Positions 1 to 64,000 of a stretch of DNA of 64,000 nucleotides are shown piece by piece (position 1 is the stretch's first letter; every line of letters begins with the position of its first letter). Made by a program: the position numbers and the translations under genes. The stretch is from positions 186,001-250,000 of the forward strand of contig NZ_CP018092.1 in assembly GCF_002754935.1 (NCBI RefSeq), in the 5' to 3' direction. Origin of the DNA: Thermostichus lividus PCC 6715 (GTDB lineage: Bacteria > Cyanobacteriota > Cyanobacteriia > Thermosynechococcales > Thermosynechococcaceae). Under the pieces are notes generated by a model. The model was not told where the DNA came from. It made no database searches and saw only the letters and a program-made list of their open reading frames with translations.

Positions 1-827
1 GCGGGGCGATCGCCCACACCCACTAGCCTAGCCAAGCCTATCCCTGTAAAGTAAAGCGCCATCAGTGCCCCCGCCAATAACCCTTGGGTCACTGGATCAA
101 TCGAGGGAGTTAAGACCGCAGCCACGGCAACCGCAATAATCACCACATAGCGCCACTGGCTCAGCATCTGGGCAGTGGAGACAATCCCCAAAGAAATAAG
201 CACTAACTGTAAGATAGGCACCTGAAATGCTAAACCGGTGGCAAACAGGAGCAGCAAAATAAAATCTACATAGCGATCAATCGACCAGATTTGCTCGACC
301 ACATCCGCACCATAGCTGATGAAAAATCCTAAGGCCGCAGGAGCAAGCAGCGTATAGGCAAAGGCTAAGCCCGCCACAAAAAGAATCGAGGAGCCAAAGA
401 CAACGGGGGCGAGTAACCGCTGCTCGCGGCGGGTCAGCCCCGGTAAAACAAAGCGAATCCCTTGGTACAGAATCATCGGCGTAGCCAATAGCACCCCACT
501 GTAGGCAGCAGCCTTACAGGAGACAAAAAAGTACTCCCCTGGGCTAAGTTGCAAAAACTGTGCCCCTTTAGCGGGTTTTTCGAGGAACTGAATGATCCAG
601 CGTACCTGGGTAAAGCAGAATATAGTCGTCACGGCGACGGTGCCCAAGACCACAAACAGCCGTTGCCGTAGCTCCTCAAGGTGATCCCAAAGGGACATTT
701 CCACCTCGTTAGGAAGCTCCAGATCAGGATCCTGCTCGGTATCTAGATCCCTATCATCAAGGTTACCTTCAGCAGGCGTCAGCTCTGAAAATTTAGCGGA
801 AGGGCTATCGGTGTTGGGCGATGGCAT
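1..827 (-). CDS. tatC: TatC, twin-arginine translocase subunit (3' end cut by window)
   Basis: TatC is the multi-spanning membrane receptor of the Tat pathway, which exports folded proteins with twin-arginine signals across thylakoid and plasma membranes. About 275 codons are visible. After an acidic N-terminal extension (residues 1-43) comes the family signature SLWDHLEELRQRL, then several hydrophobic helices, including the FVLPGLTRREQRLL segment and ALGFFISY typical of TatC. The start is ATG at 827; an internal ATG at 698, directly before the signature, would give a more usual N-terminus. The C-terminal end lies beyond base 1. It is divergent from the MFS gene. A protein in this window with a twin-arginine signal (the pseudo-caspase near 39.6 kb) is a possible client. 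Confidence 0.95.
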   Translation of the reverse strand, partial: MPSPNTDSPSAKFSELTPAEGNLDDRDLDTEQDPDLELPNEVEMSLWDHLEELRQRLFVVLGTVAVTTIFCFTQVRWIIQFLEKPAKGAQFLQLSPGEYFFVSCKAAAYSGVLLATPMILYQGIRFVLPGLTRREQRLLAPVVFGSSILFVAGLAFAYTLLAPAALGFFISYGADVVEQIWSIDRYVDFILLLLFATGLAFQVPILQLVLISLGIVSTAQMLSQWRYVVIIAVAVAAVLTPSIDPVTQGLLAGALMALYFTGIGLARLVGVGDRP

Positions 828-938
828 CGTTCAAAAAACAACTCTCTACTGCAGGATCTATGACTCTATCATCCTACTAGTGAATCCCTCGCTCATGCGT
901 TTGCTATACCTAGGGAGAGGCGATGCTCAGCGGGGTGC

Positions 939-970
939 TTAAGAACTAAACAAACCTATGATCGTATAAT
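939..970 (+). promoter_or_regulatory. Candidate sigma70-type promoter for the MFS gene
   Basis: A perfect -10 hexamer TATAAT lies at 965-970 in the tatC/MFS divergent gap. The best -35 candidate, TTAAGA at 939-944, is weak and spaced 20 bp, longer than ideal. Transcription would start near 977 and leave a leader of roughly 100 nt before the MFS gene. Only the -10 match is strong. Confidence 0.35.
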
Positions 971-1057
971 GGCTCACGATAATTAACAGCATTGCAATTG
1001 TCCTATGCTTGCGGCAGGCGTTGCCAACTGAGCGATCAAGGATTGAAACATAGCCAC

Positions 1058-1097
1058 AGGAGACCCCTTCATGGTGTATGAGCAACAGCAATGGTAA
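1058..1097 (+). other. Shine-Dalgarno plus eight-codon leader ORF overlapping the MFS start
   Basis: AGGAGA at 1058-1063 is spaced 7 nt from ATG 1071, which opens an eight-residue ORF (MVYEQQQW, stop TAA 1095-1097). The ATG that fits the MFS N-terminus is at 1091, inside this short ORF in another frame. Either the short ORF is a translationally coupled leader, or 1071 is the true start and a further indel lies between 1071 and 1095. Five other genes in this window carry indels, so the second reading is possible. Confidence 0.3.
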
Positions 1098-2339
1098 GTT
1101 CTGGGCCTAAACCCCGTCCGGGTGGCTTTGCCGCCCTGATGCGAAACACGAATTTTTTGAAGCTGTGGGGGGGCAAATTATTTCCCAACTGGCGGACAAA
1201 ATTTTTCTGGTGCTCCTGATTACCTTAGCGGTGTCCTACGATGCCAGCTACGAGTTACCCGGCTCTAAAGCCTCGGCGGTGATGATCGCCAATACCCTAC
1301 CCGCCGTCTTCTTTGGATCAACAGCAGGTACCGTTGTCGATCGCTATCCCAAGCGAGAGGTGATGAGTATTACCAATGTCCTCCGGGGCCTATTAGTGCT
1401 TGCCTTAATTCTCATTCCCAAAAAATTTACCCTTTTGCTGCTGGTGGCCTTTTCTGAGTCCATTCTCACGCAGTTCTTTGCCCCTGCTGAGCAGGCAGCG
1501 ATTCCGCTCTTGGTGAAAGAAGAAAATCTGCTCTCGGCCAATGCTCTCTTTATCACCACGATGATGGGGTCGTTGGTGGTTGGCTTTGCGGTGGGAGAGC
1601 CTCTCCTCAGTGCTGCAGCAGCCATCGGGGGATCTACGCTCGCGAAATGGTAGTGGGTGGCCTCTACATTTTGGCGGGGCTGGTTTTAGCCCTGATTGCC
1701 CACCGCGAAGTGGTGCAGGAGCCTCCCCACGGGATGAATATCTGGCGCGATTTACAAGATGGGTTCCACTACCTGCGTAAGAATAAACTCTTGGGCAATG
1801 CCATGCTCCAGTTGACTATTTTGTACTGTGTGTTTGCGGCACTGACGGTGTTGGCGGTCAGCTTAGCCCAAGAGATTGGGTTGCGGCCTAATCAATTTGG
1901 GTTTCTGTTGGCTGCCGCAGGGGTGGGGCTGATTTTAGGCGCGGGTATTCTAGGGCAATGGGGAGAGCACCTGCATCACCGTCCCCTCCCCTTAATTGGT
2001 TTTTTGATCATGGCAGCCGTCTTGCTGGTGTTTGCCTTTGTCCATAACCTTTGGATGGGGCTGGCCTTGAGTATTCTCTTGGGGATGGGAGCCTCCTTAA
2101 TTGGTATTCCGATGCAAACCCTCATTCAGGTTCGCACCCCCCCAGAAATGCGGGGTAAGGTGTTTGGCTTCCAGAATAATATTGTCAATATTGCCCTCAG
2201 TGTCCCTTTGGCGGTGGCGGGGATTCTCTCAGATCTGCTGGGGTTGACGATTGTGATGATGGGGATGGGAGGAGTGGTGGCGATCGCTGGTGTGTGGGCA
2301 TGGCATAACACCCGATCTGTTCTGGAAGATGCAATTTAG
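1091..2339 (+). pseudogene. MFS transporter, EntS-like (two frameshifts as sequenced)
   Basis: This is a major facilitator superfamily exporter of about 416 residues once frames are joined: N-terminal RNTNFLKLWGGQIIS, then hydrophobic helices to the end at 2339. As sequenced it is broken twice. At 1167-1173 there is a run of seven Gs where eight restore the frame (TGG GGG GGG CAA). At 1627-1631 there are five Gs where six restore it, joining AAAIGG to IYAREMVVGGLY. Both defects are a one-base shortfall in a G run, and the translated segments are otherwise free of stops and highly conserved in character, so sequencing error is more likely than decay. Substrate unknown. Confidence 0.8.
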
Positions 2340-2348
2340 GAAATCACA

Positions 2349-3098
2349 ATGGCCTTATTACACTTGAGTACGTGGCCTGAGGTGGCCGACTACCTCACTG
2401 AATCTCGCGGTTTGATTGTGCCCATTGGTTCAACGGAGCAGCATGGCCCCATCGGCTTAATTGGCACCGATGCCATCTGTGCCGAGGTCATTGCTAAAGG
2501 GGTGGGGGATGCCACCGGTGCGTTGGTCGCACCTACTATCAATGTGGGGATGGCGTTGCACCACACGGCGTTTCCCGGAACTATTAGCCTGCGCCCCAGT
2601 ACCCTGCTCCTTGTCCTGCGTGACTATCTGGTGAGTTTGGCACGCTCAGGGTTTCAACGCTTTTTCTTTATCAATGGCCATGGCGGCAATATTGCCACCG
2701 TTAAAGCCGCCTTTGCCGAAACCTATGCCGCTCTTACCGAACTACAGATTCCGGGGGCAGATCAGGTGCGCTGTGAACTAGCAAACTGGTTTATGTGCCC
2801 TTCGGTAACCCAACTGGCGCGTGAACTCTATGGCGATCGCGAAGGCTCCCATGCAACCCCCAGCGAAGTGGCCGTCACCCAATTTGTCTATCCAGAGGCC
2901 ATTAAGCAAGGTGTACTGAGTGCCGAGGTCAACAGGGATCATGCCATCTATGGTGCTGTGGATTTTCGCTGTCGCTATCCCGATGGTCGGATGGGTTCAG
3001 ACCCCAGCTTGGCGACCCCAGAGCACGGCCAACAGTTTTATCAGCGCGCCGTCAACGATTTGAGCCAGCGCTATCGTCAATTTCTTAGTGCCGAGTGA
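2349..3098 (+). CDS. Creatininase family protein (amidohydrolase)
   Basis: A 249-residue protein of the creatininase/creatinine amidohydrolase superfamily, metal-dependent enzymes that hydrolyse cyclic amides; MftE and the FAPy deformylase ArfB belong to it. Signature segments are PIGSTEQHGPIG near residue 26, the metal-binding Asp of GTDA, HHTAFPGTISL, and FFFINGHGGNIAT near residue 108, followed by DREGSHATPSE with a conserved Glu and His. The true substrate in cyanobacteria is not established. It starts 9 bp after the MFS stop and is followed with an 11-bp spacing by an alpha/beta hydrolase, so the three are probably co-transcribed. Confidence 0.85.
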   Translation: MALLHLSTWPEVADYLTESRGLIVPIGSTEQHGPIGLIGTDAICAEVIAKGVGDATGALVAPTINVGMALHHTAFPGTISLRPSTLLLVLRDYLVSLARSGFQRFFFINGHGGNIATVKAAFAETYAALTELQIPGADQVRCELANWFMCPSVTQLARELYGDREGSHATPSEVAVTQFVYPEAIKQGVLSAEVNRDHAIYGAVDFRCRYPDGRMGSDPSLATPEHGQQFYQRAVNDLSQRYRQFLSAE

Positions 3099-3108
3099 GG
3101 AGGCTGCC

Positions 3109-3999
3109 ATGACGGCTGATATTGCCAATGAACCCCTCGCACCCCAGATTTGGCACTGGCAGGGCTATCCAATTGTCTATCGCCACCAAGGAACCACGGG
3201 CACGCCCCTACTGCTGATTCATGGGTTTGGTGCCTCGAGCTTGCACTGGCGCAAAAATATACCTGTCCTTGCCGCTGCGCATCGGGTATATGCCATTGAT
3301 CTGTTGGGGTTTGGGGGATCGGCTAAGCCTGCGCCACACATGGTTAGCTATACCTTTGAGACGTGGGCAACCCTTGTGCTGGACTTTTGCCATGAGGTGA
3401 TTGGCGCCCCAACGGTGCTGATTGGTAACTCCATTGGCTGTGTTGTTGCTCTCCAGGCAGCGGTTTTCGCGCCGGAGTGGGTCAGGCAACTGATCTTACT
3501 CAACTGCTCCCTGCGGCAACTGAATGAGCGCAAGCGGCAGCAGCTCCCGTGGTATCGCCAGTGGGGTACCACTTTGCTACAACGGATTCTTGGCAATCGG
3601 GCGATCGGAACCTACTTTTTCCACCAAATTGCCCAGCCCCGCGCCGTGCGCCGCATCCTTCACCAAGCCTACGGGGATACAACAGCGGTGACCGAGGAAC
3701 TGGTGGATATATTGCTCGGCCCTGCTCAAGATCAGGGAGCGGCAGATGTTTTTTTGGCGTTTGTGCGCTATTCCCAAGGCCCAGTGCCCGAAGACCTCCT
3801 TCCTTTGGTGACCTGTCCTACTTACTTTCTGTGGGGGGCGGCGGATCCGTGGGAAGCGATCGCCGAAGGGCAGCAGTTGGCAGCCTTTCGCTGTGTACGT
3901 GAGTTTGTGCCCCTAGCAGGGGTAGGGCATTGCCCGCAGGATGAGGCACCGGCGATGGTAAATGCCTATCTTCAGCAGTGGCTGGCAACGCCCAGTTAA
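3109..3999 (+). CDS. Alpha/beta-fold hydrolase (chloroplast-type)
   Basis: A 296-residue alpha/beta hydrolase. The oxyanion segment LLIHGFGASSLHWRKN is followed by the nucleophile elbow GNSIGC, a C-terminal acid in LWGAADPW and the catalytic His in AGVGHCPQDEAP. The sequence resembles the cyanobacterial/plastid group that includes pheophytinase-like proteins, but the substrate cannot be read from it. ATG 3109 is chosen over an upstream GTG at 3088 because GAGGAGG lies just ahead of it at normal spacing and the upstream codons overlap the end of the preceding gene. Confidence 0.85.
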   Translation: MTADIANEPLAPQIWHWQGYPIVYRHQGTTGTPLLLIHGFGASSLHWRKNIPVLAAAHRVYAIDLLGFGGSAKPAPHMVSYTFETWATLVLDFCHEVIGAPTVLIGNSIGCVVALQAAVFAPEWVRQLILLNCSLRQLNERKRQQLPWYRQWGTTLLQRILGNRAIGTYFFHQIAQPRAVRRILHQAYGDTTAVTEELVDILLGPAQDQGAADVFLAFVRYSQGPVPEDLLPLVTCPTYFLWGAADPWEAIAEGQQLAAFRCVREFVPLAGVGHCPQDEAPAMVNAYLQQWLATPS

Positions 4000-4035
4000 A
4001 ATCTAAAGGTGAATGGTTCTGAATCCGCGTGAGTA

Positions 4036-5181
4036 ATGCTTAACCTCAAACAACCTTTTCAGTCTTTGCGATGGCTTGGCCAGTGGTGTTGGCTACTGTT
4101 GGCTGTGAGTGTGCTGCTGTGGAACTGGAGTGCCCCTGCCATGGCAGCGGTGTCCTCGGCGGGGCATAGTTTTGTGGCCGCAGCGGTGGAGCGAGTAGGG
4201 GATGCTGTGGTTCGCATTGATACGGAGCGCACTGTCCTGCGATCGGTGGATCCGCTGTTTAACGACCCCTTCTTCCGCCAGTTTTTTCCAGGGTTAGCGC
4301 CGCTGCCCCAAGAGGATCGGCTACGGGGGCAAGGATCGGGATTTATTATCGACAGCAGCGGTATTCTCATGACCAATGCCCACGTGGTCAGCCAGGCGGA
4401 TACGGTAGCCGTGCGTCTCAAGGATGGGCGCGTGTTTGAAGGGGAGGTGCGCGGTGTAGATGAGGTCTCCGATCTAGCGATTGTCAAGCTGAAGGGGGTT
4501 ACAGAGCCATTGCCGACAGCTCCTCTGGGCGACTCCAGTGCGGTAAAAGTGGGAGACTGGGCGATCGCCGTGGGGAATCCCCTAGGGTTAGACAATACCG
4601 TCACCTTGGGGATTGTGAGCACCCTCCACCGCTCCAGTGCCCAAGTGGGGATTCCCGATAAGCGCCTAGAGTTTATTCAAACCGATGCGGCGATCAACCC
4701 AGGGAACTCCGGTGGGCCACTGCTCAATGAAGCCGGGGAAGTGATTGGCATTAATACTGCGATTCGTGCCGATGCTATGGGAATTGGGTTTGCGATTCCG
4801 ATCAATAAAGCAAAAGCACTGCAAGAGCGCCTTGTGCGCGGTGAAAAAATTAGTCATGCATACCTTGGTGTGCAGATGACTACCTTTACTCCAGCCATGG
4901 CCAAGGAAAATAATGCTAACCCCAACTCACCGGTGATGCTGCCGGAGGTCAATGGGGTACTGGTGGTGCAGGTTCTGCCCAATACGCCAGCCGCAAAGGC
5001 AGGGTTGCGCTGGGGAGATGTCATTACCGCAGTCGATGGGCAGCCCATTACCAGTGCTGAGGAATTACAGGCCGTGGTTGACGCTTCTAAGGTGGGTCAG
5101 GTACTGAACTTAACCATTCAGCGGGGCGATCGCGTCCAGCGGGTGAATGTACGCACGGCGGAACTGCCTGGGGCGGCCTAG
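4036..5181 (+). CDS. HtrA/DegP-type serine protease with PDZ domain
   Basis: A 381-residue periplasmic/lumenal S1C protease of the HhoA/HhoB/HtrA group, which degrades misfolded envelope and photosystem proteins. Residues 1-37 form a signal peptide ending in APAMA. The trypsin-like domain has the triad His116 (TNAHVV), Asp146 (SDLAIV) and Ser225 (NPGNSGGPL). One PDZ domain covers roughly residues 270-375 ([25 protein letters not shown]). Which of the three cyanobacterial paralogues this is cannot be fixed from sequence alone. The next gene begins 2 bp after the stop. Confidence 0.92.
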
Positions 5182-5183
5182 GG

Positions 5184-6437
5184 ATGCCGCTGGGGCTACT
5201 GTTGGTGTGGCTTTTTGCCTTGGGCACAAGGCTCTGGGGCTTAGGCCGCTTTAACACCCTTGTGTTTGACGAAGTGTATTTTGCCCGCTTTGCCCGCAAT
5301 TATCTGGCCGGAGAGCCATTCTTTGATGCCCATCCCCCCCTCGGTAAGTACCTGATTGCCCTTGGCATTTGGTTGGCAGGCGGGTTTCAGCCGTGGGGCT
5401 ATCGCTGGCTCAATGCTGTTGTTGGCTCGCTGATTCCCGTTGCTGCTGCCCTTTTGGCGTATCTGATCACGCGGCGCCAGCGGGTGGGTTTAGTGGCGGG
5501 GACGTTTGTGGCCTTAGATGGCTTTTTTTTAGTGGAGTCCCGCTATGCCCTCATTAACGTCTATCTGGTGTTTTTTGGGGTGGTGGCGCAGGTTGTCTGG
5601 CTCTGGGGGCAGCAGTGGAAAGCACAGCGGTGGTGGGCACTCATGGGCACAGGGGTGGCCTTGGGAGCCTGCGTGGCGGTTAAGTGGAGTGGTCTGGGGT
5701 TTCTCCTCGGGCTGTGGCTGGTGTGGGGAGTGCAGCGCTGGTGGATGCCACAGCGGCAGCGGTATTACACGGCGATGGACATGGTGCTGATCCTACCCTT
5801 GGTGGTGTTCACGGTCTATAGTCTGCTGTGGCTGCCCCACTTAGCCTTTCATCCGCACTCCAACCTGTGGCAGGTTCACGTCCAGATGTTTAATTACCAT
5901 CGCAGTGTGGCTAGTACTGCTCATCCCTACTGTGCGCCGTGGTGGTCGTGGCCGTTGCTGTTGCGACCCCTGAGTTACTTTTTTCAGCGAGTACACACCC
6001 TCAGCGAAGCTGTGCCAGTCATTGGCCCTCCCTTACCCATGGCAGACACGGCTTGGGTGTATGCGGTTCATGCCATGTTTAATCCCCCCTTGCTGTGGCT
6101 GAGTACGCTGGCGATGCTGGCAATAATACCGTTGGCAAGGCGATCGTCCGCGGGGCAGTTTTTGCTGCTTAACTATGCGGCGAACTTTCTCCCTTGGGTT
6201 TTGGTGAGCCGCTGCCTGTTTCTCTATCACTACCTACCCGCTGCACTGTACAGTTTTATGACCCTAGCGGTGGTTTGGGACTGGGCGTGGCGATCGCCAC
6301 CGTGGGGACGCGCTCTGAGTGTGGTGGTGCTACTGCTGATTGTTAGTGGCTTTCTCTACTGGTTGCCAGTGTATTGGGGGCTACCGCTCACCCCCCAGCA
6401 GTTTTTTCAGCGGATGTGGTGGCGATCGTGGATCTAA
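5184..6437 (+). CDS. PMT-type (GT39) membrane glycosyltransferase
   Basis: A 417-residue integral membrane protein of the dolichyl-phosphate-mannose protein mannosyltransferase family. The hallmark acidic pair is in the first loop, FDEVYFARF near residue 28, followed by FFDAHPPLGKYLIALG, the conserved loop-1 segment of PMT enzymes; about ten hydrophobic helices follow. It would transfer a lipid-linked hexose to secreted proteins or glycans at the plasma membrane. It starts 2 bp after the HtrA-type protease, suggesting coupling, and its 3' end overlaps the convergent btpA by 4 bp. Acceptor unknown. Confidence 0.88.
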   Translation: MPLGLLLVWLFALGTRLWGLGRFNTLVFDEVYFARFARNYLAGEPFFDAHPPLGKYLIALGIWLAGGFQPWGYRWLNAVVGSLIPVAAALLAYLITRRQRVGLVAGTFVALDGFFLVESRYALINVYLVFFGVVAQVVWLWGQQWKAQRWWALMGTGVALGACVAVKWSGLGFLLGLWLVWGVQRWWMPQRQRYYTAMDMVLILPLVVFTVYSLLWLPHLAFHPHSNLWQVHVQMFNYHRSVASTAHPYCAPWWSWPLLLRPLSYFFQRVHTLSEAVPVIGPPLPMADTAWVYAVHAMFNPPLLWLSTLAMLAIIPLARRSSAGQFLLLNYAANFLPWVLVSRCLFLYHYLPAALYSFMTLAVVWDWAWRSPPWGRALSVVVLLLIVSGFLYWLPVYWGLPLTPQQFFQRMWWRSWI

Positions 6438-7324
6438 TCACATAGCATCAAGCGGGAGGTTTCGCTCTCTTGAGCCAGATTGCCGCTTGGGTTACCGTTG
6501 CGATCGCCCAGTTCTTGGAAATTGTGCTGTGCTCGCTGCCACGCCTCCACAAAGCGGCTCACCCGAATCGGATCAATGGGCTGGGTAATTTGGCCATTGC
6601 GCTTCAACGAGCTAGCCACAATCACCCCATCGACATAGGGAACCAACTGCTCAACGTTATCCCAAGAGGCGCCACTGCCAATAAACAGCGGTTGACCCTT
6701 AGCCGCACTAGAGGCGATTGAGAGGTCCTCTTCGCTGGGGGGGTGCCCCGTTGCCCAGCCAGAGAGGATCACCCCATCCGCTAAGCCTCGCTCGAAGGTA
6801 TCGCGAACGGCGGTACTCAGGTTAGGGGTATTTAAGGGTTGGGCGTGCTTGACCATGACATCCGCCAAAATTTTAATGTCTTGCCCCAGTTCACGGCGGT
6901 AGCGCAATAGGTGATGGGCTTGGCCTTCAATAATGCCTTGATCCGTGGCCATCACCCCCGTCAGCACATTGACGCGAATAAACTGTGCCCCCGTACACGT
7001 AGCGATCGCCAGACCACTGTAGGCATCATTGCGCAGCACATTTAAGCCAATGGGTAAGGCCACCAAATTTTTCAGGCGTTGCACCACCAAGGTCATGGCA
7101 CTGACCACCGCCGCATCGACACGATCTTTGGTAAAGGGGGCATCAAAAAAGTTTTCAACAATAATCGCATTAGCACCCCCTGAGGCCAAGGCGGTGGCTT
7201 CCTGCTCTGCCCGGTCAATCACTGCCTTAAGGCTACCGCCCCAACGGGGAGAGGTGGGCAACGGTAACAGGTGTACAACACCAATCACTGGGGTAGCGGT
7301 ATTAAAAAGTGTCCGGAGATCCAC
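6434..7324 (-). CDS. btpA: BtpA, photosystem I biogenesis protein
   Basis: A 296-residue TIM-barrel-like protein of the BtpA/SgcQ family. In Synechocystis, BtpA is a peripheral thylakoid protein needed to stabilise the PsaA/PsaB reaction centre. Family segments include PVIGVVHLLPLPTSPRWGG at the N-terminus, ANAIIVENFFDAPF near residue 55, IGLNVLRNDAYSGLAIA, and FIRVNVLTGVMATDQGIIEG. The full family length is present. It is convergent with the PMT gene and divergent from folK. Confidence 0.93.
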   Translation of the reverse strand: MDLRTLFNTATPVIGVVHLLPLPTSPRWGGSLKAVIDRAEQEATALASGGANAIIVENFFDAPFTKDRVDAAVVSAMTLVVQRLKNLVALPIGLNVLRNDAYSGLAIATCTGAQFIRVNVLTGVMATDQGIIEGQAHHLLRYRRELGQDIKILADVMVKHAQPLNTPNLSTAVRDTFERGLADGVILSGWATGHPPSEEDLSIASSAAKGQPLFIGSGASWDNVEQLVPYVDGVIVASSLKRNGQITQPIDPIRVSRFVEAWQRAQHNFQELGDRNGNPSGNLAQESETSRLMLCD

Positions 7325-7403
7325 AACGATTTAGCGGTAGGTTGACAGCGAAATAACAACAAGCGGAGCATAGAGCCTAGGGTGGCACTCTACCGAGTAA
7401 ACG

Positions 7404-8021
7404 ATGGCAGAATCCACTGATTTAAGTATATCCCCGTCTGACCCCCCCCTCGTGGCGATCGCCCTTGGTAGCAATCTGGGTCAGTCCCGCCAAATCCTAC
7501 AAGCAGCCGTTTGCGCCCTGCAACAGATACCCCACATCACTGGATTGCACTGCTCTCGGTGGTACCGCACCACACCAGTGGGACCACCACAGCCGGACTA
7601 CTGGAATGGCTGCGTTACAGCGTTCACTACCCTTAGCCCCCTAGCATTGTTACACCAACTTCAGGCCATTGAGCAGCAGTTTGGCCGCAAGCGTCATCAA
7701 CGGTGGGGGCCGCGCACGTTGGATCTCGATCTACTGTTTTACGGCGATACCATTGTCAATACATCAGAGCTAACGCTACCTCATCCTGAGTTAGCCAATC
7801 GTCCCTTTGTTCTTGTCCCCTTAGCCGAAATCGCCCCCCAGTGGCGGCATCCCATCCTCACAGACACGATCGCCACCCTACAGGCGCGTTTAGGTGTTGC
7901 TGGCATCAAGGCCGTGGCCTCTGCCGATGCGCCCGAAACCATGTTTGTAACTGCTCACAACAGCGATCCGCGAGGATGCCACCTACACTGTGCACCCGAT
8001 GAAAGGCCGCCGCACTCCTAA
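7404..8021 (+). CDS. folK: FolK, 6-hydroxymethyldihydropterin pyrophosphokinase
   Basis: HPPK transfers pyrophosphate from ATP to 6-hydroxymethyl-7,8-dihydropterin in folate synthesis. Diagnostic segments are ALGSNLGQS near residue 21, RTTPVGPPQPDYWNGC, FGRKRHQRWGPRTLDLDLL near residue 95 with the metal-binding DLD, and LPHPELANRPFVLVPLAEI. At 205 residues it is longer than the usual ~160-190: the last 38 codons run antisense through the 3' end of tadA. That tail is not recognisable and is probably a read-through extension. Confidence 0.92.
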   Translation: MAESTDLSISPSDPPLVAIALGSNLGQSRQILQAAVCALQQIPHITGLHCSRWYRTTPVGPPQPDYWNGCVTAFTTLSPLALLHQLQAIEQQFGRKRHQRWGPRTLDLDLLFYGDTIVNTSELTLPHPELANRPFVLVPLAEIAPQWRHPILTDTIATLQARLGVAGIKAVASADAPETMFVTAHNSDPRGCHLHCAPDERPPHS

Positions 8022-8400
8022 AAATTTGTAGCACCGAGTCAATGGCACCGGTCTTCGGATCCGGTGTGCCGTAGATCAGAGTGTGAATGCGGGCTTGGAC
8101 AATAGCACCCGCACACATGGGGCAGGGTTCGAGGGTGACGTAAAGGCGACAGCCGTTCAGGTACCAGGTTCCCAGCCGCTCTCCCGCACGGCGCAGGGCA
8201 ATGATTTCCGCGTGAGCCGTGGGGTCGTGATCCCGTTGGCGACGATTTTCCCCAGTGGCAATGAGGGTATTATTGGCATCCACAATGACGGCACCCACTG
8301 GAACTTCATCCGCACAACCTGCGTGGTGGGCAAGGGCGATCGCCTGTTGCATCCAAAACTCGTGTTCTGCTTGCGCTGGTGCTGAACTAATCTCCACCAC
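7906..8400 (-). CDS. tadA: TadA, tRNA-specific adenosine deaminase
   Basis: TadA converts the wobble adenosine of tRNA-Arg(ACG) to inosine and is essential in most bacteria. The 164-residue protein has the zinc and catalytic motifs TAHAEI near residue 82 and EPCPMCAGA near residue 112, and the C-terminal helix ending RAHRQ typical of TadA. GTG/ATG choices upstream are limited; ATG 8400 places the first helix at family-normal distance. It overlaps convergent folK by 116 bp and is divergent from psbK. Confidence 0.93.
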   Translation of the reverse strand: MVEISSAPAQAEHEFWMQQAIALAHHAGCADEVPVGAVIVDANNTLIATGENRRQRDHDPTAHAEIIALRRAGERLGTWYLNGCRLYVTLEPCPMCAGAIVQARIHTLIYGTPDPKTGAIDSVLQIFRSAAAFHRVHSVGGILADRCCEQLQTWFRAHRQRPRP

Positions 8401-8476
8401 TGGATCCCCTGACCGCAGCCGCTATGGTACTATTCTTTCAGTTCTCTTGCGATCGCTGATAGTTTAGGAAAACACC

Positions 8477-8617
8477 ATGATTGATGCTCTCGTGTTAGTG
8501 GCCAAGCTCCCGGAGGCCTATGCTATTTTTGATCCCCTAGTGGATGTGTTGCCGGTGATTCCCGTCTTGTTCTTAGCGCTAGCCTTTGTGTGGCAAGCCG
8601 CTGTTGGTTTCCGCTAA
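8477..8617 (+). CDS. psbK: PsbK, photosystem II reaction-centre subunit K
   Basis: A 46-codon gene for the single-helix low-molecular-mass PSII subunit PsbK, which sits near CP43 and helps bind plastoquinone and carotenoid and stabilise dimers. The precursor begins MIDALVLVA and the mature form would start at [10 protein letters not shown] after removal of the short presequence; the helix is [16 protein letters not shown]. From memory it looks the same as the T. elongatus protein. It is monocistronic, with its own hairpin terminator 35 bp downstream. Confidence 0.96.
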
Positions 8618-8651
8618 ATTGCTGTGCAGTTAAACGTTACTCTTTTGATGC

Positions 8652-8675
8652 AGCCCCGTTGTGTTCAGCGGGGTT
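8652..8675 (+). terminator. Hairpin terminator of psbK
   Basis: AGCCCCG and CGGGGTT pair across a 10-nt loop (one G-T pair), followed by TGTTCT. It is positioned 35 bp after the psbK stop and before the next gene. The U-tract is poor, so efficiency is uncertain. Confidence 0.6.
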
Positions 8676-8716
8676 GTTCTATGCTCAGTAATCCATGTCT
8701 GTAATGTTCGGCGGGT

Positions 8717-9469
8717 ATGGCGGGTCATAGCAAATGGGCCAATATTAAGCGCCAAAAAGCACGGGTGGATGCCCAAAAAGGTAAAGTCTTTGCGCGGCTC
8801 TCCCGGGCAATTATTATTGCTGCCCGCCATGGCGGAGGCGACCCCGCCGGTAATTTTCAACTCCGCAGCGCCATTGAAAAAGCCAAGGCAGCGGGGATTC
8901 CCAACGAAAACATCGAGCGGGCGATCGCCAAAGGTACCGGTACCCTTGATAGTGATGCACCCCTTGAAGAAGTCCGCTACGAAGGGTATGGGGCTGGTGG
9001 TGTTGCCTTTTTAATTGAGGCGCTAACGGACAACCGCAACCGCACCGCTGCTGACCTGCGGGCTGCCTTTAACAAGCAGGGGGGGAACCTTGGCGAGACG
9101 GGTTGTGTTGGGTGGATGTTTGACCTGTGGGGGGTGGTCACCGTTGCTGCCCCCCACGATGAAGAAGCCTTTTTAGAGGCTCTCCTTGCCGCGGAGGTCG
9201 AGACCTACGACATCGTGGCGGATGTCGCAGAAGTGCGTTGCCCTGTCGCTGCCTTGGAAGCCGTGAGCAACACCCTCAACCACTATGGCTACCACGTGTT
9301 AGAGACTGAGCGCCGCTGGCTCTCTCTGAATACAGTGGAGGTGAGCGATGAGGAGACGGCCCGCCGCGTCTTGCGGTTGCTGGATGCCCTCGAAACCCTT
9401 GACGATATCCAAAGTGTTGCCACCAATGCGGTCATCAGCGACGCTCTAATGGAGATGGTGGACGTTTAG
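8717..9469 (+). CDS. YebC/PmpR family protein (TACO1-like)
   Basis: A 250-residue YebC-family protein, long annotated as a transcription regulator; members also act on translation at polyproline stretches. The signature MAGHSKWANIKRQKARVDAQ is at the extreme N-terminus, then PNENIERAIAKGTG near residue 63, the EEVRYEGYGAGGVAFLIEAL segment and DNRNRTAADLR. Length is normal for the family. It stands alone on the plus strand; a ~300 bp non-coding gap follows. Confidence 0.94.
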   Translation: MAGHSKWANIKRQKARVDAQKGKVFARLSRAIIIAARHGGGDPAGNFQLRSAIEKAKAAGIPNENIERAIAKGTGTLDSDAPLEEVRYEGYGAGGVAFLIEALTDNRNRTAADLRAAFNKQGGNLGETGCVGWMFDLWGVVTVAAPHDEEAFLEALLAAEVETYDIVADVAEVRCPVAALEAVSNTLNHYGYHVLETERRWLSLNTVEVSDEETARRVLRLLDALETLDDIQSVATNAVISDALMEMVDV

Positions 9470-9772
9470 GAATCCGTGTTTGTACGGTATTTTCAGGAAC
9501 CTATTTACCAAAAATTTCGGCAAAATTTGAGTAAAAACACGGTAGTTGGCAGGTCATCAGAGTGCGACTATACCTATTAGGTTGTAGTAGTCCACTGACT
9601 GAACAACCCTGTCTCAGCCGTTGTGTGTCATCCAGATTGAGTTTCCAGCTTGGGCGATCGCTCCTTTCTTTCAGGCTTGATGCTGTGTTGAGTATGTCTG
9701 AATAGATATACTCGCACATCTACTGTGTGCTCCCTCCATTTGTGTGTCTCCCGTGTCGGCTCTTGTGTGTTC
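9470..9772. other. Intergenic stretch without recognised gene
   Basis: About 300 bp between YebC and the convergent HAD gene. It is less GC-rich than the flanks and has scattered TGTGTG steps and one HIP1 site near 9655. I see no coding potential, RNA gene or clear terminator; short ORFs here lack ribosome sites and family features. Confidence 0.5.
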
Positions 9773-10546
9773 CTAAGTTCCCTGTTGATCGGCTGGCAGA
9801 ATTTGAATTTGCGTCGGTTCATTGACTGTGCAGGTGCAATACTGCAAGGAAGGGGGCTGAGGCCATCCCCACGTGACACCAATACAACCTGCTGCCCTAG
9901 CGCGTTGTGCCATGAGGCCATCGGCATCTGCATCACCAATAACAACTGTCTGCGCGGGGGGAATCGCCAATTCAGCGCAGATTTTTTTGAGGGGGGTTGG
10001 GTCAGGCTTTGCAGGCAGGCGATCGCTACCCATAGCACTTCTAAAAAAGTGAGCGAGCTGGTAGGTGGCTAAAAACGCCTGTACCTCCTCGGTGCGATCG
10101 CCAGACAGCACTGCTAGCGCTAGGCCAGCCGTCTTCAGCCGTTGCAGCAGATCGATCACCCCGGGCAATGGTGGCGTGAAGGGAGCTTTGGGGCTAAACC
10201 TGCGATCCGCTTCAGCAAAGGCCTGTTCAGCGATTTCCCGAGCGGCTATCCAACCATAGCCATAGCTAGCAAGATGGGCAGCAGCAGCAATCAGGTTCTC
10301 ATAGCGGCTCCCCACCGCCTGTAGCCCCTGCGGCTGGATCTGATGCGCTGAACTCCCAAAGCTACGCAGCAGAGGGGCTTCAAGATCAGGGGCGATCGCG
10401 GCCACTTGCCGTGCGCGTTCTAGAGCCAACTGGTGGAGGTAGCTCGCCGAGTTCGCTAAAGTACCATCTTTGTCAAAGACAACTGCGGCAATATTGCTAA
10501 AGCGTACCGTTCCCTTGGGAAGTTGGCATAACAGAGTAACGCTCAT
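9773..10546 (-). CDS. HAD-superfamily hydrolase (phosphoglycolate phosphatase-like)
   Basis: A 257-residue haloacid-dehalogenase phosphatase. Motif I is VFDKDGTL near residue 21 (nucleophilic Asp and acid/base Asp), motif II LAVLSGDRTEE, motif III Lys in SDRLPAKPDPTPL and motif IV VVIGDADADG. A helical cap lies between motifs I and II, as in phosphoglycolate phosphatases of the Gph type, but substrate is unproven. ATG 10546 (MSVTLL) is preferred over a codon 51 bp upstream that lies inside the neighbouring Rpn remnant. Confidence 0.85.
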   Translation of the reverse strand: MSVTLLCQLPKGTVRFSNIAAVVFDKDGTLANSASYLHQLALERARQVAAIAPDLEAPLLRSFGSSAHQIQPQGLQAVGSRYENLIAAAAHLASYGYGWIAAREIAEQAFAEADRRFSPKAPFTPPLPGVIDLLQRLKTAGLALAVLSGDRTEEVQAFLATYQLAHFFRSAMGSDRLPAKPDPTPLKKICAELAIPPAQTVVIGDADADGLMAQRARAAGCIGVTWGWPQPPSLQYCTCTVNEPTQIQILPADQQGT

Positions 10547-10586
10547 CAAAGGTAAGCTCACACAGAATGAGTTAACTGGATGTCCA

Positions 10587-10877
10587 TCAAGACCCAACCT
10601 CTATTAAAACTTGGACACTCTCACAGCGATAGGTGCGATAGAGCCTGAGCCAGTAGTCCAGTATCCGTAACGGCAATGTTGCCTCTGGTTCAACCTGAAA
10701 CTCTAGATGCAGAATGCAGTGTTGCGTTTGTACGAGGGTGACGCCATCCGCACAAATCGGTTCGAGGTTCAGTTCGGTTTTGAGAACTGAAACATTTTCT
10801 GAGGCATTGTTGAGGAGCCACTGGTTAAAGGCTGTCGGGTATTCTTCAGCAAGGTATTTACAGAGGTTATCTCGCAT
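10587..10877 (-). pseudogene. N-terminal fragment of Rpn/PD-(D/E)XK transposase-like nuclease
   Basis: Ninety-six residues that match only the N-terminal third of Rpn-family (recombination-promoting nuclease, putative transposase) proteins common in cyanobacteria: NLCKYLAEEYPTAFNQWLL, then VLKTELNLEPICADGVTL, ILHLEFQ and LRILDYWLRLYR. The reading frame ends directly after VQVLIEV, where full-length relatives run on for another 150-200 residues; the HAD gene begins 41 bp later, so the rest has been deleted. The catalytic LEF.V core is present but the protein is unlikely to fold fully. Confidence 0.65.
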
Positions 10878-10974
10878 TCCTCCAGCTTATCGAGACCATG
10901 ACCCGCAGCTATCATGGCTAGACCTTCAACAGCACATTTGGCAAGCTGTTCCTGTACCTCTATCTCATCGATAC

Positions 10975-12345
10975 TTAAGGAGACTTTCGTTCCCCAAGTG
11001 CCGGAAAGGGCAAGGTCTCAACCGTGAGTACTTGCGGCGGAGTGGCATCGGGCGGGTATAGCATAGTGAACTGCACAAAGCGGGTTTCGTTCGGTTGTAG
11101 GGTCAGCCGCACAAGATCGCCCCCTTGCTGGCCTTGGCGCTGTACAAGGTGAATGATCCGACTTTGGGGTGCTCCCTGATCATCTCGATAGCGCAACCGT
11201 ACACTACCTCGAAAGAAAATGCGGTTGGGTGGCTCAGCAAAAAATCGCAGGGTTGGCGCTGGCGCGTCAAATTTGATGGGGGTTTGTAGAGCAAGGCGAA
11301 TGGTTTGGGGGCGATCGCTCTGGTTGTGTAAGGGCAAAACGAGATCGTACTCAACGGCGTAGTTGCCATGGGCGGCGTAGGCGGTATCAGGATAGCGCAC
11401 CACCAAGGGAGCCGTTTGAATTTGGTCTGTGCCTAAACGACCGGCCACAAGGGAACTCAAGGGATAGGAAAATGCCTCGCCAGTGTTTGGAATTGGGATC
11501 GGCGTTTGCTGCGGATTATGCCAACGCGACCCTAGAGCCACCCCGGCCACGCGGCTGTAAATGATATTGCCGGGTTGATTGGGGGGGCTAGGTGGGCGAT
11601 CGCGGGGGGTCACCAATCCCCCTTGGTGCAATGTTTCCTGCCACTGGGCAAGGGTAGGTTCATCCTCAGGAGCAAAGCGTGCCAAGCTAGCCAGATAAAT
11701 ATCGCCACTACTGCGGGCACGGATGAGTAGGGAGCGGCCATTCAACGGGGGGTCTAGACCTTTAACCGGAATCGGCAAATTTGCAATAAGGCCATAGGAG
11801 CGGGGCGGCAGGACAATTTGGCTTGGCCAACCCTCTTGACGGCGGCGGCGCAAAATATCCAGCATGACGCGATCGCCAGGGCCGGCAAAGATTTGCCCAA
11901 GATCGTTAGCCTGTCGAGCTGGCAAGGGGACAAATGGGGCATCAGGCTGACTGAGGTAGCTAGCCGCGTGCAGGAGGTCAATGGTGACTGGGGTTGCACC
12001 GGGATTGTAGGCCAAAATTCCCACGTAGAGGGTGGTTAAATCCGCAGGATCAGGGGGTTTGGCAATGTGATGGGCAAAAATATCAAAGCGACCGCGAAAA
12101 GCATAATTCAGATGAGCCGCAGGAGTGGCCTTACCGCTGGCCGGAAATGTGGATAGCAAAATCCCTTCGCGCTGAACGACTTCGGGACTGTTGCTATTGA
12201 ACACGGGCACCTGATCTAAGCCCCCTGGGAGGGGTAAGATTTGCTGTTGCTGCTCAAGTGTGGCAGGCGGTTGAGCCAAGATCGGTGCAGCCCACAACAG
12301 TGCTGCGAGACTGCCGCAGGAAAGTCGTAAATTCACAGGCATCAT
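10975..12345 (-). CDS. DUF3370 secreted protein
   Basis: A 456-residue protein of the cyanobacteria-specific DUF3370 family, function unknown. Residues 1-24 form a signal peptide (LAALLWAAPILAQ), so it acts in the periplasm or outer layers. A DUF3370-like segment is HLNYAFRGRFDIFAHHIA; the rest looks all-beta. It begins 5 bp after the stop of the SIMPL-domain gene, so the two exported proteins are probably made from one transcript. Confidence 0.82.
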   Translation of the reverse strand: MMPVNLRLSCGSLAALLWAAPILAQPPATLEQQQQILPLPGGLDQVPVFNSNSPEVVQREGILLSTFPASGKATPAAHLNYAFRGRFDIFAHHIAKPPDPADLTTLYVGILAYNPGATPVTIDLLHAASYLSQPDAPFVPLPARQANDLGQIFAGPGDRVMLDILRRRRQEGWPSQIVLPPRSYGLIANLPIPVKGLDPPLNGRSLLIRARSSGDIYLASLARFAPEDEPTLAQWQETLHQGGLVTPRDRPPSPPNQPGNIIYSRVAGVALGSRWHNPQQTPIPIPNTGEAFSYPLSSLVAGRLGTDQIQTAPLVVRYPDTAYAAHGNYAVEYDLVLPLHNQSDRPQTIRLALQTPIKFDAPAPTLRFFAEPPNRIFFRGSVRLRYRDDQGAPQSRIIHLVQRQGQQGGDLVRLTLQPNETRFVQFTMLYPPDATPPQVLTVETLPFPALGERKSP

Positions 12346-12350
12346 TGCGG

Positions 12351-13046
12351 TTAGTAGCTAATTTGCAGGGTCACCGTTGCTGCCACCTCTAGCTCTCCAG
12401 CAACGACCGGGGTACTATCGGCCATGGCCGGCGCAGCAAACCGTACTGGGCTAGGGGGTGGGGTGGCTTGGTTGATCTGAATACTGACCACTTGGCGCGG
12501 TTGCAGGTTCAAGGCGCTCAACACAGCTTGGGCTTGGGACTGGGCATCTTGGGTGGCTCGCTGTAGGGCAGTGCGCTGAGCAGCAGCAAGGGTTGTTTCG
12601 GGTGCAGTAAAGCTAATACTGTCAATAGTGGTTGCTCCAGCTTGCACGGCAGCATCAAGCAGGGCACCAACGCGATCGCTCGGCAGACGAAAACTAACCG
12701 TATTGCGACCAATGTAGCCCACCAATAGGCGCTGATTATTACTGAACTGATAGTCAGGCGTCAAGCTAAGACCCGTAGTTTGCAGTTGGCTCACCTCTCG
12801 CCCCCGCAGCACTACTAATACAGCATTGGCCTTACGGGCAACCTCCTGCTGTACCTCCTGAGCTGTGCGCCCCCGCACCTCCACCCCCAGCGTTACTTGG
12901 GCAAGGGTTGCTGTTACTGCCTCTGTTCCGCGCCCAGTCACCGTCAGGGTACGCAGTGCCTCTTGAGCCATCGTTGGTAGAGCTACGCTGCCCCAAAACA
13001 AGGTACTGAGGCTCAGCGCATAGAGTTTGGTTAGGGTGTTATTCAC
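12351..13046 (-). CDS. SIMPL-domain (DUF541) secreted protein
   Basis: A 231-residue periplasmic protein with an N-terminal signal (ending LPTMAQEA) and one SIMPL domain, roughly residues 30-230. Family features are LRTLTVTGRGTEAV, the QVTLGVEVRG strand, and LLDAAVQAGATTIDSISF. SIMPL/BP26 proteins form ring oligomers and are linked to oxidative stress, but the role is not settled. It is upstream of and probably co-transcribed with the DUF3370 gene. Confidence 0.87.
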   Translation of the reverse strand: MNNTLTKLYALSLSTLFWGSVALPTMAQEALRTLTVTGRGTEAVTATLAQVTLGVEVRGRTAQEVQQEVARKANAVLVVLRGREVSQLQTTGLSLTPDYQFSNNQRLLVGYIGRNTVSFRLPSDRVGALLDAAVQAGATTIDSISFTAPETTLAAAQRTALQRATQDAQSQAQAVLSALNLQPRQVVSIQINQATPPPSPVRFAAPAMADSTPVVAGELEVAATVTLQISY

Positions 13047-13163
13047 AGAATTTTACTGAACATCAACCAGTCACACGGGTGTGCTAGCGAGCGGCAAGGT
13101 GTTCACATTATACAACAGGAGCTTACGGATTTCCTTTTGATGGATGAAAAGGCTGTCAGCCTA

Positions 13164-13814
13164 TTAACGGGTTAAAGTGGCTTGGCGGCTCGCTAACTCT
13201 TCCGCTAGCAGTTTGGTGTAGATGTCTTCGAGGTGGGGCGTCATCAGGTTGCTTTCAATGCCATAACCAAGGCTTGTCCACGTACCTGACAACAGGTCAA
13301 AGACAGCTTGCACCTCACCCTCCCGCAGCAATTGGGGGATGTCAGCGTTCCATGCATTGGCATCTGTTAGCCAGCGATAGACCACTTGATCTTGATATTC
13401 CGGGGCAAAGCTATACTGACTCCAAAACCATCCGGGTGGGCTCGGGTGATAGTGGGCGGCTTTTTCAGCCCAAGTAGAGCTAAGAAACTGGTACCGCCCC
13501 GCAGCCGTTGTACATAGGTGTTGGTTGGGGCCTCGGCGAATAGGAATACAACGATCGGGATGACGGCTAAGGTCGTGGACGTGATCACCACCGTAGAGGA
13601 GGGTGTAGGGGCTAGGATCGTTGGCTTCGCTTGCGGAAATGGTGCGCATGAGGGCACGGATGTAGGGATCGCCACCTTCCATGACCAAGGGGGGAATTTG
13701 GCCAGGGTGCCAACGGTACCATAGGAGCGCAGGCGATCGCCCGCCCAAAAACCCATAGCTGACCCCTGCAACCAATGATCCAACAATCAACCAGCGCCAA
13801 AACCGCACAATCAC
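13164..13814 (-). CDS. GH104-type muramidase (lysozyme-like)
   Basis: A 216-residue exported glycoside hydrolase of the GH104/GH24-like group that cleaves or remodels peptidoglycan. An N-terminal hydrophobic anchor (residues 8-24) is followed by the catalytic segment MRTISASEANDPSPYTLLYG, in which the Glu of SASEA is the likely acid, and by TTAAGRYQFLSSTWAEKA. Length is normal for cyanobacterial members. It lies 11 bp downstream of the SDR gene on the same strand. Confidence 0.85.
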   Translation of the reverse strand: MIVRFWRWLIVGSLVAGVSYGFLGGRSPALLWYRWHPGQIPPLVMEGGDPYIRALMRTISASEANDPSPYTLLYGGDHVHDLSRHPDRCIPIRRGPNQHLCTTAAGRYQFLSSTWAEKAAHYHPSPPGWFWSQYSFAPEYQDQVVYRWLTDANAWNADIPQLLREGEVQAVFDLLSGTWTSLGYGIESNLMTPHLEDIYTKLLAEELASRQATLTR

Positions 13815-13825
13815 CTATCCTCAAA

Positions 13826-14488
13826 TCACGGAATACAGCGGAACAACTCAGAGTAAGGCACGGGAGATTGATCAGCGCGGCTCACTACCTCAATAATTTT
13901 GTTTTTTGCGGCAGCGTCGCCAAGGGCAGCAACACAGATGTCAGCGACCTGTGAGCGTGAGATACTCCCTTCAAAAAGGGTGTCGGCGGCAGCCATCACC
14001 GGATACCCACCCTCCTCTGTATCTTTAAGGCCTCCCGGACGGACTATCGTGTAAGTCAGACCGCTGTTCTGTAAATAACGTTCCGCCTGCTGCTTCCAAT
14101 ACAGAATTAACCAAAAGAGATTTAGGGGATGAAAAAACTGGGAGACACAAAGGGAGGAAACGAGAACGAACTGCTGGACTCCGCTGTACTTAGCAGCATC
14201 CACTAAATTTTTGGTGCCGAGATAATCTACACTGAAGGGGTCTAAGGGGTTGAGGCTGGGACTTGCCCCTGTGGCGCAAATAATACTTTCACAATTGCTC
14301 AGAGCACTCCCTAGAGTTTGGGGTTGGGTGACATCCCCGAGGCGAATATCGACACCGCCATTAGGCCACTGCTGCTGCGCCTTCGTTAGGTTCCGGACAA
14401 CAGCAATGGGGGAGTGACCCGCCTGCTGTAGGGCAGTAACAATCCGTCGGCCGGTGCGGCCGGTGGCACCAATAACAGCTACATTCAC
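13826..14488 (-). CDS. Atypical SDR, NAD(P)-binding
   Basis: A 220-residue Rossmann-fold protein of the atypical short-chain dehydrogenase group (SDR_a5 type). The nucleotide loop is VIGATGRTGRRI, residues 5-16; VDIRLGDVTQP and the FVLVSSLCV strand follow. The Tyr-x-x-x-Lys catalytic pair of classical SDRs is not evident, so it may bind cofactor without oxidoreductase activity, as Ycf39-like relatives do. Substrate unknown. Confidence 0.82.
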   Translation of the reverse strand: MNVAVIGATGRTGRRIVTALQQAGHSPIAVVRNLTKAQQQWPNGGVDIRLGDVTQPQTLGSALSNCESIICATGASPSLNPLDPFSVDYLGTKNLVDAAKYSGVQQFVLVSSLCVSQFFHPLNLFWLILYWKQQAERYLQNSGLTYTIVRPGGLKDTEEGGYPVMAAADTLFEGSISRSQVADICVAALGDAAAKNKIIEVVSRADQSPVPYSELFRCIP

Positions 14489-14729
14489 CGTCGTAGTCCA
14501 GCGATGTTGATTGATACGTTTACGTTATTGAGTTTGGGGTTGGCTGTGAATTTGCAAATCAGCATACAATCATTGTATTCGCTCCCCAAGACAAGGTTAC
14601 TGCCGCAGTTCTAGGGCGGTACCCACAAAACCACCCACAAAATAAAGTCTAGAATTATTGTGGTCGGAGGGAGGGTATGCCTGCTCAGAGGGGACAATCT
14701 TTGCTTTTTTAGATATACCCAACCATTGT

Positions 14730-16064
14730 ATGAATCATCGTCCTGTGCATCCCGCTATTGTCAGTCGCGTGGAACCGGACTCGATTGCTGCAGAGCTTGG
14801 TTTTGAGCCAGGGGACGCGTTGCTAGCTATCAATGGCGAGCGACCCCGCGATCTCATTGACTACCGCTTCCTGTGCGCAGATGAGGTGCTAACGCTAGAA
14901 GTCCTTGGTAAAGACGGTCAAACCTATACCCTAGAAATTGAGAAGGAAGCGGATGATGACCTCGGGCTGGAGTTCACCACAGCTCTATTTGATGGTTTGC
15001 TCCAGTGCAACAATCGCTGCCCCTTTTGCTTTATTGATCAACAGCCACCCGGCAAGCGGCAGAGCCTCTATGCCAAGGATGATGACTATCGCCTAAGTTT
15101 TCTTTACGGTAGCTACCTCACGCTGACAAATCTCACGGCACCAGAGTGGCAACGGATTGCCCGGCTGCGCCTGTCGCCCCTGTATGTCTCTGTGCATGCA
15201 ACGGTTGCCAGCGTTCGCCAACGCCTCCTCAAAAATCCGCGTGCTGGCGAGATTCTGCGACAGCTTGCTTGGTTTCAGGAACAACGATTGCAACTCCATG
15301 CCCAAGTGGTGGTGTGTCCGGGCATTAATGACGGGCAGTGCCTTGAGCAAACCCTGCGGGATTTAGCGAGCTTTTACCACCCAGATTGGCCGACGGTTCT
15401 TTCGGTTGCGGTGGTACCCGTGGGGTTAACCCGCTTTCGCCCCGCTGATGATGAACTGGTACCGGTGACCCCTGATGATGCCCGCACCGTCTTGCGGCAG
15501 GTACAAGCTCTTCAGGAGCACTTTCAGCGCCAATGGGGTACCCCCTTTGTCTGGCTGGCAGATGAGTGGTTTTTAATTGCTGGCAGACCGCTGCCTCCTG
15601 CCACCCATTACCAAGATTATCCACAACTGAGTAACGGTGTGGGTACGATTCGTCTGTTTTTAGAAGAGTTTGCCGCCCACAGCCACGACTTACCCACCCG
15701 CTTGCCGACAGCGCGCCATTTAAGCTGGGTGGTGGGTAATGCGGTCGGCGAGGCATTCCAGCCCCTTGTAACCCGTCTCAACCAAATTCAGAACCTTCGC
15801 CTTGATCTCTACCCGCTAGCTAGTGATTACTGGGGGCAAGCCATGACGGTTACTGGATTACTCACAGGCCATGACTTAATCTATCACCTACAAGGAAAAC
15901 CCTTGGGCGATCGCCTACTACTGCCGAGTATCATGCTCAAACACGATGAGGCTGTTTTTTTAGATGATCTCTCCCTTGAAACGGTGGCAGACGCTCTACA
16001 AGTCCCTATTCAAGTTGTCAGCGGCGGTGCAGCTGGTTTGATTGCGGCCTGTACCTCTAGCTAG
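14730..16064 (+). CDS. TIGR03279/DUF512 cyanobacterial Fe-S protein
   Basis: A 444-residue protein of the TIGR03279 family, cyanobacteria-enriched radical-SAM-like Fe-S proteins of unknown role. Residues 5-65 form a PDZ-like domain (RVEPDSIAAELGFEPGDALL). The cluster motif CNNRCPFCFIDQQPPGKRQS (C-x3-C-x2-C) is near residue 93, followed by KDDDYRLSFLYGSY, and the DUF512 region fills the C-terminal half. ATG 14730 matches the family N-terminus; an upstream in-frame codon at 14658 adds 24 unrelated residues. Confidence 0.87.
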   Translation: MNHRPVHPAIVSRVEPDSIAAELGFEPGDALLAINGERPRDLIDYRFLCADEVLTLEVLGKDGQTYTLEIEKEADDDLGLEFTTALFDGLLQCNNRCPFCFIDQQPPGKRQSLYAKDDDYRLSFLYGSYLTLTNLTAPEWQRIARLRLSPLYVSVHATVASVRQRLLKNPRAGEILRQLAWFQEQRLQLHAQVVVCPGINDGQCLEQTLRDLASFYHPDWPTVLSVAVVPVGLTRFRPADDELVPVTPDDARTVLRQVQALQEHFQRQWGTPFVWLADEWFLIAGRPLPPATHYQDYPQLSNGVGTIRLFLEEFAAHSHDLPTRLPTARHLSWVVGNAVGEAFQPLVTRLNQIQNLRLDLYPLASDYWGQAMTVTGLLTGHDLIYHLQGKPLGDRLLLPSIMLKHDEAVFLDDLSLETVADALQVPIQVVSGGAAGLIAACTSS

Positions 16065-16091
16065 AGAGGGATCTAAAGTTTGTTCTACGAA

Positions 16092-16178
16092 CTATTCGGG
16101 TTGCCAGCGAAGCCAATCTTCATCTAGAGCCTGCTCTAAGGTAAACTCTGGCTCTTGTGGAATCAAGTTAGCATTCAA
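16092..16178 (-). pseudogene. 3' fragment of a small gene cut by element copy 1
   Basis: Read on the minus strand, the bases between copy 1 of the repeat element and the TIGR03279 stop encode LIPQEPEFTLEQALDEDW and a few more residues before TAG at 16092-16094. The composition is gene-like, but no start exists: an in-frame stop lies just upstream at the element boundary. This looks like the tail of a gene whose front part was lost when the element inserted. The family is not recognised. Confidence 0.4.
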
Positions 16179-16181
16179 CAA

Positions 16182-16635
16182 TTATAGGAGTGATGTGGGC
16201 GGGCTAAAACCCCTCCGCTTTAGCGAGGGGATACAGCCAACTCAGGGGGCTTTAGCCCTCTCTATGTGTTAAACTAGAGACGTGGAAAGTAGGCGTATCA
16301 ACTACGCGAAGAAACATCCTAGTACGGAGAAATCCCGGCAAGTAAGTCACTACCGCTTTGGCGGCAAGCCTAAACCACTGCAAGCAATGGCAGGATGTTG
16401 AGCGTATCGAATTGGCTAGTGTTGAAAAGCGCGAAACCACGAACCGAAACATAAACGTAGTCCCAATAGCAGAAATGCTTGAGGTGAGTAGGGGGTCTTT
16501 GACTGCCCCCACCCGCATTAAGTTGTGGGTGACAGCTCAAGGGAAAAGCGAAGCAACGCGGCTTCAGCCCGTTGCGTAGCATCCTTTGGGAATCCCCTCT
16601 CTTTCAAGGAGTCTTTCAAGGAGGGGAGAAGTCAA
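16182..16635 (+). mobile_element. IS200/IS605-like non-autonomous element, copy 1
   Basis: First of three near-identical copies (454 bp here; 439 and 442 bp for the others) without a transposase. It begins TTATAGGAGTGATGTGGG and ends GAAGTCAA. Like IS200/IS605 elements it has no inverted terminal repeats but subterminal hairpins: CCCCT/AGGGG at 16210-16230 on the left and CCCCTC/GAGGGG on the right. Interior hairpins include a 9-bp stem with a TTCA loop at 16553-16575. Copy 1 alone has a 12-bp tandem duplication (TCTTTCAAGGAG) in the right hairpin. ORFs on either strand cover only parts and match nothing I know. Best read as a palindrome-associated (MITE/PATE) derivative mobilised in trans. 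Confidence 0.72.
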
Positions 16636-16714
16636 AATCACTACCCTCAATGGAGCGTTCGATGGAATGGGTGAAGTAGGTAGGGGCGAGCGTCAGTAAA
16701 GTAGTAAAGTATTT

Positions 16715-16755
16715 AGACCATTCCGTCCTAAAGGACAGAGCCTGTCTCTTGATTG
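16715..16755. repeat. Possible solo IS605-type end
   Basis: TTCCGTCCTAAAGGACAGAG contains a GTCC-TAAA-GGAC hairpin (16725-16736) followed by GCCTGTCTCTTG. The stem-TAAA-stem form resembles the subterminal palindromes of cyanobacterial IS200/IS605 elements. No transposase gene is attached. It lies between copy 1 and the pentapeptide gene; a chance palindrome cannot be excluded. Confidence 0.3.
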
Positions 16756-16761
16756 ACGTTG

Positions 16762-17969
16762 TCAGCGTCCCAATTTGTTAGGAATGCCGTCGCACCCCCC
16801 AGGAATGGTTTCGCGAGCGCGGCTGCCACACCACGCACAGCAATAGTAGCGCTGCTCTTCGGAAAGGTTTTTGACATTACTAAAATTGACATCTTCCACC
16901 ACCGCACCAGTATAGGCACCCGTCCGAAAATTCGGTGGATTGAGGCGATCGCGAGGGCTAGCTTGCTCCACCGGACCGTAAAATAAGCGAGTTCGGCTCA
17001 TATCCACGCCAGTGAAGTCTGCCCCTTGCAAAATAGCTCCGGCCAAATTAGCGCGGGTGAGGTTGCAATTGCGGAACTGCACTCCTGTGAGGTTGGCATC
17101 ACTTAACTCCGTCCAGCGCAAATCGGTGCCACTCAGATCGGTGCCCGCTAGCATACTGCCTAGGTTAATGACCCGTACGCCATACTCGATATCTTCTTCA
17201 TAACCGCCTAAGCCATCAAAAATTGCTCGCCCTAGGCGGCGATCGCGCTTCAAAGGAGCTAGCAGCTTTGCCCCTGAGAGAAAACGAATGATTTTTGCTT
17301 TACCTTCGGCATCTAAGCCTGCCAAAATAGCCGCCGTGCGCCCCTCGGCGATCGCTCGTTCAGGGGCCAGTCCTCCAATAGCCCTTGGTCATCCAAAATA
17401 AGGTCAGAAATGCCCTGAAAATAGCTATCAATGGTTTGCTGTTGGGTAATCCGGTTTTGTTGGGTAGTGAGGTCCCGCGAGATCACGTACTGCCGCCATG
17501 CCACGTAGGCCGCCAGCAGTGCCACTAAAATTTGACCCAAGGCACCAAAGCCTTCTGCTAGGGCACCCACCGCATCCCAATTGGTGCCTTGAAAGCGACC
17601 ACGAATCCAGTCCATCGCGCCGGTCATGCCAATTAGCGCCAAGACGGTTAAGCTCAGCCCCACCGTAGCAAAGATGAACTGCCGTTGTTGCACCGTTAAA
17701 TCTTCTGTAAACCAGTGATAGGTGGAGTGCCAAACAATGGGGAAACTGAACACCCCCAACAGCAAAGCAGCGGCCACTCCCACCGCATCCCAATCCAACG
17801 CCCACGCCACCAGCACCACAAGGATAGTTACTGGTGTTAAGGCAGTGCGCAACGAGATCCACAGGGTTTGCCAACGACTGCGAGCAGCCAGAACTTTACT
17901 TAAGCGTAACGCCGCGGTGTTTGCCTCACGGAGGCCTGTCTCCCGAGACCATTGCTGTTCTTCGCCCAT
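16762..17969 (-). pseudogene. Membrane protein with pentapeptide repeats (one frameshift)
   Basis: About 402 residues when joined. The N-terminal part (start ATG 17969, MGEEQQWSRE) has four or so hydrophobic helices (ILVVLVAWALDWDAVGVAA and others) and then a soluble stretch; the C-terminal third has pentapeptide repeats (ADLTG-like: GTDLSGTDLRWTELSDANL). The two parts are in different frames. Four Gs at 17363-17366 (CCCC in the coding sense) need one more base to read EDWPPERAIAEGRTAAILAG without a break. As in other genes here the defect is one base missing from a G/C run, so the gene is probably intact in the organism. Function unknown. Confidence 0.75.
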
Positions 17970-18010
17970 CGTGGTTGCCTTAGTTAGCTTTGGGATTTTT
18001 CCAAGGTAGC

Positions 18011-19047
18011 TCAAGCATAGGTCAATGTTGAGAGGGATGCATCCAACTGCCCCCAACTGTGGCCATCCAGCGCCAACTGCTCAATGAGGCTGGCCAAGCG
18101 GAGTGCCTTGAGCGCCTGCTCCCCACCCACTGAGGGGGCTGCCCACCCCGCACACAGTTCACAAAATGCTCTAGCTCAGCGTGCAGGGGTTCAATGTTAC
18201 TGGTATAGACCTTCTCGATGAGGCCATCCTGCCGATACAGCACTTGGCCGTGATCAGCGCTACAACTAGCGGTGGTTTTGCGGTGGATGAGAATTTCGTT
18301 TTTGAGGAAATCGGCTTCCGTCAGCGAATTTTTGCAATGAGCCGCAATACGCCGCTGTTTGCGATGGGTCACCTTACTGGCGGTGAGGGTGGCAATAATG
18401 CCGTTGGCAAACCCTAGGGTGGCCGTTACATAGTCTAGGTACCCAGAATTCGCAGAGCGACTGCCCGCAGCCGTTAGGCGTACTATCGGTGAGCTGGTTA
18501 GCTCCAATAACAGATCAATGTCGTGGATCATTAAGTCCAAAACCACAGACACATCATTGGCGCGATCGGGGTACGGACTCATGCGATCCGCTTCTACTGC
18601 TAAAATTTCTTCAGTGCGCAGTACCTTACTCAGCTCTTGGAAGGCAGGGTTAAACCGCTCAATGTGACCTACCTGCAAAATGCACTGGCACTCCGCCGCA
18701 GCATTTACCAAGGACTCAGCTTCGCTAATACTGGCGGCAATGGGTTTTTCCACCAGTACATGAACCCCATAGCGCAGACAGGTAATGCCCACTTCATGGT
18801 GCAATCGTGTGGGCACTGCAATGCACACGGCATCGACATGGGGCAATAAATCAATATAATTTTCAAAGAATTTAATTCGGTACTTGCTGGCTGTATCAAT
18901 GCCGCGCTCTAGGTTGAGGTCGGAGATCCCCACTAATTCCACATCTTTGAGTAAACTCAAAACACGGGTGTGGTGCTGACCCATGTTGCCAACACCAATG
19001 ACACCGATGCGCAGCGGGTCGGGCTGGGGACGGACGGCAGAACTCAT
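18011..19047 (-). pseudogene. Gfo/Idh/MocA-family oxidoreductase (C-terminal frameshift)
   Basis: An NAD(P)-dependent sugar or inositol dehydrogenase-like protein, about 345 residues. The Rossmann loop is IGVIGVGNMGQHH, residues 13-25; the family motif VLVEKPIAASI is near residue 90 and the C-terminal domain follows. At 18134-18138 a run of five Gs (CCCCC in the coding sense) should be six: with the extra base the end reads PPSVGGEQALKALRLASL and terminates at 18011 with LSTLTYA, a normal Gfo/Idh ending. As sequenced, the out-of-frame tail stops at 18022. Start ATG 19047 (MSSAVRP) is preferred, with an alternative ATG at 19071. Substrate unknown. Confidence 0.82.
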
Positions 19048-19193
19048 CGTTTGTTGTTTCACTCCTCTCATTTACCCCTTAAACGCAACCGTGGAATGAT
19101 TCGGCGTTGGCCACCACTGAAGTAGCATTTTCAGAAAGATGCTACCACAGCATTGCCAAATGTAAAGTTTTTAGTGATTGCTTGACGAACCCA

Positions 19194-19907
19194 ATGACGA
19201 CTAAAAAGGCGGTGGTGTTGCTCTCGGGCGGCTTGGACTCGAGCACGGTGTTATTTCGTGCTAAGGCATTGGGCTATGCATGCTATGCCCTTTCCTTTAA
19301 CTATGGGCAACGCCATCAGCAGGAGTTAACCTCAGCGATCGCCATTGCGGCAGCGGCGGGGGTGGTACAGCACCACGTCATTCAGTTTGATTTACGGCTG
19401 TGGGGTGGCTCAGCCCTCACTGATCAAACCATTGACTTGCCCTGCGATCGCGACCTTAGCACCATGAGCCAAGAGATTCCGGTGACCTATGTGCCCGCCC
19501 GCAATACTATTTTTCTGAGTTTTGCCCTTGCTTACGCTGAGGCCATCCATGCCCAATCGGTTCACATTGGCGTGAATGCCCTTGACTATTCGGGCTATCC
19601 AGACTGTCGGCCTGACTATATTGCAGCCATGGCCGAGGTGTATCGGCTTGGTACCAAGCAGGGGCGCGAAGGAAACCCCATCGAGATCATCTGTCCCTTA
19701 ATTGATCTGCACAAGACCGATATTATTCGCCTCGGCAATGAGTATGGCGTACCTTGGGAGAAAACTTGGTCTTGCTATAGTGACGGCGGCACTCACGAGC
19801 CAGCACGGGCCTGCGGTCGCTGTGATGCCTGTCGCTTGCGCTTGGCAGCCTTTGCGGCCTTGGGGCTAACCGATCCACTACCCTACACCCCCACCCACCC
19901 CGCCTAG
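19194..19907 (+). CDS. queC: QueC, 7-cyano-7-deazaguanine synthase
   Basis: QueC makes preQ0 from 7-carboxy-7-deazaguanine, ammonia and ATP in queuosine/deazaguanine synthesis. The 237-residue protein starts MTTKKAVVLLSGGLDSST, with the PP-loop SGGLDSS at once; FNYGQRHQQEL, YVPARNTIFLS and NALDYSGYPDCRP are family segments. Zinc ligands are in SCYSDG and CGRCDACRLR near the C-terminus. ATG 19194 is chosen because the 29 codons upstream have no family counterpart. Confidence 0.95.
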   Translation: MTTKKAVVLLSGGLDSSTVLFRAKALGYACYALSFNYGQRHQQELTSAIAIAAAAGVVQHHVIQFDLRLWGGSALTDQTIDLPCDRDLSTMSQEIPVTYVPARNTIFLSFALAYAEAIHAQSVHIGVNALDYSGYPDCRPDYIAAMAEVYRLGTKQGREGNPIEIICPLIDLHKTDIIRLGNEYGVPWEKTWSCYSDGGTHEPARACGRCDACRLRLAAFAALGLTDPLPYTPTHPA

Positions 19908-20031
19908 GTTCGGTAAATCCCCCTTTTGCTACTTGGGGAAGCGATCGCACTATGGATAAAGAGAGGGTTAAACCCAGTATGGGTGTTGTGCCCCAGATCG
20001 AAGTTAGCCTGCAAAGGGAGTCTTAGTCGCT

Positions 20032-21957
20032 ATGGCAAAAGTTGTCGGAATTGACCTTGGTACCACCAACTCCTGTGTGGCCGTTATGGAAGGGGGCAAG
20101 CCTACGGTTATTGCCAACGCTGAAGGGTTTCGGACAACCCCCTCCGTTGTCGCCTACACCAAAAATGGCGATCGCCTCGTGGGTCAAATCGCCAAACGGC
20201 AAGCGGTCATGAACCCCGAGAATACCTTCTATTCAGTGAAACGCTTCATTGGCCGTCGCTTCGATGAAGTGATCCACGAAACCACTGAAGTCTCCTACAA
20301 AGTTTTGAATGTTAACGGCAATGTCAAACTAGACTGCCCCGCCCAAGGCAAGCAATTTGCCCCCGAAGAAATTTCTGCCCAAGTCCTGCGCAAGCTGAAG
20401 GATGATGCTAGCAAATACCTAGGCGAAGAGGTGACCCAAGCGGTAATTACCGTACCCGCCTACTTCAACGATTCCCAACGCCAAGCCACCAAAGATGCCG
20501 GGCGCATTGCGGGTCTTGAGGTGCTGCGCATCATCAACGAACCAACCGCCGCTTCACTGGCCTACGGTTTGGATCGCAAGAGTAACGAAACCATTCTCGT
20601 GTTTGACCTAGGTGGAGGTACCTTTGATGTCTCCATCCTCGAAGTTGGCGATGGCGTCTTTGAAGTCCTAGCCACCTCTGGGGATACCCACTTGGGTGGA
20701 GACGATTTCGACAAAAAGATCGTGGACTTTTTGGCGGAGTCCTTCCGTGCCCAAGAAGGCATTGACCTGCGCAAAGACAAGCAAGCCCTACAGCGGCTCA
20801 CAGAAGCTGCCGAAAAAGCCAAAATCGAGCTATCCAGCGTTACCCAAACAGAAATTAACTTACCCTTCATTACCGCCACCCAAGATGGGCCTAAGCATCT
20901 TGACATGACGCTGACGCGAGCCAAATTTGAAGAACTCTGCGCCGACTTAATTGAGCGTTGCCGGGTGCCCGTAGAGCAGGCACTCAAAGATGCCAAACTC
21001 AGCAAAGACCAAATTGATGAAGTCGTGTTGGTGGGAGGGTCAACCCGAATTCCGGCGATTCAGGAACTGGTGAAACGCTCCCTTGGCAAAGAACCCAACC
21101 AAAGCGTCAACCCCGATGAAGTGGTTGCCGTCGGAGCTGCCATTCAAGCTGGGGTACTCGCGGGTGAAGTCAAAGATATTCTACTGCTGGATGTTACTCC
21201 TCTCTCCCTCGGGGTAGAAACCCTTGGCGGGGTGATGACCAAAATTATTCCTCGCAACACCACAATCCCCACCAAAAAATCCGAAGTCTTTTCTACGGCG
21301 GTGGATGGCCAAACCAACGTGGAAATTCACGTCCTGCAAGGGGAGCGGGAAATGGCCGCCGATAACAAGAGCTTAGGCACCTTCCGTCTGGATGGCATTC
21401 CGCCTGCACCTCGTGGTGTGCCCCAGATTGAGGTCACCTTCGACATTGATGCCAACGGTATCCTGAATGTGAAAGCCCGCGACAAAGGAACGGGCAAGGA
21501 GCAGTCCATTAGCATTACCGGCGCTTCGACTCTGCCGAAGGAAGACGTTGAGCGGATGGTGCGCGAAGCAGAAATGAATGCCGCCGCTGATAAAGAGAAG
21601 CGCGAGAAAATCGAAACCAAGAACCAAGCAGAGCAACTCTGCTACCAAGCCGAGAAACAACTCGCCGAAATTGGGGATAAAGTCTCCAGTGGGGATAAGG
21701 ACAAGCTCACGGCGCTGATTGCCAACCTGCGCTCGGAAATTGGCAGCGAGGCCGAGAAGAAACCAGTGGAGTCCATTGACTTCGGGCGGGTTAAATCCTT
21801 GATGCAGGAGCTACAACAAACCCTCTACAGCATCGGTGCGAGCGTCTATCAAAGCGGTGAGCCAAGCACTGCCACCGGTGGCGCCAGCAGTACAGGGAGT
21901 AGCTCTGGCAGCGGTGGTGATGATGTCATTGATGCGGAGTTCTCGGAGACCAAATAA
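20032..21957 (+). CDS. dnaK: DnaK, Hsp70 chaperone (DnaK2-like)
   Basis: A 641-residue Hsp70. The ATPase domain (1-~385) has [34 protein letters not shown] and [13 protein letters not shown]; the substrate domain has [20 protein letters not shown]; the tail is Gly/Ser-rich and ends [10 protein letters not shown]. Among cyanobacterial paralogues the length and tail fit the stress-inducible main copy, DnaK2. GGGAGTC upstream is a plausible ribosome site. No CIRCE inverted repeat (TTAGCACTC-N9) was seen upstream. It is followed by two hairpins. Confidence 0.95.
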
Positions 21958-22038
21958 CTTGGTGGCTGGTTCCTAAATAAAATAGCCTCAGGGGGAATGC
22001 CTGCCCCCATGCTCGCGTTCAGACTAAGACTCCTTTTG

Positions 22039-22064
22039 CCCCCTAGGAACTCACTAGGGGGTTT
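22039..22064 (+). terminator. Strong hairpin terminator after dnaK
   Basis: CCCCCTAG at 22039-22046 and CTAGGGGG at 22054-22061 form a perfect 8-bp stem with a 7-nt loop followed by TTTATG. A second GC hairpin (GGGGG/CCCCC, 21991-22008) lies just upstream. Together they separate dnaK from the glucosidase gene. Confidence 0.75.
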
Positions 22065-22105
22065 ATGATTATGGAGCCGACGTTACTACCAGATGGGCAA
22101 CAGGT

Positions 22106-24472
22106 GTGGAAAACAGCGTAATTGACGTGGCTAATTGTGCATGGAGTCGGGCGATCGCCCATGGATGGGAGACTCCGTACCGCGTCCGCTATGCCAGTAA
22201 TCTTGACGATGGACCATGGCATGGGATGCCCCTTGGGGGGTTTGGGGCGGGCTGTATTGGTCGCTCTTCGGCAGGGGACTTTAACCTTTGGCATTTAGAT
22301 GGCGGTGAGCACCTGTTTCAAACGGTTCCCGCCTGTCAATTTAGCCTGTTTGAGCAGGGAACTGGTGCCTATGCCCTCGGTAGTCCACCAGCAGACGGTA
22401 CCTTGGCAGCGTGGCAGTGGTATCCCGCCGGCCAGGGGACGTATAGCGCTCGCTATCCCCGCAGTGGGTTTGTGTACGATGGTGTGTTTAGCACCGACGT
22501 CAGTTGTGAGCAATTTTCGCCGATTCTGCCCCACAATTACCAAGAGACCAGTTATCCGTTGGCGGTGTTTCTGTGGCAGTTTCACAACCCTACCGCACAG
22601 CCTATCACCCTGAGCTTAATGTTCTCATGGCAGAACATGGTGGGCTGGTTTACGAATGCGACCCCCTCGTCCGCCATTGAGATCCGCGATGATGGCAGCC
22701 CCGTCTATACCTACACCCCCCGCTGGCGGCACAGTCAGGGGAATTTCAATGAAATTCTGCAAACGGAGCAGTACCATGGCTGGCGACTGCGGCGATCGCC
22801 CCATGCCACCCCACCGCAGGAAGGGGATGGAGAATGGGCCGCCCTTGTGCCGACGGGAGTAGGGGAATGTTTCTGGCACAGCCGCTGGAACCCCGATGGC
22901 GATGGAGCCGACCTCTGGCAGTATTTTGCCAAGGATGGCTCGCTTCCCAACTGCACCGACACCACCCCTGCCCACGCGTCAGAGCAAGTGGCCGCTGCCT
23001 TTGCCCTGCGCTTTACCGTAGCCCCTGGGCAGACCACCGAACTGCCCGTGGTGTTGGCGTGGGATTTACCTGTAACGGAGTTTGGTGCAGGGATTATCTA
23101 TTACCGTCGCTATACCGATTTTTGCGATCGCTCCGGTCAAAATGCGGTTCGTTTAGCCAGCCGCGGCCTCCAGCACTATCGCCAGTGGCAACAGCAGATT
23201 CGCAGTTGGCAACAACCCATTCTAGAACACCCCCACTGGCCGGACTGGTTCAAAATGGCGCTGTGCAATGAGTTGTACGTCCTCAGTAGTGGCGGGACGT
23301 TGTGGAGTGCCGCTAGCGATCGCGATCCCTTGGGGCAATTTGCTGTCTTAGAGTGCCTCGACTATCGCTGGTATGAAAGCTTAGATGTGCGCCTGTACGG
23401 TTCCTTTGCCCTGCTGCACCTGTGGCCAGACCTCGAAAAAACCGTGATGCGTGCCTTTGCCCGTGCCATTCCCACCGCTGACCCCACCCCGCGGATTATT
23501 GGCTATTTTTATCGCGGTGATCCAGCAACGGCCTACAGAGCACCCCGTAAAGTGGCCAATGCCGTTCCCCACGACCTAGGAGCACCCAACGAGCACCCGT
23601 GGGAGCGCACCAACTATACGGCCTACCAAGATTGCAACCTATGGAAAGACCTCGCTGCCGATTTTGTCCTACTGGTCTATCGTGATTTTTTGCTGACGGG
23701 GGGCAGTGATCTCGATTTTGCCCGCGAGTGTTGGCCAGCAGTTGTTGCTGCCTTAAACTACCTCAAACAGTTTGACACCGATGGCGATGGCCTCCCTGAA
23801 AATGGGGGTGCTCCAGATCAAACCTACGATGACTGGAGGTTACAAGGGGTCAGCGCCTATTGTGGGGGGCTGTGGCTGGCGGCTCTCGAAGCCGCGATCG
23901 CCTTGGCCACGGTACTCGAGCAACCGGAGGGCAAAACCTACGACCGATGGTTGCAACAAGCGCGCCCCCGCTACCATGCACTGCTGTGGAACGGTGCGTA
24001 CTACCGCCTTGACACGGGTAGCGGCTCTGAGGTGGTAATGGCGGATCAACTCTGTGGCCAATTTTACGCCAAGCTTTTGGGCTTGCCAGATATTGTGCCG
24101 CCCGAGTGTGCCCGTAAGGCTCTGGAAACCATTTACAATACTTGCTTCTTGCAGTTTCACAACGGCACCGTGGGGGCAGCCAATGGCCTTTTGCCTAACG
24201 GCCAGCCCGAAGATCCCCACGCCACCCATCCCCTAGAAGTGTGGATCGGCATTAACTTTGGCTTGGCGGCGTTTCTCTGGCAGAGTGGCATGACCGCAGA
24301 AGCCTGGCGAGTGGCGGAGGTTGTTGTGCAGCAGGTCTATGAACATGGCCTGCAATTTCGTACCCCAGAAGCCATTACAGCCGAGGGCACCTTTCGAGCC
24401 TGTATGTACCTGCGGCCAATGGCAATTTGGGCGCTGGCCATTGTGAGCCAAGGCGAGCCCCTCAAAACTTGA
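22106..24472 (+). CDS. GH116 beta-glucosidase (GBA2-like)
   Basis: A 788-residue glycoside hydrolase of family GH116, which includes human non-lysosomal glucosylceramidase GBA2 and the Thermoanaerobacterium beta-glucosidase TxGH116. The N-terminal beta domain has MPLGGFGAGCIGRSSAGDF; the catalytic (alpha/alpha)6 domain has VLECLDYRWYESLDVRLYGS, which aligns with the nucleophile region (the Glu of LEC), and DQTYDDW, which aligns with the acid/base Asp; AYCGGLWLAAL follows. No signal peptide is seen, so it is likely cytoplasmic. The only in-frame start near the family N-terminus is GTG 22106. Natural substrate in cyanobacteria is unclear. Confidence 0.9.
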   Translation: MENSVIDVANCAWSRAIAHGWETPYRVRYASNLDDGPWHGMPLGGFGAGCIGRSSAGDFNLWHLDGGEHLFQTVPACQFSLFEQGTGAYALGSPPADGTLAAWQWYPAGQGTYSARYPRSGFVYDGVFSTDVSCEQFSPILPHNYQETSYPLAVFLWQFHNPTAQPITLSLMFSWQNMVGWFTNATPSSAIEIRDDGSPVYTYTPRWRHSQGNFNEILQTEQYHGWRLRRSPHATPPQEGDGEWAALVPTGVGECFWHSRWNPDGDGADLWQYFAKDGSLPNCTDTTPAHASEQVAAAFALRFTVAPGQTTELPVVLAWDLPVTEFGAGIIYYRRYTDFCDRSGQNAVRLASRGLQHYRQWQQQIRSWQQPILEHPHWPDWFKMALCNELYVLSSGGTLWSAASDRDPLGQFAVLECLDYRWYESLDVRLYGSFALLHLWPDLEKTVMRAFARAIPTADPTPRIIGYFYRGDPATAYRAPRKVANAVPHDLGAPNEHPWERTNYTAYQDCNLWKDLAADFVLLVYRDFLLTGGSDLDFARECWPAVVAALNYLKQFDTDGDGLPENGGAPDQTYDDWRLQGVSAYCGGLWLAALEAAIALATVLEQPEGKTYDRWLQQARPRYHALLWNGAYYRLDTGSGSEVVMADQLCGQFYAKLLGLPDIVPPECARKALETIYNTCFLQFHNGTVGAANGLLPNGQPEDPHATHPLEVWIGINFGLAAFLWQSGMTAEAWRVAEVVVQQVYEHGLQFRTPEAITAEGTFRACMYLRPMAIWALAIVSQGEPLKT

Positions 24473-24590
24473 GAATTTCGTAATCTACGTTACATTGTTG
24501 CAATTTGTTAAGCCGCGACAATGGTGAACAACGAGTTGCCCGTCTATGATAGGGGGGTAGCGCATCAGCAGTCATAAATTAGAATCACCT

Positions 24591-25040
24591 ATGGATAATC
24601 TTAGTCAACGCTACCTACGTCTTTGCCAAGCCTACAGCCAGTTGGCGGAGCGCTATACTAAACTAGATATTGATCATATGACCCTGCGGGAGCGGCTTGT
24701 GCCGTTCCTGATGGCCTTTAAGTACTACAAGCAAATGGCTGAGCAACTGAGTGCCGAAAAGCTAGCCATGCAGCAGGAGATCAATGACCTGCGCGATCGC
24801 TACCAGACATTGGCTAGCCAAACTGGGGACGTGCCAGTCAACGCCGAGCTATTAGCCGCCCTGAGTGAGGCGGAGGGGCAAATGGCTCTCATTGAAGAAA
24901 CCCTGAAGGAGCAAGACACCGATCTTGACCCCAACTTGCTGCCTATGGAAAAGCAATTATTGGAAGAGTACACAGCAGGGGTCGGTGACTTTCAGGCACT
25001 GCTGCCCCACTCGTCAAGTCGCTCTGAGGGTGCCTCCTAA
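24591..25040 (+). CDS. Coiled-coil protein, conserved next to sensor kinase
   Basis: A 149-residue acidic, largely helical protein with no recognised domain. Residues 5-80 and 95-130 are predicted coiled coil by eye (heptad-like Leu, Ala, Glu spacing in AEQLSAEKLAMQQEINDLRD). No signal or membrane segment. Its stop codon abuts the start of the sensor kinase (TAAATG), so the two are translationally linked; it may be a partner or scaffold of that kinase. A TATGAT box lies ~40 bp upstream of the start. Confidence 0.75.
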   Translation: MDNLSQRYLRLCQAYSQLAERYTKLDIDHMTLRERLVPFLMAFKYYKQMAEQLSAEKLAMQQEINDLRDRYQTLASQTGDVPVNAELLAALSEAEGQMALIEETLKEQDTDLDPNLLPMEKQLLEEYTAGVGDFQALLPHSSSRSEGAS

Positions 25041-26207
25041 ATGCTCTCGCCTGCCAGTGAAGAATTTGTGGCTCTGTGTCGCACTCAACTCAAGCTGGTT
25101 GTCACGACCTTGGGTGCCTCCTCACTGGCAGTGTATCTCAGTGAAACCCTCAGCGATCGCCCCTCTTGGTCGCCCGTCGTCGTCTATCCTGACTCCCCCT
25201 CACCCTTGGCGCTGTCATCCGCGTTGGCTCTTCCTGCGGCACCATTGACAGGCTCCTCCGCGTTACCACCTGTTGAACTCTTTTCTTCCTTGGCGAATCA
25301 ATTACTATTGCCCTTGATGTACCAAAACTGGGTCTTGGGGGTATTGGTGGCGCAACGGGAGCAGCAGCCTTGGCTGGCAGCGGAGCGAGAACAGTTACAA
25401 CAAGTCGCCCAAACCTTGGCGATCGCCTGTGTTTTGGATCAGCGACAGCAATGGCTCAGCCACTCCAGCACCGCCCTTGATCAGCAGCAACAGCACTTTG
25501 AAAATGTTCTCCACCAACTGCGTAATCCAGTTGCGGCAATTCGCACCTTTGTCAAGCTGTTGCTCAAACACCTAGAACCTAGCCATCGTGGTCGTTCTCT
25601 TGCGGAGGGGATTGCCAAAGAAACGGAACGCTTGATGGCACTTCTGAATGATTATCGCCAACAGCGTGCTGACCTGCCCGCCCTCAGCGCTGCGGCTCCG
25701 CTGACCTTAGTGGGAACCCCCATAGACCTACGGGTCGCCCTAGCCCCCCTCATTGAAGCCGCGCAAGCCCGCGCAGAAATGGAAGGTAAAACCTTTGAGG
25801 TTGAGATACCGGACGCGCTGCCTCCCCTATGGCTGGACACGCGGGTCTGCCAAGAGGTCGTGAGCAACTTACTGGATAATGCCTTCAAGTATACCTCAAC
25901 GGGCAGTACCATTGGCTTGCGCCTCACGGTGATGGCTGAGAGTGTGGAGTTGAGGGTATGGGATAACGGCTGTGGCATCCCAGCAGCGGTGCAGCCCCAC
26001 CTCTTTACCCGTGGCTATCGCGGTGTGCAATCAGACAGCGAGGTGGAAGGAACAGGGTTAGGCCTAGCGATCGCCCAAGAATTGCTGCGCCCCTACAATC
26101 TCAGCTTAAACGTCATCAGTCCCTATCCTGCCGATAGTGATCATGGCACCGCTTTTATCCTAACGCTGCCGGTGCATACCACTGCCGTCGTGGGAGGTTC
26201 GCCGTGA
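25041..26207 (+). CDS. hik2: Hik2/CSK-like sensor histidine kinase
   Basis: A 388-residue soluble histidine kinase. An N-terminal GAF-like domain (residues 1-135) is followed by a dimerisation domain with His158 in VLHQLRNPVAAIRTF and a catalytic domain with NLLDNAFKY, DNGCGIP and GTGLGLAIA. The unusual H-box HQLRNP and a cysteine at residue 13 in EFVALCRTQLKL fit Hik2, the cyanobacterial homologue of chloroplast sensor kinase; in Hik2/CSK an N-terminal cysteine has been linked to a redox-sensing Fe-S cluster. If so it would report plastoquinone redox state to photosystem genes. Assignment to Hik2 is by recalled motifs and needs a tree. It overlaps the next gene by 4 bp. Confidence 0.72.
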   Translation: MLSPASEEFVALCRTQLKLVVTTLGASSLAVYLSETLSDRPSWSPVVVYPDSPSPLALSSALALPAAPLTGSSALPPVELFSSLANQLLLPLMYQNWVLGVLVAQREQQPWLAAEREQLQQVAQTLAIACVLDQRQQWLSHSSTALDQQQQHFENVLHQLRNPVAAIRTFVKLLLKHLEPSHRGRSLAEGIAKETERLMALLNDYRQQRADLPALSAAAPLTLVGTPIDLRVALAPLIEAAQARAEMEGKTFEVEIPDALPPLWLDTRVCQEVVSNLLDNAFKYTSTGSTIGLRLTVMAESVELRVWDNGCGIPAAVQPHLFTRGYRGVQSDSEVEGTGLGLAIAQELLRPYNLSLNVISPYPADSDHGTAFILTLPVHTTAVVGGSP

Positions 26208-26779
26208 GTTCCCTAAAGCAACAACTGCTCCGGTGGGGGAGTCAATGGCATCAACGGATGGTGCTGATCTTCTGCGTCCCACTCTTGATTAGTGCCATCA
26301 CTGGTCTGGCGCATCGCTTGGGGCGTAGTTGGCTGGGGCTATCTAAGGACTTTGGCCGCGTCATGATGACGTTGCACGAAGGCCGTTACCTCGGTGAATG
26401 GATGATCCCCATCTACGTCCTAGCCGTTGGTCTGGGGGTATTGGCCATTCTGGCAACTGGGCTAGTGCTCCTGTGGGGGCGATCGCTACCCGCAAAGGGA
26501 ACAGCACGACAGGTTCATCATCTAGTTGCTGGTGTGACGGCGCTCCCCCTGTTCATCAGTGCCACCACTGGCATTGCCTATCGCTTAGGGCGCAATTGGC
26601 TAGGGCTATCGAAGGAACAGGCAGCGATTTTCCTGAGCTTGCACCAAGGCACCTACTGGGGTGAGGCGGGTCGTCCATTCTATATTTTGGCCGTGGGGTT
26701 AAGTGTATTAACGCTGATCGGCACAGGCGTAACCCTACTGCCGCGCCGGTGGTTCACCCCAACCCCCACCGCTGAGTAA
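26204..26779 (+). CDS. Internally duplicated membrane protein (PepSY-TM-like)
   Basis: A 191-residue membrane protein made of two similar halves, residues ~14-92 and ~104-182. Each half reads HQR/HHL, then LISAITGLAHRLGR or FISATTGIAYRLGR, SWLGLSK/NWLGLSK, a LHEGRYLGE/LHQGTYWGE turn, and a second hydrophobic helix (YVLAVGLGVL / YILAVGLSVL). Histidines recur at equivalent places, as in PepSY-associated and b-type haem-binding helices, but haem binding is only a guess. Start GTG overlaps the kinase stop by 4 bp, making a three-gene operon. Confidence 0.75.
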   Translation: MSSLKQQLLRWGSQWHQRMVLIFCVPLLISAITGLAHRLGRSWLGLSKDFGRVMMTLHEGRYLGEWMIPIYVLAVGLGVLAILATGLVLLWGRSLPAKGTARQVHHLVAGVTALPLFISATTGIAYRLGRNWLGLSKEQAAIFLSLHQGTYWGEAGRPFYILAVGLSVLTLIGTGVTLLPRRWFTPTPTAE

Positions 26780-26879
26780 ATGTTACAAACTATGAGCAAC
26801 CGTTGCCAAAGGTTAGCTCCTATGGACTAATAAGTACAGCACTTGATCGCCCATTCGTTTGTACCTTAAGGAGTCGTTC

Positions 26880-26975
26880 ATGGCACTGACCGATACCCAA
26901 GTTTATATTGCCCTTGTAATTGCCCTCCTCCCCGCAGTACTCGCGTTCCGACTTTCAGCAGAGCTGTACAAATAG
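26880..26975 (+). CDS. psaM: PsaM, photosystem I reaction-centre subunit M
   Basis: A 31-codon gene for PsaM, a single-helix PSI subunit at the trimer-side periphery of PsaB. The product begins MALTDTQVYIALVIALLPAV and ends FRLSAELYK, the standard cyanobacterial PsaM. AAGGAG 7 nt upstream of the ATG is a good ribosome site. It follows the Hik2-like operon by 100 bp but probably has its own promoter. Too short for most gene callers. Confidence 0.95.
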   Translation: MALTDTQVYIALVIALLPAVLAFRLSAELYK

Positions 26976-27085
26976 CCGCTCGCTGGAGCAACGCAAGCAA
27001 TTACAGCCCTCATTACCTATAACGTTCTTAATTGTGGCAGTTCCTCACAGTGTGAAGTTTAGCAATGGGGAACTGCTTTTGTTGT

Positions 27086-27524
27086 TTATAGAGATGTGGG
27101 CGGGCTAAAACCCCTCCGCTTTAGCGAGGGGATACAGCCAACTCAGGGGGCTTTAGCCCTCTCTATGTGTTAAACTAGAGACGTGGAAAGTAGGCGTATC
27201 AACTACGCGAAGAGACATCCTAGTACGGAGAAATCCCGGCAAGTAAGTCACTACCGCTTTGGCGGCAAGCCTAAACCACTGCAAGCAATGGCAGGATGTT
27301 GAGCGTATCGAATTGGCTAGTGTTGAAAAGTGCGAAACCACAAACCGAAACATAAACGTAGTCCCAATAGCAGAAATGCTTGAGGTGAGTAGGGGGTCTT
27401 TGACTGCCCCCACCCGCATTAAGTTGTGGGTGACAGCTCAAGGGAAAAGCGAAGCAACGCGGCTTCAGCCCGTTGCGTAGCATCCTTTGGGAATCCCCTC
27501 TCTTTCAAGGAGGGGAGAAGTCAA
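27086..27524 (+). mobile_element. IS200/IS605-like non-autonomous element, copy 2
   Basis: Second copy, 439 bp, between psaM and a small conserved gene, with the same left and right ends as copies 1 and 3. Its left end is slightly shorter (TTATAGAGATGTGGG). It differs from copy 1 by a handful of substitutions (for example TGCGAAACCACAAACC for CGCGAAACCACGAACC) and lacks the 12-bp duplication. The fill of the remaining psaM-to-27556 gap is unremarkable. No coding function is inferred. Confidence 0.72.
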
Positions 27525-27556
27525 ACTAAAAAGTACCTTTGCTCGCGCTAATTACC

Positions 27557-27889
27557 ATGGCTCCGTCATCGCAATCCTCCAATATTCCTCCAGCCGTTTG
27601 GGAGGGGCTTGCCAAAATTGGCGTGAATATCCTACTGCTCACTTTTGGGGTGGCGGCGATCGCCAAAATCGTACCCCACCAACTCAGCCAACTACAGAAA
27701 CTCACTGCCCTAGAAGCGGAAGTTCACCAGCTAGAGCAGCGGGTGACCCAGCTTAAACAAGAACAGCAACGAGATCTCCAGCCCCAAGCATGGCAGCGCA
27801 TTGCCCAAGAAGAAGCCAATCTCATTGCTGGCAACCAACGCCGGATTATTTGGGTGCAACCGGACACCACCAAGCGAGATCCGCAATAG
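27557..27889 (+). CDS. Small conserved membrane-anchored coiled-coil protein
   Basis: A 110-residue protein: one N-terminal transmembrane helix (VNILLLTFGVAAIAKIV, about residues 20-36) followed by a coiled coil (LEAEVHQLEQRVTQLKQEQ) and a short basic tail. No named domain; similar anchored coiled coils are widespread in cyanobacteria. ATG 27557 is preferred over an upstream codon at 27539. Copy 2 of the repeat element sits 32 bp upstream, so the native promoter may have been displaced. Confidence 0.65.
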   Translation: MAPSSQSSNIPPAVWEGLAKIGVNILLLTFGVAAIAKIVPHQLSQLQKLTALEAEVHQLEQRVTQLKQEQQRDLQPQAWQRIAQEEANLIAGNQRRIIWVQPDTTKRDPQ

Positions 27890-27939
27890 TTCCTCCCCCC
27901 AAATAGACCTCTCAAGCAGATAGCTGCAAGGGCTCGTGC

Positions 27940-28524
27940 TCAGTCTGGGGTTTCTGGCGCTCCAGTAATTAACTTTGGGGAATTAGTGGAGGCCGTGCTG
28001 GAAACCGTTGTATCCACAATACAGGGCAGTCGCGCGGCTTTTAGCCCCCGCTTAATCACGGCTAGGGTTTCCTTAAACAACACAAATAGGGGCAGATGGC
28101 GATTTGCCCCTTCGCTAAAGATATCGCGGTATTGCAGGGGCATATCCCAGCTATAGCTTCGACTCAGGAGCAGTTGTGACTGGCGCCACCGCGTCAGCAG
28201 CTCGGTAAAACTTTCCCCAGGACGATGGATAAATACCAATAGCTCAACATCCGTTTTCACCTTCCATTCTGGATCGCACATCAGAAAAACAAGGTCGCAG
28301 GGCACCAGCGCTGACTTCACTTGGGGACGTTGATTACTGGTATGAGCGGCAGGAATTTGAATTTCCGCAATTGGCAGTGGAATGGGAATCAGACTTTCTT
28401 GGGGTCGCCGCATACTGGGAATCATTTCCAGATAGGGGCGATACTGCCGCAACAGTTCAGTGGCGTGCAGTGGATCGGTGTAGTGTACCAGCGTGTGCTC
28501 GTACAGGTTGGGAGCGATCGCCAT
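27940..28524 (-). CDS. Hypothetical protein
   Basis: A protein of 194 residues (199 from an alternative upstream ATG at 28539). No family is recognised. It looks globular, with strands such as LVFLMCDPEWKV and VELLVFIHRP, without signal peptide or membrane helices. It is convergent with the preceding small gene and lies just downstream of the Crp-family regulator on the same strand. Codon use and HIP1 content resemble the neighbours. Confidence 0.6.
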   Translation of the reverse strand: MAIAPNLYEHTLVHYTDPLHATELLRQYRPYLEMIPSMRRPQESLIPIPLPIAEIQIPAAHTSNQRPQVKSALVPCDLVFLMCDPEWKVKTDVELLVFIHRPGESFTELLTRWRQSQLLLSRSYSWDMPLQYRDIFSEGANRHLPLFVLFKETLAVIKRGLKAARLPCIVDTTVSSTASTNSPKLITGAPETPD

Positions 28525-28593
28525 AGAATTAAAGCTCACCGAGCGCGACTATTGCTATCCTAGGCGAGGGGTTACGGTAACAGCAAGGCACCC

Positions 28594-29304
28594 TTAAGCC
28601 ACCGACTGCTGTGCCAGTTGCTCTAGCTGCGGCAAGCTCTGAATCTGCAGTTGCTGTTTAGCCGCATCAATTTTGACCCAGCCTTTGGCTGCCAGTTTGT
28701 CTAAAAGCTGCTGTGCTTCCTCAGGGCTGATATTGGCCACATCTGCGAGATCCTTAATCGGCACATTGAAAATAACTGCGGTGTGGGCATTGCCGCCATT
28801 CCGCTGTCCGTAGCGGCGACCAAGGTTGACCAGTACATTGGCTAGCTTTACGGCTGAGGGCTGGTGGGCTAACTCAATGCGCGCATTCGTGAGGCGCAAC
28901 CGTTGTGCCATTAACTGCAACATCCGGTAATGTAAATCTGGGTCTTGGCGCAGGGTCAGGGTAAATTTTTGAGCAGGAACCGAGAGAACTTCAGCGGTAC
29001 ACAGGGCAACCACATCGGTCGAGCGGGGCGACTGGTCTAAAATGGCCATCTCGCCAAAGAAGTCCCCAGGCCCGAGGATTGCAAGGGTGGTAAAGTCACC
29101 ATTGGGCAACAGCCGCCGTACCTTGACCCAGCCCGCCAAAATAAAGTAAACGGCATTCCCCCAAGCATCTTCAATTAAAATGGCTCGTCCCGCCGGATAG
29201 GTATTGTGCCAAGCCACGGCAAGCATGGAGGCGAGGGATTCTTTGGAACTCTCACTAAAAAGGGGAAAGAGTTGACTAAAGTTGTCTGTCTCGATGCCTG
29301 CCAT
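28594..29304 (-). CDS. Crp/Fnr-family transcription regulator
   Basis: A 236-residue regulator with a cyclic-nucleotide-binding beta-roll (residues ~15-130; phosphate-binding-cassette-like FFGEMAILDQSPRSTDVVAL) and a C-terminal winged helix (FNVPIKDLADVANISPEEAQ). The cassette keeps the Gly-Glu and Arg-Ser residues of cAMP binders, so ligand binding is plausible. It may be related to a SYCRP-type cAMP receptor, but the paralogue cannot be fixed. ATG 29304 (MAGIETDNF) is chosen; the 13 codons upstream look like leader. Confidence 0.85.
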   Translation of the reverse strand: MAGIETDNFSQLFPLFSESSKESLASMLAVAWHNTYPAGRAILIEDAWGNAVYFILAGWVKVRRLLPNGDFTTLAILGPGDFFGEMAILDQSPRSTDVVALCTAEVLSVPAQKFTLTLRQDPDLHYRMLQLMAQRLRLTNARIELAHQPSAVKLANVLVNLGRRYGQRNGGNAHTAVIFNVPIKDLADVANISPEEAQQLLDKLAAKGWVKIDAAKQQLQIQSLPQLEQLAQQSVA

Positions 29305-29425
29305 AACAACCTGATAAGTGAGTGTTGGACTAGTTGAGGTCAAGGAACCCTCCCCCTAGAATACGCGATCGCCTTTAGGTTCAGTGTGACTCCTGATCAA
29401 AATTGCATTGATTACTTTCAAACAA

Positions 29426-30718
29426 CTAGCCACAGAGGCGTGCAAAAGACCGCTCAACGGCTGCGATCGCCCCCTCGATGTCTGCCGCACTGACAATTAA
29501 AGGCGGCACAAAACGAACCACCTTCGCCCCCGCAGGCACCAGCAACAGTCCTTCGCTAATGGCTGCTTTGACCACCTCCGCTGCAGTGAGGCTTGACTCT
29601 GCGGTTAACTCAAGGCCGTTAATTAAGCCCCAGCCGCGCACGTCGGCAATCAGTTGGGGATACCGGTTAGCAAGGGCACGGAGGCCGGCGCGTAATTGCT
29701 CACCGCGATCGCTCACATTTTGCAGCAGATTCTCCTGCTCAATCGTTTCACAAACCGTTAGGGCGGCTGCTGTGGCCAAGGGATTGCCACCAAACGTACT
29801 GGCATGATCGCCGGGCTGAAACACTGCACAAAACTCTTTAGAGAGCATGGCACCAATGGGAATACCCCCAGCTAATCCTTTCGCTGAGGTAAAAATATCC
29901 GGCTCCACTCCAAGGGTCTCATAGCCCCAGAGGCGACCCGTGCGACCCATGCCGACCTGCACTTCATCAAAGATTAACAAAATCCCTTTTTGATTGCAGA
30001 GTTGCCGTACCTGCTCAAAATAGAGGCGATCGCCCGGACGCACCCCCCCCTCTCCCTGCAACGGCTCCAGCAGAATCGCTGCCACCTGCGGCTGAGGCTG
30101 ATCCAACGACTCCACCAGATCTGCTAACGCCGCAAAATCGTTGTAGGGGACATAGGCAAACCCCGGCACCAGCGGATCAAAATGCTGCTGGTACTTTGGC
30201 TGGCCTGTGGCCGTAATGGTGGCAAGGGTACGGCCATGGAAACTGGCTTGCGCGGTAATAATAACCGGATGAGCAATCTGACGCACCGTATGGGCATATT
30301 TGCGCGCCAACTTAATGGCGGCCTCGTTCGCTTCGGCACCCGAATTACAGAAAAAGACGCGATCGGCACAGGAGTGATTAACCAGCCATTGGGCTAAAGC
30401 CCCCTGCTGTGGGATGTAGTACAGGTTAGAGACATGGTGCAGGGTTTGAATTTGCTGGCTAACCGTTGCCACCAACGCCGGATGGGCATGTCCCAACGTA
30501 CAGGTGGCAATCCCAGCCACAAAATCTAGGTAGCTGCGCCCCTCGTTATCCCAAACACGGCACCCCTCCCCGCGGGTTAAGGTCAGGGGAAACCGCCCAT
30601 AGGTAGTCATCACCACCTGATCAAACTGTACTGGATCAGCACTAGCGGGAGGAACGGCAACAGCAGACTCTGGACTCACAGCACAACATCCTAAACGTAT
30701 TGCGGCAGTGCTTGCCAT
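29426..30718 (-). CDS. argD: ArgD, acetylornithine aminotransferase
   Basis: A 430-residue class III PLP aminotransferase that converts N-acetylglutamate semialdehyde to N-acetylornithine in arginine synthesis. Signature segments are YLDFVAGIATCTLGHAHP near residue 65, FFCNSGAEANEAAIKLARKY, LIFDEVQVGMGRTGRLW and the PLP Lys in FTSAKGLAGGIPIGAM. The first ~30 residues are extra compared with E. coli ArgD and the true start may be downstream. It is divergent from nrdJ. Confidence 0.9.
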   Translation of the reverse strand: MASTAAIRLGCCAVSPESAVAVPPASADPVQFDQVVMTTYGRFPLTLTRGEGCRVWDNEGRSYLDFVAGIATCTLGHAHPALVATVSQQIQTLHHVSNLYYIPQQGALAQWLVNHSCADRVFFCNSGAEANEAAIKLARKYAHTVRQIAHPVIITAQASFHGRTLATITATGQPKYQQHFDPLVPGFAYVPYNDFAALADLVESLDQPQPQVAAILLEPLQGEGGVRPGDRLYFEQVRQLCNQKGILLIFDEVQVGMGRTGRLWGYETLGVEPDIFTSAKGLAGGIPIGAMLSKEFCAVFQPGDHASTFGGNPLATAAALTVCETIEQENLLQNVSDRGEQLRAGLRALANRYPQLIADVRGWGLINGLELTAESSLTAAEVVKAAISEGLLLVPAGAKVVRFVPPLIVSAADIEGAIAAVERSFARLCG

Positions 30719-30869
30719 CTTAGCACTAGCTCCCCAAGGAACGTTGGTGTGATGCTTGAGCGAGACTCTAGACCTGAAAACTATAAATAGTGCTTATTGA
30801 CCCTTACGGCTCGCTTCGTTACACTACTGCTAGTATCACTCTAGCCCGTAGTCCTGTTATGGAAATTTC

Positions 30870-33800
30870 ATGATGGTGCAAAACCCCCCTCGCCCCCAGA
30901 CCACTTTCCCCGTTAATGCAGCCACCGCCTATCCCGTGTTCTACCGTACCTACAGCCGCCAAGATGACGCAGGACAGCGGGAAAGTTGGCAGCAGGTCTG
31001 CGATCGCACCATCCAAGGCTTAAAAGAGGTTGGCCATCTCACCCCCGATGAAGTTGCCCTACTCAGCCAAATGCAACGGGAGCTTAAAGCGCTGCCATCA
31101 GGGCGGTGGCTGTGGGTCGGGGGTACCGACTGGGTAAAGCGCCCCGAGAACTACTCCGGCGCCTATAACTGCACCAGCACCAACGTCGTTGACTGGGACT
31201 CGTTCGGGCTGATGATGGATTTGGCGATGCAAGGGTGCGGTACGGGTGCCGTCCTTGAGCATAAATACATCAGCCAATTGCCTCCTATCCGTAATCGCCT
31301 GGATATTGACGTGGTGGGCACCATTGGAAAAACGCCGAAAGCCCAGCGCCAAGACTGCACCACAGTCACCGTTGAGGGTAGCCACGTTCACATCAAAGTA
31401 GGCGATAGCCGCCAAGGATGGGTTAAATCCTACCAAACCATCCTTGAGCTATCCAGTGACATGCAATTTGATGGACACGTTACCATTACCATCGACATTA
31501 GCGATGTCAGACCCACAGGAGAGCGCTTAAAAGGCTTTGGTGGCGTAGCTAACCCCGTCAAACTACCCGACCTCTACCATCGCTGTGCTGCAATTTTGAA
31601 TGCTGCCCTTGGTCGCCAACTTACCTCAGTAGAATGTTGCTTGCTCATTGATGAAGCAGCAACCGTGGTCGTTGCTGGAAACGTGAGGCGCAGCGCAGGT
31701 ATGCGTCAAGGGGACAGCAATGATGCCGAGTTTGCCGCCGCCAAGCAAAACCTATGGCAGCAGGATGAACAGGGGAACTGGTTTATTGACCCCAAACGCG
31801 ATGCCTTACGCATGGCCAACCATACCCGCGTCTTTCATCGCAAGCCAACCTTACAGGAATGCATTGAAGCAGTACGCAGTCAGTTTTATAGTGGCGAAGG
31901 GGCGATCCAGTGGGCAGGGGAAGCCGTCGCCCGTGCTAACGCCGATATTCTCACTAATCCAGACCTCAAACACCGCTTTTTGCGTGCCTATGACACTGGA
32001 CAAGCAGACTTGCTCTTGCGTCAGTTAGCCCCCAAGGCAGATGAACGGGAAATCAACCACCGCCTTGGTCGCTATGGCCTGAACCCATGCGTTACCGCCG
32101 AAACTTGGATTCATACAGGCGACGGGCCGCGGCAAGTCAAGGATTTAATTGGTCGTCAACACAGCACCTATATCAACGGCGAACTCTTCAGCACTACACC
32201 GGACGGCTTCTTTTTTACAGGTATTAAACCCGTTGTCAAACTGCAAACCAAGGCAGGGTTTTCCCTTCGCCTCACCCCGAATCACCAAGTCCTAAAAGTT
32301 ACGGCCCAAACCCAGCAAAAACAATACAGCGAATGGGTCGAAGTTGGTGAGTTGCGACCGGGGGATTGGGTTTTGCTCCATAACCATCGAGGGATTCAAC
32401 CTTGGGATGGGATAGGAACGGCAGCGGAAGGTTGGCTACTGGGGAGCTTATTAGGCGATGGCAGTTTAGGGACAACTCAATGGCGTGATATTGGGCTACT
32501 GCGATTTTGGCAAGAGTCCCGTGTGGAACTGAGCCAATACGCGCGGGAATTACTAGCTACGGTGGTAGATTATCGAGCTCGCGCTGCGGCGACCTATGAA
32601 CACAAAACCCTGAACCATCAGGTGATCAACTCCACTGGCCTAGCCCAGTTAGCAGCGAAGTTTGGCTTAAAGCCCGGTCGTAAGGTCATTACGCCAGCGA
32701 TTGAACAGGCCAGTTATGAGTTTTACCAAGGTTTTTTACGGGGCTTATTCGACGCTGATGGCAGTGTTCAAGGTAGCCAAGACAAAGGCGTGAGTGTTCG
32801 CCTATGCCAAAGCAACCTCGAAACCCTCAAAGCTGTGCAGCGAATGCTAGCCCGCTTGGGGATTATTGCCACCATCTATCAAAATCGGAGGCCAGAAGGC
32901 TTGCGGTTACTACCTGATAGTCAGCGGCAGCCGAGCCTCTACCACTGCCAATCTCAGCATGAGTTAGTAATTAGCCAAGATAATTTGCTCCATTTTCAAG
33001 AATTGATCGGATTCCAAGAGCCAACCAAGCAGGCTAAACTCCAGAAACTCTTGAGTGGCTATCAACGGCAACTGAATCGGGAACGGTTTGCGGTAGTAGT
33101 GGAAGCGATTACGCCTGATGGAGAAGCTGCCGTTTACGACTGCTCTGTGCCCGGCCCGAATCGGTTCGACGCCAATGGCTTAGTGGCTCACAACTGTGGT
33201 GAGATTATCTCTGCGGATTTCCACTGCAACCTCTCAGAGATTCATCTCAACCAAATTGACCCTGCGGATACAGTGACCCAAGCAAACGCCTTCAAAGCAG
33301 GAGCCATCTCCGTAGCCGCCTTATTGCACCATCGTTTTGAAGTAGAACGCTATCGCTATGCCCGTGAGTTAGACCCTATTGTTGGCGTTAGCTTCACCGG
33401 ACTATTCGACTTTTTCGTTCATGCCTTTGGGACGGCGTGGCTAGAGTGGTGGGCACAGGGACGACCGGACACTCCGCAGGGTCAATTTTTCAAAACCCAA
33501 GAGGCCAGCTACTTGCAACGCTGGCGGGATATTGTTCATGCTGCCGTATGGGAGTATTGCGATCGCCATGGCTTAAAACGACCGAACCGCTGCACCACCG
33601 TGCAACCCGCTGGCACAAAGTCTTTACTCACTGGGGCATCCCCTGGCTGGCATCCCCCCAAAGCACAACGCTTTATCCGCCGCATTACTTTCCGCAAAGG
33701 TGACGCTGTTGCGATGGCCTGCTATGACTACGGCTATAACATCATCCCATCGCAATCGGATAAAGATGAGCAGGGCAAACTGTTGGATGACCCCTTTGAC

Positions 33801-34250
33801 CCGCGCTGTACCGAGTGGCTCGTTGAAATTCCTGTCGCCGTTTCCTGGGCAGACCTGCCCGGCGCAGACGCGATCGACATTAGCCAATTTTCTGCGCTGG
33901 CTCAATTTGACTTTTATATGCAAGTGCAGCAGCACTACACCACCCACAACACCAGTGCCACGATTGAGTTGCGGGAGCACGAAATTGAACCATTGGCCAC
34001 CGCCATTTATGAGGCCATTCAGCAAGATCAGGGCTATATCTCTGCGGCATTATTAGCACGTTTTGATGCTAATGAAACCTTCCCGCGATTGCCCTTTGAA
34101 CCCATTAGCAAACAACGGTATGACGCAGAAGTGGCGGCAGTCGCACAACGGCGGCGGATCCATGATTTCCATGCGGCATTATCTCGCTACACGCAACCGA
34201 TTGAAGAGGCAGGCCCCGCTGGCTGTGACTCTGATAAGTGCCTGAAGTAG
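30870..34250 (+). CDS. nrdJ: NrdJ, adenosylcobalamin-dependent ribonucleotide reductase with intein
   Basis: A 1126-residue precursor of a class II (B12-dependent) ribonucleotide triphosphate reductase, the enzyme supplying DNA precursors. The exteins total 757 residues. Family features are GSGRWLW-like PSGRWLWVGGTDWV, YNCTSTNV, AMQGCGTGAVLEH, and the active-site NPCGEI motif, which is split by the intein between Pro406 and Cys776. The C-terminus ends GCDSDKCLK: Cys1119 and Cys1124 form the CX4C swinging-arm pair that re-reduces the active site. No cobalamin riboswitch consensus was found in the 150-bp leader. Activity depends on splicing. Confidence 0.93.
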   Translation: MMVQNPPRPQTTFPVNAATAYPVFYRTYSRQDDAGQRESWQQVCDRTIQGLKEVGHLTPDEVALLSQMQRELKALPSGRWLWVGGTDWVKRPENYSGAYNCTSTNVVDWDSFGLMMDLAMQGCGTGAVLEHKYISQLPPIRNRLDIDVVGTIGKTPKAQRQDCTTVTVEGSHVHIKVGDSRQGWVKSYQTILELSSDMQFDGHVTITIDISDVRPTGERLKGFGGVANPVKLPDLYHRCAAILNAALGRQLTSVECCLLIDEAATVVVAGNVRRSAGMRQGDSNDAEFAAAKQNLWQQDEQGNWFIDPKRDALRMANHTRVFHRKPTLQECIEAVRSQFYSGEGAIQWAGEAVARANADILTNPDLKHRFLRAYDTGQADLLLRQLAPKADEREINHRLGRYGLNPCVTAETWIHTGDGPRQVKDLIGRQHSTYINGELFSTTPDGFFFTGIKPVVKLQTKAGFSLRLTPNHQVLKVTAQTQQKQYSEWVEVGELRPGDWVLLHNHRGIQPWDGIGTAAEGWLLGSLLGDGSLGTTQWRDIGLLRFWQESRVELSQYARELLATVVDYRARAAATYEHKTLNHQVINSTGLAQLAAKFGLKPGRKVITPAIEQASYEFYQGFLRGLFDADGSVQGSQDKGVSVRLCQSNLETLKAVQRMLARLGIIATIYQNRRPEGLRLLPDSQRQPSLYHCQSQHELVISQDNLLHFQELIGFQEPTKQAKLQKLLSGYQRQLNRERFAVVVEAITPDGEAAVYDCSVPGPNRFDANGLVAHNCGEIISADFHCNLSEIHLNQIDPADTVTQANAFKAGAISVAALLHHRFEVERYRYARELDPIVGVSFTGLFDFFVHAFGTAWLEWWAQGRPDTPQGQFFKTQEASYLQRWRDIVHAAVWEYCDRHGLKRPNRCTTVQPAGTKSLLTGASPGWHPPKAQRFIRRITFRKGDAVAMACYDYGYNIIPSQSDKDEQGKLLDDPFDPRCTEWLVEIPVAVSWADLPGADAIDISQFSALAQFDFYMQVQQHYTTHNTSATIELREHEIEPLATAIYEAIQQDQGYISAALLARFDANETFPRLPFEPISKQRYDAEVAAVAQRRRIHDFHAALSRYTQPIEEAGPAGCDSDKCLK
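32088..33194 (+). mobile_element. Intein with LAGLIDADG homing endonuclease inside nrdJ
   Basis: Codons 407-775 (369 residues) form an in-frame intein. It begins with Cys407 (CVTAETWIHTGDG), the splicing nucleophile, has a block-B-like LRLTPNHQVLK and ends VAHN with Asn775, followed by Cys776 as the +1 extein residue. Two dodecapeptide motifs of a DOD-type endonuclease are seen: LLGSLLGDGSLG near 520 and LRGLFDADGSVQG near 625. All key residues for splicing and DNA cleavage look intact, so it may be both active and mobile. Confidence 0.92.
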
Positions 34251-34290
34251 TCAGATATCCCTAGCTGTTGCTAATTGCTTAAGTTTGTAC

Positions 34291-34315
34291 CTCCCCCGGT
34301 TTAACCAGAGGGGAG
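34291..34315. terminator. Bidirectional hairpin between nrdJ and kinase gene
   Basis: CTCCCC at 34291-34296 pairs with GGGGAG at 34310-34315 around an inner GG-TTTAA-CC stem. It sits in the 69-bp convergent gap between nrdJ and the kinase gene and could stop transcription from both. There is no long U-tract on either side. Confidence 0.5.
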
Positions 34316-34319
34316 AGAG

Positions 34320-35876
34320 TTATTTGGGCAGCTTGGTAAACCAATTGCGCTTGGCACGATCCAGTTGCCCTTGCACCGCCCCCGAGACCATACTCAGATC
34401 GGCGCCTGAAATATCCGCTGCGGTAAAGTTAGCCCCTGAAATCGAGGCATCCTGCAACCGTGCCCCTTTCAAGTTCGCTTTTTCAAGGTTTGCATGCACC
34501 AGATAAGCGCCGTTCAGGTTCGCTTCGCTAAGATTCGCCCCCTGCAAATTCGCCTCCCGCAACACAGCCCCCGCTAAAATACACCCCTTCAGATCAGCAT
34601 TAGACAAATTGGCGTTTGCGAAGTTCGCTCCCGATAAATCCGCATGACGGAGCACCACATTGGACAAGTCAACATCCACAAAATCCCGCTCACCCCGTTT
34701 GTAAGCCGTGAGAAGTTGGGCTGCCGTCAGTCGAGGAGTTACTTTTGCGCGCAGGTGCTGGCCACCGCCTGCCCCGACCAGTGGGGGGCCGCCGGGTCCC
34801 CCCATGCGAGATTGGCGAACTCGTGCCGCTTGGGCATTATGACTCACCGAGGATGCATAACTGCTACGCCCTAGCATTGGCTTGCCGCCCCGACTGGGGG
34901 GTGCCGAGAGTGCGTTGCTGAGGTCATCATCAGCACTTTGTGAGGATGCATTTGTGGCACTTGACCGTTTGGCAGACAAAAGTTGCAAATCTGCCAAAAC
35001 CTCCATCGCTGTTTGGTAGCGATTTTTAATGGCATCCTCTAGCATCTTGTCTAGCAGTGCCGTAAATTCCGGAGAAATGTTCTTGGCGTACTTCTTCCAC
35101 TGCCACTCACCCGTGCGCGGGTCTCGCTCGATTTCTTTGGGCGATTTCCCCGTCAACAGATAGACACAGGTCACCCCTAAGGCATAAATGTCGCTGGCAT
35201 AGATGGGGCGCATGGCCATCTGTTCTGGGGGGGCATACATGGGGGTACCCACCGCAAAGCTCGTAAAGGTCGAGAGTTCGGGGGCATTTTCCACCATGGC
35301 TTGGGTAACTTTATCTTTGACGGCGCCAAAATCAATGAGGACGAGTTTGTTATCGATTTCGCGGCGAATGAGGTTGGCAGGCTTAATGTCACGGTGGATG
35401 ACCTCGTTTTTGTGGAGATAATCCAAAATCGGCAAGACTTCTTGGAGTACTTGTTTGACATCTTCCTCCGTTTTGGCTCCAAAGCGCTTGACTTCCTGCT
35501 GCAGGGTCAAGCCAGCGACGTACTCTTGAATGAGGTAGAATTCACTGTCGGTTTCAAAGTAGCCCAGAAGGCGGGGTAATTGCGGATGGTTGCCAATTTT
35601 GCCCAGGGTGGTGGCCTCTCGCAAAAATAGTTCCCGCGCCATGGCCAGAATGTGGGGAGCCGACGCTGCGGGGCGTAATTGTTTGATCACGCAGCTAGGG
35701 TTACCGGGCAGCTTGGTGTCAACCGCAAGAAAGGTTGTGCCAAAGCCTCCCCTCCCAAGAACACGAATGGCTCGATATTGATCGTTGAGAAGCAGCTTAC
35801 TGCCGCAGGCTTGGCAAAAATCCAAACCATCAGGATTGTCTGGTTTGACACAGCTCGGATTCAGGCAGTAACTCAT
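34320..35876 (-). CDS. spkB: SpkB-like Ser/Thr kinase with Cys motif and pentapeptide repeats
   Basis: A 518-residue eukaryotic-type kinase. The N-terminus is a cysteine-rich zinc-ribbon-like motif (YCLNPSCVKPDN, FCQACGSKLL). The kinase domain (about 33-300) is complete: LGRGGFGTTF, VIKQL lysine, VIHRDIKPANLI, LIDFGAVK and GTPMYAPPEQ. A Gly/Ser-rich linker then leads to pentapeptide repeats (ADLSGANFANANLSNADL) to the end. This order matches Synechocystis SpkB, linked to oxidative stress and motility; orthology is inferred from architecture. No transmembrane segment. Confidence 0.8.
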   Translation of the reverse strand: MSYCLNPSCVKPDNPDGLDFCQACGSKLLLNDQYRAIRVLGRGGFGTTFLAVDTKLPGNPSCVIKQLRPAASAPHILAMARELFLREATTLGKIGNHPQLPRLLGYFETDSEFYLIQEYVAGLTLQQEVKRFGAKTEEDVKQVLQEVLPILDYLHKNEVIHRDIKPANLIRREIDNKLVLIDFGAVKDKVTQAMVENAPELSTFTSFAVGTPMYAPPEQMAMRPIYASDIYALGVTCVYLLTGKSPKEIERDPRTGEWQWKKYAKNISPEFTALLDKMLEDAIKNRYQTAMEVLADLQLLSAKRSSATNASSQSADDDLSNALSAPPSRGGKPMLGRSSYASSVSHNAQAARVRQSRMGGPGGPPLVGAGGGQHLRAKVTPRLTAAQLLTAYKRGERDFVDVDLSNVVLRHADLSGANFANANLSNADLKGCILAGAVLREANLQGANLSEANLNGAYLVHANLEKANLKGARLQDASISGANFTAADISGADLSMVSGAVQGQLDRAKRNWFTKLPK

Positions 35877-36231
35877 AAGCAGCCAAGGGGATGAACATTG
35901 GGGTTCAACAGGGGCTTAGGTGACAGCATATCCTACCAGAGATGACCAGTAATCGTCGTCATAGGGTAGAGCAACAGACTGCTGCTAGTAACCTTGCATC
36001 GCAGATACACAAACTCGGTGGGCAAGGGGTTGCTCCGTGTATTTACGATACTCTTTTTTCTCTGCTTGCCCCTATCCGTAAAATTACGGAAGTTTTTATT
36101 ACGGCTCCTGTTGAGGCAGACATAAAGGCGTAGGGGGTAGCCCCCCGAGTTGTTTGATCGGTCTGATTGTGGAGCAAGCTGTATGATACAAGGGTAGCAC
36201 TTTCGATTTTAGTTGTTCGCAGTTTTGGGTT
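35877..36231. promoter_or_regulatory. 355-bp gap with a 7-bp inverted repeat
   Basis: The divergent gap between the kinase and yqeK genes has no supported gene. It contains the dyad TCCGTAA-AA-TTACGGA at 36075-36090, near-perfect with a 2-bp spacer, about 140 bp upstream of yqeK and 200 bp from the kinase start. The spacing differs from NtcA (GTA-N8-TAC). A protein-binding operator is possible; a hairpin is unlikely with so short a loop. Confidence 0.35.
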
Positions 36232-36885
36232 ATGGTGACGTCCCCAATGGAGGGTGATGCGCTAGGGGAGCTACCTTGCGATCGCCAGCAAGTTTTGGCG
36301 TGGCTTGCGGAGCATGTGCCAGCACCGCGTCTGCAACATATTCTGCGGGTAGAAACGATGGCTGCTGAGTTAGCCGTTGTTCACGGTTTGGATGTAACGC
36401 GGGCAGCGTGGGCGGGGTTGTTGCACGATTTAGCCAAATATTTCCCGCCGCAGACACTCTTGGCGATGGCGCAGCAAGCGGCATTACCCATCACTGAGGT
36501 AGATACCGCCGATCCGCACTTGCTCCATGCACAGGTGAGTGCGTTGGTGGCTCGGCAAGAGTTTGGGGTAGCGGATGCGCAGGTTTTGGCGGCAGTGGCC
36601 AACCATACGCTGGGCCAGCCGGGGATGGATGAGTTGAGCTGTGTGATCTTTTTAGCTGATAGCCTAGAGCCGGGGCGCGGCCAAACCCCAGAACTGGATG
36701 AATTACGGCGGATTGCCCGGCTGAACTTGCAGGAGGCTGTGTGGCGAGTGTGCGATCGCACCCTGGCTTGGCTTATTGATCAGCACCGCTTAATTCACCC
36801 CCGCATGGTGTTGACCCGTAACTGGGCGATGCAGGTGGCACCCCCAAGCCGTAAAAAGAGGATGGCTATCAAGACTGGCGCTTAG
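36232..36885 (+). CDS. yqeK: YqeK, HD-domain diadenosine tetraphosphatase
   Basis: A 217-residue HD-domain hydrolase. YqeK cleaves Ap4A symmetrically to ADP, limiting this alarmone. The metal ligands are His in LQHILRVETMA, the pair in AGLLHDLAKYF near residue 64, His in LLHAQVSALVA, and His/Asp in VANHTLGQPGM and VIFLADSLEPGRG. Usual neighbours rsfS or nadD are not adjacent here. ATG 36232 or 36247 (MEGDAL) are both possible starts. Confidence 0.88.
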   Translation: MVTSPMEGDALGELPCDRQQVLAWLAEHVPAPRLQHILRVETMAAELAVVHGLDVTRAAWAGLLHDLAKYFPPQTLLAMAQQAALPITEVDTADPHLLHAQVSALVARQEFGVADAQVLAAVANHTLGQPGMDELSCVIFLADSLEPGRGQTPELDELRRIARLNLQEAVWRVCDRTLAWLIDQHRLIHPRMVLTRNWAMQVAPPSRKKRMAIKTGA

Positions 36886-36938
36886 CGGTTCTGTCCCTTG
36901 CTACCCTAGAAGGCAACAGTTGAGTTATCGTTTGCGCT

Positions 36939-37784
36939 ATGACCACCTCTTCAATCAGTAGAGTTCCGGGGCTATTTTCCCCTGACTTTTGGCAAGAAAC
37001 TCTAGCCTTAACGCGACGGTTGTTTATTCAGCTCCAACGACGACCCTCAACGTTGGTGGCGGGGGTGGTGCAGCCGCTCATTTGGCTGATCCTATTCGGG
37101 GCATTGTTCCAAAATGTACCGTCGGGGCTGTTTGGCGACAGTGCGAACTATGGCCAGTTTCTCTGTGCTGGCATTATTGTGTTTACGGCCTTTAGTGGTG
37201 CTCTGAATGCGGGGCTACCTGTGATGTTTGACCGCGAGTTTGGCTTTTTGAACCGCCTATTGGTGGCGCCGTTGGCCTCGCGGTTTTCAATTGTGCTGGC
37301 TTCAGCATTGTTTATTACCACCCTCAGCTTGATTCAGGTGGTAGCGATCGCCAGCTTGGGGGTTGTCTTGGGCACAGGGCTGCCGAACGTAGCGGGAATT
37401 GCCGTTGTGTTGGCAACAGTGCTAATTCTTGTGTTTGGGGTGACGGCACTGAGTTTAGGGTTAACCTTTGCCTTACCGGGGCACATTGAACTGCTGGCGG
37501 TGATCTTTGTCATTAACTTACCGCTGCTATTTGCCAGCACGGCACTCGTCCCCCTGCAATTTATGCCCACCTGGTTGCAGTGGGTGGCCAGCCTCAACCC
37601 CCTCAGTTTAGCTATCGAACCCATCCGCTACGTGTATTTGCACCCAAACTGGACGATTGCCGATGTGGTGATGGTGGCACCATGGGGGGCCATCTCCTTG
37701 GGCACGGCGATAGCGATCCTGCTAGCGGTGGCGGTGGCACTGAGTCTGCTGATTCAGCCATTGTTACGCCGTCGCTTGGCCTAG
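36939..37784 (+). CDS. ABC-2 type transporter permease
   Basis: A 281-residue membrane protein with six hydrophobic helices and the ABC-2/DrrB features FGALFQNVP, MFDREFGFLNRLLVAPL (coupling helix region) and the closing NPLSLAIEPIRYV. It would need an ATPase partner, which is not adjacent; the ATPase gene must be elsewhere. Such permeases export drugs, lipids or polysaccharides. It ends overlapping the convergent caspase-like gene by 4 bp. Confidence 0.87.
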   Translation: MTTSSISRVPGLFSPDFWQETLALTRRLFIQLQRRPSTLVAGVVQPLIWLILFGALFQNVPSGLFGDSANYGQFLCAGIIVFTAFSGALNAGLPVMFDREFGFLNRLLVAPLASRFSIVLASALFITTLSLIQVVAIASLGVVLGTGLPNVAGIAVVLATVLILVFGVTALSLGLTFALPGHIELLAVIFVINLPLLFASTALVPLQFMPTWLQWVASLNPLSLAIEPIRYVYLHPNWTIADVVMVAPWGAISLGTAIAILLAVAVALSLLIQPLLRRRLA

Positions 37785-39649
37785 ACCACCCGCAACGTAT
37801 AGCATTGGCTACACCACTGCGCGACATCCAAGCTTAGGTCATTCCCCTCCGGCTCTGTACTTAGGTCGCTGAGTAACCCTTGGGTGAGGGCTAGGCCATT
37901 CTCCCCAGCCACCGGTAGGGGTTGGGCATTGGTGGGGGGGGAGCTGTGCTGGTTAACGTGGCTGAAGGGGCGACGGCTGCTGATAATAAAGACTTGCAGC
38001 CACTGGCTAGGGTGGTTCAAGCTCCAGGTGTAGAGGGGCACACTCAGCCCCGCTGCTAGTTCTAGGTGCCAGGACTGCGGTTGGAGGGGCAGCAAGAGCA
38101 GCCCTTGGCGGCTGTCCCAAGCAACGGCCAGCACATTTAAGGACTCGTCGCCATAGTTATAGATGCTCCAACGGCAGGTGTCCCCCTTGGTTAGGGTGAG
38201 GGGGGCTGCCAAGTTCACAGGGGGTAGCTTTGTGCGCAGTACCTCCGGCAGTGGATGGGGGGAGCGAGTTGTGTATTGCCGACTTAAGAGTTTGGGCTGG
38301 GGGGTGAGTTGCTCCAGGGTGGTGGAAATGCCTAAATGGCTCGAGGTTGTATTAACGGTCAAGGCCAGCCATTTGTGGGCTAGCAGAGTGGCAAACCATG
38401 GGTTTAAGCGCCGCATTCCCGCCTTGGCAGCTTCGTTGGTGGTGGTGCAACTCTCCTGGAGGAGGGAGCCTGCGGGCCATTGCAGCCCATAGCTACCGGC
38501 CTCTGAGGTTTTGGTAATGATTACATCTGGCAGGTCGTCGGGGCTGTTGACAACCGTCACGTCGCCTTGGTTAGCCAAGGCATTCACGACATCAACTCGC
38601 TCAATTTTCTCGAGGTGTGGGTCTAAGCCAACCTTAAGGCTGAGATTGCGAGGGAGGCGACGCAATTTTTCGTAGAGGCGATCGCCACTTTGCAGCGGAG
38701 CAGCGGCTGTACCTTGAGCCATAAAACCATTGATGCTGCTGAGTTCCACCATTACGCTTGTATCGGTGCTGAGCAGACGACTGCGGGGGCTGAGGTGTGC
38801 CAGCAACCATGGACTGAACCCGCCGCACCAAAGGTTGAGGGTGCGATCATGGCTGCCTTGGACAACGGCATCCAAACTGTTACCACCCATGCTAGGCAGG
38901 TTGCCCATCGTTAAATGCACCTCACTGCCAAGCTGGGTGCGCAGGTCATCAGCGGTATGCATTACGCTGCGATCCAGGGGGCGATCGCCGGCCAAGGCCG
39001 CTAGATAATGGCTCAGGGTCGCAGTAAACAGCCCTACAGTCATCCCATTAAGGGTGACTTCTGCCCCAAGATCGTTGACGGCGGTGAGGTTTTTAGCCTC
39101 ACTGTGTGCCTGAGGGCTAACGGTTGCGGCTAGGGGGGCATACCGCCACCGCAGATGAGAGGCGCGGGGTGGCGCACTGGTAAAGCGGGTATCTAGCCAG
39201 ACCTGTAGGGATTTGAGGTTGAGTAGCTCTGCTAAGGCTAAGCTATCAGCACCACTGCTATCGGCATTGGCCAATAGGAGCGTCGGCTGTTGTTGCCAGA
39301 GGGTGCCATAGCCGCTGAAATAGACCAAAATAGGGTCACCAAGCCCTTGGAGTTCTGCCAGTTCCTCCCTGACTCTGGGCAGGGTTGCCGCAGCCTCGGT
39401 CAAAATCGTTAGGCGATCGCGATCGAGGCCAAATCGTTCCATCAACAACATCTTGACCAGTTCCACATCGGTGAGGCAACCGGCAAGGGGGGGCACCATT
39501 CCAAGGTGGGGATAGTGGTTAATGCCAATGAGGAGTGCCCGCACCGTTGGTAAAGGAGCAGCGATCGCCCTACTCCCCTCCTGCCAAAACGCCTGTGCCA
39601 GTAACAGCGCAGCAGCAGATTGTAAGAAGAAACGGCGGCCAAGGTGCAT
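37781..39649 (-). CDS. Caspase-like protein without catalytic dyad, TAT-exported
   Basis: A caspase-fold (C14, orthocaspase-related) protein of 622 residues. The N-terminus MHLGRRFFLQSAAALLLA is a twin-arginine signal. The fold begins at TVRALLIGINHYPHLG and has LAGCLTDVELVKMLL. Where active orthocaspases have SGHG, this has FSGYG (Tyr118 in the longer reading), and where they have D-x-C it has LDTRF (Arg159). Both dyad residues are therefore replaced, so proteolysis is not expected. A beta-rich region fills residues ~440-600 (CRWSIYNYGDESLNVLAVAW). Start ATG 39649 gives the best TAT signal; ATG 39661 is in frame. Role unknown. Confidence 0.82.
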   Translation of the reverse strand: MHLGRRFFLQSAAALLLAQAFWQEGSRAIAAPLPTVRALLIGINHYPHLGMVPPLAGCLTDVELVKMLLMERFGLDRDRLTILTEAAATLPRVREELAELQGLGDPILVYFSGYGTLWQQQPTLLLANADSSGADSLALAELLNLKSLQVWLDTRFTSAPPRASHLRWRYAPLAATVSPQAHSEAKNLTAVNDLGAEVTLNGMTVGLFTATLSHYLAALAGDRPLDRSVMHTADDLRTQLGSEVHLTMGNLPSMGGNSLDAVVQGSHDRTLNLWCGGFSPWLLAHLSPRSRLLSTDTSVMVELSSINGFMAQGTAAAPLQSGDRLYEKLRRLPRNLSLKVGLDPHLEKIERVDVVNALANQGDVTVVNSPDDLPDVIITKTSEAGSYGLQWPAGSLLQESCTTTNEAAKAGMRRLNPWFATLLAHKWLALTVNTTSSHLGISTTLEQLTPQPKLLSRQYTTRSPHPLPEVLRTKLPPVNLAAPLTLTKGDTCRWSIYNYGDESLNVLAVAWDSRQGLLLLPLQPQSWHLELAAGLSVPLYTWSLNHPSQWLQVFIISSRRPFSHVNQHSSPPTNAQPLPVAGENGLALTQGLLSDLSTEPEGNDLSLDVAQWCSQCYTLRVV

Positions 39650-39736
39650 TGCGCTCTCCATCCAAAGGGGCTAACTCCATTCTCAGAGGTTATGGGGCAA
39701 TTGCCGCACCCCAAGGGCGTGAAAGGCAAAATTTAC

Positions 39737-40378
39737 TCAGTGGGGGTAGCCGTTGACAATAAAGCAAACTCGCTCGCCAATTTTCGTGGCATGGTCTCCC
39801 ATGCGCTCTAGGTTGCGAATCACCACTAACAGTAACAGGCGTGGCTCCACCAGTTCAGCCTCGGCTAGGGGGCTACAAAGGCGACTATAAATGCGCCTGT
39901 AGTCTGCATCCACCGCATCATCATGGAGGGCAATGGCCGCAGCCAACTCCACATCCAGATCCGCAACAGCAGATAAACTTTCGGACACTAGCAATAGCGA
40001 TCGCTCAAACATCGCTTTTACCTCAGCCAACACGGCGGGCGTTGCAGGATAGGCAAAGAGGCGCTGAGCAGCGGTGGCAATTTCCACAGCATAGTCGCTA
40101 ATGCGCTCTAAATCCCGACTGAGGTGCAGTAAGCTGGCTAAAAAGCGCAGATCCTTGGCCACTGGGGCGTGCAGGGTCAAAATTTCAATGGCATCTTGGG
40201 TCAGTTGGTGATACTGGCGATCCACTTCCTGTTCTCGCCGCAGCAGCAGATCAATGGCGGTCAGGTTCCCTTCAATTAACACCCCGTAGGAGAGTTGACA
40301 GGTGGTCTCCACCAGTGCCCCCAATCGCAATAGATCGGTGCGTAGGCGTTGAAGCTGGCGTTCAAAAAAAGGAGCCAC
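39737..40378 (-). CDS. phoU: PhoU, phosphate signalling protein
   Basis: A 213-residue three-helix-bundle repeat protein that couples the PstSCAB phosphate transporter to the SphS/PhoR-type sensor kinase. Both PhoU repeats are seen, with the metal-binding E/D signatures in VAKDLRFLASLLHLSRDLERISD near residue 75 and VIRNLERMGDHATKI near residue 185. No pst genes are adjacent. It follows the CDF transporter by 47 bp on the same strand and precedes the pseudo-caspase gene. Confidence 0.92.
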   Translation of the reverse strand: MAPFFERQLQRLRTDLLRLGALVETTCQLSYGVLIEGNLTAIDLLLRREQEVDRQYHQLTQDAIEILTLHAPVAKDLRFLASLLHLSRDLERISDYAVEIATAAQRLFAYPATPAVLAEVKAMFERSLLLVSESLSAVADLDVELAAAIALHDDAVDADYRRIYSRLCSPLAEAELVEPRLLLLVVIRNLERMGDHATKIGERVCFIVNGYPH

Positions 40379-40425
40379 GATACCACAGCGAGAAAAGGGA
40401 CTGCTTAGCTAGTGTGGCAGAAAAA

Positions 40426-41319
40426 TTAAGAAAACGTTATCTGGCTCGACTGGTAATCTTGAGGTTCCACATGGATGACGATGCGTGCAGGGCCATAATG
40501 TGCTTGTAGGGCAGCCTCTACCTCTTCGGTAATCCCATGGGCCGCGGTGACATCCTCCGTTTCAACAATCAGGTGCATTTCAATGAATAATTGTCGGCCA
40601 ACCACCCCCCGCGAACTAATGTCATGGCAGTTGATCACTCCAGGGATAGCCATGACAATGGTGTAAATGGCCTCCGGGGCGATCGCCGCTGCATCCACCA
40701 GCCACGGAATGTTGGTTTTCAGCACCGACCATGCACTCCAAAACACCAAGGCCGCCACCGGAAAGGCTAACGCCACGTCTAACCAGTACCAGTTTAAGCT
40801 CCAGACCCCGATCAGCCCTAGGAGCACAGCAATGGTGACCCAGACATCGCTGAGGGTGTGCTTCGCGTCTGCCAGCAAGACTGGGCTATTCAGCTTGCGC
40901 CCCATGTGGTGCTCGTAAAGGGTGACCCCAATATTGATGCCCAACACCCCAATCATCAACCATAGCTCTGCTGCCCCAAGGGCAATCGTTGTTGCCTGAT
41001 GTAGCAGCCGCTCCACTGCACTCTGTAGAATTTCAAAGCAGGCCATTCCCAAAAAGGCAGCAATTCCCAGCGCCCCTAATGCTTCAAACTTTTGATGTCC
41101 ATAGGGATGCTCGCGATCGGGGTGGGGATTGGCCCAGTGCATGGCCACCAACCCCAAGACATTACTCATGCCATCGGTAAAACTGTGGAGCGCATCCGCC
41201 TGCAAACTCAGAGAGTGACTTAGCACCCCAACGAGCGCTTTCACCAGCGTAACAACAATATTCAGAATGAGTGTTAGCCAGAGTACCCGCTGAACGTTGT
41301 GTCGCTGATCACGCATCAT
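40426..41319 (-). CDS. CDF-family cation efflux transporter
   Basis: A 297-residue cation diffusion facilitator with six transmembrane helices. Metal-site residues are in SLQADALHSFTDGMSNVLG near residue 40 and LLADAKHTLSDVWVTIA near residue 150; a cytosolic C-terminal domain starts near residue 210. The HD-type site (HxxxD) favours zinc, manganese or iron, which sequence alone does not decide. It starts 6 bp after the protease gene, indicating coupling. Confidence 0.9.
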   Translation of the reverse strand: MMRDQRHNVQRVLWLTLILNIVVTLVKALVGVLSHSLSLQADALHSFTDGMSNVLGLVAMHWANPHPDREHPYGHQKFEALGALGIAAFLGMACFEILQSAVERLLHQATTIALGAAELWLMIGVLGINIGVTLYEHHMGRKLNSPVLLADAKHTLSDVWVTIAVLLGLIGVWSLNWYWLDVALAFPVAALVFWSAWSVLKTNIPWLVDAAAIAPEAIYTIVMAIPGVINCHDISSRGVVGRQLFIEMHLIVETEDVTAAHGITEEVEAALQAHYGPARIVIHVEPQDYQSSQITFS

Positions 41320-41325
41320 GCTGGG

Positions 41326-42627
41326 TTAGCGAAGAGCGCGGGAAGGCTGCACCGACTGAGCGCTGCGCTGCTGCTCAGCTAAAATGCGCTCATTGAGAAC
41401 GGCGATCGCCCGCATGAATTGGGGGTCTTTATCCGTCGCAATATCCTCCCGGGTCAGTTGCTCCCGCTGCTGCTCAGTCAGTTTCACTTCAATATCCGGC
41501 TCAATCCCTTTCTTATTAATGTCGCGGCCACTGGGGGTAAAGTACTTCGCGATCGTCACGGCAATCCCCGATCCTTCACCTACCGGTTGCACCGACTGTA
41601 CTAAGCCCTTGCCAAAGGTCTTCGTCCCAATTAAGACCGCACGGTTATTGTCCTGGAGCGCCCCGGCCAAAATTTCGCTGGCACTGGCAGACCCACCGTC
41701 AATCAGCACGACCATGGGCTTGTTGGTGAGAAACCCTCGCCCCGCTCGCAGGCGATCGGCTTCCCCTTGGCGATTCACAGTGGAGACAATATCCCCCTGC
41801 TGTAAAAACATCCGCGCAATTTCGGCACTGGCAAACAGTAACCCCCCCGGATTCGAGCGCACATCCAAAACGTAGCCCTGTACACCCTGCTTCTCTAAGT
41901 CACGGATGGCACTGCGCATTTCCGCCGCTGCATTAGAGCTAAAGGTAACAAGGCGAATGTAGCCAACAGGACCTTGGGGGGTTTGCCGCACACTGTAGCG
42001 CACGGGGTGAATTTCAATGCGGGCGCGGGTCACTTCAAAGTTCATGACTTGACCGCCTCGCTGAATAGTTAGCCGGACTTTCGTGTTCACCGGCCCCCGG
42101 ATCATGCTGACAGCTTGGTTAATATCCATGCCTTTTGTGGACTTACCATCAATCCGCAGAATCACATCCTTGGCCATTAAGCCAATTTCAGCAGCAGGGC
42201 TGCCCTCAATGGGGGAAACAACCGTAATTTCCTTGGTTTTCTCATCTTGGGTAATGGTAATACCGACGCCCGTTAGCTCCCCGGAGGTTTCAATTTGCAT
42301 CGACTTAAATTGCTCAGGATCCATGAAGCGAGTATAGGGATCGTTGAGCTTTTCGAGCATTTCCCGAGCCGCTTTATAGGCGTCCTCAGTATTGCTATAG
42401 TTACGAGATAAGAACTCTCGGCGCACCGCCCGCCAGTCATTGCCGTTAAAGGTGGCATCCACATACTCGCGGTCAATCACTTGCCACACTTCATCGACGA
42501 GTTCCTTAGGGCTTTGCCGAAAGCTAGCTAAACTTCTCGACCAGTGTAACCCCGCACCTGTAACGGCCACTAAGGCTGTCATCACAACGGTCGTGCTAAC
42601 AACTAATGTGCGGTGTGTGATTCCCAT
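41326..42627 (-). CDS. Carboxyl-terminal processing protease (S41, Ctp family)
   Basis: A 433-residue periplasmic/lumenal serine protease. An N-terminal hydrophobic signal (VVMTALVAVTGAGLHW) is followed by a PDZ domain (ELTGVGITITQDE, EIGLMAKDVILRIDG) and the S41 domain with the catalytic Ser of IDGGSASASEILAGAL and Lys of TKTFGKGLVQSV. One cyanobacterial paralogue, CtpA, matures the D1 protein of photosystem II; which of CtpA, B or C this is cannot be settled here. It heads the cluster with the CDF, phoU and pseudo-caspase genes. Confidence 0.9.
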   Translation of the reverse strand: MGITHRTLVVSTTVVMTALVAVTGAGLHWSRSLASFRQSPKELVDEVWQVIDREYVDATFNGNDWRAVRREFLSRNYSNTEDAYKAAREMLEKLNDPYTRFMDPEQFKSMQIETSGELTGVGITITQDEKTKEITVVSPIEGSPAAEIGLMAKDVILRIDGKSTKGMDINQAVSMIRGPVNTKVRLTIQRGGQVMNFEVTRARIEIHPVRYSVRQTPQGPVGYIRLVTFSSNAAAEMRSAIRDLEKQGVQGYVLDVRSNPGGLLFASAEIARMFLQQGDIVSTVNRQGEADRLRAGRGFLTNKPMVVLIDGGSASASEILAGALQDNNRAVLIGTKTFGKGLVQSVQPVGEGSGIAVTIAKYFTPSGRDINKKGIEPDIEVKLTEQQREQLTREDIATDKDPQFMRAIAVLNERILAEQQRSAQSVQPSRALR

Positions 42628-42751
42628 AGGACTCGTCCTAATGCTGAGTGCGTTTTCTTACGCCCAATCTAGCATAAACCCAGACGGTGGCCGTGCTTGG
42701 ATTGCGGCGTTACCTAAGGCCTTGGACGCTAGCTAACCCCCAAAAGTGCCC

Positions 42752-43090
42752 CTAGCCCCCCACCTGCTTCAGAATACAGCGGTTAATACTTTCATCGACG
42801 ACCCGCTGGACGTGTTGCTGGTGCGGAGACTGATTCTGACGACTGTCAGGGTTCAGGGTACGAAAGTCATCATAGCTGACCCGCTCTTGAATGTAGTTAA
42901 TGGAGCAACGGCAGATGTTGCTCAGCAGCGATCGCGGCACAATGGGCGCTGAGCGCTGGCCTTGATTGAGGCAGGTGTCCATAAAGCTCGTGACTGCCAC
43001 AGCGGGATACTTTTGGGCGATCGCTTGAGAGGGCACCCCTACACTACTCACTAAACCACTACCAATGAGCACGAGAGAGACTAATTTCAT
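42752..43090 (-). CDS. Small secreted cysteine-containing protein
   Basis: A 112-residue protein starting MKLVSLVLIGSGLVSS with a signal peptide ending near SQAIAQ. The mature part has four cysteines (TSFMDTCLNQ, SNICRCSINY and INRCILKQ), likely forming disulphides in the periplasm. No named family is recognised. ATG 43090 is chosen since a longer reading to 43162 lacks a signal at its N-terminus. Confidence 0.7.
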   Translation of the reverse strand: MKLVSLVLIGSGLVSSVGVPSQAIAQKYPAVAVTSFMDTCLNQGQRSAPIVPRSLLSNICRCSINYIQERVSYDDFRTLNPDSRQNQSPHQQHVQRVVDESINRCILKQVGG

Positions 43091-43266
43091 TTCAATAGAA
43101 TCAAAAATAAAAACCCCCTTAGTGTACGGCATGACCCCTTGCGGTATGCAAAATGTTTGCACCTCGCAGCATATTGTTGCCTAGGCCAACAGTCTTGCAA
43201 CACATTGCCACACTATTGCGGTGCAGTCTCTAACGACTACCTCTAGCCGACGCTTTTGCACCTCAG

Positions 43267-43734
43267 CTAAAGGTCGGGTTCAACCACTTCAATAATGCTA
43301 CAGCGGCTTTCAGGCGGTGGCTTATCAGCCTGTTCATAAAGCAGATCAATCCAGACGGATTCTGGATAGGGCTTGCGGCTAGAGACATAAAAAAGCCAGT
43401 GCTGCTCAAGGTTGAGGGAGTGACGTAGTTCAACCATCCGTGGTGCGGTAATCATGCGTAGTGCCGTGTTGGCATTGCGCCACTGCTCAATAATGCCGAC
43501 GGCAACCGAGAGGGTTACTCCCTGGCTATTTTCCAATTCGAGAATGCCATCAATGTAGATGCTTTCCCACCAGTGGTACGGATCCGTTAAGTCCAAGCCG
43601 CGACCGTCCATATCATCAACCAATTTCGGGAGATAGGTGTGGATAAAACCCTGCACAATCTCAAAGGCAGGAAACGGGCGCAACACTTTTAGTTGGCGAG
43701 CTGTTTGTTGAAACCACAGTTTGTGGTAGGTCAT
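43267..43734 (-). CDS. Conserved hypothetical protein
   Basis: A 155-residue soluble protein starting MTYHKLWFQQTARQLKVL. No domain is recognised. Trp- and Tyr-rich stretches (YHWWESIYIDGILELENS) suggest a compact globular fold. ATG 43734 is preferred over an in-frame codon 126 bp upstream that crosses a HIP1 site with atypical codons. It is divergent from glmU. Confidence 0.65.
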   Translation of the reverse strand: MTYHKLWFQQTARQLKVLRPFPAFEIVQGFIHTYLPKLVDDMDGRGLDLTDPYHWWESIYIDGILELENSQGVTLSVAVGIIEQWRNANTALRMITAPRMVELRHSLNLEQHWLFYVSSRKPYPESVWIDLLYEQADKPPPESRCSIIEVVEPDL

Positions 43735-44030
43735 GGGGGCAAAGCTCCGTGCGCAGGCGATCGCCCGCGAAATAGTCTTAATCCTGTTTATTCTACCAAG
43801 CAACCCTACGCAATCAGCCCTGTTGGGGGTAACGGCTGATGTCAGCATGAACGCCCCCACTGCGCAGATGGGGAATTTCGTTAAGTTAGGGCTGGGTTCT
43901 ACTCCTAGTTTCCTAAGCTTGATATACTCCAGTGTGGGCGATCTTAGTGTTTGAGGTGTGATGGTGCGCCCCTGCCAGTCATTACTGGCAAGGTAAACCC
44001 CTCGTTGGATTGATAAGGCACGCAGAACTC

Positions 44031-45379
44031 ATGGTCATTGTAGCAGTGTTAGCAGCAGGGCGAGGCACACGCATGAAATCCTCGCTGCCCAAGGTGTTAC
44101 ATCCCCTTGGGGGGCGATCGCTGGTGGAGTGGGTTCTCCACCAAGTCAACCCTCTGCAACCCCAACGCCAGTTTGTGATCATTGGCTATGAGGGGGATGC
44201 GGTGCGCAGTGCCCTCAAAGATTACCCAGCACTGGAATTTGTAGAGCAGCGAGAACAACTGGGGACAGGGCACGCGGTGCAACAGTTGCTCCCCTACCTC
44301 AAGGATTATGAAGGGCACCTGCTGGTACTCAATGGCGATGTGCCGCTGCTGCGGGTGGAAACCCTTGCCCATTTATTACAGGTACACCAAGAGCGGGGAA
44401 TGCTGCGACAATTCTTACTGCCCAAATTAGCAATCCCCAAGGCTATGGCCGCGTTATCTGCGACAGCCAAAATATCCTCAAGCAAATTATTGAAGACCGC
44501 GACTGCACCACAGCACAAAAACAAAACCGGCGCATTAATGCTGGGGTGTACTGCTTTCACTGGCCGCAACTGGCGGCGGTACTGCCCCACCTGCAATCCA
44601 ACAATGACCAGCAGGAATACTACCTGACGGATGCTGTCAATGCCCTAAACCCAGTGATGGTGGTGGATGTTGAAGACTACGAAGAAATTTTGGGGGTTAA
44701 CGATCGCGCCCAACTGGCAACCGCCTACCAAATTTTACAAAATCGCACGAAGCAAGCGTGGATGAAGGCAGGCGTTACCCTCATTGATCCTGCCAGTACC
44801 ACCATTGAGGACACTGTAGAACTGGCTGCTGATGTGGTGATTGAACCGCAAACCCATCTGCGGGGAGCCACGCGCATTGGCAGTGGCAGTCACATTGGTC
44901 CTGGCTGTCTCATTGAAAATAGCACCATCGGTGAACGTGTAACGGCACGCTATTCGGTGATTACGGATAGTCAAATTGCCGATGACAGTGAGATTGGTCC
45001 CTTTGCCCATATTCGCCAGCAGAGTGTTGTGGGGGATCACTGCCGCGTGGGTAATTTTGTGGAGTTAAAAAAAGCACACTTTGGCAGCTATACCAAGGCC
45101 TCCCACCTCGCCTACCTTGGGGATGCCACCCTTGGCGATCGCGTCAATATTGGCGCGGGAACCATTACTGCCAACTACGACGGTGTTCGCAAACACCAGA
45201 CCCACATTGGGAGCGGTACAAAAACCGGTTCTAATAGTGTTTTAGTGGCTCCGGTCACCCTTGGCGAAAATGTGACGGTGGCAGCGGGGTCAACGGTCAC
45301 CGACGACGTGCCAGATAATGCCTTGGTGATTGCCCGCTCGCGCCAAGTGATAAAACCTGATTGGCAGCCCAAAGACTAG
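44031..45379 (+). pseudogene. glmU: GlmU, bifunctional UDP-GlcNAc synthase (frameshift as sequenced)
   Basis: GlmU acetylates glucosamine-1-phosphate and uridylates it to UDP-GlcNAc for peptidoglycan, and is usually essential. The N-terminal uridylyltransferase has [20 protein letters not shown]; the C-terminal left-handed beta-helix acetyltransferase has hexapeptides and ends [24 protein letters not shown]. The two are in different frames. Four Gs at 44395-44398 need to be five to read [20 protein letters not shown] and then onward. The joined product is about 450 residues, the family length. Because the gene is essential, a base-calling error is the best explanation. Its end overlaps the next gene by 4 bp. 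Confidence 0.92.
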
Positions 45380-45708
45380 CCTGCCCCGCAACAGGGTTCA
45401 ATGCCGAGGCGGCGTAGCAGCAGATCACTCACGGCATTGGCCACGGCAAACTCGCTGTAAAAGCTTTGGGAGAAGTCAAACTGCTGTAACTCGGTGACTA
45501 AGGCCAAGAGAATACCCCCTAGGTCGTGTTCTCCTTCTAGGCGTTGCCGTCGATAGACCTGAGCGGCGCGCTGGGCAATGGCGGTATTCACGGCTTCCGG
45601 CACGTACTCTGTGTTGAGCCAGCTTAAGAGTGCCTGCTCTAACCACTCGGCATCCGCTGCACAATCCCCACAGGGAGGAAGCTGAATTGGGGAAATCGGG
45701 ACACTCAT
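45376..45708 (-). CDS. Conserved hypothetical protein
   Basis: A 110-residue acidic protein, mostly helical ([19 protein letters not shown]), with cysteine pairs at both ends (CGDC near residue 13, CC near 106) that might bind a metal. No named domain is recognised. It is convergent with and overlaps glmU by 4 bp. The start ATG 45708 is preceded by GGGAGAA. Confidence 0.65.
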
Positions 45709-45744
45709 GGCAGTTCTCCCATACTAGGAGCTATTAGGAGCATT

Positions 45745-45785
45745 TTGACATACTCCCCATGCCTAAAGGCAGGGGCTTTACGGCG
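45745..45785. repeat. Solo IS605-type end hairpin
   Basis: TTTGACATACTCCCC leads into a hairpin CCCC-A-TGCC-TAAA-GGCA-GGGG and GCTTTACGG. This is the usual look of a cyanobacterial IS200/IS605 right end read in reverse. No transposase is attached, so it is probably a relic left by excision or decay. Confidence 0.5.
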
Positions 45786-45828
45786 TTTTTCGGTAACTGA
45801 CAAGGAGTTGGCGGAGCAATTATTGCCG

Positions 45829-46899
45829 CTAGAGGGCAAGCCGTTCTGGCAGTTTTAGGGAGCGCAAGAGGCGATCGCCATCCACATGCTCTTGCATCAG
45901 TTGCTCGATAAACTTCACCTTAGCTACCTCGTGCAGTCGCACTTGGCCAAAGGCGCGATCTACAATTTCCACCGCTGTGAGGGTGTCTAAGTCCACCGAT
46001 AGGATCGGAATTTCTAACTCTTCAGCACGGGCCAGAATGGCCGGCGACGGTGGCAGGTGCCCGGTGAGAATAAGACAATGGGTGGAGGTTTCCAGTGCCG
46101 CCCACTGAATATCGGTGCGATCGCCCCCCGTAATCACCGCCATGTTGTTCCCCTTGCGGAAGTATTTCAACGCTGCACTTACATTCATGGCACCAATGGT
46201 CAACTCTTCCACAAGCAGGTCAAGGCGATCGGGGCGACACAACACCTCTGCCCCCAACTGCCGCACCAACTCACGAACACTGACACTGCGGAGTAACTGA
46301 CTGCGGGGTAACAACCCAAACACCGGTACCTGCTGTGCTTCAAGGTAGTCACAAATGGCCTTAAGGGGTTCGCGCTCCGCATCGGGGATATCGTTAATAA
46401 TCACCCCTAGCAGGCGATCGCCCAGTTCCGACTTAGCCAATAAAATTGACTCCACCACTAAGGGGGAGTCGTAGCGGACAACTAAGAGAATGGGCGCATC
46501 TAGCACCTGCGCCATTTCCCCCATCCCTAGATCAAATAGGCGACCTTCGGCTAGGGTGGCTGGCCCCTCCAGCAGCACAACGTCTTCACTATTGTCGTTT
46601 TGGTAGGCGGTGAGTGCCTGCCGATAGTCAGTTTGATCTCGGCCAGTCAGTCGCGCTTCAATCGTCTCAGGGGTCAAGGTGAGCAGGGTTGGCCGCACCG
46701 TTGGCAGATTAAGGGTATGCTGCACAAACCACACATCCGCTTCCGTGTCCTCAGTATCAGCGTTGGGTTGAAAGGTGCCTAAGGGCTTGCCGTAGCCAAC
46801 ATTGAAGTGGCGATCGCGCAGTAGCTTTGCCAAACCCAAAATCGTTGCAGACTTACCGCTGTAAGCCACCATGGACGCGATGAGCAGATGTTTCGGCAC
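45829..46899 (-). CDS. DRTGG-domain protein, BioD-like (phosphotransacetylase-type)
   Basis: A 356-residue protein. The N-terminal part is a P-loop dethiobiotin-synthetase-like domain (ASMVAYSGKSATILGLAKLL, LLEGPATLAEG) and the C-terminal half holds a DRTGG domain (residues ~215-325; NMAVITGGDRTDIQWAA). The architecture resembles the N-terminal part of Pta phosphotransacetylases, but no acetyltransferase domain is present. It may be a nucleotide-sensing regulator; function not established. Confidence 0.85.
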   Translation of the reverse strand: MPKHLLIASMVAYSGKSATILGLAKLLRDRHFNVGYGKPLGTFQPNADTEDTEADVWFVQHTLNLPTVRPTLLTLTPETIEARLTGRDQTDYRQALTAYQNDNSEDVVLLEGPATLAEGRLFDLGMGEMAQVLDAPILLVVRYDSPLVVESILLAKSELGDRLLGVIINDIPDAEREPLKAICDYLEAQQVPVFGLLPRSQLLRSVSVRELVRQLGAEVLCRPDRLDLLVEELTIGAMNVSAALKYFRKGNNMAVITGGDRTDIQWAALETSTHCLILTGHLPPSPAILARAEELEIPILSVDLDTLTAVEIVDRAFGQVRLHEVAKVKFIEQLMQEHVDGDRLLRSLKLPERLAL

Positions 46900-46944
46900 T
46901 GTTGTCTTATTCCTCCCTCAGCGGTATCCCCAAGATGTCTATCA

Positions 46945-47319
46945 TTACTCAAGTCGCAGTAGCTTACGGTAAAACCCCTTAGAAAAATCAGCAATACGAT
47001 GCTTTTTGTAGTTAATAATCACATCAATGAGGTGATCGACCAACTCAAAGGTCGTAATCGAAATTTCGTACTGGAGATCAACAGAATTATCAAACATGAC
47101 TGTACAGCGCGACAGATCGGCCGGCAGATTGGCAATGGTCCATGAGGCTACAAAATCAACGTTGTCACCCCCTTCAATCCCGCGCTGCCCCTCCAGCCTT
47201 CCCTGTCGGTAAAGAGCAATACCAAGGGGAAGGAGCACCCGTTTCTCATTGCGCATATAGGGGGCAAAAATATTCACCTCCCGAGGGTTGGCAGGCTGAA
47301 GCTGATCCAAAGCGGTCAT
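46945..47319 (-). CDS. ebsA: EbsA-like type IV pilus protein
   Basis: A 124-residue protein resembling EbsA (essential for biofilm suppression), which interacts with the type IV pilus ATPase in Synechococcus. Matching segments by memory are VNIFAPYMRNEKRVLLPLG, the GIEGGDNVDFVASW strand and the closing FSKGFYRKLLRLE. The identification rests on recalled similarity and should be verified. It lies downstream of DUF760 on the opposite strand. Confidence 0.6.
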   Translation of the reverse strand: MTALDQLQPANPREVNIFAPYMRNEKRVLLPLGIALYRQGRLEGQRGIEGGDNVDFVASWTIANLPADLSRCTVMFDNSVDLQYEISITTFELVDHLIDVIINYKKHRIADFSKGFYRKLLRLE

Positions 47320-47457
47320 GGAGGAATCCTCATCCGGTCTGACGCAGTGCTGAGGTCTATTTTACAGGAGTTGCCGGCCGAGGCAGTGCCCTCAGCTGCA
47401 ACGGCAGCAGTAGCGGATTTGCATTTGGTAACATATAGTTAACATAACGCGCGAGCA

Positions 47458-47790
47458 ATGCCTATGGTTTTTGATCCCGGACATGCTGATTTTCACGGTT
47501 CCTTTACTGAGGATGGGCAGCCGAACCTGCTCTTAAAGTATCTACAACGTCAATCGCCGGAAGTACTAACGCGCATTGCCCGCTCCGTGAGTCCTGAAAT
47601 TCGTCAAATTATTAGCCAAAACGTCCAAGGGCTAGTGGGGGGGCTGCCGTCGGAGGACTTTAATGTGCAAATTGCTACAGACCGTGACAATCTTGCAGGG
47701 TTGCTGGCCTCCGCCATGATGACGGGGTATTTTCTGCGCCAAATGGAACAGCGCATGGAACTGGAAATGAGCCTAGACGATTTGGTTTGA
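47458..47790 (+). CDS. DUF760 protein
   Basis: A 110-residue helical protein of the DUF760 family found in cyanobacteria and plastids, function unknown. Segments LLLKYLQRQSPEVLTRIAR and MMTGYFLRQMEQRMELE are typical. No signal or membrane segment. It starts with ATG 47458 and is followed after 14 bp by a membrane protein gene on the same strand. Confidence 0.8.
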   Translation: MPMVFDPGHADFHGSFTEDGQPNLLLKYLQRQSPEVLTRIARSVSPEIRQIISQNVQGLVGGLPSEDFNVQIATDRDNLAGLLASAMMTGYFLRQMEQRMELEMSLDDLV

Positions 47791-47804
47791 TCTGAGAGTA
47801 GTCT

Positions 47805-48233
47805 GTGTCGGATCCGTGGCACCAATTCAAGGCGCTGCCTTGGCGATCGCTGATCCCTACGGGGCTGCTCGTTGCCCTCATTGCTGCGCTGTTTGATACT
47901 GGGCTGTACTACATTGGCAGTGCGTCATTGTTGATGCGCGAAGTGTTAATCATTTTGTTACAGCCGCCCCTCAGTTTGCTAGTGCAGTTGGGGATGAGTA
48001 TTGCGTTGGGGATGCTGGCGGTGCTGTGCCTCGAAGTTTGGTTTAACCCGGCACCTATATATGGCGGCACCCTGTGGGGATTATTCTTGTGCTTACTCTT
48101 AGCCAGCTTGGGGTTTAGTTTTTTCGGCTCCCTGCTTGGGCTGCGATCTGTTTTTTTCCCGATCACCGAAGTGTTCTTGATTGGGACGGCCATGGGAATT
48201 TTTTGGCAGGGTCGCCGCTACTGGCGTTACTAG
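47805..48233 (+). CDS. Small integral membrane protein
   Basis: A 142-residue protein starting with GTG and containing four hydrophobic helices (SLIPTGLLVALIAALFD, LLVQLGMSIALGMLAVLC, LWGLFLCLLLASLGFSFF and FLIGTAMGIFW), with a basic C-terminus. No family recognised. Its closeness to DUF760 suggests one operon. Confidence 0.7.
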   Translation: MSDPWHQFKALPWRSLIPTGLLVALIAALFDTGLYYIGSASLLMREVLIILLQPPLSLLVQLGMSIALGMLAVLCLEVWFNPAPIYGGTLWGLFLCLLLASLGFSFFGSLLGLRSVFFPITEVFLIGTAMGIFWQGRRYWRY

Positions 48234-48394
48234 CGCCCTAGTAGCTCGTTTGATACTCCGCCTTCCTTGACACGGAAGGATGCCAAGGCACGCTGGCGTA
48301 GAACTAACCCCTAACCGCTATACCTGCGGCAGGCTAGCACCAACGCGTTGTGGCGGAGCACTGCAGTGATTCTTAGTGAGTAGCTAGCACGTGT

Positions 48395-48535
48395 TTATGG
48401 TGAAGGCGACGTTTCTGGGGAAGGTGACTCCGTAGGAGTAGTTGTTTGGCCACCGCCCCCCCCGCAGGCCACCAGACCCACAGAGAAACTAGAGAGAACT
48501 AGAGCAATAGCTAAGAGTTTGTAGATAGATTTCAT
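48395..48535 (-). CDS. 46-residue Ser/Pro/Thr-rich lipoprotein
   Basis: A small gene reading MKSIYKLLAIALVLSSFS, then a lipobox LVAC, five glycines and a low-complexity tail (TTTPTESPSPETSPSP). After cleavage at the cysteine only about 23 residues remain. It has the shape of tiny cyanobacterial envelope lipoproteins. Upstream sequence contains GGGGAGTACT as a possible ribosome site. The poly-G stretch makes length uncertain to one base. Confidence 0.65.
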   Translation of the reverse strand: MKSIYKLLAIALVLSSFSVGLVACGGGGGQTTTPTESPSPETSPSP

Positions 48536-48672
48536 TTATAGTACTCCCCACAATAACGGTTGGAACTTGGTTAGCACTTCCTTTCTACCAAGTTAGGGTG
48601 GGGTTTGGCAACAGTGCCGCTAGGATAGTAGTCCGGAAAACTTTGAGCGCAATGTTCTATACCATTTTCCCT

Positions 48673-49114
48673 TTATAGGAGTGATGTGGGCGGGCTAAAA
48701 CCCCTCCGCTTTAGCGAGGGGATACAGCCAACTCAGGGGGCTTTAGCCCTCTCTATGTGTTAAACTAGAGACGTGGAAAGTAGGCGTATCAACTACGCGA
48801 AGAAACATCCTAGTACGGAGAAATCCCGGCAAGTAAGTCACTACCGCTTTGGCGGCAAGCCTAAACCACTGCAAGCAATGGCAGGATGTTGAGCGTATCG
48901 AACTGGCTAGTGTTGAAAAGTGCGAAACCACGAACCGAAACATAAACGTAGTCCCAATAGCAGAGATGCTTGAGGTGAGTAGGGGGTCTTTGACTGCCCC
49001 CACCCGCATTAAGTTGTGGGTGACAGCTCAAGGGAAAAGCGAAGCAATGCGGCTTCAGCCCGTTGCGTAGCATCCTTTGGGAATCCCCTCTCTTTCAAGG
49101 AGGGGAGAAGTCAA
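48673..49114 (+). mobile_element. IS200/IS605-like non-autonomous element, copy 3
   Basis: Third copy, 442 bp, with the same ends as copy 1 (TTATAGGAGTGATGTGGG to GAAGTCAA) and without the 12-bp duplication. It differs by a few substitutions: C at GAACTGG, G at CAGAGATG and T at 49048. The last changes a C-G pair of the interior 9-bp stem to a T-G wobble, keeping the fold. It abuts, and probably inserted in, an acetyltransferase gene. Confidence 0.72.
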
Positions 49115-49346
49115 GAATGGCGCAAATCACGATATGCAGGGCTTTTCCACCTATCCGTTTTACATTTTTGGACAGGGCTGGGAGCAGGTTGAGCTACCCC
49201 CAGACGTGCAGTGTTTCAAGAGAGATACGGTCATTGCTCAGCTAGAGCAAATTGCGTGGTGGCACTGGGACGCAGCAAAAATCAGCCAATGCCTCCCCCA
49301 CATTGTGGCAGCAGATATTCATGCATTGCAGGGCAGTGCTGGGTGA
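49113..49346 (+). pseudogene. Vat/CatB-type acetyltransferase remnant
   Basis: Reading from the element boundary gives NGANHDMQGFSTYPFYIFGQ, which matches the middle of CatB-related xenobiotic O-acetyltransferases, then GWEQVELPPD, FKRDTVI and directly AQLEQIAWWHWDAAKIS to a normal C-terminus. The front third of the gene is missing at the repeat-element edge, and the hexapeptide-repeat section normally between DTVIGND and ETVAQLEQ is also gone. The internal loss joins two similar ACGGTC stretches, as expected of a deletion between short repeats. Not functional. Confidence 0.75.
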
Positions 49347-49350
49347 CCCA

Positions 49351-50099
49351 ATGGCAACAGAGCGGTTACAAAAAGTCCTTGCCCATTGGGGGTGGCATCG
49401 CGCCGCCATGCCGAAACCCTGATTCGTCAGGGGGACATTTGGGTCAATGGTCACCCCGCTCAGGTGGGCGACAAAGTCGATCCCGATCGCGATCGCATTG
49501 AATATCACGGTCAACCCTTAAGACCCGCCGAGACCGTGGAGCGGGTGTATCTGTTACTCCATAAACCCAAGGGGGTCATTTCTACCTGTCAGGATCCTCG
49601 CGGTCGGTGCACAGTGCTGGACGTGCTGCCCCGCCCTTACCGAGCGGTTCCGGGACTGCATCCCGTGGGTCGCCTTGATGCCGATTCCAGTGGTGCGCTG
49701 ATTGTAACCAATGATGGGGAACTGACCTATTTGCTGACCCATCCCCGTCACTCTATTCCCAAAACCTATCGAGTGTGGGTGCAGGGGCAGCCCTCGGAGC
49801 CTACCCTTGCTCGCTGGCGTCATGGTGTTCCTTTGGATGGCCGCCTCACGTTGCCGGCAACGATTCGCCCTATTACCACCACGGGCGATCGCACCTTGTT
49901 AGACGTTGTGCTGCGCGAAGGCCGTAATCGCCAAATTCGCCGTGTTGCTGAGGCGTTGGGGCATCCGGTTATCAGTCTAAAACGGGTGGCGATCGGTGCT
50001 GTTCACCTCGGAGGATTGCGCCCCCAACAGGTGCGCCCCCTCAGCCGCTACGAACTGGATGCTCTGCGCAAGGCAGGTGGCTGTCGGTCTAGGGTCTAG
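49351..50099 (+). pseudogene. RsuA/RluB-family rRNA pseudouridine synthase (frameshift as sequenced)
   Basis: A pseudouridine synthase with an N-terminal S4 RNA-binding domain and the catalytic domain with HPVGRLDADSSGALIVTNDG, which holds the nucleophilic Asp, and LREGRNRQIRRVAEALGH. The true start is ATG 49351 (MATERLQKVLAHWG). At 49388-49392 there are five Gs where six restore the frame to GVASRRHAETLIRQGDI. As sequenced, only the part after the run is open. Joined length is about 249 residues. Modified position in rRNA not assigned. Confidence 0.85.
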
Positions 50100-50216
50100 G
50101 CGGTTGCTGAAGTCTTCTATAGGGTCTCTCAATGAACTGGGATGGCTATAGTTGCTAGGATGGACTTGCCGTGTCTATGCTGTCCTAGCCGATGAGCGCG
50201 TCTTTCGGAGATTTAG

Positions 50217-50609
50217 ATGGACTCTCAACTCCCTGCCGGTATTACTGAGCACTTGCCGCCTGAGATTCTCAGTTGGCTGTACTCCTATCAGCAAGAGCAC
50301 CAGTTTGCCAATCTTGAAGGGGTCATTGTTGATATTATCTGCAAGTATTTTGACCAGAAAGGCCATCTCCCTGAGCGCCTTGCCGATCTTGAGCGGCGGG
50401 TGAATGCCCTAAGTCGCGAAGTCATTCAACTGCGCCAACGTCTCCCCGAAAATTACGATCGCCTACGAGAGCAGTTAGCAGCCGTCCGCTTAAGCCATTC
50501 GGGAATTCTGCACAATCTGCGGGATCGCGTTGAAAGCCTTGAACGTCAGGTATTCCCCAATGCCCCGACTGATGTGGCTATGGACGCTGACGCAGAGGTT
50601 GATAGCTAA
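50217..50609 (+). CDS. Conserved coiled-coil protein
   Basis: A 130-residue acidic protein; residues ~50-110 form a coiled coil (LADLERRVNALSREVIQLRQ). The N-terminal part (LPPEILSWLYSYQQEHQF) looks globular. No named family. It overlaps the convergent CTDH gene at 50578-50609. Confidence 0.65.
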   Translation: MDSQLPAGITEHLPPEILSWLYSYQQEHQFANLEGVIVDIICKYFDQKGHLPERLADLERRVNALSREVIQLRQRLPENYDRLREQLAAVRLSHSGILHNLRDRVESLERQVFPNAPTDVAMDADAEVDS

Positions 50610-51000
50610 AGAGTTCCTCGAGGGTAGCCAAGAGATCGACTTTGACACCGGTAATCTGATCCTGAGGGTTTAAGCCAAATTGCCATGCTACATTCACGGT
50701 AAATAGGGGCAGTTTCGCTTGGCCAACAATACGGTACACTCGCTCGTGCGGCTCGTGGCTGAGTAACTCTCCCTTGGTGGGCACCACCCGCATTCCCACG
50801 GCTTCTTGGGCTAGGTAGGTGGCGATCGCGGCTGGGCCAACCACCGGTTCTTCAAAGGGAGGAACGAGCACCCCATCTGTGGCAAATAGGTTGGCCACGT
50901 CTGGGTAGGCTTCGGCATTTAATCCAGCAAAGTAGGCGGCAATGGTAGCCTCACTCACACCGTCAATGGTGGGGGCACTGGCCAGTAATGTTGTGCTCAT
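50578..51000 (-). CDS. CTDH, OCP C-terminal-domain-like carotenoid protein
   Basis: A 140-residue NTF2-fold protein equivalent to the C-terminal domain of orange carotenoid protein. CTDH proteins take carotenoid from membranes and pass it to HCPs. Segments are ATIAAYFAGLNAEAYPDV, GVLVPPFEEPVVGPAAI and FTVNVAWQFGLNPQ, with the Trp expected at the carotenoid ring. There is no cysteine in the protein, so the disulphide dimer described for some CTDHs is impossible here. It lies downstream of the HCP gene on the same strand, past a terminator. Confidence 0.88.
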   Translation of the reverse strand: MSTTLLASAPTIDGVSEATIAAYFAGLNAEAYPDVANLFATDGVLVPPFEEPVVGPAAIATYLAQEAVGMRVVPTKGELLSHEPHERVYRIVGQAKLPLFTVNVAWQFGLNPQDQITGVKVDLLATLEELFSYQPLRQRP

Positions 51001-51032
51001 TGGTACTGCTCCTGAAAACTTGTAAAACCGCT

Positions 51033-51056
51033 AAAAAAAAGGGAGCGATCGCCCCC
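51033..51056 (-). terminator. Intrinsic terminator between HCP and CTDH genes
   Basis: On the minus strand GGGGGCGATCGCTCCC folds into a hairpin built on a HIP1 octamer (one mismatch) and is followed by eight Ts. It lies after the HCP stop and before the CTDH start, so it would cut or attenuate transcription between the two genes. Confidence 0.65.
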
Positions 51057-51079
51057 TTGCGTAACCCATGGCTATGCAC

Positions 51080-51577
51080 CTAGACAGCGAGGGGATCCAC
51101 ACCCATCGCCACTACGGCGTTGCGCAGCACCGTGATTTGTTGGCCAAAGTCAAGGGCTTTAATGGCATCAAAAACGCGGTTGGCATCACGACTCAGACGG
51201 TAGCCAGCGGGTACGGGTACCACAAACCCCTGCCGCATCAATTCTGCGAGTTGGTACCAAAAGGCTAATTTAGTATTGGGGCTAAACACACCGTAGGCGC
51301 GGGTCAGCGGCGTATCAACGTTGGCGACCAAGTCCCGCATGAATTGCAGTTGATCGTCAAAACTCAGAGCCTTGACTTGGTTCAGAAGCCCTTCAGCAAG
51401 CTGTAGGCGAGCCGTACCGGGCGCAGCAGCGGTAATGGAGCGACCTGTTTCTGTGTAGATAAACCACAGCAAGCCAAGTTTGTCATCAATGCTTAGGCAG
51501 TTGAACAGCGTTGTCACATCCTGCACCGCAGTGGCAAGGGTGGTTTGGGTGAAACGGTTGTCTGTCGTAAAGGTCAT
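51080..51577 (-). CDS. HCP, helical carotenoid protein (OCP N-terminal domain)
   Basis: A 165-residue all-helical carotenoid protein equivalent to the N-terminal effector domain of OCP. HCPs bind ketocarotenoid and quench singlet oxygen; some also quench phycobilisomes. Segments are FNCLSIDDKLGLLWFIYTET (with the Tyr44-type residue), FDDQLQFMRDLVAN and FSPNTKLAFWYQLAELM (Trp110-type). The gene stands apart from, but close to, the CTDH gene; no full-length OCP gene is in the window. Confidence 0.9.
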   Translation of the reverse strand: MTFTTDNRFTQTTLATAVQDVTTLFNCLSIDDKLGLLWFIYTETGRSITAAAPGTARLQLAEGLLNQVKALSFDDQLQFMRDLVANVDTPLTRAYGVFSPNTKLAFWYQLAELMRQGFVVPVPAGYRLSRDANRVFDAIKALDFGQQITVLRNAVVAMGVDPLAV

Positions 51578-51774
51578 ATCGCTTCAGAGATGTTTTACGT
51601 CTAGCGTTGGGCTATCTTATCTCTGCCTCCTAGTCAATATTATGTTACATTTCTTTACGAAAAGCAACATTGTTTTATAAATGGCAACGATAGAGCCGCA
51701 AAATGTCGGGAATGAGCCGATCGGTAATCATTACAAATGTTAGGATGACCTCTGACTTGAGGGAGATCTGAGGA

Positions 51775-52866
51775 GTGACGCGGCCAACGCTCTACGTGGC
51801 ACTGACAAATCATGGGTTTGGGCACGTGGCGCGGACAGCGGCGTTAGTGAATGCAATTCGCCGTCACGTCCCTGATGTGCTCCCCCTGATTGTGACGGCG
51901 GCTCCCCATTGGTTGTTGCAGGCCAACCTTGAGGGAGACTTTATCCATCGCCCGCGCGCCCTTGACCTTGGGGTGGTGCAAACCGACAGTTTACACATGG
52001 ATTTGACGGCCACCCGCGCCAAACTGTTGCAACTCCAAGGGATGGCACCGGAGTTAATCCGCGCCGAAGTGGACTTTATCCAGCAGAACCGGGCGCAGTT
52101 AGTACTGGCGGATGTGCCGCCCCTTGCAGTGGCGATCGCCCACGGGGCAGGGGTGCCCTGCTGGATGGCAACCAACTTTGGCTGGGATTTTATTTACCGT
52201 TCCTTTGGCGAGACCTTTAGGGAGATAGCCGACTGGGTGAGTGACCTCTATGGGGGTTGCGATCGCCTCTTTGAGCTTCCCTTTGCTGAACCCTTAAGCG
52301 CCTTTCCCCACAAAGAACGGGTAGGCTTGACAGGGGCTGAACCGCGTTACACTGAAGCGCAGATCCGAACTCAACTGGGGCTAACGACGGCCAAAGAACG
52401 TACGGTGCTCCTGACCTTTGGTGGGCTGAGTTTAGAGGCGATCCCCTACCACGCCCTCACCGCATTTCCAGACTGGCAGTTTCTCACCTTTGATGCTACT
52501 GCCCCTGAGTTACCCAATCTCCTCAAGTTATGCGGGCGGCAGTTACGCCCCGTTGACGTGATGCCCCTGTGCGGTCGCATTATCTCTAAACCCGGCTATG
52601 GTACCTATTCCGAAGCCTGCCGCTTGGGAGTTCCGGTCGCTACCATTCGCCGCGATGATTTTGCCGAGGGGCCAATTCTTGTTGCAGGGTTGCAAGCCCA
52701 TCACCCCCATCAAATTCTCAGCCATGAGGACTTCTTTGGTGGGAACTGGGCGTTTTTGCACGCGGAGCCAGACCCACCCCAAGAGCCGATCCCCTTAGAC
52801 ACAAACGGTAACCTCACGATTGCGACCGCCGTTGCGTATTATTTGAGTAACCTTTCACAGCCATAG
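51775..52866 (+). CDS. Glycosyltransferase-like protein (GT-B fold)
   Basis: A 363-residue GT-B-fold protein, by eye related to GT1/GT28-type UDP-sugar transferases. The N-terminal domain begins TLYVALTNHGFGHVARTAAL, with the G-x-G-H loop of that group; the C-terminal domain has VLLTFGGLS, and SKPGYGTYSEACRLGVPVA fits the donor-site loop. No signal or membrane helix. GTG 51775 follows GGGAGATCTGAGGAG, a strong ribosome site. Sugar and acceptor unknown. It is followed 4 bp later by the TPR glycosyltransferase. Confidence 0.8.
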   Translation: MTRPTLYVALTNHGFGHVARTAALVNAIRRHVPDVLPLIVTAAPHWLLQANLEGDFIHRPRALDLGVVQTDSLHMDLTATRAKLLQLQGMAPELIRAEVDFIQQNRAQLVLADVPPLAVAIAHGAGVPCWMATNFGWDFIYRSFGETFREIADWVSDLYGGCDRLFELPFAEPLSAFPHKERVGLTGAEPRYTEAQIRTQLGLTTAKERTVLLTFGGLSLEAIPYHALTAFPDWQFLTFDATAPELPNLLKLCGRQLRPVDVMPLCGRIISKPGYGTYSEACRLGVPVATIRRDDFAEGPILVAGLQAHHPHQILSHEDFFGGNWAFLHAEPDPPQEPIPLDTNGNLTIATAVAYYLSNLSQP

Positions 52867-52870
52867 GTTC

Positions 52871-54745
52871 GTGCATCCAGTGGGTATTTTTCCATGGCGG
52901 CCATCGTCACTGCTCAAAAAAGCATGGCAGCACTACCAGCAGCAAAACTGGTTAGCAGCACAACAAGTTGCTCAACACCTGCTTGAGACCTCTCCCCAAC
53001 CGGAAGCGTACTACCTCCTAGGGTTAACCGCTGAGCAGTTGGCACAGCCCTTAAACGCGAAATCCGCTTACGAAAGCGCGATCGCCCTTGATGCTTGGTA
53101 TGCGCCAGCCCATTACCGCTTAGCTGTGGTGCTGCACGATCTCCTCAAGCAACCGGCGGCGGCGCTGCCCCACTATCAGCGTGCCCTTGAGGTTAAGCCG
53201 GACTGGGTAGAAGCCCATAGTAATCTCGGCAATGCCTACCTCGATTTAGGGACGATTGACGCGGCGATCGCCTGCTATCAAAAGGCCTTGTCCCTCAACC
53301 CCGATTTGCCCATAACCTTATACAATCTGGGGCTCTGCCTACACTCTCAAGGGAAACTCACCGAAGCCAGTGCCTGCTATGAGCAGTCTCTTTACCTTGA
53401 ACCCGGGGTTGCGGATGTGCACAATAACCTTGGCAGCCTTTACCTTGAACTCAAAAACTACGATGGGGCAATTGCCCAGTTTGAAGCAGCCCTAGCAGCC
53501 AATCCAGAACTGTTAGTGGCTCACTATAACCTTGGCTATGCCCTGCATCTGAAGGGAAACCTCAGTGCTGCCCGCAATCGCTACGATGAGGTGTTACTGC
53601 GGGACAACAAACATCAGCAAGCCCTGCTACAGCTCGGCCAGTTGTGCCTCAGCGAAGAAGAGTTTACCGCAGCTATTGGCTACTATCAGCGGTGTCTGAG
53701 TTTAGACCCCCTAAACGGCACCGCCCATGCAGGGTTAGCCACAGCACTTTTAGAAACCGGAGATCCCCAAGCGGCGCTCAAGCATTTTCAACAGGCCGTC
53801 CACCTGACACCCACTGTCCCAGAGGTTCACCTTAACTACGCGCTGGTGCTGCTGTTACTTGGGCACTTCAAGGAAGGTTGGCAGGAATATGAATGGCGCT
53901 GGCAGCAAGCGGAAGGGGGGCTGCGTCAATACCCGCAACCCCGCTGGCAAGGACAATCGCTCCAAGGTAAAACCCTCTTTGTCTATAGTGAGCAAGGTAT
54001 GGGGGATTGTATTCAGTTTGCCCGCTTTTTACCCCTGCTTGCGCCCCACGCCCAGCGGATTATTGTTGCTGCCTATCCCCCCCTGCTGCGGCTGTTTGAA
54101 ACAATTCGTGGCATTGAGGTCATTAGTACGGAGGCACCCCCACCGCCCTTTGACTACCACACGCCCCTGCTTAGCCTGCCGCGCTTTCTTGGTATGAGTA
54201 AAGAGCGGTTTCCTAAGTTTAGTCCCTACTTCCAGTTACCGATATCCCCACCCCAACCGATTTTTAGTGTGGCCAAGCCGCGGTTTGGGCTAGTGTGGGC
54301 AACCCACAGCAACACCCGTACGACAGCGAAACGCTCCTGTCCTCTAGCGGAGTGGCAACCGCTGCTCAGGGGTCTAGACGTACAGTGGTATAGCCTGCAA
54401 AAGGAGCGCTCTTGCGAGGAAGCCGAAGCACTCCAGCAAGCGGGGGTCATTGATTGCCACCCCTACATGACCGATTTTCTGGATACGGCATTGCTGATTC
54501 AGCAGTTGGATGCTGTGGTTACCATCGATACCGCCGTGGCTCATCTGGCGGCAGCCTTGGGCAAGCCCACATGGATTCTCCTGCCTTTTGTGGCCGATTG
54601 GCGCTGGTTCTGGCAACGGTCTGATTCTCCTTGGTACCCTTCGGTGCGGCTCATTCGCCAACCACAACGCAATGACTGGTCGGGGGCGATCGCCCAACTG
54701 TACCAAATATTGCGCAACGGTAGTTCGGATAAGTCCACTAGGTAG
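52871..54745 (+). CDS. TPR protein with GT9-like C-terminal domain
   Basis: A 624-residue protein. Residues ~30-345 consist of about nine TPR units (for example AHYNLGYALHLKGNLSAARN, VHNNLGSLYLELKNYDGAIA). The C-terminal third is a heptosyltransferase (GT9)-like region with GKTLFVYSEQGMGDCIQFAR, FGLVWATHS and VVTIDTAVAHLAAALGKPTW. Such TPR-GT proteins act on surface glycans or protein glycosylation. The start GTG 52871 lies 4 bp after the upstream glycosyltransferase stop, so both are one operon. Confidence 0.87.
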   Translation: MHPVGIFPWRPSSLLKKAWQHYQQQNWLAAQQVAQHLLETSPQPEAYYLLGLTAEQLAQPLNAKSAYESAIALDAWYAPAHYRLAVVLHDLLKQPAAALPHYQRALEVKPDWVEAHSNLGNAYLDLGTIDAAIACYQKALSLNPDLPITLYNLGLCLHSQGKLTEASACYEQSLYLEPGVADVHNNLGSLYLELKNYDGAIAQFEAALAANPELLVAHYNLGYALHLKGNLSAARNRYDEVLLRDNKHQQALLQLGQLCLSEEEFTAAIGYYQRCLSLDPLNGTAHAGLATALLETGDPQAALKHFQQAVHLTPTVPEVHLNYALVLLLLGHFKEGWQEYEWRWQQAEGGLRQYPQPRWQGQSLQGKTLFVYSEQGMGDCIQFARFLPLLAPHAQRIIVAAYPPLLRLFETIRGIEVISTEAPPPPFDYHTPLLSLPRFLGMSKERFPKFSPYFQLPISPPQPIFSVAKPRFGLVWATHSNTRTTAKRSCPLAEWQPLLRGLDVQWYSLQKERSCEEAEALQQAGVIDCHPYMTDFLDTALLIQQLDAVVTIDTAVAHLAAALGKPTWILLPFVADWRWFWQRSDSPWYPSVRLIRQPQRNDWSGAIAQLYQILRNGSSDKSTR

Positions 54746-54848
54746 TCTCTTAACCCACTATGGCCAAGAGCCACGTATCACCCTGAGACCCACTGAAAAT
54801 GGTCTGTAAGATCATCACTGAAAACCTCTAAGACTACAATTCTCAGCC

Positions 54849-55622
54849 ATGCCAGAGGGCTACATTTTAGGCACTCGCGTCACCGTTACGAGCTATGATG
54901 ACGCCTGCGATCGCCTCGGTGAATGGATTGCAGCGGCTAGTGGTGGCTATGTGGTCGCAGCCAATGTCCATGTGGTGATGACTGGGGTATGGCAGCGGGA
55001 TTTTCAAGCAGTGGTCAACGGAGCACGCCTCGTCACTGCCGATGGGATGCCCTTGGTGTGGGGGTTGCGGTTACTGGGCTTTGCGAATGCACAGCGGGTC
55101 TATGGCCCAGCATTGATGTTGGCGTTGTGCGATCGCGCCGTGAGTGAAGGCTGGCGAATTTTTCTCTACGGCAGCACGCCAGAGGTATTACAACGCCTAC
55201 AGTCGAATCTTGAGACTCGGTTTCCGGGGGTGAAGATTGTTGGGAGCTATGCCCCGCCGTTCCGCCCCCTCAGTGCCGCGGAGGAGGCAGCCGATCGCCA
55301 ACGAATTCTTGCCAGTGGGGCTGATATTGTGTTTGTGAGTTTAGGCTGTCCCAAGCAGGAACGGTGGATGGCACGGCAAGTGGCCTTCTTACCGGCTGTC
55401 CTTGTGGGGGTGGGTGCCGCCTTTAGCTTCCACAGTGGCATGGTTGCCCAAGCCCCCCCTTGGCTAATGTCCTTGGGGCTAGAATGGCTCTTTCGCTTGG
55501 TTCAAGAACCCCGTCGTCTTTGGAAACGCTACCTGATCAATAATCCAGCGTTTATCGTTCTTTTTTCTGGCCAATTACTGTGGCATGCCCTCCACCGACG
55601 GCGAAGACGTGAGTCCCATTGA
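54849..55622 (+). CDS. WecB/TagA/CpsF-family glycosyltransferase (GT26)
   Basis: A 257-residue GT26 enzyme that adds N-acetylmannosamine(uronic acid) or a related sugar to a lipid-linked precursor. Family segments are VVAANVHVVMTGVW, RLVTADGMPLVWGLRLLG with the catalytic Asp, IFLYGSTPEVLQRL, and VSLGCPKQERWMARQVAFLP. The C-terminal basic/hydrophobic tail may contact the membrane. It follows the TPR-GT gene by 103 bp and overlaps the convergent DUF697 gene by 48 bp. Confidence 0.92.
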   Translation: MPEGYILGTRVTVTSYDDACDRLGEWIAAASGGYVVAANVHVVMTGVWQRDFQAVVNGARLVTADGMPLVWGLRLLGFANAQRVYGPALMLALCDRAVSEGWRIFLYGSTPEVLQRLQSNLETRFPGVKIVGSYAPPFRPLSAAEEAADRQRILASGADIVFVSLGCPKQERWMARQVAFLPAVLVGVGAAFSFHSGMVAQAPPWLMSLGLEWLFRLVQEPRRLWKRYLINNPAFIVLFSGQLLWHALHRRRRRESH

Positions 55623-56831
55623 AGCTCCAAGCGCCTGAAGGGGCGATCGCCCCACCTGCCGCCGCGCCCACTGCACACTCTGGCGTAGGTATGATGAAAA
55701 GGGCATATCCTTAACGTGAGGCACCGTTTCAAAATAGTGGATCAAACTCAAACCACTTAAGCGCAACACGTAGGCCGCAGTTGCCCCCTGTAAGCAGCTC
55801 CCCGCCAAGTAGGTCACGGAATGACCCTTGAGCCACTGACCCAGCGATTGCGTGCCCAGTTCCACCGCCCCTAACTGCACCACCAGCCGCAGAAGTTCCT
55901 TGGCGATGGGTTCTGCATCTGCCAGACGAAAGGAACGGTGGTAAATTTGCCCCAGTTCCCACGTTAAGCGCACCAGTAGCCCACCCGCCATGACTAAATC
56001 CAGCAAGGGCAAGGGGTTGACAGCCGTAGCCGCTGCGCCTAGCCATTGGTAACGCTCAATAATGGGCTGTGAGCGCTCACGGCGGTACGCGTTCAATGCC
56101 GTTTGTGCCTGCTGATGAAGTTGTTGGGCACGGCGATAGGTGCCTGAGCACACCAAGCTAGAGCGCTCTTGACTTAGTATCTGAGATAGCGTTGTGGCCA
56201 AGGCCGTGTTGTCGGTAGGGGTGATGCACAGCAGTTGCTCTGGTTTCAGACTTAACTGGTGGAGTTGCTGCTGCAGATGAACGTTCACCCGCTCCAGTTC
56301 GGCCATGTTTTCCGGCAACCAAACAATCACAAGACGATATTGACCCATCACCAGCACCCGCACCATTTCAAATTCACTGGCGGTGAGAGCACCGGTCACT
56401 GTCAACAGAACCAAGTCTGCTTGGGGGACGGTGGCTAAGGATTGCTGGTGCAAATGGCAGTGGGGTAGGCCAAAGCCTTCAACAGTACGGGCAAGATGTG
56501 CCACCCAACGGCAGGATTGGCCAAGGATACAGATATCGACGGTGGGGGTGTTAAGGCGATGCTGCAGCTGTTCGTAGGTGTGTTGCAACGGCGCTTGAGC
56601 AGCAGCGGGTAGTTCTTGGAGTAGGGCACGGGTTTGAGCCAGTTCTGCGTTGACCTGCTGTGGCTGCAGGGTCAGCTGAGGTGCAACGGTTGTGGCTGCC
56701 CTAGGCGATCGCCACCAGTACCAGTAGCCTAGCCCTAACCCAAGAAGCACTAGCCATCCCCAAGGATGTTGAGCGACCCAACCACTAAGCGCTAAAAAAA
56801 TCACTCCTGCCGCAATGGCCATTCCTGCCAC
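55575..56831 (-). CDS. DUF697 (YcjF-like) membrane protein
   Basis: A 418-residue protein with two N-terminal helices (residues ~5-40), a P-loop-like middle that has lost its GTP-binding motifs (ICILGQSCRWVAHLART stands where a Walker A would be), and a DUF697 region (~280-400; VNPLPLLDLVMAGGLLVRL, LGTQSLGQWLKGHSVTYLAG). Similar slr-type proteins are common in cyanobacteria; function unknown. It lies 133 bp downstream of pyrE. Confidence 0.78.
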   Translation of the reverse strand: MAGMAIAAGVIFLALSGWVAQHPWGWLVLLGLGLGYWYWWRSPRAATTVAPQLTLQPQQVNAELAQTRALLQELPAAAQAPLQHTYEQLQHRLNTPTVDICILGQSCRWVAHLARTVEGFGLPHCHLHQQSLATVPQADLVLLTVTGALTASEFEMVRVLVMGQYRLVIVWLPENMAELERVNVHLQQQLHQLSLKPEQLLCITPTDNTALATTLSQILSQERSSLVCSGTYRRAQQLHQQAQTALNAYRRERSQPIIERYQWLGAAATAVNPLPLLDLVMAGGLLVRLTWELGQIYHRSFRLADAEPIAKELLRLVVQLGAVELGTQSLGQWLKGHSVTYLAGSCLQGATAAYVLRLSGLSLIHYFETVPHVKDMPFSSYLRQSVQWARRQVGRSPLQALGASMGLTSSPSVEGMPQ

Positions 56832-56964
56832 CTGTAAAGAATTCGCCTTTTTGTTAGCTTACCTTGACTGGTTGAGCAAAGTGAATGCACCGACTCATGA
56901 CACTTTGCGTACATGAGCAGCTTCCCTACAAATCCACCTAAGCTAGGAAGGGCTACTGTGAATT

Positions 56965-57549
56965 TCAGGGTGTCTGCTGGGCAGCTAGAGACTCTTGCAA
57001 TTCGCGGATAGCAAAGAGCGATCGCAGGGGCACTCCCACAGCAGCAAAGGCAGCCGCGCCGCCCGCTTCGCGATCCACGATCGCCAGCACCTCATTGACC
57101 TGATACCCTGCCTGTTGCAGGCGCTCTACAGCTTTTAAGGCAGAGCCACCGGTGGTAATCACATCCTCCAAAACAGTGACCACCGATCCCGGCGGCAGCA
57201 CAGGGCCTTCAATAAAGCTCATCGTGCCGTGGCCTTTAGCCTCTTTGCGGACAATTAACGCCGCTCGATCCTGACCTTGCAGATTCGAGAGCACACTCAC
57301 GGCCACCACTAAGGGGTCAGCCCCAAGAGTCAGCCCTGCCACCGCTGTGACTTCGGGTGCAAGGTGTGCTAACAACAACCGACCCACGAGGTAGGCTCCC
57401 CGTGCCGAAAGCGTGACTGGCTTACAGTTGATGTAGTAGGTGCTTTTTTGGCCAGAGGAGAGGGTGAACTCGCCTGCGCGGTAGGCTTCGTGGCACAGAC
57501 GCTGCAATAGCTCCTGCCGCAGATCTGACAATGAGGCTTCCATGATCAT
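56965..57549 (-). CDS. pyrE: PyrE, orotate phosphoribosyltransferase
   Basis: A 194-residue type I phosphoribosyltransferase that makes OMP from orotate and PRPP in pyrimidine synthesis. The PRPP motif is VVTVLEDVITTGGSALKAVE near residue 125; KSTYYINCKPVTLSARG and LIVRKEAKGHG (catalytic Lys region) are standard. It lies 18 bp after cysS on the same strand. ATG 57549 or 57543 are both possible starts. Confidence 0.95.
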   Translation of the reverse strand: MIMEASLSDLRQELLQRLCHEAYRAGEFTLSSGQKSTYYINCKPVTLSARGAYLVGRLLLAHLAPEVTAVAGLTLGADPLVVAVSVLSNLQGQDRAALIVRKEAKGHGTMSFIEGPVLPPGSVVTVLEDVITTGGSALKAVERLQQAGYQVNEVLAIVDREAGGAAAFAAVGVPLRSLFAIRELQESLAAQQTP

Positions 57550-57567
57550 CTCCGAAAAGTGCCACCC

Positions 57568-59049
57568 CTAGGACAAGGAGGAGGTGGCTGGGACGCGAAA
57601 CCAGTGGGTACTACCATCTTTTTGATCAACTAACTTGATGCCGTGAGCTAGCAATAGATCCCGTAGGCGATCGCTTTCAGCATAGTTCTTGGCTTGGCGA
57701 GCCGCTTGGCGCTCCTGAATGAGAGCTTCAATCTCCTTCTCACTCAAACCAGTGGCACAAGGAGAGGAATCAGCGGGGCTGACCTCTAAGCCCAACACCT
57801 GCGCCAAACTGACAAGGGTCTGCCAGTCCGCACTTAGGGCACTGGGCGATCGCTCCAACTGCCCACCGTGGAGATAGCGATGCTGCTCGCGATTGAGGGA
57901 TTTGGCCAGATCAAAGAGTACCGCCAACGCTGCCGCAGTGTTCAAATCGTCATCCATGGCGGCGCAAAAGGCCGCCGTACTGGGGTGTTCCTTGGGGGCG
58001 ATCGCCTCGGTAGCCGACAAGGGTAACGCTTGATTCGCCCGCAGCGCATCGGCAAGGGTTTGCCACCCCTTAGCCGCTGCATCAAGGGCAGTATCGGTAA
58101 AGTCTAAGGGCTTGCGGTATTGGGCTTGGAGCACCAGCAATCGTAATGCCATCGGCTCGACCCCCTGCTGCAATAGGTCACGAATGGTGGTAAAGTTCCC
58201 CAACGACTTTGACATCTTCTCGGTATTGACCGTTACAAACCCATTGTGCAGCCACCAGCGCGCCAAGGGGCGTTGACTCACCGCTTCTGACTGGGCAATT
58301 TCATTTTCATGGTGCGGAAAAATCAAGTCCATGCCGCCGCAGTGAATATCTACCGTTGCCCCAAAGGCTTGCTGCACCATTGCCGAGCATTCAATATGCC
58401 AGCCCGGCCGACCCTTACCCCACGGGGCTGACCACGGTTCATAGACCCTTGCTTCCTCTGGCTTCGCCGCTTTCCAAAGAGCAAAGTCAAGGGGGTGGCG
58501 CTTGCGGCGATCCTCCTCCTCGACCCGGCCACTGGCTCCGGCCATCAGTTGCGATAGATGCCGCCCCGAAAGCTTGCCATAACTGGGAAACTTCTCCACC
58601 GCATAGTACACATCCCCATCAGCAACGTAGGCGCAGTCACAATCAATCAGTTGCTGAATGAGTTCAATAATGGCTGGAATAACCGCCGTAGCACGGGGGT
58701 AAGCCGTTGCGGGCAAAATATTCAGCCGCGCCATATCCTCGTGGTAGGCGGCAATGTAGCGATCGCTAACCGTGGCCATTGACTCCCCCGTTTCTTGGGC
58801 ACGGCGGAGAATTTTATCGTCAATATCGGTGAAATTCTGAACATAGTGGACGGTGTACCCCAAAAACGTGAGGTAGCGGCGCAGCACATCCCAAGCCACG
58901 TAAGAGCGCGCATGACCTAAGTGGCAGTAATCGTAAACAGTGACACCACAGGCATAGATGGTAGCAACATTAGCAACACGGGAGCTAAACGGCTCAAGGC
59001 TCCGGGACAGTGTGTTGTACAAACGTAAAGGCACAGAAACACCCCGCAA
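57568..59049 (-). CDS. cysS: CysS, cysteinyl-tRNA synthetase
   Basis: A 493-residue class I aminoacyl-tRNA synthetase. The zinc ligands start with YACGVTVYDYCHLGHARSY, which also contains the HIGH-type motif (HLGH); CGGMDLIFPHHENE and the KMSKS loop EKMSKSLGNF follow. The C-terminal anticodon domain ends LLAHGIKLVDQ. Full length with no gap. Its own start (ATG 59049) is 83 bp from divergent rpsN. Confidence 0.96.
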   Translation of the reverse strand: MRGVSVPLRLYNTLSRSLEPFSSRVANVATIYACGVTVYDYCHLGHARSYVAWDVLRRYLTFLGYTVHYVQNFTDIDDKILRRAQETGESMATVSDRYIAAYHEDMARLNILPATAYPRATAVIPAIIELIQQLIDCDCAYVADGDVYYAVEKFPSYGKLSGRHLSQLMAGASGRVEEEDRRKRHPLDFALWKAAKPEEARVYEPWSAPWGKGRPGWHIECSAMVQQAFGATVDIHCGGMDLIFPHHENEIAQSEAVSQRPLARWWLHNGFVTVNTEKMSKSLGNFTTIRDLLQQGVEPMALRLLVLQAQYRKPLDFTDTALDAAAKGWQTLADALRANQALPLSATEAIAPKEHPSTAAFCAAMDDDLNTAAALAVLFDLAKSLNREQHRYLHGGQLERSPSALSADWQTLVSLAQVLGLEVSPADSSPCATGLSEKEIEALIQERQAARQAKNYAESDRLRDLLLAHGIKLVDQKDGSTHWFRVPATSSLS

Positions 59050-59132
59050 CGGGTCACTCTTGCATCAACAAATCTATCTTTGATACCATATTAGGATACT
59101 AAAATAATTCGACCGAGGACAGACACCCCCCC

Positions 59133-59435
59133 ATGGCCAAAAAAAGCATGATCGAACGCGAGAAAAAACGCCAGCGCCTAGTGACCAAGTATGCCGCCAA
59201 ACGGCAGGAACTCAAAGCGCAACTAGCAATGGCGGAAACTCAAGAAGAGGTCATGAGCATTCACCGTCAACTCCAGCAACTTCCCCGTAATAGCGCTCCG
59301 TCGCGGCTACGCAATCGCTGCTGGCTCACTGGTCGTCCGCGGGGGTACTTCCGAGATTTTGGTCTTTGCCGCAACGCCCTGCGGGATATGGCACACCAAG
59401 GGTTGCTGCCAGGCGTTGTTAAGTCAAGCTGGTAA
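59133..59435 (+). CDS. rpsN: RpsN, 30S ribosomal protein S14
   Basis: A 100-residue S14 of the zinc-independent (C-minus) type: [20 protein letters not shown] at the N-terminus and [36 protein letters not shown] at the C-terminus. It has no CxxC zinc pairs. In cyanobacteria it stands outside the main ribosomal operon, as here. Its 3' end overlaps convergent aat by 12 bp. Confidence 0.97.
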
Positions 59436-60038
59436 TAAAAAATTGACCTTGCACTCTAAGGCCTGCCCTAGCAACTGCTGGTACTCCGCTTGGGTAACTG
59501 TGTAAGCCCCAAAGCGTTCTAGGTGGGGGTTTTGTAGTTGGGCATCAAAAAGAACAAACCCTCTTGTGCGCAAATGCGCTACCAGCTTAACTAGGGCGAC
59601 TTTCGAGCCATCGGGAATGCGGTAAAACATCGACTCGCCGATAAACGCACCACCTAGGACAATCCCAAGAATTCCCCCAGCCAGCTCATCCCCTTGCCAA
59701 GTCTCAAAACTAACCGCCCAGCCTGTCTGGTGCAGCAGGTGGTAGATTGCTTGTAGCTTTGGGGTGATCCATGTCTCTGGGCGCGCAGCACAGCCTGCTA
59801 CCACTGCGGCAAAATTACGGTTAATGGCTACCTGAAAGCGATTTTGGTTCAGAACCCGCTGTAGCGACTTAGGATAGCGAAACCGCTGATCCAACGGTAT
59901 GAGTGTTCGCTGTCGAGTGCTGTACCACGCGAGGTCATCGCCCTCCCCCATCAAAAAATAGCCTTGGGCATAGCCCTGCTCAATAATCAGCCGCCGAACC
60001 CGATCTGCATTTAAGTTGGGGATAGGGGATTTGAACAT
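59424..60038 (-). CDS. aat: Aat, leucyl/phenylalanyl-tRNA-protein transferase
   Basis: A 204-residue GNAT-fold transferase that adds Leu or Phe to N-terminal Arg/Lys of proteins, marking them for ClpS/ClpAP under the N-end rule. Characteristic segments are [59 protein letters not shown] and [18 protein letters not shown]. Slightly shorter than E. coli Aat (234). Confidence 0.92.
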
Positions 60039-60104
60039 TCTTCGTGACTCTGGGGGGACTCAGGATGGGATCATAGGAAACGATGATGTTTGCCGATTCT
60101 ACCT

Positions 60105-60626
60105 ATGACATGTCTATCTGCAATCCGAGAGGCTTACCGCTACTGGCATTGGCTTGTGGCGCTGGTGCTCGCACTGCTATTCATTGTTTTAACCCCTACC
60201 GGGGCGATCGCCGAGGACTACACCAAAGAAGCACTGATTAATGTGGACTTTTCTGGACAAGATTTGCGGGACTCACAGTTCACCAAGGCCAATCTTTTCC
60301 ACAGCAATCTTAGCCACACCAACCTGCAAGGGGTGAGCTTTTTTGCCGCTAATCTGGAAGCGGCCAATCTAGAAGGCGCCGATCTGCGCTACGCCACCCT
60401 AGATACCGCGCGGCTTACGAAAGCAAACCTCACCAATGCCATCCTTGAAGGAGCCTTTGCCTTTAATACCAAGTTTGATGGCGCGCTGATCACGGGCGCA
60501 GATTTTACGGATGTCGATCTGCGCGAAGATGCCCAGCGGATGTTGTGTGAAGTGGCTAGTGGCCGTAATCCCGTCACCGGACGAGACACGCGGGACACCC
60601 TCCACTGTGAGGATTTTGCCTCCTAG
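60105..60626 (+). CDS. Lumenal pentapeptide-repeat protein
   Basis: A 173-residue exported protein. The N-terminal hydrophobic segment LVALVLALLFIVLTP ends in GAIAEDY, a signal cleavage site that would send it to the thylakoid lumen or periplasm. Pentapeptide repeats follow (DFSGQDLRDSQFTKANLF through AFNTKFDGALITGADFTD), then a short tail with two cysteines. It resembles plant thylakoid-lumen pentapeptide proteins such as TL15/TL17. Role unknown. ATG 60105 is the only start that leads straight into the signal peptide. Confidence 0.85.
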   Translation: MTCLSAIREAYRYWHWLVALVLALLFIVLTPTGAIAEDYTKEALINVDFSGQDLRDSQFTKANLFHSNLSHTNLQGVSFFAANLEAANLEGADLRYATLDTARLTKANLTNAILEGAFAFNTKFDGALITGADFTDVDLREDAQRMLCEVASGRNPVTGRDTRDTLHCEDFAS

Positions 60627-60715
60627 GGGAGGCAGGCGATCCCCGTCTGTTCATAAGGGTGGGGAAAATTCTGATAAAGTATTACAAAAGTTAAGATTTA
60701 TGACTAGAGCTTTTC

Positions 60716-61705
60716 ATGAATGTATTTATTGTGGGCGGAACAGGCACGCTAGGGCGGCAGATCGTGCGCCGTGCGTTAGACGAGGGGCATCAAGTTCATT
60801 GCTTAGTGCGCAGTCCTGCCAAGGCTACATTTTTGCGGGAGTGGGGAGCAACGCTACTACAGGGAAACCTCTGCTATCCAGAGAGTATTGTGGACGCGCT
60901 GAAGTACTGCGGCGCATCGGTCATCATTGACGCGGCGACCACCCGCCCCACCGATACCCTCACCATTGAAGCTGTAGATTGGCAAGGGAAAGTCAACCTA
61001 ATCCAAGCTGCGCAAGCGGCGGATATTCAGCATTTTATCTTTTTCTCCATCATGGGCGCACAGGACTATCCCCATGTGCCTCTGATGCAAATTAAGCAGT
61101 GCACCGAAGATTTTTTGCGGGAGTCGGGGCTAAACTACACTATCTTACGTCCCAGCGGCTTTTTTCAAGGGATCATTGGCCAGTATGCTATTCCCATTCT
61201 CGAAAATCACTCCATTTGGGTCATGGGAGAGTCCACCGCCATTGCCTATATGGATACCCAAGATGTCGCTAAGTTTGCAGTACGCTGCTTAGATCGAGCG
61301 GCCACCTATGGCCAAGCCTTTGATCTCGCGGGGCCGGAGGCATGGACAGCGGATCAAATTATTAAGCTATGTGAAAATCTCTCAGGACAGGAGGCTAAAA
61401 TTACCCGCCTGCCCATTGGGGTGCTGCGGGCAACCCGCCAACTCACCCAGTGGTTTCAGTGGACATGGAACATTAGCGATCGCCTCGCCTTTACGGAGGT
61501 CATTGCCAGCGGCACGTCTCTGAACGCCCCCATGGAGGAGGTATACCGTGTGTTTGACCTTGATCCCACAGAAACCCTCACCCTCGAAGCGTACTTACAG
61601 GAGTATTTCACGCGAATTCTGCGTAAACTCAAAGAACTGGATTACGAAAAAGTGAAACAGAAAAAGGCTTCACGAAAGCGGAGTCCATTCAAATCAACCC
61701 CCTAG
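60716..61705 (+). CDS. ycf39: Ycf39, photosystem II assembly factor
   Basis: A 329-residue atypical SDR, homologue of plant HCF244. With high-light-inducible proteins Ycf39 delivers chlorophyll to newly made D1 in PSII assembly. The Rossmann loop is [19 protein letters not shown] at the start; [20 protein letters not shown] is typical of this family. The C-terminus is basic. It begins an operon with nadK (2-bp spacing) and ligA. Confidence 0.93.
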
Positions 61706-61707
61706 GA

Positions 61708-64000
<2,293 letters not shown>

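Follow-up and report, generated by a model that had tools for sequence, protein, structure and literature searches.

What this locus asks is how a ribonucleotide reductase can work with an intein placed immediately ahead of the cysteine that carries its chemistry, and why a mobile element should have settled at that codon. The gene, nrdJ (30870..34250, + strand), is a single open reading frame for a precursor of 1126 aa, intein included. A profile search matches this frame to TIGR02505 (RTPR) at 765.7 bits (cut-off 340.05), and the active-site cysteines are present, which corresponds to a monomeric adenosylcobalamin-dependent NrdJ of the RTPR type; the frame also holds a C-terminal GCDSDKC. 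The N-extein (residues 1-406; 30870..32087, +) ends in GRYGLNP, with Pro406 at position -1, and the C-extein (33195..34250, +, stop included) starts with CGEIISADFHC. Between them lies an intein of 369 aa (32088..33194, +), its Cys1 encoded by codon 407 at 32088 and its Asn369 by codon 775, which ends at 33194, with Cys776 next. The junctions read GRYGLNP/CVTAETW upstream and FDANGLVAHN/CGEII downstream (here and below a slash marks the point of insertion). A first-pass annotation had placed an intein splitting NP/CGEI at 32088-33194, and the reading frame, the profile matches and the insert-free orthologues of the genus show these coordinates to be exact.

Counted on an alignment with the L. 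leichmannii enzyme (PDB 1L1L), residue 408 pairs with Cys776 and residue 419 with Cys786, the next active-site cysteine. We take residue 408 of that enzyme to be its thiyl-radical cysteine and residues 119/419 to be its redox cysteine pair. The earlier identification of Cys776 by family alignment, as +1 extein residue and radical cysteine at once, thus stands. A thiyl radical on a finger-loop cysteine is described, in the accessible part of PMC9531940, for every biochemically characterised reductase. Within the C-extein, a perfect 16-nt inverted repeat (33253-33268 and 33473-33488, with 204 nt between) may be there by chance; the other repeats in the gene, this pair excepted, are chance-like. 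No RNA family at its Rfam gathering score and no tRNA was found in the window, i.e., the whole 64-kb stretch of DNA analysed.

The host genome (2.66 Mb, single contig) holds one NrdJ place by protein search, and profile searches of it returned no class I or dimeric class II reductase (PF02867) and no class III reductase (PF13597). PF02867 is blind to the monomeric type, so that these negatives cover other kinds of reductase only, and NrdB lay outside the search; in control genomes, PF02867 matched in 11 of 14 and PF13597 in 6 of 14. NrdJ is probably essential to the host, and since no PF02867 or PF13597 reductase was found in the genome, some splicing has to occur: NrdJ that stays unspliced, its finger loop split by 369 residues, should leave the cell unable to make dNTPs. 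That the gene is instead dead, its intein no longer splicing and another reductase doing the work, is hardly credible, as the frame and the splicing residues are intact, neither profile finds that other reductase, NrdJ has a single place in the genome, and no evidence in favor of it was found.

The insert itself reads as a class 1 intein with an endonuclease. Residues 407-775 match LAGLIDADG_3 (PF14528, E 1.2e-24) and Intein_splicing (E 5.7e-12). When the intein is aligned with 15 relatives (53-69% identical), C1, T63 and H66 of the TPNH motif, D351, the penultimate H368 and N369 are invariant (16/16), and a +1 Cys is found in 89 of the 89 relatives readable to their end (among the best 80 of 95 named-genome loci and 12 viral loci). 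All the sequence features of class 1 are thus found together (Cys1, T..H, Asp at F:4, a His-Asn end and +1 Cys), and the F-block His position is Asn358 here and variable in the family. Class 3 inteins are those without a nucleophile at position 1 and with Cys at F:4 (PMC4031507, accessible text); this assignment was rejected, because Cys1 is present and F:4 is Asp351, Cys coming only at the next residue. Two LAGLIDADG motifs, with acidic D124 in 16/16 and D224 in at least 90% of the aligned inteins, identify a homing-endonuclease domain. An AF2 model of the intein, used for fold only (mean pLDDT 83.6, the last residues averaging 49), resembles the intein-endonuclease structures 7qsu and 1dq3; 1DQ3, which we take to be a reductase intein (PI-PfuI of P. 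furiosus), is the third-best fold match. An AF2 model of the whole precursor has a pLDDT of 68.4 and drops under 50 around each junction (residues 403-452 and 753-783), and we therefore claim no distance or geometry from it.

The explanation that we favor, with a probability of about 0.8 for the whole of it, is that nrdJ was invaded, at the junction of codons ahead of the radical cysteine, by a mobile class 1 intein that carries a LAGLIDADG homing endonuclease and splices out constitutively. Cys1 would initiate an N-to-S acyl shift, the N-extein would pass to the catalytic Cys of the host acting as +1 nucleophile, Asn369 would cyclise, and the NP-C peptide bond would then be made and the enzyme restored. 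The thioester, branched intermediate and Asn cyclisation of class 1 splicing are predicted here from the motifs of the intein. As for splicing in this strain, we infer it despite the proline at -1 because it is needed, no other kind of reductase having been detected. One thiol would accordingly complete splicing and then perform catalysis, with an inactive precursor in between, a point which the first-pass annotation had made and with which both the sequence and the known mechanism agree. Counted in support of a mobile intein are the junctions, the motifs, the endonuclease domain, a patchy presence, and members of the same intein family at this position in dimeric NrdJ genes and on viral contigs. 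The NP/C site would be favored because the protein is invariant there and the DNA nearly so (which matters for homing), because an insert lost imprecisely would leave a ruined enzyme, and because the +1 cysteine is a residue that the host can never change. In other proteins as well, inteins occupy conserved and often catalytic positions (PMC2814812, accessible part).

Within the genus (11 genomes), eight genomes have no insert in nrdJ (two adjacent matches, frames of 760-787 aa, one of the eight with a stop in the matched frame), one (G001) has an insert at GNVRR/S only, one (G003) combines a GNVRR/S intein with an eroded 290-aa intein at NP/C, and only the host genome has a full-length NP/C intein. 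Read at the DNA level, seven uninterrupted orthologues of the genus run through the site as NPCGEI or NPCGEV types with no insert. Their empty sites equal that of the host at 45-50 of 60 nt (10-15 differ), which leaves current homing unsupported, and the GC content of the intein (51.3% vs. 54.9% and 53.0% for the exteins) shows a slight deficit that lends no support to a recent arrival. Judging by its motifs, the endonuclease would be expected to cut empty alleles and to home in this strain. A search of 386 genomes of the phylum gave intein matches in 38 (E up to 1e-8), with site and gene differing in some, and one genome of the same family as the host (G303) has the intein.

The relatives considered here comprise the best 80 of 95 named-genome loci and 12 viral-contig loci, or 92 in all. 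Asn-Pro stands ahead of the insert in each of these 92, and a His-Asn/Cys end in each of the 89 readable ones, the remaining three being frameshifted (two) or cut by a contig edge (one). Family profiles were used to sort ten C-exteins whose motifs are unusual: L103, L104, L117, L118, L122 and L128 (from cyanobacteria, proteobacteria, an archaeon and Desulfohalobiaceae) and the viral L138 match dimeric NrdJ types best, with scores under the whole-protein cut-offs because C-exteins alone were scored, and for the remaining viral ones L141 and L142 match RTPR only (107 and 129 bits), and L143 scores too low to be placed (39 bits). A quick tree of the 92 rows (SH-aLRT support only, several long branches, host labels mostly from flank motifs) groups the inteins by type of host gene, with the minimum possible 3 changes over 4 labels. 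Eight inteins in cyanobacterial dimeric NrdJ (two from one genome) lie on one side of a branch with an SH-aLRT of 99, 69 rows in RTPR stand beside them, and four viral-contig inteins group with one from Nostocales in a clade. In 11 loci whose host gene is not a cyanobacterial-type RTPR, 9-13 of the 15 nt that encode NPCGE are the same as in the gene studied here. The intein family would thus appear to have moved between deeply separated reductases at one boundary, and viral contigs with an nrdJ intein are possible carriers between hosts. An nrdJ-type gene with this intein was seen on viral contigs L135-L143 and L146, with a second intein at FH/C in L136, L137 and L146.

The same part of the enzyme is interrupted in many other cyanobacteria. 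A C-extein search finds nrdJ in 143 of 386 cyanobacterial genomes, of which 72 were retrieved because they were interrupted or had an odd frame length (L147-L218, with L219 outside the sample), 70 were called uninterrupted from the listed frame length alone (742-908 aa), and the remaining one is the host. Inteins at NP/C are present in 26 of the 72 fetched genes (27 of 143 counting that of the host) and divide into 20 of family A, five of them shortened to 290-316 aa, and seven of a second family, 26-30% identical to the intein of the host. The FH/C position, before the next active-site cysteine, carries inteins in 24 of the 143 genes, and 12 genes have inteins before both active-site cysteines; a further 32 inteins lie at GNVRR/S and four at QPSG/T. 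Non-coding insertions at CG/EI, two codons past the intein boundary, occur in 21 of the 72 fetched genes, none of which also has an NP/C intein. If the 99 C/S/T residues of the reference enzyme were equally open to four randomly placed intein sites, the probability of at least two falling before the three active-site cysteines would be 0.004, or 0.012 with the two C-terminal cysteines added, both values being rough and framed after the sites were known. A single boundary used by two dissimilar intein families, an intein before the next cysteine and non-coding insertions nearby amount to a strong convergence of mobile elements on the RNR radical cysteine, and the insert studied here looks like a mobile class 1 intein at a much-invaded site, ordinary in kind.

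Several other features of these genes were seen along the way. The CG/EI insertions (L156, L160, L166, L174, L199 and 16 other loci) were considered as group I introns, which have been reported from N. punctiforme (PMC12702839, accessible part, citing Meng et al., 2007); in nine loci carrying such an insertion Rfam gave no match to it at gathering score, and two pieces tried gave none at E up to 1, and we thus call them insertions only. Group II introns match other nrdJ insertions in L204 (after residue 122) and L164 (near residues 83-88), and a HEARO RNA lies near nrdJ at L160:2016-2242 (-), with 139.8 bits. Eight single-site FH/C inteins are without the usual His-Asn end (L171, L176, L179, L191, L193, L195, L206 and L210), five having Gly-Asn and three Gly-Gln. 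Gloeomargarita-type genomes have nrdJ in two pieces (L211 and L290 in G249; L215, L291 and L292 in G095; also L037, L106, L109 and L129), with the N-half at 1.11 Mb and the C-half at 1.83 Mb in G249, halves about 87 kb apart in G095, and a C-half that begins about 33-42 residues ahead of the catalytic Cys.

The proline at -1, absent from the first-pass annotation, sits uneasily with constitutive splicing. It is found in 92 of 92 related loci (best 80 of 95 plus 12 viral) and in 7 of 7 NP/C inteins of the second family, against none of the 70 inteins sampled from other genes (37 Tyr, 25 Gly, 8 Glu). These 70 are 30 loci returned and 40 hand-picked for unusual frame length among the matches listed for an N-terminal intein profile, a sample biased to genes which, from their motifs, we take to be DnaE, GyrB, DnaB and RtcB-like. 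Such a proline is described as incompatible with splicing, with step 1 disrupted in the NrdJ-1 intein (PMC13123727, accessible portion), and this counts against constitutive excision. A rival reading sees in the proline an intrinsic brake, which would slow the N-to-S acyl shift, perhaps with a strong temperature dependence, so that a precursor pool delays NrdJ maturation; both the distribution of the proline and the NrdJ-1 result point that way. We consider this unlikely, since the NPC motif of the enzyme itself demands Pro, which makes its conservation uninformative on regulation, and since fast splicing would be selected in an enzyme that is probably essential.

The preferred reading is therefore one of tolerance. 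As a Gly follows the Cys in NPCG hosts, the catalytic Cys is the sole possible nucleophile at the motif and the -1 proline is forced; NP/C inteins then either tolerate it or mature slowly. Given an enzyme that the host can probably not do without, we hold tolerance of the -1 proline to be the probable case. A bolder version, to which we would give somewhat less than even odds, is that they form a natural class splicing efficiently across -1 Pro, through strain or a direct attack of the catalytic thiol on the Pro-Cys1 bond, no other nucleophile being available in NPCG; the radical cysteine of the host would then have shaped the chemistry of the intein, and step 1 may be a built-in rate control on the sole reductase detected in the cell. 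If the proline is tolerated, intein tools could find wider use, and a host active site would be dictating the chemistry of its parasite. A literature search, with subscription papers largely outside it, returned nothing on the NrdJ intein of this host or on -1 Pro at NP/C. A natural comparison for the -1 proline was seen in L054 (1501 onward), where an intein ending in TGQ precedes a catalytic-type cysteine as NL/C, with Leu at -1, in a gene that by sequence alone looks like a class I reductase.

The first-pass annotation had also suggested a redox or metal brake that would gate dNTP supply; in such a scheme, oxidised or metal-bound Cys1 and Cys+1 would stall splicing under stress. Cysteines do stand at both 1 and +1, any Cys-dependent intein is oxidisable in principle, and DnaB inteins are inhibited by oxidants and zinc (PMC6195587 and PMC7360933, accessible parts of both). 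Yet the last 40 residues of the N-extein hold no Cys, and no partner cysteine is conserved family-wide. Among the 16 aligned inteins, C245 is found in that of the host only, and C287, in the endonuclease half, in 15; C352, adjoining the F-block Asp, occurs in 76 of the 89 readable relatives (of the best 80 of 95 plus 12 viral) and missing in 13, all non-cyanobacterial or viral; and Cys1 and Cys59 are the only cysteines of the entire L118 intein. Sought as a family trait in cysteine conservation, the brake thus found no family-wide support, and these patterns make a family-wide disulfide switch unlikely, although a strain-specific one may exist. Overall we regard the gate as very improbable: of the interpretation first given to this locus, the dual-duty thiol survives by inference, and the redox or metal brake is without sequence support.

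Among the closest known systems is the Thermococcales class II reductase intein (NF006207/PRK08332), which shares the boundary of the host's NrdJ intein. The model aligns with this intein to position 1241, and position 1242 aligns with the first Cys of several C-exteins, so that the intein contained in NF006207 lies at this boundary too. That intein differs in being archaeal and in a dimeric NrdJ, and its similarity to the host's is weak (73.3 bits). Splicing of the Thermococcales/P. furiosus reductase intein, and of those of Pyrococcus abyssi, has reportedly been studied by others. The NPC motif of a reductase also hosts the intein NrdJ-1, whose native exteins are NPC and SEI; it differs in being split, in lying one residue later, so that Ser is its +1 residue and the catalytic Cys takes the -1 position, and in its intolerance of -1 Pro (PMC13123727, accessible portion). 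The Aquifex aeolicus NrdB intein is likewise a LAGLIDADG intein in a reductase active site with a +1 Cys, but it interrupts the small subunit at a point flanked by iron ligands, with Leu at -1, and is a reported aid to iron loading (PMC8772380, in the part available). DnaBi1 of Mycobacterium smegmatis is a class 3 mini-intein with an experimentally demonstrated Cys48-Cys118 disulfide switch; as here, its +1 nucleophile is an active-site residue of the host. In mycobacterial DnaB, the P-loop Ser serves as the +1 residue and as a Mg ligand (PMC6195587, accessible part, for both points), and thus sets a precedent for the double duty of one host residue.
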